Positions 1-32,939 of a stretch of 32,939 nucleotides of DNA are shown here, piece after piece. The stretch's first letter is position 1. Each line of letters opens with the position of its first letter. A program made the position numbers and the translations under genes. Below the pieces are notes generated by a model. That model was not told where the DNA came from. It worked only from the letters and a program-made list of their open reading frames with translations, and searched no databases. Source of the stretch: a virus. The DNA is taken from positions 1 to 32,939 of IMG/VR virus record IMGVR_UViG_3300008261_000083; one strand, 5' to 3'.

Positions 1-2
1 TC

Positions 3-107
3 AAGCAAGAAATGAAAGCGGGCAAGCCTCAAAAGCAAGCCGTGGCCATTGCACTTGATGTTGCGCGCAAGGCAAAGAAGTCTGCAAAGCCAAAGGGCAA
101 GAAATGA
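3..107 (+). CDS. C-terminal end of a small lysine-rich phage protein (partial)
   Basis: An open frame enters from the left edge and ends at TGA 105-107. The visible 34 residues are very basic (KQEMKAGKPQKQAVAIALDV, then a Lys/Ala tail). The pattern 'K-x-KQA-x-AIAL..ARKA' resembles the end of small phage proteins of the DUF6496 type, which lie among structural genes; that assignment is from memory. Its stop overlaps the next start as ATGA, so the two are translationally coupled. The start is outside the window. Function is unknown. Confidence 0.6.
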   Translation, partial: KQEMKAGKPQKQAVAIALDVARKAKKSAKPKGKK

Positions 108-376
108 TCAATCCCACGATGCTCTATAAGCCTGGGAAGATGCTCAAAACAGATAACGGGCTGTTTGATTACATCATCGTTGCCGAGTCTGAAATCACGG
201 CGCATCTAAAGCTAGGCTGGCGGTTGAACACGCTAGACAACGATGATGCACCCCCAACCCGCGCAGAATTGGAAGAAAAGGCAAAGGAACTCGGCATTCG
301 TTTTGACGGGCGCACTTCTGATGCTAAACTCGCGGCCAACATCGAGGCGGCTCTAAATGGCTTGGACAAAGCGTGA
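104..376 (+). CDS. Small phage protein with HeH/LEM-like C-terminal helix-extended-helix motif
   Basis: This 90-residue protein has an N-terminal half (about residues 1-45, MLYKPG..TDNGLFDYIIV) with no recognised domain. The C-terminal half (about 52-88) reads PTRAELEEKAKELGIRFDGR followed by SDAKLAANIEAAL. This is the usual pattern of the short HeH/LEM-like domain found at the ends of phage structural and assembly proteins. The start is fixed by the ATGA overlap with the upstream gene. Its 3' end overlaps the gp4-like gene by 20 nt. Its position just before gp4 suggests a head-completion or tail-assembly role, but no function is proven. Confidence 0.7.
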   Translation: MINPTMLYKPGKMLKTDNGLFDYIIVAESEITAHLKLGWRLNTLDNDDAPPTRAELEEKAKELGIRFDGRTSDAKLAANIEAALNGLDKA

Positions 377-836
377 TTACATAACTCAGGCTTTTGAGGA
401 AATTGGGCTGGGTTCCTACGCCTTTGACCTCACGCCTGAGCAATGGCAGGCCGCACTCCGCAAGCTCAATGCGATGATGGCCACATGGAATGCAAAAGGC
501 ATTCGGCTGGGCTTCCCCTTGCCATCTTCACCAAATGGCGATGATCTAGACGATGTGGCCACGGTGCCAGATCGTGCCAATGAAGCGATTGTCGCCAGTC
601 TGGCCGTTAGGCTTGCCCCAAGCTACGGCAAGGCTGTGGCACTGGAAACAAAAGTTGCAGCGCGTGAAGCCTATAACGCCATGATGGCGCACTACACGCA
701 GCCTATTGAGATGGCCTACAGCGGCACGCTACCTGTTGGCGCAGGCAACAAGCCAATGAACATTGATCGGCCATTCTTTGATCAGCCGGTTTCTCCGCTG
801 ACTGTCGGGCCGGATTCGCCCATAGATTTTGAATGA
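357..836 (+). CDS. 4: P22 gp4-like tail accessory factor / packaged DNA stabilization protein
   Basis: The 159 residues compare well with P22 gp4 (about 166 aa), which binds under the portal after packaging and starts tail-machine assembly. Family hallmarks are visible. There is an N-terminal helix pair with 'LRKLNAMMATWNAKGIRLGF' (residues about 35-54), matching the gp4 'LEAMMAEWYQDGI' pattern. A central 'VRLAPSYGKAV..TKVAAREAYNAM' matches 'RIAPDYALEAT..ATAKYGKE'. A C-terminal 'LPVGAGNKP' matches gp4 'MPTGSGN'. The start overlaps the previous gene by 20 nt. In P22, gp10 follows directly; here about 5 kb of accessory tail genes intervene. Confidence 0.88.
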   Translation: MAWTKRDYITQAFEEIGLGSYAFDLTPEQWQAALRKLNAMMATWNAKGIRLGFPLPSSPNGDDLDDVATVPDRANEAIVASLAVRLAPSYGKAVALETKVAAREAYNAMMAHYTQPIEMAYSGTLPVGAGNKPMNIDRPFFDQPVSPLTVGPDSPIDFE

Positions 837-843
837 GGCACAC

Positions 844-1074
844 ATGACGACCATCAATCAACTGTCGGCGGTTGACGCTGTTGCAAGCAGCGACCAAGTG
901 CCTATTTACTCAAATGGCAACGGTGACGCACGCAAAGCCAGCATGAGCGTTATCAAGGCTTATGTGCTGGCGGATTCAACTGTGGCCGATGACAAGGTGA
1001 CGCAATGGCCGGGTATGCTGCTGGCACTATCACGCTGCCAGCTGTTGCCAATTGCGTTGATCGTCAAGAGGTAA
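844..1074 (+). pseudogene. N-terminal fragment of a fibre-adaptor-like tail protein (frame-disrupted)
   Basis: ATG 844 is preferred because a GAGG sequence lies just upstream; a TTG at 829 in the same frame has no such site. The first about 40 residues (MTTINQLSAVDAVASSDQVP..NGDARKASMSV) match the N-terminal adaptor seen in many podovirus fibre-like proteins. After about residue 52 the frame becomes meaningless and stops at TAA 1072-1074. The expected continuation (AAGTITLPAVANCVDRQEV) is present but in another frame from 1005. I read this as one ancestral gene that lost an internal piece and its frame. A deliberate split into two short proteins is the alternative. Confidence 0.55.
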
Positions 1075-1247
1075 TGGTCAATACAACTCAAGCCATCAAC
1101 ACGCTGACTATTGATGCAAATGGCGCGACCATCATTGGCGAGCCCACAGAAATGACTTCTACAGGATATTTCAAGCTTCGCTTTGATGCAGTGATGAAAG
1201 TTTGGTATACGGTGTGCAGAGAATTTATCGCTGCGCCCCCGGTATGA
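1005..1247 (+). pseudogene. C-terminal fragment of the same tail protein, shifted -1 relative to 844-1074
   Basis: From ATG 1005 the 80-residue frame begins MAGYAAGTITLPAVANC. It continues with alternating beta-strand-like segments (VMVNTTQ..INTLTIDANGATIIG..FKLRFDAVMKVWYTV). That pattern is usually the C-terminal domain of proteins whose N-terminus looks like the fragment at 844. The two frames overlap by 70 nt and differ by -1. No classic slippery heptamer is obvious at the junction. AAGGTG six bases before ATG 1005 could act as a weak ribosome-binding site, so independent translation is possible. I favour a decayed, internally deleted gene, with moderate confidence. Confidence 0.5.
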
Positions 1248-1264
1248 TTCGATTGGAGTAAATC

Positions 1265-1987
1265 ATGGTAATGAGGGGAGTATTTCCTACGCCTAACGCA
1301 TCTTCTGGCAAGCCGCTGAGGGTTGTCAGATACACCAGCGGCTCCGGCACATTTACCCCACTGGCGGTGAACTCTTGGGTTCGCGTGACTGTGGTGGCTG
1401 GTGGTGGGGGTGGCGCAAATGTATCCCCAGCGCAAGCCACTGGGGCGAATGGAGGCGATGCTGGATGCACTGCTTTTGCATGGCTTATGCTGACCGGGCC
1501 TGTAAATTATTCTGTAGGCGCTGGCGGCGCTCCTGGCAGTAATCCAGGAAACCCTAGCTTCTTTCACACAGTGAAAGCGTGGTGCAGCAATCCAAGCACC
1601 ACAATTCCAAATGACATTTATCATGTCATCGTAGGTGGCGTTGGTGGGCAAGGTGGAGGGACGCAAAACAGCCCTGGCACTAATGGCAGAATGCCCGGAT
1701 GCTCTCAAAACTTGTCAACAATTTTGTTCGCTGGTCAAGGGGCCGGTGGTAACTGTCCTGGCTTTGGCGCTGGCGGTGGCGGTGGTGGAGATAGCCTATA
1801 TGGTATTGGCGGAGCGGGTGGCGGTGGGGCTATCAACGGCAGTTCGGCTGGATTCGTTGGACAAAACGGCACAGGCTATGGCGCAGGAGGTGGTGGCGCA
1901 GGTTGTAATATTTGGGGTGGTGGCACAACAGTTTTAGGCGGCAGCGGCTCAGGCGGCATCATCATTATTGAAGAATTCGGAGCTTAA
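1265..1987 (+). CDS. Glycine-rich tail/fibre tip-like protein (paralogue 1)
   Basis: This 240-residue protein opens with a short beta-rich segment, about residues 20-45 (VVRYTSGSGTFTPL..SWVRVTVVAGGGGG). It then becomes glycine-rich with runs such as GAGGGGGG and GGAGGGG, and ends GGIIIIEEFGA. This layout is typical of phage proteins thought to fold as glycine-rich (polyglycine II-like) sandwiches at fibre tips. The start is supported by GGAG seven bases upstream. It is clearly paralogous to the gene at 5160-5924: both share the N-terminal YTSGSGTFTP..VRVTVV block and the C-terminal IIIEEFGA. A receptor-recognition role is inference. Confidence 0.75.
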   Translation: MVMRGVFPTPNASSGKPLRVVRYTSGSGTFTPLAVNSWVRVTVVAGGGGGANVSPAQATGANGGDAGCTAFAWLMLTGPVNYSVGAGGAPGSNPGNPSFFHTVKAWCSNPSTTIPNDIYHVIVGGVGGQGGGTQNSPGTNGRMPGCSQNLSTILFAGQGAGGNCPGFGAGGGGGGDSLYGIGGAGGGGAINGSSAGFVGQNGTGYGAGGGGAGCNIWGGGTTVLGGSGSGGIIIIEEFGA

Positions 1988-1989
1988 AC

Positions 1990-2289
1990 ATGGCAGTACG
2001 ATACGCATTCAATCCGGCATACGGCTCAGGTCAAAACCTGACGGCTAATGCTACATCTCAATCCGTGACAATTCCGGCTGGGACAAAAAGCATTCGGATT
2101 ACGAACACCGGCGCAACAAACCCGGCGCAAGTTCGCATCGGTAAAGGCACGCAAACTGCTACAACGGCAGATTTGCACATCATGCCCAATACCATCGAAG
2201 TGTTCACCAAAGACCAAGACGATACGACCTTGGCATATATCTCGGCCTCTGGCACGACATTGAATATCATCCTCGGCGAAGGCATGTAA
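1990..2289 (+). CDS. Small beta-rich structural protein, function unknown
   Basis: These 99 residues start two bases after the glycine-rich gene ends. The sequence alternates short hydrophobic strands and turns (LTANATSQSVTIPAGTKSIR, then ITNTGATNPAQVRIG, then TTLNIILGEGM). That suggests a small beta-sandwich, as in decoration or fibre-associated proteins. No cysteine, signal peptide or membrane segment is seen. It resembles in style, not clearly in sequence, the 112-residue protein at 8238-8576. Tight packing between two fibre-like genes points to a virion or chaperone role. I do not recognise a named family. Confidence 0.7.
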   Translation: MAVRYAFNPAYGSGQNLTANATSQSVTIPAGTKSIRITNTGATNPAQVRIGKGTQTATTADLHIMPNTIEVFTKDQDDTTLAYISASGTTLNIILGEGM

Positions 2290-2293
2290 TCCA

Positions 2294-3601
2294 ATGTTGC
2301 GCGGCATCATTCCAAATGCAAACGGCGGCGGCGCTCTTGAGGCGCGAGTCACAACCTTGGAGAATGTGCTTAATGAATACGAAATTTACTACAGCGTTGG
2401 CTCAGGCACAACGGGCAGCGTCACCATCCCTACTGGATCGTCTATCGTCGCGGCTCAGTACGGTAGTGCGAACGGTATTGCCGTCACGACAGACGCAGCA
2501 GGACGACCCACAGACAACGCAGCCAAAACCTCCGGCGGCTCCGTAATCACTGTTACGCTGACCACCTCGACTGGCGCTTACACGTTGTCGGGCACTCCAA
2601 GTGCCTATCCAATTGCAATTGTCTATCAGGTGTCATGCCTCGCCAAAGATGCAGGCAATGTGCCAGTGGCATCAATCATCGATTGGACAGTGGTGCATGG
2701 CACGATGGCAAATCAAAATGCCGATGCTGTGGCCATCACTGGCGGCACAATCAACGGCACATCTATCGGTGCTACAACAGCCAGCACAGGGCGCTTTACC
2801 ACAGTGCAAGCGGCAGGTTTGATTGAGTCAACCCTGAATGGTTTTAAGTTTCCCGATGGCACTACACAGACCACAGCAGCAACTGGCTCTGGCTTAAGCG
2901 ATGGCGACAAGGGCGACATCACTGTGAGTGCCTCTGGGGCCACTTGGACGGTTGACAACAGCGCAGTGACGTATGCCAAGATTCAGAACGTCAGTGCTAC
3001 GGACAGGCTGCTTGGGCGCTCCACGGCTGGCGCTGGCGTGGTGGAAGAAATCACTTGTACTGCCGCAGGTAGGGCTTTGCTGGATGATGCTGACGCAACC
3101 GCACAGCGCACCACGCTCGGCCTTGGTAGCCTGGCCACACAAAGCGGAACCTTCTCTGGTGCATCTAGCGGTACGAACACAGGCGACCAAAACCTGTTTT
3201 CGACTATTGCAGTGGCAGGGCAGTCTAACGTAGTGGCTGACACTACAAGCGACACGCTAACACTTGTGGCCGGTTCAAACGTCACAATCACAACAGACGC
3301 ATCAACAGACACAATCACAATTAGCTCCGCTGGTGGTGGCGGTGGAAGCGTCACTGCCAAAACTGCTAATATCAACGTGCCGAACGCTGTTTATTATGAG
3401 TACAGCACAACAATCGTCGATGCCACTGTCAGTACAACTACAAACCTAAGCTGCTGGCTTACAAGCAACAATGATTGGGACATTGATGAGTTGATTGGCT
3501 GCGCTGTGGGTATGACCCCTGGCACTGGCACGATTTACGTCTTGATTACAGCACCAGGGCCGATTGTGGGCGACTTCTCCATCAAATACATTGTCTGCTA
3601 A
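2294..3601 (+). CDS. Tail fibre-like protein with modular linker repeats
   Basis: The 435 residues begin MLRGIIPNANGGG and a short predicted coiled coil (about 15-32, LEARVTTLENVLNEYE), a common trimerisation start. Later segments are standard phage fibre modules. These are AITGGTINGTSIGATTAST followed by GRFTTV (about 148-170), FPDGTTQTTAA, and GDKGDITVSASGATWTVDN plus AKIQNVSATDRLLGRSTAG (about 203-247). A further module is TTLGLGSLATQSGTFSG..GTNTGDQ (about 274-300). The C-terminal about 85 residues (after GGGGGS) form a distinct beta-rich end, possibly the tip. Beta-structured side-fibre or appendage protein is the best reading; receptor specificity is not inferable. Confidence 0.75.
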   Translation: MLRGIIPNANGGGALEARVTTLENVLNEYEIYYSVGSGTTGSVTIPTGSSIVAAQYGSANGIAVTTDAAGRPTDNAAKTSGGSVITVTLTTSTGAYTLSGTPSAYPIAIVYQVSCLAKDAGNVPVASIIDWTVVHGTMANQNADAVAITGGTINGTSIGATTASTGRFTTVQAAGLIESTLNGFKFPDGTTQTTAATGSGLSDGDKGDITVSASGATWTVDNSAVTYAKIQNVSATDRLLGRSTAGAGVVEEITCTAAGRALLDDADATAQRTTLGLGSLATQSGTFSGASSGTNTGDQNLFSTIAVAGQSNVVADTTSDTLTLVAGSNVTITTDASTDTITISSAGGGGGSVTAKTANINVPNAVYYEYSTTIVDATVSTTTNLSCWLTSNNDWDIDELIGCAVGMTPGTGTIYVLITAPGPIVGDFSIKYIVC

Positions 3602-3610
3602 GGAATACAC

Positions 3611-4405
3611 ATGAGCATCCAACGCAACCTATCCGGCGCCTTCATGCCGCACCAAGAGGCTCGTCGCTCGACGGGCACGCTGGCTGCGCTCAATGCCGAG
3701 CTTGTTCACGACCTCAACGGTGACAACTCGGTGGTGATTTTTGTGAACGGCACGGGCACTTTCAACGCCACTTATGCGCTTGATGGCTCCCCCGATGGCG
3801 TCAACTTTTACAGCCTCGTCGCGTTCCCCTACGCTCCCGCCTCGGTGGGCGGCACGTTGCCGCAAGCGGGTCAGCCGCTTGTCACCGAAGCCGTGAACGC
3901 GGCAACCGTGCAACGGATGCTCTGCGCTGCGGTTGGGGGCCTGCAAAAAGTTCGGATTCGCCTTACCGCCTACACGGGCGGGTCTGCGGCAGTCACCATC
4001 AACAGCGACACCGCAGACTCCATCAGCCCCTATGTGCGTGACCAGAAAGCCGCAACGCTGATGGTGACCGCCACGGGCGCGGCCTCTGCCGCCGTGACCG
4101 CAACGCTGCCCGCCGTGGCAGGCTTGCGGCACTACATCGACGGTATCCAGATCACCCGCAGCGCCACGGCTGCGCTGACTGCGGCAGCGGCCCCCGTCGT
4201 TGTGACCACGACTAATCTCCCCGGCACTCCCGCGTTCACCCTCGGCTCTGATGCTGGCGGTATCGGCGTGGACAAGATTGTGGAGTTCGACTTTGGCGCG
4301 ACGGGCATCGCAGCCAGTGCCGTGAACACTGCAACAACGGTAGTTTGCCCGGTCTATACTGGCGTGATCTGGCGGGTTAACGTCAGCTACCGCCTGGGGC
4401 TGTAA
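3611..4405 (+). CDS. Beta-rich structural protein, GC-rich, function unknown
   Basis: These 264 residues appear to comprise two beta-rich domains. The first (about 30-130) includes VVIFVNGTGTFNATYALDGS and PDGVNFYSLVAF. The second (about 145-264) is rich in Ala/Thr (ATGAASAAVTATLPAVAGLR) and ends with VIWRVNVSYRLGL. The wording of the first domain is like discoidin- or lectin-type sandwiches in virion proteins, but I cannot name a family. Codon third positions are visibly richer in G/C than in both flanking genes, which suggests separate acquisition. A start at ATG 3611 follows AAGGAAT. Confidence 0.65.
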   Translation: MSIQRNLSGAFMPHQEARRSTGTLAALNAELVHDLNGDNSVVIFVNGTGTFNATYALDGSPDGVNFYSLVAFPYAPASVGGTLPQAGQPLVTEAVNAATVQRMLCAAVGGLQKVRIRLTAYTGGSAAVTINSDTADSISPYVRDQKAATLMVTATGAASAAVTATLPAVAGLRHYIDGIQITRSATAALTAAAAPVVVTTTNLPGTPAFTLGSDAGGIGVDKIVEFDFGATGIAASAVNTATTVVCPVYTGVIWRVNVSYRLGL

Positions 4406-4469
4406 TCTGGTGTTCAGCCAGCAGCATTGTTTGAAACCGGGCCGATAAAAGTCAAATGGTGACATCAAC

Positions 4470-4766
4470 ATGGCAAACGTGAAAATTTCAGGATTACCAC
4501 TTGCCAGCTCATTGCTTGGCGGTGAGCTTGTGCCAGTGGTGCAAGATGGAGTGACAAAACGTGCGACCATCTCGCAGGTCAATGCTGGCGGGACAACTCC
4601 GACAAACGGCCAACTAGACATTGGCAACGGAACCGGATTCACCCGCGCAACCCTCACGGCAGGATCAAATATCAGCATCCTGAATGGCGCAGGCTCAATT
4701 ACCATATCTGCCGCATCTCCGCCCGCAACGCCGGATTATCTGATTCAAGGCTTCGGCATCATTTGA
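4470..4766 (+). CDS. Short fibre-adaptor protein
   Basis: The 98 residues begin MANVKISGLPLASSLLGGEL and VPVVQDGVTKRATISQV, the common adaptor that precedes many podovirus and siphovirus fibre domains. They continue GTTPTNGQLDIGNGTGFTRA and TLTAGSNISILNGAGSITIS, another widespread fibre module. The protein then ends quickly with PDYLIQGFGII, without the long distal domain these modules often carry. It may be a naturally short adaptor or a truncated fibre. The 64-bp gap before it holds no other gene. Its downstream partner at 4777 may supply the distal part, which is inference. Confidence 0.68.
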   Translation: MANVKISGLPLASSLLGGELVPVVQDGVTKRATISQVNAGGTTPTNGQLDIGNGTGFTRATLTAGSNISILNGAGSITISAASPPATPDYLIQGFGII

Positions 4767-4776
4767 AAGCAAAACC

Positions 4777-5160
4777 ATGTCAACTACAGCAAACTACGCA
4801 GCAACCCCACGGGCAGCTTTTGGTCAAGTGAGCGTGGCCAACACTAACCGCGACGGCACAGGAACCATTGCAACCATCTTCACCGCTGGCGCTTCTGGTT
4901 CGCGTGTTGATGATGTGGTAATTGTCGCCACTGGTACAACCACGGCGGGCATGGTGCGCCTTTTCTTGCACAATGGTACAGATGCCCGACTATGGGTTGA
5001 AGTGCCCGTAAGCGCAGCAACACCAAGCGGCACGGTGCAGGCTTTCACCGCTTCTTTGTTGAATCAGTCTTTGATTCTGCCGACTGGTTGGAGCTTGAGG
5101 GCAAGCACTCACAACGCTGAAACATTCAACGTAATTGTTGACCGCGCAGGAGACTTCTGA
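4777..5160 (+). CDS. Conserved phage tail-associated protein, function unknown
   Basis: The 127 residues (MSTTANYAATPRAAFGQVSV, then ANTNRDGTGTIATIFTAGAS) match a type I recall from many phages. These proteins sit beside glycine-rich or fibre-like proteins and carry the phrase 'NTNRDGTGT..TIFTAG..GSRVD..V.ATGTTTAGMVRLFL'. The rest is beta-rich (ARLWVEVPVSAATPSG, then SLILPTGWSLRAST). It has no membrane segment or cysteine. The stop TGA overlaps the next ATG as TGATG, so it is coupled to the glycine-rich gene at 5160, and the two products may act together. Confidence 0.72.
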   Translation: MSTTANYAATPRAAFGQVSVANTNRDGTGTIATIFTAGASGSRVDDVVIVATGTTTAGMVRLFLHNGTDARLWVEVPVSAATPSGTVQAFTASLLNQSLILPTGWSLRASTHNAETFNVIVDRAGDF

Positions 5161-5924
5161 TGAATGTCGGCACCTTTAACGGATTTGGAAGCGGCCCTGT
5201 TGTCATAGCCCCTCAGCGGGTTGTAACCTACACATCAGGGTCTGGAACCTTTACCCCGATATCCCCTGGTTCTTGGTGCCGGGTGACTGTGGTTGGTGGT
5301 GGAGGTGGAGGGGGAAGATCGACAAACGCAACGGCTCCAGCGGCAAGTGGAGCAGGGGCAGGGGCCACAAAATATGCTTGGATTCGTGTTCCAGGCACCG
5401 TGAATTATGCGGTGGGCACTGGCGGGGCTGGTGCAACATCATCAGGGTCAGATGGAACTGTAGGAAGCCATAGCAGTTTTTGGACAGTTGTAGCCGCAGG
5501 CGGCTCAGCAGGCAGAGCATCAGGCGGTTCGGCGGCAGGTGGCGGCGGAACTGGATGGGGATCGACAACTACTGCTGGCTTTATGGGGGACTCTGGCGGT
5601 GCTGGCGGTCTTGGGGCAACTGTTGCTGCAACTGCTGGTGGGTCTGGAGAGCCCGCAGGGGTAGCATCTAATACCACTTTGGCGGCTGGTGCGTCTATTG
5701 GCGGATCTGGTAGTACATCATACGGAGGTGGCGGGGGTGGGGGAGACAGTATGTACGGATTCGGTGGAAATGGCGGCAATGCTTCAGAAACAACCGCAGC
5801 ATCTGGCGCATCGGCCACCGGATATGGCGCAGGTGGTGGTGGTGGTGGTTCAGGCGCAACATCTGGCAACGGCGGCAACGGCACAGGTGGCGTGATTATC
5901 ATTGAAGAATTCGGCGCGTTCTGA
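5160..5924 (+). CDS. Glycine-rich tail/fibre tip-like protein (paralogue 2)
   Basis: These 254 residues have the same architecture as 1265-1987. The N-terminal block is VVTYTSGSGTFTPISPGSWC and RVTVVGGGGGGG. A long Gly/Ala/Ser/Thr-rich body follows (GYGAGGGGGGSG near the end), and the C-terminus reads GVIIIEEFGAF. The family likely makes glycine-helix sandwiches exposed at an appendage tip; this is inferred from composition. It starts by 1-nt overlap with the preceding gene. Two divergent copies in one late operon suggest duplication or separate acquisition of tip proteins. Confidence 0.75.
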   Translation: MNVGTFNGFGSGPVVIAPQRVVTYTSGSGTFTPISPGSWCRVTVVGGGGGGGRSTNATAPAASGAGAGATKYAWIRVPGTVNYAVGTGGAGATSSGSDGTVGSHSSFWTVVAAGGSAGRASGGSAAGGGGTGWGSTTTAGFMGDSGGAGGLGATVAATAGGSGEPAGVASNTTLAAGASIGGSGSTSYGGGGGGGDSMYGFGGNGGNASETTAASGASATGYGAGGGGGGSGATSGNGGNGTGGVIIIEEFGAF

Positions 5925-5935
5925 TTCATCACATC

Positions 5936-7438
5936 ATGGCATCAATCCCAATCGTTTCAGGCATTTACTCTGACAATGGGCCGGATGTGCGCGTAGCGTA
6001 TCCGGTCAATATGATGCCTGTGCCAAAGCAATCAGGCGTCAGTGACTCATATTTGCGCCCGGCTGATGGGATTGTGTCATGTGGGCGCACAACCGCAAAC
6101 GGCGCAGATCGAGGCGGCATCAACTGGCGCGGCACCTGCTACCGTGTCATCGGCTCAAAGCTGGTTTCCGTTTCATCCACAGATGAGATAACCGTCTTGG
6201 GAGATGTTGGCTTTGGCGGTTACGTGACAATGGATTACAGCTTCGACCGCCTGGCCATTGCGTCTGGTGGTGGCCTGTACTACTTCAAGGGCGGGGCGAT
6301 CACAAAAGTGAGCGATGTGGACTTGGGCCACGTTGCGGATGTGTGCTGGGTTGATGGTTATTTCATGACCACAGACGGCACCAGCCTGGTAGTGACTGAG
6401 CTCAACGACCCGTTATCGGTCAACCCCCTGAAATATGGCAGCAGCGAAGCCGACCCTGACCCAATCGTCGCAATCATCAAGCTGCGAAACGAAGTCTATG
6501 CGCTGAACAGACACACTATCGAGGTATTCGATAACGTAGGCGGAGACTTGTTCCCGTTCCAGCGCATTGAGGGGGCACAGGTGCAAAAGGGATGCGTTGG
6601 CACGCACGCCTGCTGCAACTTTGACGAAACCATCGCATTTTTGGGCAGCGGGCGCAATGAATCACCAAGCATCTACTTCGCCTCAAATGCCAATGCTCAA
6701 TCCATTGCGACTCAAGAAATCGCGCTGACGCTGCAAGAATACAGCGAAGAAGAATTGTCAGCAGTGAAACTTGAAGCCCGCATTGATGTGGGCCATAAGC
6801 TTCTCTATGTGCATCTGCCGGACAAAACCCTAGTTTATGACCATGCTGCAAGCGAACTCATGCAGCGGCGCGTGTGGTTTACGCTAATCGGTGGCGTTGC
6901 AGAATCTGGCATCTATCCGGCACGAAACCTGGTTTGGTGCAATGACAAATGGATGGTGGGAAGTGCTGAAACCTATTCAGACTTCGACTTCATCACCGCT
7001 GAAACTGGCGACACTTTGGAGACGGAAGATAGTCTGTTTGTGCTGGCCACGGAAGTGCAAACCTATTCCAACATCGGATGCCTTGACCGTCAAACATCGT
7101 CGCATTGGGGCGAAAAGTGCCGCTGGGAATTCTCAACGCCTATCGTTTACAACGAAGCGCGAGGCGCATTGTTCCAGGAGCTTGAGCTTGCATCTTTGAC
7201 CGGGCGTATTGCACTTGGCTCAAATCCGCAAATCAGCACCAGCTACAGCTTGGACGGAGTGACTTGGAGCCAAGACCGATACATAAGCGCAGGCAAGCAA
7301 GGCGAAAGGCTCAAGCGCCTGGTGTGGTGGCAGCAAGGCATGATGCGCGACAAACGCATTCAGCGGTTCCGTGGGGACTCTGATGCACACATCTCCGTCA
7401 TGCGCCTAGAAGCGAAGCTAGAGCCTTTGGCGGTGTGA
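5936..7438 (+). CDS. 10: P22 gp10-like tail accessory factor / packaged DNA stabilization protein
   Basis: The 500 residues match P22 gp10 (about 472 aa), the second factor added to the tail machine below gp4. Corresponding stretches are visible. 'YPVNMMPVPKQSGVSDSYLRPADGI' parallels gp10 'LPVNMLATPKEILNSSGYLRSFPGI'. 'EVYALNRHTIEVFDNVG' parallels 'IVCFGSSTIEYFSLTG', and 'VQKGCVGTHACCNFDETIAFLG' parallels 'VQKGIAGTYC..DSYAFIS'. 'KLLYVHLPDKTLVYDHAAS' parallels 'ELLIIHLPRHVLVYDASSS'. Such proteins form a hexameric hub that holds tailspikes and needle. It follows the accessory tail block with an 11-bp gap and is followed by the needle-like gene after one base, as in P22 order. Confidence 0.88.
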   Translation: MASIPIVSGIYSDNGPDVRVAYPVNMMPVPKQSGVSDSYLRPADGIVSCGRTTANGADRGGINWRGTCYRVIGSKLVSVSSTDEITVLGDVGFGGYVTMDYSFDRLAIASGGGLYYFKGGAITKVSDVDLGHVADVCWVDGYFMTTDGTSLVVTELNDPLSVNPLKYGSSEADPDPIVAIIKLRNEVYALNRHTIEVFDNVGGDLFPFQRIEGAQVQKGCVGTHACCNFDETIAFLGSGRNESPSIYFASNANAQSIATQEIALTLQEYSEEELSAVKLEARIDVGHKLLYVHLPDKTLVYDHAASELMQRRVWFTLIGGVAESGIYPARNLVWCNDKWMVGSAETYSDFDFITAETGDTLETEDSLFVLATEVQTYSNIGCLDRQTSSHWGEKCRWEFSTPIVYNEARGALFQELELASLTGRIALGSNPQISTSYSLDGVTWSQDRYISAGKQGERLKRLVWWQQGMMRDKRIQRFRGDSDAHISVMRLEAKLEPLAV

Positions 7439-7439
7439 T

Positions 7440-8228
7440 ATGGCCATTGAAAACACCCCACCTCTTCGGCTCACACGCGACCAGCTGGCCACATTCCTAA
7501 AAGACCAAAGGCAGATCAAGGCTTTTGAAAATCTCTTTGGGATTGTGGAGAGCATCGCTCCTGATGTGGTTGAGCAGGTATTACTGCAAGCAGGCAATGC
7601 CCAGGCCACAGCGGTGCAGGCTTTAACGGCCCTGCCACAAGCCATTCAAGATGCGGCTATTGCATCAAGTGCAGCAGATGCAAAAGCAACCCAAGCGCTG
7701 CAAGCGGCTGAGGCTTTGCGTCATTATGTAGAACTTGCATCTGTAGCGCCACCTGCGGTGCCATCGAAACGAACCTACTTCGGATCATTCTTTGACACGA
7801 CAACTCAGACCGCAGCGGCTATCAATACAGCCTATGCGATCACCTTCAACACTACAGACTTGAGCTTTGGCGTTAGCCGTGGCACGCCGACATCGCGCAT
7901 CTTGATTAGTCAAGAAGGCGTGTATAACATCCAATTCAGCGCACAGCTAGACAACACCAGCGGCGGCAATCATCTGGCTTTTATCTGGCTGCGGGTGAAT
8001 GGTACGAACGTGGCCAATTCTGCAAGCCAAGTGCGGCTTAAGGGTACAGACGGCGAGCTTGTGGCGGCTTGGAACTTCTTTTATGAGTTCAAGTCTGGCG
8101 ATTACTTTGAATTGATGTGGTCTGTGAGCGATGTGGCCGTTCAATTGGTGGCCCAAGCCGCAGCCGCACCAGTGCCCGCTATTCCGTCCGTCATCTTGAC
8201 CGTTTCCAACAACATCAAAACCTACTGA
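7440..8228 (+). CDS. Putative tail needle-like protein: helical stalk plus C1q/TNF-like C-terminal domain
   Basis: The 262 residues split into two parts. Residues about 8-105 are helical (LTRDQLATFLKDQRQIKAFE, then an Ala/Gln-rich heptad-like stretch to about 100). Residues about 115-262 are beta-rich with the rhythm of a C1q/TNF jelly roll (GVYNIQFSAQLDN, HLAFIWLRVNG, GDYFELMWSV, SVILTVSNN). The gene starts one base after gp10. In P22 and Sf6 that is the place of gp26, the trimeric needle plugging the tail, and the Sf6 needle carries a TNF-like knob. The needle role is inferred from position and architecture, not from sequence match. Confidence 0.55.
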   Translation: MAIENTPPLRLTRDQLATFLKDQRQIKAFENLFGIVESIAPDVVEQVLLQAGNAQATAVQALTALPQAIQDAAIASSAADAKATQALQAAEALRHYVELASVAPPAVPSKRTYFGSFFDTTTQTAAAINTAYAITFNTTDLSFGVSRGTPTSRILISQEGVYNIQFSAQLDNTSGGNHLAFIWLRVNGTNVANSASQVRLKGTDGELVAAWNFFYEFKSGDYFELMWSVSDVAVQLVAQAAAAPVPAIPSVILTVSNNIKTY

Positions 8229-8237
8229 GGCCCAAAA

Positions 8238-8576
8238 ATGACCGTTAGCCTTCGCGTGCTGGTGCAGCCTGTTCAAATGGCGGCAACCGCAACAACGCAA
8301 TACACAGCTCCATTAGGCGCTCGCGTCATCATTGACAAGGCAACCGTGACAAACACGGACACTGTAAACCGCACTTTCTCGGTGAACCTGGTTCCAAGTG
8401 GCGGCAGCGCATCGAATGCCAACCTGATGATTGACACACGAACCGTAGTGCCGGATGAAACATATCTGTGCCCGGAACTGATTGGTCAGATCATCGGGCC
8501 TGGTGACTTCATCTCCACCGTGGCCAGTGCAGCAACGGCGCTGACGCTTCGCATCTCTGGCCGTGAGGTAACTTAA
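8238..8576 (+). CDS. Small beta-rich structural protein, function unknown
   Basis: These 112 residues (MTVSLRVLVQPVQMAATATT, then QYTAPLGARVIIDKATVTNT) alternate strands and turns throughout and end ISGREVT. The layout recalls small virion proteins of the type seen at 1990-2289. There is no signal peptide, cysteine or membrane segment. It lies nine bases after the needle-like gene and before the cupin gene, within the tail/ejection block. It could be a minor structural or decoration protein. I cannot assign a family. Confidence 0.65.
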   Translation: MTVSLRVLVQPVQMAATATTQYTAPLGARVIIDKATVTNTDTVNRTFSVNLVPSGGSASNANLMIDTRTVVPDETYLCPELIGQIIGPGDFISTVASAATALTLRISGREVT

Positions 8577-8614
8577 CGCTTACAATCGGCGCGACAAAAG
8601 CCGGAGATGCCCTG

Positions 8615-9091
8615 ATGTTGCCAACAATCAAGCCATTGCACGAACTTGCGGTATTGGCTGCGCGTGAAAAGATTGTCAATCTTGAACACGCATTGATTGA
8701 TGCAGTAAGGCAAGACAATCCAGACTTCAAGCCTGGAAACACGGATGACACATGCCCAATAAAGCATCATTGGGCGCCTGGCTTGTATGCTCGTGAGATA
8801 TTCATTCCCGCTGGCACGATCATCATCGGAAAAATTCACAGGCACGCCCATGTGAATACGATTCTCAGCGGCAGTGTGGTGGTGGCAACTCCTTTTGGCG
8901 TTGAATCGCTCAATGGGCCTGTGAATTTTGTGTCGCAACCGTGGACGAAACGCGCTGTTTTTGCTGTCACCGATACCATTTGGACAACCTACCATCCAAC
9001 CGACAAAAAGACGGTGCAGGATGTTGAAGCCGAAATTATCGCCTTGTCTTTTGATGAGGCTCCGGCGCTTACAGAAGGGGATAAATTATGA
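8615..9091 (+). CDS. Phage cupin-domain protein
   Basis: In this 158-residue protein, residues about 50-130 read as a single cupin barrel: WAPGLYAREIFIPAGTIIIG, KIHRHAHVNTILSGSVVVAT, then GPVNFVSQPWTKRAVFAVTD and TIWTTYHPT. The 'H-x-H..N.I..G' and later H are the expected metal-ligand region of cupins. Similar proteins occur in phage structural blocks, and their role is unknown. ATG 8615 is preceded by GGAG at a good distance. The stop overlaps the next gene as ATGA. No catalytic activity should be assumed. Confidence 0.72.
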   Translation: MLPTIKPLHELAVLAAREKIVNLEHALIDAVRQDNPDFKPGNTDDTCPIKHHWAPGLYAREIFIPAGTIIIGKIHRHAHVNTILSGSVVVATPFGVESLNGPVNFVSQPWTKRAVFAVTDTIWTTYHPTDKKTVQDVEAEIIALSFDEAPALTEGDKL

Positions 9092-9771
9092 CTTGGGGCG
9101 CAGTCGCATCGGCAGCAGTTGGCTTAATAGCAGCAGAGCAGCAACGCAAATCCGCAAGCAAAGCATCAAGCGCACAGCAACAAGCCGCGCAAGGTGGCAT
9201 TGATGAGCAGCGCCGACAATTCGATGAAATGCGCCGTTTGCTTGAGCCATACACTCAAGCCGGTTTGCCAGCACTGAAACAACAGCAAGCTCTGTTGGGG
9301 CTTGAAGGCCCAGAAGCTCAGCAAGCGGCAATCAATGCCATTCAGAATCAGCCTGGATTCCAAGCCATGATTCAGCAGGGCGAGAATGCCATGCTGCAAA
9401 ACGCTTCGGCTACAGGCGGGCTGCGCGGTGGCAACCTGCAAGGCGCAATGGCTCAGTTCAGGCCGCAGATGCTTTCTCAGGCCATTCAAGATCAATACAA
9501 CCGACTCGGCGGCATGACCTCTCTAGGCCAGCGCAGCGCGGCTGGCGTTGGTGCAGCGGGCATGGAAACCGGGCGCGACATTGCAGGGCTTCTTGGCCAG
9601 ATGGGCGCAGCTAGGGCTGGCGGCATCATGGCTCAAGGCGCAGCGCAGCAACGCATGATAGGGGCATTGATGCAGGGCCTGGGGGGCATGTATGGCAGCG
9701 GCGGTGGCTTGCAAGACTTTGGATCTGGCAGTTCTGGATTCACCAATTTCCTGATGCAAGGGAGCCTGTAA
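9088..9771 (+). CDS. 7: DNA ejection protein, P22 gp7-like
   Basis: These 227 residues are rich in Gln/Ala/Gly. A hydrophobic start (about 1-16, WGAVASAAVGLIAAE) leads to a charged helix (QQAAQGGIDEQRRQFDEMRR) and then YTQAGLPALKQQQALLG. The core QGENAMLQNASATGGLRGGN and SAAGVGAAGMETGRDIAGLLG is a pattern I associate with the phage DNA-injection protein (gp7/p32) family. In P22, gp7, gp20 and gp16 leave the capsid first and are thought to form a channel across the cell envelope. Gene order (gp7-like, then two large internal proteins) supports the call. The direct match to P22 gp7 itself is weak. Confidence 0.72.
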   Translation: MTWGAVASAAVGLIAAEQQRKSASKASSAQQQAAQGGIDEQRRQFDEMRRLLEPYTQAGLPALKQQQALLGLEGPEAQQAAINAIQNQPGFQAMIQQGENAMLQNASATGGLRGGNLQGAMAQFRPQMLSQAIQDQYNRLGGMTSLGQRSAAGVGAAGMETGRDIAGLLGQMGAARAGGIMAQGAAQQRMIGALMQGLGGMYGSGGGLQDFGSGSSGFTNFLMQGSL

Positions 9772-9772
9772 C

Positions 9773-11050
9773 ATGCCCGCACCATACAACTACACAATCG
9801 ACCAAGTAGCCAACCCGGCGCAGTCTTTCTTGCAAGGCGTTCAGATGGTGGACGTGCTTCGCAAGCGTGAGCAAGACCAGGCGGCGGCGATTGAGGCGCA
9901 GCGTGCAGCGCAACAGCGCCAAGCTTTCATGGGCAGCCTCATGGCCAAGATTCAGGCCGGAACCGTGAAGCCATCCGACTATGAGCAGCTCTCTCTCATT
10001 GACCCTGGCAACTACAAATCCTGGTCTGAAAGCATTGGGCGCATGGACACGGCAAAGAAAGAAGCCGGGTTTAACAACATCTCCGGCGTTTATAGCGCAC
10101 TTGCCATGAATACGCCAGAAGGCGTGGCAGCAGCGAAAACCATGCTTCAAACCCAGCTTCAAGCCGCAGAGAACACCGACCCATCAAAAGCGCCTCAGAT
10201 ACGTGATGTGCTGTCAAAGATCGAAGACCCGACATCAAGGCAGCAACTCATGCTGCAAATGGGTGCAACATTGATTCAAATGGATCCAGAAAGATCCAAA
10301 AAGATGCTGGATAACATTGCCTTACAACGCTCTGCTGAGGCGGGGCAGCGCGAGGCTGAGGCGAAGGCTGCTAAGGCTGCAAGTGAAGCTGAAAAAGCTA
10401 AGGTTGAGGCTCAATATATTGAACAAGAAAAGATGGCTGCATTGAAACAAAAAGCTGCTGATCTTGGATTGACTCAAGCACAAACAAGTCAATCACTCGC
10501 TTCAACTTCTAATCTGAAGGAGCAAGGAAGACTGTTGCGTTTGGATTTTGATGCCGCATTAAAAGGTTTGCCATTGCCAAGCAAAGGAGGTGGGCAAACT
10601 ACTGTTGGGGCAGCAACTGAAGATGAACGAAAGGCTGCTGGATGGTTGGCGCAAGCAACTAATGCATATACGAATATGCTAAAGGCAATGTATACGAAAG
10701 AAGGTAAGCCAACAAAAGCAGAAGCCCCAGGCATAATGGAAACTATTGCTCTTGAACCATTGAAAGGCATTGTAAGAAGCCCTGAGCGCCAACAATTTGT
10801 TCAAGCAACTAGTTCATTATCTGAAGCACTTTTGAGAGCCGCAACTGGAGCCGGGGTTAATAAAGAAGAAGCAGCACAAAAGGTAGCTGAATTGACTCCT
10901 GTATGGAGTGATGATGAAGCCACAAAAAAGCAAAAATTAGACGCGATTCCAATGTATCTTCAATCTTTGCAAGCTAGAGCTGGCAGAGCTGCTCCAAAAG
11001 ATTATAAAGTTCCTACCGCACAACAACGCAACGTAGTAGTGAGCTACTAA
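9773..11050 (+). CDS. Putative internal virion / DNA ejection protein (position of P22 gp20)
   Basis: The protein has 425 residues. The N-terminus (PYNYTIDQVANPAQSFLQGV) precedes a long Gln/Ala/Lys-rich, strongly helical region to about 260, including an AEAGQREAEAKAAKAASEAE coiled-coil stretch. The C-terminal domain (about 285-410) holds RSPERQQFVQATSSLSEALL, RAATGAGVNKEEAAQ and WSDDEATKKQKLDAIPMYL, a module seen in other podoviral internal proteins. Length is close to P22 gp20 (471 aa) and the place in the gene order is the same. From about 10330 the DNA turns AT-rich, which suggests a mosaic join inside the gene. Confidence 0.65.
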   Translation: MPAPYNYTIDQVANPAQSFLQGVQMVDVLRKREQDQAAAIEAQRAAQQRQAFMGSLMAKIQAGTVKPSDYEQLSLIDPGNYKSWSESIGRMDTAKKEAGFNNISGVYSALAMNTPEGVAAAKTMLQTQLQAAENTDPSKAPQIRDVLSKIEDPTSRQQLMLQMGATLIQMDPERSKKMLDNIALQRSAEAGQREAEAKAAKAASEAEKAKVEAQYIEQEKMAALKQKAADLGLTQAQTSQSLASTSNLKEQGRLLRLDFDAALKGLPLPSKGGGQTTVGAATEDERKAAGWLAQATNAYTNMLKAMYTKEGKPTKAEAPGIMETIALEPLKGIVRSPERQQFVQATSSLSEALLRAATGAGVNKEEAAQKVAELTPVWSDDEATKKQKLDAIPMYLQSLQARAGRAAPKDYKVPTAQQRNVVVSY

Positions 11051-11051
11051 C

Positions 11052-13400
11052 ATGCCATATTCAATCACTACCAAAGATGGCATCACCATCGACAACATTC
11101 CAGATGATGTGCCGCCTGACTCTCCTGAATTGAAGGCTCGGGTTGCTTCGATTCGCGCGGGCGGTTCTACGGCGCAACCTGCTGCACAACAGCCACAAGC
11201 TCAGGCGCCTGCAGCGCCTGTTGAGCCACCTAAATCTGCGTTGGATGTATTCAAACAAGGAGCTATTGAAGTAACTGCTCCAATGCAAATTAGTGCGACA
11301 TTGGGTTCTGGTTTGCTTGCGCAAATTCCAGCCGGAATTCGTGGATTGATTGAACTCGGCATTACTCAAGACCCTGCAAAAGCCGCGCAAGCCGTACAAG
11401 AATGGCAGCAAATGCTAACCTTTGCGCCGCGTGGGAAAACTGCTCAGGCAGCGGTTGAAGGTATTGGCAAAGCGGCAGAAGTATTAGCCATTCCTGGGGA
11501 GACTATAGGAGGTGCATTAGCTGAGCGTGGAATGCCTGGATTGGCAACTGCAGCGCAAATTGGCACTGATATTCTTTCAGGTGGAGCTTTGGGGAAAGTT
11601 GCCACTGCTGGCAAGCAGGCTGTGCAAGCAGGCCGCGCTGCTGCGGCTGCACGCCGCGCCATTCCGGCTGAAATGCCGCCACCGCCTCAAGTCTCGATCA
11701 TTCGCCCACCGGCTGAAGAACTGGCGCAGCGTATGCAAGCGCAGGCTGCGCGTGCTGAAGCGGCTGGCACTGCACAGCAAGCACCGATGGCAGCGGCTCC
11801 TGCGGCTGGTGCTGCGGCTCCATTGGTAGCTGCCACTGAAGCCGAAGGCGCAATTGACGTTTTGAACTTGGCACGCAAGGCGCAAGGTTTTGGGCCTGGA
11901 TCATCTGCGGCCAAAGCAAAGCTGGCGGATATGGCACAAGTCAATGCAGAGGCTCGCGCAGCCGCCGAACGGTTGGGCGTTGATCTTCCGGTTGATGTGT
12001 TCAGTGATAGCCCTCAAGTGCGTGCCGCAGTCGGGTTGACTCGCGCCAAGGTTGGTGGAGAAGCTGAAGCCGCATGGGAGGCAACCGTTCGCCAATTCAT
12101 GCAAAAGGCCGACGAGATATCGCAACAATCTGACGCGGCATTCATTGAAGGCAGGCCAGCGCCTGGCATGACTTCGCAGCGCATTTTGGACAATCTCAAG
12201 CAGACGCAGAGCGAACTACAGTCTCAAGCCAAATCAATATATGACCGTGTTGATAGTGCTGTGCCAAAAACCGCGTCGGTTGAATTTCCAAAACTTACGC
12301 AGACATTGGATGAAATTTTGTCTGAAGTGGGTGAAAAAGGATTCACTGCACAAGAAAAAAAGCTCTATGACTTGGCAACAGACCCAAATGTTACTTATGG
12401 GCGTCTTTTGCGAGAAAAAGACTTGATTGGTCAAGCGATGGCCGGGAAAGAGTCGCCATATGGAAATATGGCAGCTGGTTCATTGAAGCGTTTATACGGT
12501 GCAATCGCAGAAGATCAGTTAACCAATGTTGGCACAATTGGTGGTGAAGCATTGCGAACTGAATTGCGTGCGGCCAATCTTTTGACTGCAAAAAAGAAAG
12601 CATTGGAAAAGCGCATTATTGGCGCATTCGGCAAAGAAATTGATGGAAGCGTGGCTCAAAAGATGCAAACGGCTATTGCCACAGCATCCAAGGGCGATGC
12701 GGCTGCTTTCAACAAGCTGATGAAGGTGGTTCCTCAAGAACTGCAAAAAGAAACCGTTTCGACGGCGCTTGCATCTATCACGGCTGGCAAGGCTACAGGC
12801 CGCGCTATTGGTGCGGCTGAAACCGTGTTCAGCCCAAGTGAATACACCAAAGTCTATCGAGGCTTGCGCGCCAATCCTCCGGTTTACTCTCAGATGGTCA
12901 AGATCATGGGGCCGGAATGGGATAGAACAGCACGTGATCTCTATGAAGTATCGCGCCGGGTAGCAGATGCACAAGCCCGCATTCCTACAACCGGCAAAGC
13001 TAATCAGATTCTTGGCGAAGCTGCTGTAGATGGCTTGATTGGTAATGTTATGTCAAATGGTATTGCTCAAAGAGTTACCACTGGCGCAGCCGGATTGATA
13101 CCAGGTGGCGCAGTCATTGCACCTGACATTGTTCAATTCATGGCAGGCGCAAAAGGCTCAGGCGTGCAAAAGGCCTCTAAGCTATTTGCATCTCCAGAAT
13201 TTCAAGAGTTGGCAGTCAAAGCGGCCACAACCGCAGGCCAGCCAAGCAGGCAAGTCGTTCGGCGTGCAGCAATGAGCGCAGCGTTTTCAGAATTCGCCAA
13301 TGCGGTCAAAATGCCGAAGTCTTTGGACTATCGCATCGCCTGGCTTCAAAACTCAATGCAAGCCACAGCGCAAGCAGCTGAACCGCAAGTGCAGCCATAA
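11052..13400 (+). CDS. Large internal virion / DNA ejection protein (position of P22 gp16)
   Basis: The 782 residues open MPYSITTKDGITIDNIPDDV and PPDSPELKARVASIR, a start shared by many large phage internal proteins. Next come a Pro/Ala linker and a stretch of amphipathic or hydrophobic helices (about 75-215, e.g. ISATLGSGLLAQIPAGIRGL). A long helical body follows, with YDRVDSAVPKTASVEFPKLT in the middle and a Gln/Ala tail. P22 gp16 (609 aa) is the third ejected protein and can insert into membranes; this gene has its position and helical character. I see no lytic transglycosylase motif. Local AT-rich patches (about 12230-12650) hint at mosaicism. Confidence 0.65.
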   Translation: MPYSITTKDGITIDNIPDDVPPDSPELKARVASIRAGGSTAQPAAQQPQAQAPAAPVEPPKSALDVFKQGAIEVTAPMQISATLGSGLLAQIPAGIRGLIELGITQDPAKAAQAVQEWQQMLTFAPRGKTAQAAVEGIGKAAEVLAIPGETIGGALAERGMPGLATAAQIGTDILSGGALGKVATAGKQAVQAGRAAAAARRAIPAEMPPPPQVSIIRPPAEELAQRMQAQAARAEAAGTAQQAPMAAAPAAGAAAPLVAATEAEGAIDVLNLARKAQGFGPGSSAAKAKLADMAQVNAEARAAAERLGVDLPVDVFSDSPQVRAAVGLTRAKVGGEAEAAWEATVRQFMQKADEISQQSDAAFIEGRPAPGMTSQRILDNLKQTQSELQSQAKSIYDRVDSAVPKTASVEFPKLTQTLDEILSEVGEKGFTAQEKKLYDLATDPNVTYGRLLREKDLIGQAMAGKESPYGNMAAGSLKRLYGAIAEDQLTNVGTIGGEALRTELRAANLLTAKKKALEKRIIGAFGKEIDGSVAQKMQTAIATASKGDAAAFNKLMKVVPQELQKETVSTALASITAGKATGRAIGAAETVFSPSEYTKVYRGLRANPPVYSQMVKIMGPEWDRTARDLYEVSRRVADAQARIPTTGKANQILGEAAVDGLIGNVMSNGIAQRVTTGAAGLIPGGAVIAPDIVQFMAGAKGSGVQKASKLFASPEFQELAVKAATTAGQPSRQVVRRAAMSAAFSEFANAVKMPKSLDYRIAWLQNSMQATAQAAEPQVQP

Positions 13401-13432
13401 TCCACCCCATCCATTGAACAGCAAGGCTCACC

Positions 13433-15067
13433 ATGCTTCAAATTCAATCCCCATTTCAGCAACTGTTCGACACAAACGGCTCGCCGCTTGATGATGGTTC
13501 CGTTTACATCGGCACAGCCAACACGAACCCGGAAACGAACCCCATTGCAATCTATTGGGACGATGCAGGCACCATTCCAGCCGCGCAGCCGCTTCGCACG
13601 CTCAACGGCTACATTGTGCGAAGTGGCACGCCTGCGCGGGTTTATACATCGGCTGAAGACTTCTCGCTGACGGTGAAGGACAAGCAGGGCCGCACAGTTC
13701 TCAGCGTGCTAGATGCCACTTCGCTTTCTAATTTGCAATCCAGCCTCGCAGCTTCTGGCGGATCATCTTTGGTTGGATTCTTGCAGGCTGGCACTGGAGC
13801 TGTAGCTCGCACAGTGCAGAGCAAGATGCGGGATGTTGTCAGCGTCAAAGACTTCGGCGCTGTCGGGGATGGGGTGGCAGATGATACGGCAGCTTTTGCA
13901 TCTGCACTTGCATATCTCGGTTCCATTTCTGGCGGCGAACTTCAATGCCCCTCTGGAACATATCGCACATCTTCACCTTTGATTGTGCAAGATAAAACAG
14001 TTATTAAAGGTTCAGGCAAAAAAAATACCATTATTCTGCGTGCTCACAATGGGGACTTTATATCTTCTTTTGGTGGTTGGTGTGGCATCGAAGGATTGAC
14101 GATTGACGGACAAGGCGCCACATACACCGGTGGCAATGGCGTCATCATGTCAAATGCAGTTTCACCAGCGTCATATATGTTGAATGCGGAGATTACAGAC
14201 TTCCCTCTTGCCTGTCTTAAATTCACAACGCCAAACGCAGGTTCTACTTTCAGAGCAGTCTTGTGTGATTTCTACACTCTTGGCGCTGTCGGCACTCAAG
14301 CAGCGGTTCATGTTGCGGCAACTGACACTGCTGCAACATCACGACACTTTACTAATTGCGAATCAAAAGGATGTACGCTTTACAACTTTGGGGGATGTTC
14401 TGATTTTTATGTAACTGGCGGATATTCCAACGGACTTATATTTGGCGCATTATCAAGCAAGGTAATGATTACAAATATGCGGATTGGTGCCGCAGCCGGA
14501 ACTGTGACAATTGCAGGGTCATCACATCAAATCCAGAATAATGTTTTTGCTTCTCCTGTTATTTTGACTTGCTCTAATACTTTGTTTCAATGCGAAGTCC
14601 CAGACTACAACATTACAGACAATGGCTCTGGGAATGATTGGTACACAAAACCGCAGTTTTACGTGCCAACTTGGACATCAAGCGGAACTGCCCCGTCTTT
14701 GGGCAATGGATCACTTAGGGGGCTTTGGTCGCGGAATGGCAGAACTATTACTGTCAGTGTTGAATTGTCATTTGGTGACACAACATCTGCTGGAACCGGG
14801 TCTTGGTTTTTTGGCGCTCCTCCACTGACTGACAATCCATTCGCGCCTGTTCAACAATGCGGCTCTGGATATGTGACAAATAATCTTGGTAATGCTGCGG
14901 CAGTTTTTTCTGTGCGAAAAAATCCATCTGCAACCAATAATACATTTGAGTTATTTGCGCCAGACAATACAGGAGCGTCAAGAAACATTGGCGGCACATA
15001 TCCAACGTCAACTTGGGGAACTTCATCTTATGTTAGGTTCTTTTGCACTTATTTTGTAGGCCCATAA
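13433..15067 (+). CDS. Tailspike with P22-type head-binding domain and right-handed beta-helix
   Basis: In this 544-residue protein, residues about 1-105 (PFQQLFDTNGSPLDDGSVYI, then GTANTNPETNPIAIYWDDAG) match the P22 tailspike head-binding fold, which docks on the tail hub. Residues about 137-160 (VKDFGAVGDGVADDTAAFAS) are the pectate-lyase-3 signature that opens a parallel beta-helix, which continues to about 400. The C-terminal about 140 residues (WTSSGTAPSLGNGSLRGLWS onward) look like a separate beta domain, probably for trimerisation or binding. Such spikes bind and often cut surface polysaccharide; the substrate cannot be read from sequence. Base composition shifts to AT-rich from about 13960, after the conserved N-terminus. 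Confidence 0.85.
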   Translation: MLQIQSPFQQLFDTNGSPLDDGSVYIGTANTNPETNPIAIYWDDAGTIPAAQPLRTLNGYIVRSGTPARVYTSAEDFSLTVKDKQGRTVLSVLDATSLSNLQSSLAASGGSSLVGFLQAGTGAVARTVQSKMRDVVSVKDFGAVGDGVADDTAAFASALAYLGSISGGELQCPSGTYRTSSPLIVQDKTVIKGSGKKNTIILRAHNGDFISSFGGWCGIEGLTIDGQGATYTGGNGVIMSNAVSPASYMLNAEITDFPLACLKFTTPNAGSTFRAVLCDFYTLGAVGTQAAVHVAATDTAATSRHFTNCESKGCTLYNFGGCSDFYVTGGYSNGLIFGALSSKVMITNMRIGAAAGTVTIAGSSHQIQNNVFASPVILTCSNTLFQCEVPDYNITDNGSGNDWYTKPQFYVPTWTSSGTAPSLGNGSLRGLWSRNGRTITVSVELSFGDTTSAGTGSWFFGAPPLTDNPFAPVQQCGSGYVTNNLGNAAAVFSVRKNPSATNNTFELFAPDNTGASRNIGGTYPTSTWGTSSYVRFFCTYFVGP

Positions 15068-15071
15068 ATTT

Positions 15072-15332
15072 ATGATTATCATTCCTCACGATAAAGCACT
15101 TCACATCATCTACGGCGCTGTCGCTTTTGTGGCGGCGTACATGCTCACTTCGGTATGGTTTGCACTTTTGGCGGTGGCCATCTTGGGTGTGGTCAAAGAG
15201 GTGCATGACGCATGGGTGAACTGGAGGGCTACAGGAGAAATCCGCAAAGGCCCGCATGGCGTTGAGCTCATGGACGCTTTGGCTACAATCGGCGGCGGTT
15301 TTCTCGCTGCTTTGCCGCTTTTCATGAAATAG
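15072..15332 (+). CDS. Small membrane protein at the head of the lysis cassette
   Basis: The 86 residues (IIIPHDKALHIIYGAVAFVA, then AYMLTSVWFALLAVAILGVV) contain two adjacent hydrophobic segments, about 10-25 and 27-43. A third occurs near the C-terminus (LATIGGGFLAALPLFM). A charged loop (KEVHDAWVNWRATGEIRKGP) lies between. The opening 'HDKALH.IYG' and later 'D-A-LAT..GG' recur in small membrane proteins near phage endolysin genes. It starts four bases after the tailspike stop. A holin or antiholin-like role is plausible, but a better holin candidate lies at 16117-16638. Confidence 0.65.
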   Translation: MIIIPHDKALHIIYGAVAFVAAYMLTSVWFALLAVAILGVVKEVHDAWVNWRATGEIRKGPHGVELMDALATIGGGFLAALPLFMK

Positions 15333-15341
15333 GACATCGCA

Positions 15342-15734
15342 ATGCCATTTGATAGCATCACCACTGAACACGCGATTGCTGGCGGCGCTGGCGCTTTTGC
15401 TGGGGCTATTTTGCTCTGGAGCAAAATACGTCGAGCCGTGGCACATGACGCAGCCGACACATCAGCGCACAAATCAATGCAGGTCGCAATGGAAGGCCTC
15501 AGGGCCGAGAATGCAAGATTGCATGAGGAAATTGGGCGCTTGCGTACTGAGATTGACAGGCTGCGCGAGACGGTGACAACGCTCACGGCAAAACTGGCAG
15601 ATATGAGCACTGCGATGTCAAGGGGCGCGGTGGTCGATCAACTGGCCCGCGAAGGAAAGCTTGAACGCCGGAAGAACCGTGGAGAAATTACCACTCCATT
15701 TCCTCAGATTGACGGATTGCCGTCTACACCATGA
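15342..15734 (+). CDS. Membrane-anchored coiled-coil protein, possible inner-membrane spanin or accessory lysis protein
   Basis: These 130 residues have one N-terminal hydrophobic segment (about 11-26, AIAGGAGAFAGAILLW). A long coiled coil follows (about 46-98, MEGLRAENARLHEEIGRLRT, then EIDRLRETVTTLTAKLADMS) and a Pro-rich tail. This topology fits an i-spanin (Rz-like) or the small TM-plus-coil proteins often found in lysis cassettes. An AGGA lies eight bases before ATG 15342. The stop overlaps the endolysin start as ATGA. No convincing lipoprotein o-spanin partner is embedded or downstream, so spanin identity is unproven. Confidence 0.6.
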   Translation: MPFDSITTEHAIAGGAGAFAGAILLWSKIRRAVAHDAADTSAHKSMQVAMEGLRAENARLHEEIGRLRTEIDRLRETVTTLTAKLADMSTAMSRGAVVDQLAREGKLERRKNRGEITTPFPQIDGLPSTP

Positions 15735-16120
15735 CCAAAGCCTTCTCATTCGGTGAACGCTCTCGCCAGCGGTTGCAAGGCGTGCATCCTGACCTGGTGC
15801 GCGTAGTGCATAAGGCTCTGGCGCTGTCACAAATTGACTTTGCAGTCATCGAGGGATTGCGAACCAAGGCTAGGCAGGCTGAATTGTTAGCCGCAGGTGC
15901 CAGCCGCACCATGAACAGCCGACATATTACCGGGCACGCCGTAGATGTAGCCCCCAGCATCGCTGGGGAAATCCGCTGGGACTGGCCACTGTTTGATGAG
16001 CTGGCAAAGGCATTCAAGCTGGCGGCGAAAGAGGAAAACGTCCCGATTGTCTGGGGCGGTGATTGGGTTTCGTTCAAAGATGGCCCACATTTTGAGCTTG
16101 ACCGGAGAAAGTACCCATGA
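15731..16120 (+). CDS. Endolysin: M15-type (VanY/L-alanyl-D-glutamate peptidase-like) peptidase
   Basis: The 129 residues show the M15 metallopeptidase pattern. SRHITGHAVDVAP (residues 63-75) supplies zinc ligands H65 and D72. DGPHFEL (117-123) supplies the acidic catalytic-region residue D117 and zinc ligand H120. RTKARQAELLAAGAS (44-58) is the usual segment before the motif. Such enzymes cut peptide bonds in peptidoglycan cross-links. There is no signal peptide, so release would depend on a holin. It is coupled by ATGA to the gene before and by ATGA to the holin gene after. Size is normal for single-domain phage endolysins of Gram-negative hosts. Confidence 0.9.
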   Translation: MTKAFSFGERSRQRLQGVHPDLVRVVHKALALSQIDFAVIEGLRTKARQAELLAAGASRTMNSRHITGHAVDVAPSIAGEIRWDWPLFDELAKAFKLAAKEENVPIVWGGDWVSFKDGPHFELDRRKYP

Positions 16121-16638
16121 GCGAAAAGGAAAGCATCTGGCGGCGAATCCTGCGGGCCACGGCTCCGGCAATCGGCACTGCAATAGGCGGCCCGCTTGGC
16201 GGCGCTGCGGCTGCGGTGGTGTCTGAAAAGCTACTTGGCAGGCCAGACGGCACAGAGACAGAGATCGCTCAGGCAATCGGCATTGGTAGCCCTGAAGTGC
16301 TGGCAAAGCTCAAAGAAGCTGAACTCGCATTTACCACGCGCATGCGTGAGCTGGATATTGATGTGGAGAAAATCCACCAGGCCGACCGAGCCGCAGCGCG
16401 TGAGCGTGAGGCAAAGACCGGCGACACCTTCACGCCTCGGGCGCTTGCACTATTCGTAACAAGCGGCTTTTTCGGCGTGCTGGGCTTTCTTTTGATTGAG
16501 GGAAAGCCACAGAACGGCGGCGATGCTTTGCTGGTCATGCTTGGCGCTTTGGGCGGCGCCTGGGCCAGCATCATCAGCTACTACTTCGGCTCAAGCGCAG
16601 GCAGTGCCGACAAAACCGCGCTGCTATCAAAGCGCTAG
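16117..16638 (+). CDS. Holin, GTA-type three-transmembrane family
   Basis: The 173 residues include a first Ala/Gly-rich hydrophobic segment (about 14-36, APAIGTAIGGPLGGAAAAVV). A long charged middle follows (LKEAELAFTTRMRELDIDVE). Two C-terminal TM helices are seen, about 110-128 (LALFVTSGFFGVLGFLLI) and 139-157 (LLVMLGALGGAWASIISYYF). The tail YYFGSSAGSADKTALLSK is a hallmark of the 3TM holin family described in gene-transfer agents and many phages. It would form the inner-membrane lesion that frees the endolysin encoded just upstream. The last base quartet CTAG (16635-16638) also holds the stop codon of the convergent gene. Confidence 0.82.
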   Translation: MSEKESIWRRILRATAPAIGTAIGGPLGGAAAAVVSEKLLGRPDGTETEIAQAIGIGSPEVLAKLKEAELAFTTRMRELDIDVEKIHQADRAAAREREAKTGDTFTPRALALFVTSGFFGVLGFLLIEGKPQNGGDALLVMLGALGGAWASIISYYFGSSAGSADKTALLSKR

Positions 16639-16823
16639 ATGAAGTACATCAGCGAATAGCCGACAAGGCAAACCGCGCAAGCAACGCCAACAATCCAAGT
16701 AGGCACCATCGGCTCATCAAGATCGTCTGCACCAATGTCGGTGCAGCATTCAGCGGGCCTATTCGGGCAATTGCTGGCCCGGTGGCCGCTTTGCCCGCAG
16801 TATGTGCAGATCTTCTGTTCCAT
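16635..16823 (-). CDS. Small CCHC zinc-knuckle protein with C-terminal transmembrane helix
   Basis: In this 62-residue protein, residues 6-20 read CTYCGQSGHRASNCP, a canonical zinc knuckle (C-x2-C-x4-H-x4-C), a fold best known for binding single-stranded nucleic acid. After an acidic linker (DIGADDLDEPM), residues about 42-61 (TWIVGVACAVCLVGYSLMYF) form a membrane helix. AGGAG lies eight bases before the ATG. It is the last gene of the leftward operon, separated from the cassette block by about 155 bp. Its TAG overlaps the holin TAG on the other strand through the palindrome CTAG. A membrane-tethered nucleic-acid-binding role is inference. Confidence 0.75.
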   Translation of the reverse strand: MEQKICTYCGQSGHRASNCPNRPAECCTDIGADDLDEPMVPTWIVGVACAVCLVGYSLMYFI

Positions 16824-16849
16824 GTTGGTAGCTCCTATGTTGGCGACAG

Positions 16850-16869
16850 GCCCCAGCGCAACCTGGGGC
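16850..16869. terminator. GC-rich hairpin between the CCHC gene and the cassette block; possible weak terminator
   Basis: A perfect 7-bp stem, GCCCCAG/CTGGGGC, has a 6-nt loop (CGCAAC). Neither side has a long T-run (TATTG on the + side), so intrinsic termination would be weak. It could act on leftward read-through or as a processing site. The remaining sequence of 16870-16940 shows only a short CCGG-rich palindrome and no ORF. Confidence 0.35.
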
Positions 16870-16940
16870 TATTGTGTGGGAGAGACATCACACACTCACC
16901 GGGCTCCCGGCCTGTTTCTAATCCATGTTACCTAGAGCAT

Positions 16941-16984
16941 TAGCGCATTAGGCGTCGTTCAACGCCTGCTAATGGGCGTTAGGC
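16941..16984 (-). repeat. Terminal attC-like site with degenerate R' box
   Basis: On the minus strand GCCTAAC (16984-16978) fits the R'' consensus RYYYAAC and contains the TAA stop of the upstream ORF. An imperfect hairpin follows: CATTAGGCGT (16946-16955) pairs with ACGCCT-GC-TAATG (16962-16974), with a 2-nt bulge like attC extrahelical bases. The expected GTTRRRY on the other side is not found (AGAGCAT instead). I read it as the last attC of the array with a lost or truncated R' box. Confidence 0.5.
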
Positions 16985-17197
16985 CTGTCCTGCTTCATGC
17001 CGCGCGTTCAGTGCCTTGCACACCAATTCGGCATCTGCTTCTTCAAAGCACTCGCACACAGCTTTATAGTGAAACTGTCCGTCGCTTCCTTGGTAGTGCT
17101 TGTCGCCAATGATGTCCGGCTTCGTGGTGTCCACCACCGTCGCCTCGAAGCAGCAGTGCCCAGACTGTGAGCCCTTGTAAATCGCGTAGCGTGCCAT
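16979..17197 (-). CDS. Cassette-encoded small protein, function unknown
   Basis: ATG 17197 is chosen because GAGGAAG sits directly upstream; an in-frame start at 17251 has none and would lie inside the preceding attC. The 72-residue product (MARYAIYKGSQSGHCCFEAT, then VVDTTKPDIIGDKHY) has four cysteines, including CC at 15-16 and a later C-x-C (VCECF). The C-terminus is helical (EADAELVCKALNARHEAGQA). Its TAA lies inside the R'' box of the following site, as in many integron cassettes. No known domain is seen, which is usual for cassette ORFs. Confidence 0.7.
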   Translation of the reverse strand: MARYAIYKGSQSGHCCFEATVVDTTKPDIIGDKHYQGSDGQFHYKAVCECFEEADAELVCKALNARHEAGQA

Positions 17198-17221
17198 TTC
17201 TTCCTCGCTTCGGAGCCACAG

Positions 17222-17323
17222 GCCTAACCCGTCGCTCAAGTTGAGAGCCAACGGCGTCCACCGCCGTCGCGCTCCGGTTACTGTTTGGGCGCCGTTGTCT
17301 CCAACTTAGCTCCCGCGTTATGC
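17222..17323 (-). repeat. attC site (102 bp) following the exonuclease cassette
   Basis: Read on the minus strand: R'' GCATAAC (17323-17317; one deviation from RYYYAAC), spacer GCGGG, then AGCTAAGTTG. After the variable middle come CAACTTGAGC, spacer GACGG and R' GTTAGGC (17228-17222). AGCTAAGTTG and CAACTTGAGC pair except for one unpaired base, the hallmark of attC folding. The stop codon of the exonuclease ORF is inside the site. Its arms resemble those of the site at 17858-17955. Confidence 0.78.
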
Positions 17324-17829
17324 GCCTTGAGGCACGCCACCAGTTGCCGCGCCGACTGTCGGGCGTCCATCAGCGGGTGATGCGCCGGTAGTTCGTCGGG
17401 CATGCGCTCGGTCAGTTCCAGCGCGTTGCCGCCCAGCGCCAGGATCACGCTCGCCAAGTCGTGCAGCGGGTACGGGCCTTGCCACTCGCGTTCGGCGTGG
17501 TTCAGCTTCACGCACGCGCTCAGAAAGTTGGCTTCCACCGGCCAAGCGCAGTCGGCCACCAGCACCGCGCCTTGGTCAGCCCAATGGCGCCACTCGTGCC
17601 AGAAGGTGTTTCGCAAGTGCTGCGGCGTCGGGCTCGTCACTTCCAGCGGCGGCACGTTCTCATCCACCCACAAGCGGCTTTCGGCAGTGCCGGCGCACAG
17701 GTCGCGCGGGCAGGCCATGCAGCCTTCGCCCAGCCGCTCGCCGTCTCGGTTCACCACCACCCAGGCCACCGCGAAGCCGTCGCCGTGCAGCCCAATGCTC
17801 TCTACGTCGAACACCATGAATTTGTCCAT
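17278..17829 (-). CDS. Cassette-encoded DEDDh 3'-5' exonuclease-like protein
   Basis: In this 183-residue protein, Exo I is FDVES (D8, E10). Exo II is VLVADCAWPVEANFL, with its Asp near residue 96. Exo III is HHPLMDARQSA, which gives the H-x4-D spacing of the DEDDh (RNase T/DnaQ-like) superfamily. Metal-dependent 3'-5' hydrolysis of DNA or RNA is the expected activity; the substrate is unknown. ATG 17829 is preferred over 17835 because AGGA is correctly spaced only from the former. The last residues (NAGAKLETTAPKQ) are encoded by attC sequence, a typical sign of a cassette gene. It has high GC and no coupling to neighbours. Confidence 0.8.
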   Translation of the reverse strand: MDKFMVFDVESIGLHGDGFAVAWVVVNRDGERLGEGCMACPRDLCAGTAESRLWVDENVPPLEVTSPTPQHLRNTFWHEWRHWADQGAVLVADCAWPVEANFLSACVKLNHAEREWQGPYPLHDLASVILALGGNALELTERMPDELPAHHPLMDARQSARQLVACLKAHNAGAKLETTAPKQ

Positions 17830-17857
17830 CACCATCCTATCGTTTCTCGTTGCAGGC

Positions 17858-17955
17858 GCCTAACCCCTCGCTCAACCGGAGAGCCAACGGCATCTTTCGG
17901 TTGCTGTTCTGTACTTTGGTTCATCGTTGTCTCCCGGTTAGCTCAAACGTTAGGT
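17858..17955 (-). repeat. attC site (98 bp) following the Cys-rich cassette ORF
   Basis: On the minus strand: R'' ACCTAAC (17955-17949, fits RYYYAAC), then spacer and GAGCTAACCGG. After the variable middle come CCGGTTGAGC, spacer GAGGG and R' GTTAGGC (17864-17858, fits GTTRRRY). AGCTAACCGG pairs with CCGGTTGAGC except for one extra base. The TAA of the preceding ORF (17950-17952) is inside R''. Shared words with the 17222 site (TCGCTCAA, GAGAGCCAACGGC, TTGTCTCC on the + strand) show common origin. Confidence 0.82.
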
Positions 17956-18252
17956 TTCAATGGGCTTTCGCTCTGCCAGCCTCGCCATCAGACGCTCCTT
18001 GCGCTCTTGCGGCATCGGTTCGCCCATGAATGTCGGTGGCGATGGGTTCACCTTCTCCCATTCGGCCTTGTATTCATCCAGCAACTTTGCGGCTTCGTTC
18101 CAGTGGCCGTGCGAGTCAACTAACATGCACTCAAGCATGAAAGCAAGGCGGCTGGCGAATTGCTGGTCAATTTCAGCGCACCGTTTGCAGAGCATCCCGC
18201 ACTGTTTGCAGTCCGGGCCGCAGTTTGGATACATCGCGTCAATCGCGCTCAT
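17950..18252 (-). CDS. Cassette-encoded Cys-rich small protein, function unknown
   Basis: ATG 18252 has GGAG seven bases upstream; a TTG at 18264 in frame lies on that GGAG and is rejected. The 100 residues begin MSAIDAMYPNCGPDCKQCGM and LCKRCAEID. The cysteine series (C-x3-C-x2-C-x3-C-x2-C) could bind a metal. A helical body follows (HGHWNEAAKLLDEYKAEWEK) and a Pro-rich, then basic end (PMPQERKERLMARLAERKPI). I know no named family. It is a complete single-gene cassette between two attC sites. Confidence 0.72.
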   Translation of the reverse strand: MSAIDAMYPNCGPDCKQCGMLCKRCAEIDQQFASRLAFMLECMLVDSHGHWNEAAKLLDEYKAEWEKVNPSPPTFMGEPMPQERKERLMARLAERKPIET

Positions 18253-18271
18253 ATTCTTCTCCAAAATTGAA

Positions 18272-18333
18272 ACCTAACCCATCATTCCAGCGGACGGGCA
18301 AAAAGCGCCCGCCGCTGAATTCAAGCGTTAGGC
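18272..18333 (-). repeat. attC site (62 bp)
   Basis: On the minus strand: R'' GCCTAAC (18333-18327), spacer GCTTG, then AATTCAGCGGCGGGC, a small loop, GCCCGTCCGCTGGAAT, spacer GATGG and R' GTTAGGT (18278-18272). Both ends fit the consensus exactly. The arms pair over AGCGG/CCGCT, CGGGC/GCCCG and ATTC/GAAT, with single unpaired bases where attC sites carry extrahelical bases. The stop TGA of the preceding ORF (18321-18323) lies within it. This is the cleanest attC in the window. Confidence 0.88.
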
Positions 18334-18527
18334 ACCAGAAAAGCGTGGTGAGGCTGCCAGTTCGGCGGCAGGACACCGTTGCCGTCAATCCACCGCCCAT
18401 CGCGGTTCTTGGCAATCCAGCCGGTCGCGTAGCGCATCGGCTCGCGGGCGTTTGGGTAGGCCAGCGCGTCACGCTTGCTCACGAACAGGCGCAGCGTCAG
18501 GCCGCGATCTTCAAATCTGAATGCCAT
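18321..18527 (-). CDS. Cassette-encoded small protein, function unknown
   Basis: These 68 residues start at ATG 18527, with GAGGA seven bases upstream. The sequence (MAFRFEDRGLTLRLFVSKRD, then ALAYPNAREPMRYATGWIAK) ends NWQPHHAFLVPNA, where the last codons are part of the attC site. It is compact and rich in aromatic and basic residues, with no Cys and no membrane segment. With its attC it forms the 282-bp cassette 18278-18559, the smallest complete unit. No family is recognised. Confidence 0.7.
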   Translation of the reverse strand: MAFRFEDRGLTLRLFVSKRDALAYPNAREPMRYATGWIAKNRDGRWIDGNGVLPPNWQPHHAFLVPNA

Positions 18528-18553
18528 CGTTTCCTCTATGTTGTGGTTCTGGT

Positions 18554-18605
18554 GCCTAACATTTCGCTCAAGCCGACCTTCGGCGGCTTAGCTCGAACGT
18601 TAGCC
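18554..18605 (-). repeat. attC site (52 bp) at the operon-proximal edge of the array
   Basis: On the minus strand: R'' GGCTAAC (18605-18599; one deviation), spacer GTTCG, AGCTAAGCCG, loop, CGGCTTGAGC, spacer GAAAT and R' GTTAGGC (18560-18554). AAGCCG/CGGCTT and GCT/AGC pair with one base left out. It is slightly shorter than usual attC sites (commonly 55-140 bp). It lies 49 bp after the stop of a phage-type gene that is itself coupled to upstream operon genes. Confidence 0.78.
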
Positions 18606-18654
18606 ATCAACTGCGGCAGCATCGCGCCACCGAAAAACACGCACGCCGAAGTGG

Positions 18655-19134
18655 TCATGCGGGTCGCTCCACTTGCAGGAGCCCCGTCAGCTTCCGGTCG
18701 ATGCAGGTCAGGCAGACGTAGCCGCCCATGCTGTCGATGCGGAGGGGAGTGTGCTTGTCCTCCAAGCACACCGCACATTTCGTGTGCTGGCCGGTGCAGT
18801 AGGTCGGCTCACCCTGGGCGAGGACTGCCTTCACGCCCTCCTTCCATTCGTAGCCGAAGGTATCGTCCAACAATCGTTCACCGAGGGACTCCATCGCCTG
18901 GGCCAGCAGCGAGTACGCAGAGACTTCCTGCTCAGGCTGTTGGAACTGATGGAGGCATCCCAGGCAACGCTTCGTCTCCACGACCCGCACGCACCGTTCG
19001 CGCTCGGCATCAGCAACAAGGGCGGCAAATCGTTCAAGCAAATCAGGTAGACATCCACTTGTATAAGTCACACCCAATGAATTTGATTCAAAGCCAGCCT
19101 CACGCGCCAGTTCGATGATTTCGTCGTCGGTCAT
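18655..19134 (-). CDS. Phage protein with paralogous N-terminus and C-terminal zinc-finger-like region
   Basis: ATG 19134 overlaps the upstream stop as ATGA and is chosen over a longer frame. The 159 residues begin MTDDEIIELAREAGFES, then LLERFAALVADAERERC. Both pieces recur in the neighbour at 19131-19403, so the two are paralogues. The C-terminal half has CLGC and a spaced CTGQHTKCAVC..YVCLTC pattern, likely one zinc-binding unit. It ends 49 bp before the first attC. That makes it either the 3'-most original operon gene or the first cassette gene; coupling to the upstream gene favours the former. Confidence 0.72.
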   Translation of the reverse strand: MTDDEIIELAREAGFESNSLGVTYTSGCLPDLLERFAALVADAERERCVRVVETKRCLGCLHQFQQPEQEVSAYSLLAQAMESLGERLLDDTFGYEWKEGVKAVLAQGEPTYCTGQHTKCAVCLEDKHTPLRIDSMGGYVCLTCIDRKLTGLLQVERPA

Positions 19135-19403
19135 GATTGCCGCCTTGCTCGGATGGCATCTCGGATTTCCTTCAATGCTCCATACGTCATCTCGCACGCG
19201 ATTTCGCCTGCGGCAGAATTACCGATCGGAATCTCATATTCCTCAACAATTGAAATACACGCCTCACGCTCCGCAGCAGCAACAAGGGCCGCGAAGCGTT
19301 CAAGCTCTTCCTGCGTAATCGTCCAAAAGTCGCATTGCCAAGCATCTACTTTGTCTTTGTCGCAAACGCTACGCATCATGCGAATAATCTCGTCGCGTGT
19401 CAT
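19131..19403 (-). CDS. Small phage protein, paralogue of the 18655-19134 N-terminal region
   Basis: ATG 19403 gives 90 residues: MTRDEIIRMMRSVCDKDKVD, then ELERFAALVAAAEREACISI, ending KEIRDAIRARRQS. The MTxDEII start and the ERFAALVAxAERExC helix are shared with the next gene downstream, pointing to tandem duplication. The body is acidic and helical, with three cysteines and no clear metal site. It begins one base after the stop of the 19405 gene and overlaps the next by ATGA. Function is unknown. Confidence 0.7.
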   Translation of the reverse strand: MTRDEIIRMMRSVCDKDKVDAWQCDFWTITQEELERFAALVAAAEREACISIVEEYEIPIGNSAAGEIACEMTYGALKEIRDAIRARRQS

Positions 19404-19404
19404 T

Positions 19405-19626
19405 TCAATCCCCAACCCAAATTTGCCGAATGCCGCGCCAAACTTCGTTTGCGTATTCGTAGCTCGACTCGAACTCGCGTTCAATGCTGCGGCGAATCTC
19501 AGTCTGTGCGCTGTCATTCAAGATGTACCAATTTGCACCAAGCCAATCGACGCACTGCGCTTCAAGCCACGCATCACGGCTCAGAATCGCGTACTTCACA
19601 GCCGCAACAATAAATATCGAGTTCAT
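19405..19626 (-). CDS. Small acidic phage protein, function unknown
   Basis: These 73 residues start at ATG 19626, chosen because GGAGG lies eight bases upstream and because it overlaps the preceding stop as ATGA. The sequence (MNSIFIVAAVKYAILSRDAW, then LEAQCVDWLGANWYILNDSA) has a mildly hydrophobic first helix, then an aromatic-rich region and a Glu/Arg-rich end. It lacks motifs I recognise. Its position in a chain of coupled tiny genes suggests an early accessory function. Confidence 0.62.
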   Translation of the reverse strand: MNSIFIVAAVKYAILSRDAWLEAQCVDWLGANWYILNDSAQTEIRRSIEREFESSYEYANEVWRGIRQIWVGD

Positions 19627-19832
19627 TTCTTTCGCCTCCAAAGCGTTACCCGGTAACACTCATTGCACATGAACCGTTCTTCGGAAATCTCAACTCCGAA
19701 TTCTGGCCGCTTTGTCTCGTCGCACTTGTAACACTGCAACAGTCTTCGCGCTTTCGTTGCGATTTCAGCTTGCGGCTTCTTCGGTGCGCCATGCGTCAGC
19801 CAATTGCTTGTTTGGGTTTTTTCTGTCTGCAT
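19623..19832 (-). CDS. Small zinc-finger-like phage protein
   Basis: The 69 residues are basic at both ends (MQTEKTQTSNWLTHGAPKKP and VTLWRRKK). In the middle is CYKCDETKRPEFGVEISEER followed by FMCNEC, two C-x2-C pairs about 20 residues apart that form a plausible treble-clef or ribbon zinc site. ATG 19832 overlaps the previous gene by 37 nt and has only a weak upstream GA-rich sequence. The stop overlaps the next start as ATGA. A nucleic-acid-binding accessory protein is a reasonable guess, not a known function. Confidence 0.65.
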   Translation of the reverse strand: MQTEKTQTSNWLTHGAPKKPQAEIATKARRLLQCYKCDETKRPEFGVEISEERFMCNECYRVTLWRRKK

Positions 19833-19969
19833 TTCAAAGCCGTGATGTATTCAACCGTTACGAATCGATGCCCGTTTACACACTCTCTGCGGCGCACAAT
19901 GTCACCATTGATAGCGGGCCGAGTGTCCAGCACCTTTGCAAGCGCAGCGCCACACTCAGGGCACTTCAC
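19796..19969 (-). CDS. NrdR-like zinc-ribbon small protein, GTG start
   Basis: The start is placed at GTG 19969 because it overlaps the stop of the previously unlisted small gene as GTGA and yields MKCPECG directly. A longer frame to 20008 would have no ribosome-binding site. The 57 residues CPECG..AKVLDTRPAINGDIVRRR and ECVNGHRFVTVEY resemble the N-terminal zinc ribbon of NrdR. There, CPxC and the pattern 'V.D(S/T)R....G..RRRR.C..C..RF.T.E' bind DNA. Here the second pair is C-x2-H rather than C-x2-C, and the ATP-cone domain is absent. A DNA-binding role is inference. Confidence 0.66.
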   Translation of the reverse strand: MKCPECGAALAKVLDTRPAINGDIVRRRECVNGHRFVTVEYITALKCRQKKPKQAIG

Positions 19970-20136
19970 GACATCCAAAAGCAAATGCCAATCAAAGAGA
20001 CGGCGCACACAAGCAAGCCAAGCGCATACCTGGTAACCTCAGCCGTGGCCTTGGTGTAATCGTCCATCGAATAGTATCCAATCTGCCATTTGCATTCTCC
20101 AAGAGTGCGAGGGGTTTTGAAGTGAGAGTCTTTCAT
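19966..20136 (-). CDS. Small single-pass membrane protein (56 aa)
   Basis: This short gene was read directly from the minus strand. ATG 20136 is preceded by GGAGA seven bases away, and TGA 19966-19968 overlaps the GTG of the zinc-ribbon gene. The product starts MKDSHFKTPRTLGECKWQIG and then YYSMDDYTKATAEVTRY. It ends in a hydrophobic helix, ALGLLVCAVSLIGICFWMS (about 38-56). Soluble N-terminus with a C-terminal anchor is the likely topology. Its ribosome-binding site begins immediately after the T-run of the terminator-like hairpin at 20149-20180. Function is unknown. Confidence 0.62.
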   Translation of the reverse strand: MKDSHFKTPRTLGECKWQIGYYSMDDYTKATAEVTRYALGLLVCAVSLIGICFWMS

Positions 20137-20148
20137 TGCGTTGTCTCC

Positions 20149-20180
20149 AAAAAAAAGCCCATGAGCGAATCATCGGGCTT
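20149..20180 (-). terminator. Rho-independent terminator on the minus strand
   Basis: In minus-strand sense AAGCCC, then G, ATGA, loop TTCGC, TCAT, GGGCTT are followed by an eight-base T-run. The stem is 10 bp with one bulge. It lies between the MazG/HisE-like gene (stop at 20211) and the small membrane-protein gene (start at 20136). It would stop or attenuate leftward transcription before the block of tiny genes and the cassette array. Confidence 0.75.
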
Positions 20181-20188
20181 TGTTGATT

Positions 20189-20208
20189 GTTTGCCTACTA
20201 GGGCAAAC
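20189..20208. promoter_or_regulatory. Recurring dyad motif, copy 1 (GTTTGCC-N6-GGCAAAC)
   Basis: A perfect 7-bp dyad, GTTTGCC/GGCAAAC, surrounds TACTAG and lies directly after the stop of the gene at 20211-20672. Closely related sequences occur at 30487-30506 and 30893-30914, with a partial match at 31362-31376, always in or at gaps of the leftward operon. It could be a protein-binding operator or an RNA hairpin. Function is unknown. Confidence 0.5.
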
Positions 20209-20210
20209 CC

Positions 20211-20672
20211 TTAGACGTATGGCTTCAGATTCGGCGGCATCCATCCTTGCGGCTTGCCAATCTTGCCGCCTGGCAGAATTACCGGCTTGCCATCTACCAG
20301 CTTGGCCTCATTGCTTGCAATCACAGCCTCATCAGCTGCGTCCTTGTCCAGCTCGGCCAGGTACGCAATACCGTTGCCAGTCACTTCAGCATCGCACAGC
20401 GCATCCAGCACATCAACGCGCAAATGCTCAGGGATGTAGGCAATCACGCCGCCTGTTTTCAGCTTTAGAGCCAGCGCGTTCAAGTCAATCACGCAGCGCT
20501 GCAAAAGCCGCGCATAGCCCTCTTTGCTCACGCTCAAGGTGTCCAGCAGTTCGCAAACCTCCTCGATGTGGCATCCAATCTGCACGCTGATTAGCTCGAC
20601 GTTCAGCTTGTTAGATGGCTTGCCGCAATCACGCAGCCAGTTCGCGGTTCGCTGAAAATTGCTCAATGACAT
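20211..20672 (-). CDS. MazG/HisE-like nucleotide pyrophosphohydrolase (phage type)
   Basis: ATG 20672 has AAAGGAGG nine bases upstream, one of the strongest sites in the window. The 153 residues begin MSLSNFQRTANWLRDCGK, a helical start. They contain IGCHIEEVCELLDTLS (E-x-x-E metal region), then DVLDALCDAEVTGNGIAYLA with the second acidic helix. The end ASNEAKLVDGKPVILPGGKI and GKPQGWMPPNLKPYV matches the 'SN.SK...GKPI...GKI.KGP.Y..PDL..F' tail of phage PRA-PH/MazG-like proteins. These hydrolyse nucleoside triphosphates to monophosphates; the substrate here is not known. The start overlaps the upstream gene by 44 nt. Confidence 0.8.
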   Translation of the reverse strand: MSLSNFQRTANWLRDCGKPSNKLNVELISVQIGCHIEEVCELLDTLSVSKEGYARLLQRCVIDLNALALKLKTGGVIAYIPEHLRVDVLDALCDAEVTGNGIAYLAELDKDAADEAVIASNEAKLVDGKPVILPGGKIGKPQGWMPPNLKPYV

Positions 20673-21075
20673 TTTTGAGGCCTCCTTTAGCCTGGGACAT
20701 TGCAAAGTGAAAGATTGAAGCGCACGCCCCTTGCTTGAGCTTGCGCTTTTGCCAGTAGCGTGCATTCATTTGTTTACGAGTCTGCGCGTACTTGGGCTTG
20801 GGCTTGTCTGGATGGTCGCCAAGCGCATACACCGGGCGCAAATGCTTCACGCCTGACACAGCATCGACTGACACCCAATCGCTGATTGAAATGAGCTTTG
20901 GCCGCTTTGCTCTGTGCAGATTCGGCTTCCTCATCTTAGCGATTGACGCCGCTGCAGACTGGTACGGCAAACCGATTTCACGCTCAATCTCGGCCCTTGT
21001 CATAGGCCCACAAGCCTCCAGCGCCTCTAGTATTTTGTGGCGCACACTGCCGCGCTGGTTGCGTTTTTTCTTCAT
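20629..21075 (-). CDS. Winged-helix DNA-binding protein
   Basis: ATG 21075 overlaps the upstream stop as ATGA. The 148 residues start MKKKRNQRGSVRHKILEALE, then ACGPMTRAEIEREIGLPYQS and AAASIAKMRKPN. This is a winged helix-turn-helix (about 12-60) of the kind in phage regulators and replication-linked proteins. The rest is basic (YWQKRKLKQGACASIFHFAM..) without known motif. It could regulate the early region or assist replication. Its 3' end overlaps the next gene by 44 nt, so the two may be co-translated. Confidence 0.7.
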   Translation of the reverse strand: MKKKRNQRGSVRHKILEALEACGPMTRAEIEREIGLPYQSAAASIAKMRKPNLHRAKRPKLISISDWVSVDAVSGVKHLRPVYALGDHPDKPKPKYAQTRKQMNARYWQKRKLKQGACASIFHFAMSQAKGGLKNVIEQFSANRELAA

Positions 21076-21554
21076 ACAACAACATCCTCTGTCCGTGTTT
21101 TTCCTTTGATGAGGCCAATGATTCGACGCTCTGTTAAGCGGTGGCACCGCACCATCGTCCGTGCTGGAAGCATGTTCAGAAGCGAAGCATAGTCATCCAG
21201 AATCGCCCTCACCGCTTTGATGCCCTCACCGTCCAAGCGCAGCGAGCCGCCGCGTTTGTGCCTGGTGCCAGCCTTTGCCAGTGCTGCAATAGCATCATGC
21301 AGCAGCCCTGCATTGTCATCACAAACCTTCATCTCGCGTATGAGGGTTTCCACTAGGTTGACAGCGTTAGAAACAAGCCGCCAATCCTCCGGTGTTGGGT
21401 TCTCGCCCTGCTCAATCTCATGCAAGCCCTGGTAAATGCGCGTTAGCTGATAGGTGCGCTTCTCAGCCTGCAGTGGCTCTGTGGGGCTGGCCAGTAGCTC
21501 ATCCATCACCGTGTAGGCGCATTCGTACTGCGGCAATTTGCGTTTCTTCTTCAT
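21072..21554 (-). CDS. Helical phage protein, function unknown
   Basis: These 160 residues begin MKKKRKLPQYECAYTVMDEL. They are largely helical (TYQLTRIYQGLHEIEQGENP, then RLVSNAVNLVETLIREMKVC and AIAALAKAGTRHKRGGSLRL) and end in a basic RLTERRIIGLIKGKTRTED. Many phages carry similar proteins of about 150 aa near VRR-NUC and recombination genes, and none has a firm function to my knowledge. Both ends are coupled by ATGA overlaps to neighbours (VRR-NUC gene upstream, winged-helix gene downstream). Confidence 0.68.
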   Translation of the reverse strand: MKKKRKLPQYECAYTVMDELLASPTEPLQAEKRTYQLTRIYQGLHEIEQGENPTPEDWRLVSNAVNLVETLIREMKVCDDNAGLLHDAIAALAKAGTRHKRGGSLRLDGEGIKAVRAILDDYASLLNMLPARTMVRCHRLTERRIIGLIKGKTRTEDVVV

Positions 21555-21916
21555 TCCTTTGTACCCTTCAAAATCAGGTTTTCAATCTGCTTTTTTGCAT
21601 CTTCACAGCCTCGACACACGATAGTCGTGTGGCCGATGCCCTCCAGATATTGGAGCCAATCCTTCTGTTCGGCGCTCACACTTCCGCCCTTTGTGCGCTT
21701 CATTTCAACCCATAGTTTCCAGGCTGGCACGAACAAATCCGGCACGCCTGAAACCACGCCCTCGGCCTTGAGCCTGCCAGCCGTGGCCGCGCTTCTGGCC
21801 CCGCCGTTTGGGATAGCAAAGATGCGAACATCTGGCCAGCTTCGGCGGAACCATTGAACGAACTGGCGCTGTTCTTCGTGCTCGGTGGGGATGCGGTCAG
21901 CTTGCGTCATCATCAC
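21551..21916 (-). CDS. VRR-NUC domain nuclease
   Basis: The 121 residues follow the stand-alone phage VRR-NUC plan. There is an N-terminal helix EHEEQRQFVQWFRRSWPDVR, then FAIPNGGARSAATAGRLKAE, then the core GVVSGVPDLFVPAWKLWVEM and KRTKGG. The catalytic acids are D in VPDLF and E in WVEMK, with the lysine after it. The final helix region has QKDWLQYLEGIGHTTIVCRG. Such PD-(D/E)XK-like nucleases act on branched DNA. The start is one of three consecutive ATGs at 21916; it overlaps the upstream gene by 20 nt and the downstream gene by ATGA. Confidence 0.88.
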   Translation of the reverse strand: MMMTQADRIPTEHEEQRQFVQWFRRSWPDVRIFAIPNGGARSAATAGRLKAEGVVSGVPDLFVPAWKLWVEMKRTKGGSVSAEQKDWLQYLEGIGHTTIVCRGCEDAKKQIENLILKGTKE

Positions 21917-22073
21917 CTCGCATCACCTTTTCGATTGCTTCTAACTTCATCTTGACGTCCACCAGCTCATACAAAGCCTCACGGTAGCCGCTCCACGCCT
22001 TATCAGCGCGTTCGCGTTCTACAGCCAGCAAACGCTCCAGGCGCTCGAATTGCAGTTTCTCTTTTGCGTTCAA
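21897..22073 (-). CDS. Short coiled-coil protein, TTG start
   Basis: The start is placed at TTG 22073 because it overlaps the upstream stop as TTGA and has GGGAG about nine bases upstream. A further TTG at 22094 is less well placed. The 58 residues (NAKEKLQFERLERLLAVERE, then ELVDVKMKLEAIEKVMRGDD) form one long charged helix likely to self-associate. It sits between the CxxC protein and the VRR-NUC gene, overlapping the latter by 20 nt. Function is unknown. Confidence 0.62.
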   Translation of the reverse strand: MNAKEKLQFERLERLLAVERERADKAWSGYREALYELVDVKMKLEAIEKVMRGDDDAS

Positions 22074-22261
22074 AATGGAAGCTCCCAAATCCAATCTTCA
22101 CATTCATCCTCGGTAGCCGCGAACTCCGCAGGCGGCTCCATTTGATGATGCTCACACTTGCCGTTTTTGCTGTACCACTCGCAGGTGTGGCAGCACTTGG
22201 GCGGGCCTTTGCGCTGGATTTCACGCCAGGCGATTACAAAACTCGGTTCAGGTGGGCGCAT
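22070..22261 (-). CDS. Conserved small Cys-rich phage protein
   Basis: The 63 residues (PPKCCHTCEWYSKNGKCEHH, then QMEPPAEFAATEDECEDWIW) match a small protein type common in phage early regions. Its pattern is KCCHTC....G.C......PP.EFA.T...C..W...P(F). Five cysteines and two adjacent histidines make a zinc site likely. ATG 22261 overlaps the upstream gene by 14 nt, and the stop overlaps the next start. No biochemical role is known to me. Confidence 0.72.
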   Translation of the reverse strand: MRPPEPSFVIAWREIQRKGPPKCCHTCEWYSKNGKCEHHQMEPPAEFAATEDECEDWIWELPF

Positions 22262-22964
22262 GACTGTCCTTTACTATGTAGTCTTTAAAAACAATGCCTT
22301 TGCTTGCATCTCCAACCTTGCAAGATCGAACCCATACAAGCCTGCCATCTGGAAGCCTGCGCGAGTGGCCTCGACGGTCGTGCAACCTGGGGCTAGCGTG
22401 CGTTCCGCCCTTGTGCTCGCACTTTATTCCCTTGCCATCAATTAACAACGTGTGCCAGTCGTATGACGGTTGCTTGCCTGCTGCGATCTTGCGCTTGTTT
22501 GTGAAGGACGGGCGCACAAACGGCTGATATGCCTTTTTTGTGGACATCATCGAGTGATACCACTGGATGATCACACTCAGCACCATGCGCGCATCTTCCT
22601 CTGGCACTGGGTCATTTTCATCGGTCGGCCCGTACATGATCCGGTCGCCTTCGATGGTGTAGAGCATCGTTGGAATCTTGCGTGGCATGACGTTGGTGGG
22701 CCCTTTCCACATATCTATGACGATTCCATCATGCGGATCATTGCCAACCACCACGGCCATCACGTCGTAGGAAGCGTTCGACTTGCTCGGCCCACGTGAT
22801 GCCACAAAGCAGCGCCCAAAAGGCGGCCTGCACGTCATCAATGCATCTGCTTTGACTGTCATCTTGTCAGCCTTCAGGTCTGATATATCAAACCATTGCA
22901 GTTCTGTCGGGTCTATGCCTGCATTTGTGGCCCATGCGATGTTTTCTCTGATAAGCGGCGTCAT
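22248..22964 (-). CDS. Conserved phage early protein, function unknown
   Basis: ATG 22964 is chosen because AGGAG stands nine bases upstream and the ATG overlaps the helicase stop as ATGA; in-frame TTG/GTG codons further up are too close to that site. The 238 residues show a beta-rich middle (YDVMAVVVGNDPHDGIVIDM) and a C-terminal motif HDRRGHSRRLPDGRLVWVRS, CKVGDASKGIVFKDY. That C-terminal pattern recurs in many prophage proteins of this size beside helicase or replication genes. It is rich in His, Arg and Cys near the end, suggesting nucleic-acid or metal binding, but no enzyme motif is evident. Confidence 0.7.
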   Translation of the reverse strand: MTPLIRENIAWATNAGIDPTELQWFDISDLKADKMTVKADALMTCRPPFGRCFVASRGPSKSNASYDVMAVVVGNDPHDGIVIDMWKGPTNVMPRKIPTMLYTIEGDRIMYGPTDENDPVPEEDARMVLSVIIQWYHSMMSTKKAYQPFVRPSFTNKRKIAAGKQPSYDWHTLLIDGKGIKCEHKGGTHASPRLHDRRGHSRRLPDGRLVWVRSCKVGDASKGIVFKDYIVKDSHAPT

Positions 22965-24574
22965 ACACACCAACTCCTTTCTGTCACTCTGAAAAACTTC
23001 CCGTCCATCTTGTACTTGATGTGAACAGGAGGTTTTGACCCGTTCAACCGGACAATAAGCGCATCCCCAAGCCAGCCGTTCGGCTCGGTTTCTTTCATGA
23101 ATTCAGCCGGATTCAGGCCAGCACTGCGAGACATGGACATGAACGCCTGCATCGCTTTGTCACCCGCATAGCCCTCATGCGCCACCGGCAGATATTCCGT
23201 CACGCTTGGGCTTGCCAAGTCTCTCCCGTAGTACGTCACGGCCAGCATCTTCTTCGTGCTTGCGCGGCTGATATGCACGCGCCAAGACCATGCACGCACT
23301 GGCATATCAACCGGGTCAAGCCCCAGAATGTCCACATCGCGCAGCTTCAGGTCTTTCTTTTGCGGCTCAGGAAAAGCGGCTCCGCAGGATGGGCACTCTT
23401 TTGCGGATATTGCACATAGCTCGCCGCATGAGTCGCACACTTTGACAGGTGCTTCGCCATTTCCTTCACCTGAAACCTTGTTAGGTGGCTTGACTGCTGT
23501 GATCGGCCCGTGAGTCTCCACCACGCCAGCGAAGTCCAGCACTAGACAATGGTCGGTATGGCTTTTCACGCGCAGGCCACGCCCGGCCATCTGCACATAC
23601 AGGCTCGGGCTCATGGTAGGGCGCAGCATTGCGATTAGGTCAATGTCCGGGTAATCAAAGCCGGTCGTTAGCACGTTCGCATTTGTCAAGGCGCGGATTT
23701 CTCCGGCTTTGTACCGGCTCAAAATGGCCTCACGCTCCGCTTTCGGCGTTGCACCCGTCACGCACTCCGCAACAATGCCTTTGGCATTCAATTCAGATGC
23801 AATCGCCTCAGCGTGCGCCACACCGGCACAGAAAAACAGCCATGCTTTGCGCTCTCCTGCCAGCGCCATCACCTCAGACACCACCGCGGCGTTTTTGTCG
23901 GCTTTGTTCACGGCTGCTTGCAGTTCGGCCTCGATGTACTCGCCGCCTCGCTTGTGTACGCCTTCGACAGATAGCTTTGACGTAGTGATTTTGGAGCGCA
24001 AAATCGACAGATAGCCCTTTTTGATAAGCTCCTCGATGCTCACCGGCTCCACCAAGCCATCAAATAGCGCAGGCTTGTCAGTGATCATCCCGTGGCCCAA
24101 GCGGTAAGGCGTGGCCGTGAGCCCAATCACGCGCAGGCTTGGATTGATAGCCTTGAGTGCGCTTAGTAACTCACGGTAGCCGCCTTCGTCTTTGTGGCTC
24201 ACCATGTGGCACTCGTCAATTATCACCAGGTCAACATGGCCGATCTTGTCAGCCTTGCCGCGCAGCGATTGAATGCCAGCAAAAGTGATCGGCTCGTCAA
24301 GCTGCTTGCGCCCAATGCTGGCCGAATAGATGCCAAGCGGCGCACCGGGCCAGTGCAGGCGCATCTTCTCTGCATTCTGCTCGATCAGTTCCTTGACGTG
24401 CGTGAGCATGAGAATGCGAGTCTCTGGCCACGTTTGCACAGCCTCTTTGCACAGCGCCGCGACGATGTGGCTTTTCCCGGCTCCGGTCGGCAATACGAGG
24501 CAAGGATTGCCCTCGTTTTTCTCAAACCATGAATAAAGCTCGTCTATTGAACGGCGTTGGTATTCACGAAGCAT
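22961..24574 (-). CDS. RadD-like superfamily 2 DEAD/DEAH helicase
   Basis: ATG 24574 has GAGAGGA six bases upstream and yields MLREYQRRSIDELYSWFEKN, the usual RadD/YejH-type start. The 537 residues carry Q-like motif RxYQ (3-6), Walker A PTGAGKS (29-35), DECH (120-123), TATPYR (153-158), motif V TTGFDYPDID (303-312) and motif VI QMAGRGLR (328-335). A zinc finger CDSCG..CPSCG (380-398) follows, as in RadD. It likely unwinds or remodels DNA during phage replication and recombination. The C-terminal part (RAWSWRVHISRAS..) is typical of phage copies. It overlaps both neighbours (11 nt upstream, ATGA downstream). Confidence 0.86.
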   Translation of the reverse strand: MLREYQRRSIDELYSWFEKNEGNPCLVLPTGAGKSHIVAALCKEAVQTWPETRILMLTHVKELIEQNAEKMRLHWPGAPLGIYSASIGRKQLDEPITFAGIQSLRGKADKIGHVDLVIIDECHMVSHKDEGGYRELLSALKAINPSLRVIGLTATPYRLGHGMITDKPALFDGLVEPVSIEELIKKGYLSILRSKITTSKLSVEGVHKRGGEYIEAELQAAVNKADKNAAVVSEVMALAGERKAWLFFCAGVAHAEAIASELNAKGIVAECVTGATPKAEREAILSRYKAGEIRALTNANVLTTGFDYPDIDLIAMLRPTMSPSLYVQMAGRGLRVKSHTDHCLVLDFAGVVETHGPITAVKPPNKVSGEGNGEAPVKVCDSCGELCAISAKECPSCGAAFPEPQKKDLKLRDVDILGLDPVDMPVRAWSWRVHISRASTKKMLAVTYYGRDLASPSVTEYLPVAHEGYAGDKAMQAFMSMSRSAGLNPAEFMKETEPNGWLGDALIVRLNGSKPPVHIKYKMDGKFFRVTERSWCV

Positions 24575-24752
24575 GGCCGTTCCTCTCATTGTGACATCTA
24601 TACACTTCGGCCATCGTGTTCTCAAATTTCCGCAGCTCATCAATCGTGATGAGATCGCTCACGCCAGCATCCTCGGCCATCTTGCACAAGTCCGACAAGC
24701 TCGGCGGCTCTGCTTTCTTGGGCTTTGGCTTGCGCCAGAAAAACCAGTTCAT
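24564..24752 (-). CDS. Small phage protein, function unknown
   Basis: These 62 residues have a basic start (MNWFFWRKPKPKKAEPPSLS) and a helical acidic body (DLCKMAEDAGVSDLITIDEL, then RKFENTMAEVYRCHNERN). ATG 24752 has AGGA about seven bases upstream and overlaps the previous stop as ATGA. The gene overlaps the helicase start by 11 nt, so the pair is probably co-translated. No domain is recognised. Confidence 0.6.
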   Translation of the reverse strand: MNWFFWRKPKPKKAEPPSLSDLCKMAEDAGVSDLITIDELRKFENTMAEVYRCHNERNGHAS

Positions 24753-24961
24753 CTGAACATCCTGTTAAACCATCGGCGCACAAAGTAGCTGCGAACCAGG
24801 CTGATTGCCGTGAACCACAGCCCAATCAGCAGGTTATCTTGCAGCGGAAGGTGAACGCCGAACATAGGGAAAACCACCAATTGACTGCCAAGCGCAACCA
24901 TGTAGCCAATCACTACATTGGCCGCGCTCTCAATCATGCTTTGTGCGCGGCTTTGGCTCAC
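24749..24961 (-). CDS. DUF7220-like small membrane protein, GTG start
   Basis: These 70 residues (MSQSRAQSMIESAANVVIGY, then MVALGSQLVVFPMFGVHLPL) have two hydrophobic segments at about 13-33 and 42-58 and a basic end RSYFVRRWFNRMFR. The wording 'SxxxSxxEsxxNvxiGy.va...Q...FP.fg......NL.Ig..Ft..S..RSY..RR.FN' is that of a small membrane family frequent in phages (DUF7220). GTG 24961 overlaps the nuclease stop as GTGA. Role unknown. Confidence 0.78.
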   Translation of the reverse strand: MSQSRAQSMIESAANVVIGYMVALGSQLVVFPMFGVHLPLQDNLLIGLWFTAISLVRSYFVRRWFNRMFR

Positions 24962-25983
24962 GCAACCACCCTAGTGCCTGGGAACTGCGCCCGAAAATCC
25001 TTGATCTCTTGCGATGTGCAGGCTGGCGCATTGGCAATAAGCTCACGGCTTGAATAGATGTTTGCATCCGGGTCGCCATTGGCCACCTCGGCACCATCCA
25101 CTACATAAACCGCAGTCCACTCATCCGGCCCGTCCTTGCGCTGCCACGGCACCAAGTCAGGGTGCAGCACATGCCCTGTGCAGCCTTCGCGCTGCGCTTC
25201 CAGCGGAATCACATCATCCCACCGGGCGCAGTGCCATGTGCTATCACTGAGCGGCGTAGAGTGGGCGCAGGTGCGGCAGTTGACCTCTTTCGTCAGCCTG
25301 GTCTGGTGGCAGAAAGTATGCGCTGGGCAGAACTTGCACTGATACCAGCTCGGGTCTGCGCTCACCGGCTCAGGCATGCGGTCGGATAGTGCAATGCGCT
25401 GACCACGCGCAACAATCTGCTGCGCTGCATCCACATCAAGCCTCACGCGCTCGGTGTATAGCCTGTCATCATCTTTGCAGACTGCAACATAAAGCGCCCG
25501 GTCAATGCCAGTGCCCAGCATGTAGGCCTGCATCTGCGCCCAATGCATCGGCTTGGCCTTCTCCACGCCATCGCGTGAAACCTCGTCGAAGCTCTTTTTG
25601 CTGTGCGTTTTGAACTCGGCAATGTGGCGCTTTTTCGGCGCTTCTGGCACGCCAGAATGAATGATGCCATCCATTGAACCAGACACGTGAGAGCCAAAAT
25701 CAACACGGCTCTGAGCGCCTTGCGTGTCTCGGATATCAATGCCAATGGCCCGAAGGTCGCTCACAATCTGAGCTTCTTCATTCTGCCCACGCCGAAACAC
25801 GCGCAGGATGCGGCCAGGGAACTTCTCAATCACGGCCCATCTGAAGTTAAGCCACAGCCAGCGGTCGCAGTGGTGGCCTAGCAGAGAGGCTCCCAAATGG
25901 CCCCGAGGGGCCTCCGCTTTCGCTTCGTGGGCAGCATCAATCAGGGCGGCGATTGAATGCTGGGGGTCGGGGAGTGTGCTCAC
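24958..25983 (-). CDS. Cas4/AddB-like PD-(D/E)XK nuclease with predicted Fe-S cluster
   Basis: In this 341-residue protein, catalytic positions are D105 in GSMDGI, E123 and K125 in AEFKTHSKKSF, and the QMQAYM helix at about 150-155. This is the RecB-type PD-(D/E)XK layout. C39 (LLGHHCDRWLW), together with a later C-x2-C-x5-C (CKFCPAHTFC), reproduces the cysteine spacing of Cas4 and AddB, which hold a 4Fe-4S cluster. A second C-x2-C (CRTCAHS) begins a C-terminal extension. It likely degrades or processes DNA ends in phage recombination. GTG 25983 overlaps the methyltransferase stop as GTGA. No CRISPR array is present. Confidence 0.83.
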   Translation of the reverse strand: MSTLPDPQHSIAALIDAAHEAKAEAPRGHLGASLLGHHCDRWLWLNFRWAVIEKFPGRILRVFRRGQNEEAQIVSDLRAIGIDIRDTQGAQSRVDFGSHVSGSMDGIIHSGVPEAPKKRHIAEFKTHSKKSFDEVSRDGVEKAKPMHWAQMQAYMLGTGIDRALYVAVCKDDDRLYTERVRLDVDAAQQIVARGQRIALSDRMPEPVSADPSWYQCKFCPAHTFCHQTRLTKEVNCRTCAHSTPLSDSTWHCARWDDVIPLEAQREGCTGHVLHPDLVPWQRKDGPDEWTAVYVVDGAEVANGDPDANIYSSRELIANAPACTSQEIKDFRAQFPGTRVVA

Positions 25984-28478
25984 TGCGTCACCTCATCTTC
26001 CATCATGTCAAACAGTGAAGGCATGGAAAACTCACGCTCCGCAGCCTGCAGGTAGTGCACTTGGTCAAGGAAATAAGCTGGATTCAGCTCTGAGCCTCCA
26101 CCCTTGCGCCCCTTGAGAATTGCGCGGTATGGCACCGTTCCAAGGCCGCAGAATGGATCATAGACAGTCTCTCCAGGCTGGCTATAGCGGTCAATCAAGC
26201 GATCAACAATGTCGAATTGAAGCGGGCAAACATGCTTTTCAACGGCTCGGCGGCTTTGGTCGCTGTTGAGGGTCAGCATGCGCGTCACATCGTGCCAAAC
26301 GTCCGGATGATGCGAGCCAGGCGCGAGGCTCATAAAGGTGGATGGTAGCGCTCCGCGTTGCTCCAACTCCTCGCCCAATCGAACGTGGAATTCATAGTCG
26401 TAAATATTCTCCAATGAATACTTGGTAAACATGCTGGCCAGCTTATCAGGGCCAAGGCCCGCGAGGTCTTCGGCTGTCAATTGACGGTTGCCACTGCTGC
26501 GCCAGAATGCGTGCGCGTCAACCTGCCAGTGTGCGCGGGTGTATTTGTCTTTCGACTTTTGCACCGGCACATCGGCATAGCCTTTGGTTCGGTCAGTCTG
26601 AGGCTTGCGAAAGAGAACGATGTATTCAGGTGAACCAACTCCCATCTTCGTACCATCTTTTGCATTCTCAGACCATCCGAGGCGGTAAGTCTGATTGTTC
26701 TCACGCACCACATCCGTCACAACTGTAATGAGGCCCATGTAATCGAACCCATGCTTGCGTCCATGCATGATGGCTTCGCAGTGAAATGGAGACACGGTAG
26801 GCGCACCGGCACCGGTTACGTTGCCAAACAGAATGCGGTCTTTGACATGGCAAGCATAGATGCGGCCCGGTCGCAGGATGCGCAACAGCTCTGGCGTGAG
26901 GTAGTCCATCTGGCCCCAGAAGTGGTCGTTGTCCTCAGTGTGGCCGAAGTCGTTATAGCTGGGGCTGTATTCGTAGTGATTAGCGAATGGGATGCTAGTC
27001 ACGATCAGGTCGATGCTGTTTTCCTCTCGCACCTTGGCCTCTTCAACGCAATCATTATTTGCCACCCGGAAGCGGTCGCCAGTTACCTCGATTCGCTTCA
27101 CGCCAATGGAACGGGTGAGTGTGTCTTGCATGGCCAATTGATTCAGGCCGAATTGCTTGATGATGTTTTGCATGTTTGATACCAATTCTTTGTGTTGTTG
27201 CCACTTCGCCAGCAGCACGCGCAAAACCTCGCGCTCTGCCTCGCTGTGAACCACATCAATGATCACCTTGCGAGTTTGCCCGAAGCGCTGCACGCGGTGG
27301 ATGGCTTGAATGAAGTCATTAAACTTGAAACCGATGCCAGCGAAGATTTCCCGGTGGCAATGCTTCTGGAAGTTGCAGCCTGACCCTGCAATGACAGGCT
27401 TGGTGGAAAGAATGCGGAACTCGCCATCACCAAAGCCTACGATGCGAGATTCGCGCTCGTCTAGGTCTTGCGTGCCCCATACGCTCACAGCTTCTGGCAG
27501 TGCCTTTTGAATTGCATGGCGCTCTGATTCCAAGTCATGCCAGATTACAAAATGATCGTCTGGCGCAGCGTCCACAATCTCTTTCACCTTGGCCACACGA
27601 TCAGGCAAGCTATCGCGCTTTTCACGGCTTGCGGCTGCGAGTCCTAGCGCTGGATCTTGGAACATCAAGCCTTGCCCGTCTTTCTCAGTGCCAGCCTTCT
27701 CGTAGTCGCTGGCCACCTCGTGGTAACGCACTTCGATTTCTGGCAAGTCATAGCCATCGTCGCTGTGGCCAAGGTCGCTTGGCTTTTGCGCAAAGATTGC
27801 CCAGCTCGAAACCCACAGCCAGAACTCTTGTTCTTTGTGCGGGTAGAGCGTAAGGTTTCCAGCCTTCTCGCTGTCGCGTTGAAAAAACCGGGTCAGAGCC
27901 TGGCCGGTATCCATTGCACCCAAAAAGCCAGCGTAGTGAATAAGCTCTTTGAATCGGTTGGGGCTTGGTGTAGCCGTATTCACCAGTTTATATTTCACGC
28001 CGGAGAACATGGGCAAGAACTCTTGGTAAGTCTTTGACCCGAATGAGCGCAGCACGCTTGCTTCGTCCAAGCTCACGGCGGCAAACAATGTAGGATCTAG
28101 CTTTCCATCGCGCACCGTTTCATAGTTCGTGATGTAGAGGCTATGCCCGTCCACAATCTCGGATGCGCTCTTGATGAATCGCAGTTCATAACCCAGCATC
28201 TTTGCATCGCGCATCAGCTCTTGGCGCACGCCAAGCGGCGCAATGATCAAGCCATTGCCACCGGCAAGCTCAATTGTCTTACCCATCCATTCAATCTGCA
28301 TGACAGACTTGCCAAGGCCGAAGCTCGCAAAGATTGCGCGGTTGCCACCTTGAATGGCCCATTGCACGATGTCCTTCTGGTGGGCCTTGAGAATTGGGTT
28401 CAGCTTGGCTTTCGGCACATCAAAGCCGCCGAAATGGGCCATCTTGACCTTAGCCTTGAGGAACTCTGAATAATCCAT
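25980..28478 (-). CDS. SNF2-like helicase fused to a DNA methyltransferase
   Basis: ATG 28478 has GAGGT seven bases upstream. The 832 residues comprise a helicase half and a methylase half. The helicase half has Walker A GLGKS (54-58), DEAS in place of DEAD/H (138-141), TATPSPNR (168-175) and motif VI HRVQRFGQ (394-401). The methylase half has motif IV TSIPF (494-498) and, far downstream, motif I DPFCGLGT (774-781), the order of circularly permuted amino-methyltransferases. N4-cytosine or N6-adenine methylation is expected; the target is unknown. The motif IV core is SIPF rather than the usual (D/N/S)PP(Y/F/W). No restriction partner is evident, so host-restriction evasion is an inference. 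Confidence 0.85.
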   Translation of the reverse strand: MDYSEFLKAKVKMAHFGGFDVPKAKLNPILKAHQKDIVQWAIQGGNRAIFASFGLGKSVMQIEWMGKTIELAGGNGLIIAPLGVRQELMRDAKMLGYELRFIKSASEIVDGHSLYITNYETVRDGKLDPTLFAAVSLDEASVLRSFGSKTYQEFLPMFSGVKYKLVNTATPSPNRFKELIHYAGFLGAMDTGQALTRFFQRDSEKAGNLTLYPHKEQEFWLWVSSWAIFAQKPSDLGHSDDGYDLPEIEVRYHEVASDYEKAGTEKDGQGLMFQDPALGLAAASREKRDSLPDRVAKVKEIVDAAPDDHFVIWHDLESERHAIQKALPEAVSVWGTQDLDERESRIVGFGDGEFRILSTKPVIAGSGCNFQKHCHREIFAGIGFKFNDFIQAIHRVQRFGQTRKVIIDVVHSEAEREVLRVLLAKWQQHKELVSNMQNIIKQFGLNQLAMQDTLTRSIGVKRIEVTGDRFRVANNDCVEEAKVREENSIDLIVTSIPFANHYEYSPSYNDFGHTEDNDHFWGQMDYLTPELLRILRPGRIYACHVKDRILFGNVTGAGAPTVSPFHCEAIMHGRKHGFDYMGLITVVTDVVRENNQTYRLGWSENAKDGTKMGVGSPEYIVLFRKPQTDRTKGYADVPVQKSKDKYTRAHWQVDAHAFWRSSGNRQLTAEDLAGLGPDKLASMFTKYSLENIYDYEFHVRLGEELEQRGALPSTFMSLAPGSHHPDVWHDVTRMLTLNSDQSRRAVEKHVCPLQFDIVDRLIDRYSQPGETVYDPFCGLGTVPYRAILKGRKGGGSELNPAYFLDQVHYLQAAEREFSMPSLFDMMEDEVTQ

Positions 28479-28486
28479 CAATCACC

Positions 28487-29035
28487 TCAAATAGATAGCC
28501 CGGAACCTGTCCGGGCTTCGGTTTGCTTCTTCACCCAGGGCGGCGCAGCCTTGGCGGTTGCGGGTGCAGCCGGTGCAGCAGCAGGCGCGGCGAAAGATGG
28601 AACAGCAGCAGCCTTCGGCGCAGCAGAACCACCAGCGCCAGCTTTGAAGCCGCGCACCTCGTTCTTGTCGCCATATTGCTCGTCGTGCTTAACGTCGAGC
28701 TTGATGCTGAGATTGCCGCCAATCAACTGATCTGTGTCAGACACGCTATTCAAGCCGATGGCAACCATCAACTCGCGCAGTTGCTGGCGTCCGATTTCCT
28801 CTGCCTTTTGGTTGGGATTGGCGATGTTCAGATTGCCGAAAATAACGCGGCCCTGGTGCGTTGGCCCCAGGATGTCATAGCGGATTGAGATGTATTCGCC
28901 AGTCCCGGCCTTGGTCTTTTTCAGCTCTGCGCCAGTGATCGTGGCCTGATACCAACCGGCAGGCAGCGGCTCAAAGTTACCGCCAGAGCCTTGCGGCAGC
29001 TCATCCACCGCGAAAGATTGAGAGAGAAAAGCCAT
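28487..29035 (-). CDS. DUF669-family phage recombination/replication accessory protein
   Basis: ATG 29035 is chosen over 29041 because AAGGAG is eight bases from the former and only two from the latter. The 182 residues hold LPAGWYQATITGAELKKTKA, GTGEYISIRYDILG and GNLNIANPNQKAEEIGRQQL, the core of DUF669 proteins. These sit next to Sak4/recombinase genes and are thought to act like single-strand-binding helpers. The C-terminal third is an Ala/Pro-rich linker ending KQTEARTGSGLSI. The gene lies two bases after its upstream neighbour in the recombination operon. Confidence 0.8.
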   Translation of the reverse strand: MAFLSQSFAVDELPQGSGGNFEPLPAGWYQATITGAELKKTKAGTGEYISIRYDILGPTHQGRVIFGNLNIANPNQKAEEIGRQQLRELMVAIGLNSVSDTDQLIGGNLSIKLDVKHDEQYGDKNEVRGFKAGAGGSAAPKAAAVPSFAAPAAAPAAPATAKAAPPWVKKQTEARTGSGLSI

Positions 29036-29037
29036 TG

Positions 29038-29442
29038 TCATTGCTCCTTGGTTGCAATAGTGAAAGAGGGTCGGCCAGGCTTGACGGTCACGGCCCCAGC
29101 GAAAATAGCGGTTACATCGGCAGGCGCTTTGCGCCAGGCGGCCAGGTCAATTTCCGGCTTCCACCGAAAGAGCACGCCAAGCACTGCGCCCATGTCATGC
29201 TCTGCGGCCAGCTCCTGCGCCTTGTCAGCGTCAACCTTGCGATCCAGGCGGCTGATGATCTTGATCATCAAGCCTTCGGGCAGGCTGTGGCTTTCTGTGC
29301 CCTCCCGCGCTGGGTCAACACCGAGAGCCTGGGACATCTGGTCTTCAAGTTCCCGGCGCTTGGCCACGGCCACGCGCTCCGCTTCTTTGGCCGTCTGCCA
29401 TTCATGCGCCAATGCGGCGACATCGTTGTAATCCATGCTCAT
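29038..29442 (-). CDS. Helical phage protein of the recombination module, function unknown
   Basis: ATG 29442 overlaps the Sak4-like gene stop as ATGA; ATG 29436, two codons later, is the alternative. The 134 residues begin MSMDYNDVAALAHEWQTAKE, then AERVAVAKRRELEDQMSQAL, a coiled-coil N-terminal half. A compact domain follows (GLMIKIISRLDRKVDADKAQ..) and ends with beta strands (AIFAGAVTVKPGRPSFTIAT). Similar proteins lie between Sak4-like and DUF669 genes in other phages, so a role in the same pathway is likely but undefined. Confidence 0.7.
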   Translation of the reverse strand: MSMDYNDVAALAHEWQTAKEAERVAVAKRRELEDQMSQALGVDPAREGTESHSLPEGLMIKIISRLDRKVDADKAQELAAEHDMGAVLGVLFRWKPEIDLAAWRKAPADVTAIFAGAVTVKPGRPSFTIATKEQ

Positions 29443-30110
29443 GATCCGATCTTTTGAATGATTGCGCCCAGGTCTGGCGCTTCCCATGCCTCAAGCTTGC
29501 CGCTGCGATCTTTTGCCAGCCACAGGCCATCCGAGTCACACATGAGCGCCCGCTGGCTTGCACCTTCAGCGTCACGCTCTACGCGCAGGGCAAGCACCTC
29601 ATCAAAAAAGTAAGGCAGTTGCTGCCCGGTTTTATTGCCCGGCATGCTCGGCGCGTACAACACCCGGCCCATTTCGTCCTGAGTCTTTTCGAGCTTTGCG
29701 CTCATGTAAACGTGCCGACCTGGCAGGTCGCGGAAGGCCCGAATGATGTCGGCCATTTGCTCCTGCATGGCCCCATAAGCTTGGCGCGGGTCTTTTGTGG
29801 CCTTCTTTTCAGCGTTGAGCACCACCTCTGCAATCTCGCTGATGCTGTCCAGCGCCACAGATTGAAACGCCTTTGCTTCGGCGCTGTCATTGAGCCAGCT
29901 CCAAGCCTCGCGCAGCGTGGCCATGTCGCTTATCTCGATATAGGGCACATCGGCCCCGGCGATTGAAAGCAAACCGCCTTCAGCGCTCAGGACAATGGGC
30001 GCGGGCAAGGTGGGGATCAGGCTAGTCTTGCCTGCGCCAGCTTGCCCGTAAACAAGCAGCTTGACGCCATGCGCGGCGAGTGTGCCGCTTCGTTTCAGAT
30101 TGATTGCCAC
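29439..30110 (-). CDS. Sak4-like RecA-fold ATPase (single-strand annealing/recombination)
   Basis: In this 223-residue protein, Walker A is YGQAGAGKT (21-29), in a short RecA-like core with VLSAEGGLLSI as the usual next strand. The Walker B region is SVALDSISEIAE. Later come GRHVYMSAKLEKTQDEMGRV and MPGNKTGQQLPYFFDEVLAL, all typical of the AAA_24/Sak4 group of phage recombinases. Such proteins anneal or exchange homologous single strands, usually with an SSB-like partner; here the DUF669 protein two genes downstream fits. GGAGA upstream is rather distant (about 12 nt) from ATG 30110. Confidence 0.83.
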   Translation of the reverse strand: MAINLKRSGTLAAHGVKLLVYGQAGAGKTSLIPTLPAPIVLSAEGGLLSIAGADVPYIEISDMATLREAWSWLNDSAEAKAFQSVALDSISEIAEVVLNAEKKATKDPRQAYGAMQEQMADIIRAFRDLPGRHVYMSAKLEKTQDEMGRVLYAPSMPGNKTGQQLPYFFDEVLALRVERDAEGASQRALMCDSDGLWLAKDRSGKLEAWEAPDLGAIIQKIGS

Positions 30111-30167
30111 TTCGGTTCTCCGGTTTGGCGTTGGGGGATGCCCCTTGCGGGGCGGGTGATTATGCGC

Positions 30168-30431
30168 TCAGGTTTTTTCCAATGCAACCGCTTCTTGCTT
30201 GGCTTTGCCAAAGCCTATCCACTTGCCAGTAGTGGGCGAGACTCCGCGCATGACAAGCTCAATGGTCGCGGCTTCTTTTGCGCTTACCATGTCAGTGACA
30301 ATTGCACTCAGAACTTCGCTCGGCAGCGTTTGAAACCACATTGAAAGAGCGGTTGCCGCTTTGCGGCTTTCGCCATCAGGGCCAAGCAGGGTGACGATGC
30401 CTTCAGCGTTTGTCCAGGTGTTTGCGTCCAT
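30168..30431 (-). CDS. Small phage protein, function unknown
   Basis: The 87 residues (MDANTWTNAEGIVTLLGPDG, then ESRKAATALSMWFQTLPSEV) are mostly helical and contain SPTTGKWIGFGKAKQEAVAL at the end. The start is supported by GGAGA seven bases upstream. The 57-bp gap to the Sak4-like gene contains a GC-rich hairpin, CCCCGCAAGGGG, without a T-run. No domain is recognised. It is read in the same direction as the recombination genes and may belong to the same transcript. Confidence 0.6.
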   Translation of the reverse strand: MDANTWTNAEGIVTLLGPDGESRKAATALSMWFQTLPSEVLSAIVTDMVSAKEAATIELVMRGVSPTTGKWIGFGKAKQEAVALEKT

Positions 30432-30486
30432 TTCGGTTTCTCCGGGTTGGTTGGGTTGATGTGTTGATTGTGTCTGAGTGACCAGG

Positions 30487-30506
30487 GCTTGCCTATTAGG
30501 GCAAAC
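30487..30506. promoter_or_regulatory. Recurring dyad motif, copy 2 (GCTTGCC-N6-GGCAAAC)
   Basis: This is one mismatch away from the copy at 20189-20208 and has the same TA(C/T)TAG centre. It lies 14 bp after the stop of the gene at 30521-30814 and upstream of the gene starting at 30431, inside an 89-bp gap. The rest of the gap shows only the leader and ribosome-binding site of the next gene. Confidence 0.5.
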
Positions 30507-30520
30507 CCTGATGCCTGCGC

Positions 30521-30814
30521 TTACAGTGCCGTCACTTTGACGCTGAAAACCGCCGTGATGCTGCTGTTTGCCTCGATCACTTCTGCGGGGATGTTGTAAG
30601 CCTTGGCAATGGCTTTCCAGTCCGTCACCTTGCGGTTGGCCTCTATCACAGAGGCCTTGAAAAGATTGCCCATCGTCACGGCATCACCGCCAGCGGTAGC
30701 CGCATCCTTCATGGCGTCTTTGATGGCGTCTGCCTTCTTGGTCAAGGTGGCAATCTCGGCCAGCAACAGGCCAAGCTCGTCGGCTTGGGTCAGGGCGATG
30801 TCAAGTGCATTCAT
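30521..30814 (-). CDS. Conserved small coiled-coil phage protein
   Basis: The 97 residues MNALDIALTQADELGLLLAE and IATLTKKADAIKDAMKDAAT form a coiled coil (about 10-42). A small beta-containing end follows (GNLFKASVIEANRKVTDWKA and ITAVFSVKVTAL). This 'coil plus F(K/R)A(T/S)V.E..R...D' pattern is common in small proteins at the start of phage recombination operons. GGAGA is seven bases before ATG 30814. The role is not known. Confidence 0.7.
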   Translation of the reverse strand: MNALDIALTQADELGLLLAEIATLTKKADAIKDAMKDAATAGGDAVTMGNLFKASVIEANRKVTDWKAIAKAYNIPAEVIEANSSITAVFSVKVTAL

Positions 30815-30892
30815 TTCAATCTCTCCGGTTCTAGCGCCTTCGGCCTATTCCGTTCGCGCTATGGGTTCAATGATAGGGGCTGTTTGAGCCCC

Positions 30893-30914
30893 TGCCATTA
30901 GGGGAAACCCTTAG
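30893..30914. promoter_or_regulatory. Recurring dyad-like motif, copy 3 (TGCC-ATTAG-GGGAAACCC)
   Basis: This copy aligns with copies 1 and 2 over TGCC(n)TTAGGG(G/C)(A)AACCCT but has lost one central base and part of the outer arm. As at 20211, the TAA stop of the flanking gene (here 30911-31201) directly abuts the CCC of the motif. An alternative stem CCCCT/AGGGG is possible here. Confidence 0.42.
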
Positions 30915-31201
30915 TTCTCCTCCAGGTACTTGACGATCATGTCATGCACAGCATTTTGCTTGCCCATCTTGTCCATCTTGTCCGACAGCCACGGGGCCAG
31001 CCTATAGCGGGTGTCCATCAGTTCCCATTCACAATCAGTGCCTCCCTCATAGTCCCAGGGATTGCAAGCGCTGCGGTCGGGCTTGGCGTAGTGATAGTAC
31101 GTGATGCCCACGATGCAGGGAATGCCGCAGACTGTCGCCTCAAAAGTCTCTACGTACCGCGCCTGGGCGAGATATTCATGCTTTGTCATCTTTGCTGCCA
31201 T
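30911..31201 (-). CDS. First gene of the leftward operon; small phage protein, function unknown
   Basis: ATG 31201 is taken because GGAGA lies eight bases upstream; longer in-frame starts would run through the inverted repeat of the control region. The 96 residues (MAAKMTKHEYLAQARYVETF, then EATVCGIPCIVGITYYHYAK) look like a small mixed alpha/beta domain with CxxxC (CGIPC). A middle GGTDCEWELMDTRYRLAPWL is followed by a charged helical end. Being promoter-proximal in the early operon, it is likely made first after infection. No family is recognised. Confidence 0.65.
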   Translation of the reverse strand: MAAKMTKHEYLAQARYVETFEATVCGIPCIVGITYYHYAKPDRSACNPWDYEGGTDCEWELMDTRYRLAPWLSDKMDKMGKQNAVHDMIVKYLEEN

Positions 31202-31231
31202 GTTGGTTTCTCCGGTTTGGCTGGTTGGGGG

Positions 31232-31325
31232 TGTTGTCACGGCACAGCCGGATGCTTCGGCTCTCGGGGCGCCTTCCGTTCGGCCCAGCGCATCGGCTGA
31301 TCTTTGCGGCTGTGCGGTGACAACA
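31232..31325. repeat. Long inverted repeat (19-bp arms, one mismatch, 56-bp loop)
   Basis: The left arm TGTTGTCACGGCACAGCCG (31232-31250) pairs with CGGCTGTGCGGTGACAACA (31307-31325), with a single mismatch. The 56-bp loop contains smaller hairpin-prone words (AGCCG..CGGCT). It lies in the 5' leader of the leftward operon, so it could fold in RNA or extrude as a cruciform. Confidence 0.75.
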
Positions 31326-31337
31326 GGAGCTATTGTG

Positions 31338-31363
31338 CCGATGTTTTCTTGTCTGCACATCGG
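31338..31363. promoter_or_regulatory. Dyad CCGATGT-N12-ACATCGG, candidate operator
   Basis: Perfect 7-bp arms (31338-31344 and 31357-31363) are separated by 12 bp, a spacing that puts the half-sites about two helical turns apart. It stands between the divergent genes, where early promoters are expected. A dimeric regulator site is the natural reading; no such regulator is identified in the window. Confidence 0.5.
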
Positions 31364-31433
31364 GACAAACCCTAGGTGACGCTTAAGGCTTGTTGTGCCA
31401 TCATTGACGCCCCACTACATAGGAGCATGCAAG

Positions 31434-32939
31434 ATGGCAAAGCTCGGCCACGTTTTTGATGTCGCATCACTACCACGACTGGATGATGCGCGGCCAGTGG
31501 CCCCCCCTGAATCCCAGCTCATTGATGCCATGCGAGCATCTGGCATCACTCATCCACCTGAGCACGTACACATAGACGGCAAGCTGCACCGCTTCTGCAC
31601 AAGCGGCAAGCGCGGCGACTCAGGCTGGTACATCATCTTCGCAGACGGTATCCCGGCGGGGCAATTCGGATGCTGGCGCTCCGGCCTGGTGCAATCTTGG
31701 CGGGCAGATGTTGGGCGCAAGATCTCGCACGTCGAGCAAATGGCCCACACCCGGCGCATGGCCGAAGCCGCAGCATTGCGTGAGGCAGAGATGGCAAGGC
31801 GGCGCGAGACTGCCGCCGATGTTGTCGGGCGGATATGGTCAGAAGCCCAGGCCGCAAGCCCTGAGCATCCCTACCTGCAGCGCAAGGGCATTGCCACTCA
31901 TGGCGCAAGGGTGACGGGTGACGGGCGCTTGATCGTGCCGCTCTATAGCCCCGAGGGTGAGCTTGTTTCGCTGCAATACATTGATGCGGGCAGTGAAAAG
32001 AAGTACCACCCAGGCGGGCAGACCGGGGGCGCGTACTGGTGGCTTGGTGCGCTTGAAGATGCACAGACGATCTACATTGCCGAGGGCTTCGCGACAGCCG
32101 CGACAATTCATCAGACCACCGGCCAGCCCGTATTCATTGCCTACAGCGCCTCTAATCTAGTTCCGGTGTGTGGAATGCTCAGGGCGCAATTCGGCGCGGC
32201 TCAGGCGCTTGTAATCGTGGCAGACAATGACGCAAGCCATACCGGGCAAAAGTACGCCGACCAGGCATCGGCAAAGTACGGGGCACGTGTGGTTATCCCT
32301 CCAATCGAGGGAATGGATGCGAATGACTACATGCAAGCCGGGCACAATCTGGCCGCGCTCCTCACGCCTCAGCGCGATGATGGCTGGCTGATTCCAGCTG
32401 ATGACTTCAGCGCACAGCCTGCGCCGATCTCGTGGCTTGTGAAGCATTGGATCCAGAAAGACGCCCTAATAATGGTGCATGGCCCAAGCGGCGGCGGAAA
32501 GACGTTCGTGGTTCTTGATTGGTGCTTACGCATGGCCAGCGGCATGGCTGAATGGTGCGGGCACAAGGTCAAGCCGGGCCGCATTGTGTACCTGGCAGGC
32601 GAGGGGCACCACGGCTTGCGCGGGCGCATTGCAGCCTGGAAACATCAAAACAGGGCCGGAAGTCTCTCGATGTGGCTCAGTAAAGACGGATGCGACCTGA
32701 ACACGGCAGAAGGTTATCTGAAGGTCGTGGAGCAGGTTAGGGCGCTTGGCTACAGCCCCGAAGTGATAGTTGTCGATACCCTGCACCGCTTTCTATTGGG
32801 CGACGAAAACAGCGCGCAAGATGCAAAGACAATGCTTGATGCGTGCAACCGGCTCATGGCTGAATTCGGGTGCAGCGTGGTTCTTGTTCATCACACAGGC
32901 GTAAGCGACGAGGCGCAACACCGGGCACGCGGAAGCAGC
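31434..32939 (+). CDS. Primase-helicase (Toprim plus RepA-like RecA-fold ATPase), partial at right edge
   Basis: ATG 31434 follows AGGAG by nine bases and the frame stays open for 502 codons to the window end. The N-terminal about 100 residues (HIDGKLHRFCTSGKRGDSGW) resemble the substrate-recognition start of phage/plasmid primases. The Toprim domain shows AEGFATA (about 215-221) and VADNDA (about 261-266). The ATPase domain has HGPSGGGKT (about 349-357), a Walker B VIVVDTLHR and LVHHTG. It is expected to prime and unwind DNA at the phage fork. The end of the ATPase domain is outside the window. Transcription is opposite to the long leftward operon. Confidence 0.87.
   Translation, partial: MAKLGHVFDVASLPRLDDARPVAPPESQLIDAMRASGITHPPEHVHIDGKLHRFCTSGKRGDSGWYIIFADGIPAGQFGCWRSGLVQSWRADVGRKISHVEQMAHTRRMAEAAALREAEMARRRETAADVVGRIWSEAQAASPEHPYLQRKGIATHGARVTGDGRLIVPLYSPEGELVSLQYIDAGSEKKYHPGGQTGGAYWWLGALEDAQTIYIAEGFATAATIHQTTGQPVFIAYSASNLVPVCGMLRAQFGAAQALVIVADNDASHTGQKYADQASAKYGARVVIPPIEGMDANDYMQAGHNLAALLTPQRDDGWLIPADDFSAQPAPISWLVKHWIQKDALIMVHGPSGGGKTFVVLDWCLRMASGMAEWCGHKVKPGRIVYLAGEGHHGLRGRIAAWKHQNRAGSLSMWLSKDGCDLNTAEGYLKVVEQVRALGYSPEVIVVDTLHRFLLGDENSAQDAKTMLDACNRLMAEFGCSVVLVHHTGVSDEAQHRARGSS

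Follow-up and report, generated by a model that had tools for sequence, protein, structure and literature searches.

Bacterial integrons are known for the spread of resistance genes. With the phage system described here, the chromosomal (sedentary) integrons of Burkholderiales and the class 1 integrons share the attC structure and the G|TT cut, as well as an intI that faces away from the array and an attI beside intI; their cassette genes, however, end at attC, whereas those of the locus described here begin at it. Integrons with a reversed intI, e.g., those of Spirochaetota (PMC9668308), also put intI and the cassette genes on one strand, but there it is intI that is flipped, whereas here intI and attC are mutually canonical and the cassette genes are flipped. 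The closest described systems are the integrase-less attC arrays (CALINs) of phages TJE1, PH101 and P12002L (Qi et al. 2023, PMC9892861), where attCs of this kind were shown to recombine with IntI1. The carriage of cassettes by phages is thus not new, and the original prediction that phages can be cassette carriers, though correct, had by that account been published in 2023 (PMC9892861). Unlike the array described here, TJE1 has its genes and attCs in the normal orientation. PH101, like the array described here, gave two attC matches on the + strand with the covariance model and has minus-strand annotated genes between the two; this cultured virulent phage with IntI1-active attCs (L275 26529-27987) thus appears to be reversed too. 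The accessible part of PMC9892861 reports no reversed layout for PH101, no reversed-cassette rule and no phage-specific IntI group, and a search of the open PubMed Central literature (preprints excluded) turned up no paper describing either reversed cassettes or a phage group of IntI. P12002L and Virus Rctr41k gave no attC match with the covariance model used.

The window analysed here is a whole viral record of 32,939 bases. Structural genes on the + strand (head-tail adaptor, Phage_stabilise and tail spike) and early genes on the minus strand (helicases, MazG-like, SSB and Sak4) form two convergent operons, and the cassette array lies where they meet, at the 3′ end of the early operon, with phage structural and replication genes flanking it on both sides. 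Judged from its sequence matches to a head-tail adaptor, a tail spike, SSB and Sak4, the window is phage DNA. No IntI was found in the window by tblastn with a phage IntI, although the record may be incomplete; with at least two tandem attCs and no IntI, the locus bears out the predicted CALIN in a phage early operon. More specifically, it is most likely an integrase-less array of four cassettes of a reversed type found in phages, and part of the early operon. A blastn search against annotated phages returned only short matches, in or beside the neighbours of the array. Two near relatives, L002 and L004, are 77-91% identical to the window over most aligned parts and have no attC match with the covariance model, so the repeats are not elements fixed in all related phages.

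The four attC-type sites (Table 1) were recognized with a geometry scanner, which found in each the R″ and R′ boxes, 5-nt spacer and imperfect L arms with unpaired bases that had been proposed, in the geometry of the aadA1 attC down to the extra unpaired base in L″. The sites fold as hairpins and are located between genes. In 547 kb of viral loci the scanner found 154 such sites, vs. none in shuffled copies. A covariance model trained only on 23 bacterial attCs served as a separate test and gave significant matches at all four sites (E 4e-13 to 0.004; bounds 17226-17319, 17860-17953, 18272-18333 and 18554-18605, all on the + strand); two of these score on par with functional bacterial attCs, while the leftmost has a modest score of 21 bits. 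A search of Rfam at both thresholds gave no match. These are genuine integron attC sites, far beyond chance. Because all model matches are on the + strand and minus-strand readings reach at best 11.3 and 9.7 bits, the polarity of the attCs is +, and not minus as first thought; a reading of the sites as minus-strand attCs is ruled out by these scores and by the boundaries seen in L039 (below).

Table 1. Features of the cassette array in the window
Feature	Coordinates	Strand	Remarks
Whole cassette array	16978..18605	+ (attC polarity)	all genes on minus strand
Lone R′ box GTTAGGC, left end of array	16978..16984	+	attI-like or degenerate site
Cassette 1 (339 nt)	16979..17317	+	GTTAGGCCTG / CAGGCCTAAC complementary ends
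Cassette 1 gene	16979..17197	-	likely ATG at 17197, 72 aa; start by inspection; stop TAA supplied by R′ box
attC of cassette 1	17222..17323	+	21.1 bits, E 0.0037
Cassette 2 (632 nt)	17318..17949	+	common to viral contig L039 from first base
Cassette 2 gene	17278..17835	-	185 aa, putative DEDD-type 3′-5′ exonuclease
attC of cassette 2	17858..17955	+	36.3 bits, E 4.9e-7
Cassette 3 (378 nt)	17950..18327	+	perfect 13-nt complementarity of ends
Cassette 3 gene	17950..18252	-	small cysteine-rich protein; start by inspection; stop TAA supplied by R′ box
attC of cassette 3	18272..18333	+	60.1 bits, E 4.4e-13
Cassette 4 (272 nt)	18328..18599	+	perfect 14-nt complementarity of ends
Cassette 4 gene	18321..18527	-	68 aa; stop within attC of cassette 3
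attC of cassette 4	18554..18605	+	56.3 bits, E 3.9e-12

Cassette lengths of 282, 414 and 636 bp had been predicted, but these are R″-to-R″ distances, and the lengths in Table 1 follow when counting starts from the G|TT cut; the three predicted cassettes exist, together with a fourth whose left bound is the lone R′ box. About 20 nt preceding this box recur in the relative L002, followed by different downstream sequence. No covariance-model match and no complete attC or attI was recognisable at this left end, and no common attI could be identified in the window. The ends of the cassettes are mutually complementary over about 10-14 nt (e.g., GTTAGGCACCAGAA / TTCTGGTGCCTAAC), as expected of a circularised cassette.

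A codon-based gene caller placed all genes of the array on the minus strand with scores of 13-36, in agreement with the four small same-strand ORFs and the stop codons inside the sites that had been described from the sequence; + strand ORFs within the array were rejected for their poor coding scores (at most about 2). These calls come from a simple codon model, and Pfam matches support the called strand for the genes that they cover. Since the attCs are on the + strand, each gene thus runs opposite to its own attC, and the canonical order, with attC at the 3′ end of a gene in the same orientation, is absent from all four cassettes. The protein of cassette 1 matches PHROG 19733, a phage protein family of unknown function (E 7e-20, with a longer TTG-start ORF as query). 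The product of cassette 2 is a probable DEDD-type 3′-5′ exonuclease, by motif inference and not by a family match: DVES and HPLMDAR motifs are conserved across six homologues, and a search of Pfam gave no match at E 0.1. Cassettes 3 and 4 encode two small proteins without an assigned function.

Cassette 2 and relatives of the window both show a unit whose end coincides with the G|TT cut of R′. A copy of the 632-nt exonuclease cassette is present in viral contig L039 (85.9 kb), 88.6% identical to it from the first base on, with the rise to strong identity falling at the R′ box GTTATGC. On its left, the shared cassette adjoins an attC whose length differs between L039 and the window (70 vs. 102 nt), and the attC that the two have in common is the one at the 5′ end of the cassette 2 gene. 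The cut is thereby located at the R′ box of the + strand, and the 5′ attC is seen to belong to the cassette 2 gene, with which it travels. Similarly, L129 and L130, two contigs from different metagenomes that are 98.6-99.9% identical in most shared stretches (89.8% in one), differ in three events, each the gain or loss of one cassette, whose breakpoints are at, or no more than 2 nt from, the attC cut. For event E1 the junction was read directly from the sequences as GCGCCCTAAC joined to GCTTAGG; in another event 213 of 215 bases match across an interval that includes the exact cut, and in the remaining one the breakpoint is within 2 nt of the cut. Such comparisons show that cassettes have been exchanged in the past. 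Homologues of cassette 2 were found in viral contigs and in one bacterial contig without attC matches. The latter, from Pseudorhodoferax aquiterrae (L044 4001-4498), encodes an exonuclease homologue that is 81% identical and has no attC matches nearby, and the genome has an IntI on another contig.

Cassette orientation was surveyed in two viral sets, one of 56 loci with a common attC half-site plus L039 and L040, and the other of 80 loci encoding relatives of one phage IntI, and in a bacterial control of 41 loci, namely a class 1 plasmid and, from Burkholderiales, regions selected for an IntI or for that half-site. When attCs were called by the covariance model and identical stretches entered the count a single time, 158 viral cassettes were reversed and 5 had genes and attCs in the same orientation (23 without a gene call), vs. 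7 reversed and 72 same in the bacterial control (26 without a gene call); the Fisher p of 9e-47 is descriptive only, since cassettes within one array are not independent. Per record, the viral contigs gave 56 reversed, 2 same and 5 undecided, and the bacterial ones 2 reversed, 26 same and 2 undecided. An earlier count with the scanner alone agrees with the model-based one, and in ten more bacterial regions, those surrounding the closest IntIs, 14 cassettes were same and 3 reversed. The reversed layout is thus systematic in viral contigs as sampled here, i.e., by one attC pattern and one IntI among metagenome contigs, with IMG/VR contigs being predictions. Reversed calls exist in bacteria too (7/79, and 3/17 in the second set), in a sample that is mostly Burkholderiales and with an attC model trained on some of the same loci. 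Two bacterial contigs, L234 and L237, have most of their cassette genes called reversed, and these could be miscalls or phage-derived. Top-strand recombination was considered as a cause of the inversion and set aside by reasoning, as it would flip gene and attC together.

Start and stop signals were found in the reversed cassettes as well. A Shine-Dalgarno-like motif with a start codon occurs within 60 nt after R″ in 122 of the 158; the same motif is present in 15% of random stretches and at the 5′ ends of 21 of 72 bacterial cassettes. In 56 of the 158, TTA of the R′ box serves as the stop codon. A comparison of 102 distinct cassette proteins with Pfam gave matches to 19 families, some of them exonucleases, several DNA methyltransferases, Mom and a Tad2-like domain; most of the proteins match no Pfam family.

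A complete integron (intI, attI and array), absent from the window, occurs in viral relatives, L013 and L130 among them, and no IntI over the cut-off was found in relatives L002-L011. L013 has a 60% identical homologue of the window protein encoded at 16117-16638. Its IntI is complete (417 bits vs. a cut-off of 265), and intI there has a phage integrase on one side and, on the other, two reversed cassettes at the place corresponding to the window array. A true integron integrase is frequent among viral contigs with the reversed layout. IntI relatives are encoded by at least 160 stretches in viral contigs, and at the viral IntI loci with attCs, 137 of 143 attCs are upstream of intI on the opposite strand, a placement which means that intI and attCs are arranged canonically and that the reversal affects the genes alone. 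The typical viral order is early operon, reversed cassettes, attI-like junction, intI, phage integrase and tail genes, and the junction is conserved up to GTT, after which come differing first cassettes. In a sample of 200 genomes of the host phylum, the IntI closest to that of L013 is 56% identical. In a tree with 46 bacterial IntIs, made by a quick method with SH-aLRT support and no bootstrap, 51 of 65 viral IntIs form a viral-only group (SH-aLRT 98). It is reasonably likely that phages possess an integron lineage of their own, with its own IntI group, an attI by the prophage integrase and a separate pool of reversed cassettes that phages exchange and that carry genes for DNA modification and anti-defence, and that the window array came from it. 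L178 (9971-12833) has intI, attCs and cassette genes on one strand, an alternative co-directional route, and is the sole viral case of the reversed-intI kind that was seen.

For the window phage itself, the integrase behind the array, the array’s expression, any present activity and its benefit are matters that we infer. Each cassette is a unit that starts with G|TTRRRY, followed by the gene’s stop, the backwards gene, a ribosome-binding site and the attC, which is thus at the 5′ end of the gene rather than at its 3′ end. An integron integrase would gain and lose such units singly by acting on the folded attC strand and cutting at G|TT. In relatives this integrase is phage-encoded; for the window phage it could have been provided by a co-infecting or resident phage, by the host, or by an intI since lost. 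With genes running against the attC direction, an array beside intI is co-directional with intI and the early operon. Reversal would keep the cargo on that strand, so that the genes could be read from the phage’s own promoter as the tail of the early operon, without the integron Pc promoter. The array might then serve as an exchangeable shelf of accessory genes; among such genes in related arrays are those for DNA methyltransferases, for a Mom-like DNA modifier and for an anti-defence protein resembling Tad2. It is also conceivable that the strand of attC which recombines, being the non-template one, is made accessible by transcription.

Among other explanations, the one with the most to recommend it is that the array is old and now fixed, its attCs being relics that no longer recombine. 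The missing IntI, the one weak attC (21 bits) and the degenerate leftmost boundary would fit, but two attCs score like functional bacterial ones, near relatives lack the array and cassette 2 is shared with L039 (a sign of past exchange, not of present activity); on balance a relic array is possible but rather unlikely. The original prediction favoured capture from a host integron, i.e., an ordinary CALIN of normal cassettes. In the order searched, 143 of 399 genomes have an IntI over the cut-off, such hosts often have integrons, and bacterial attCs of very similar sequence exist. Canonical host cassettes, however, have the opposite arrangement of gene and attC, which argues against simple capture, as does the occurrence of cassette 2 homologues in viral contigs and in a bacterial contig without attC matches, and this origin seems improbable.

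Two further readings deserve hardly any credence. Terminators or other repeated hairpins would also be intergenic and hairpin-forming, but they would not be expected to give significant attC-model matches with a strong strand preference, complementary cassette ends and exchange at cassette boundaries, nor to occur in contigs of a type that has IntI. Chimeric assembly, or contamination by bacterial integron DNA, has to be considered since all of the evidence comes from metagenome contigs; yet phage structural and replication genes are found on both sides of the array, phage integrase and tail genes are also encoded on the IntI contigs, dozens of contigs assembled from different metagenomes show the layout, and the gene orientation is unlike that of bacterial integrons.

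In viral contigs, then, the same machinery is found with its cargo genes flipped to run with the phage operon, and this layout, together with the IntI of relatives, suggests that phages run their own swappable gene library. A phage-owned cassette pool, if true, would explain why small early genes are swapped rapidly. With attC attached at the opposite gene end, reversed cassettes cannot be mere loans from bacterial integrons and probably had a separate making, which renders the open question of cassette formation more testable.

The neighbourhood of the array has some features of its own. Just to its left, between the convergent operons, is an inverted repeat (16936-16975; CATTAGC...GCTAATG around AGGCGT...ACGCCT), the right half of which recurs in L002 at 6363-6390 and is followed there by different sequence; as a candidate fifth attC this hairpin was rejected, having no covariance-model match. 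A minus-strand ORF at 16635-16823 (62 aa) encodes a CCHC zinc knuckle (Pfam E 3.4e-6) and a hydrophobic C-terminus. Finally, the large ORFs at 22961-24643 and 25980-28481 both match helicase family PHROG 16, and the latter additionally matches DNA methyltransferase families.
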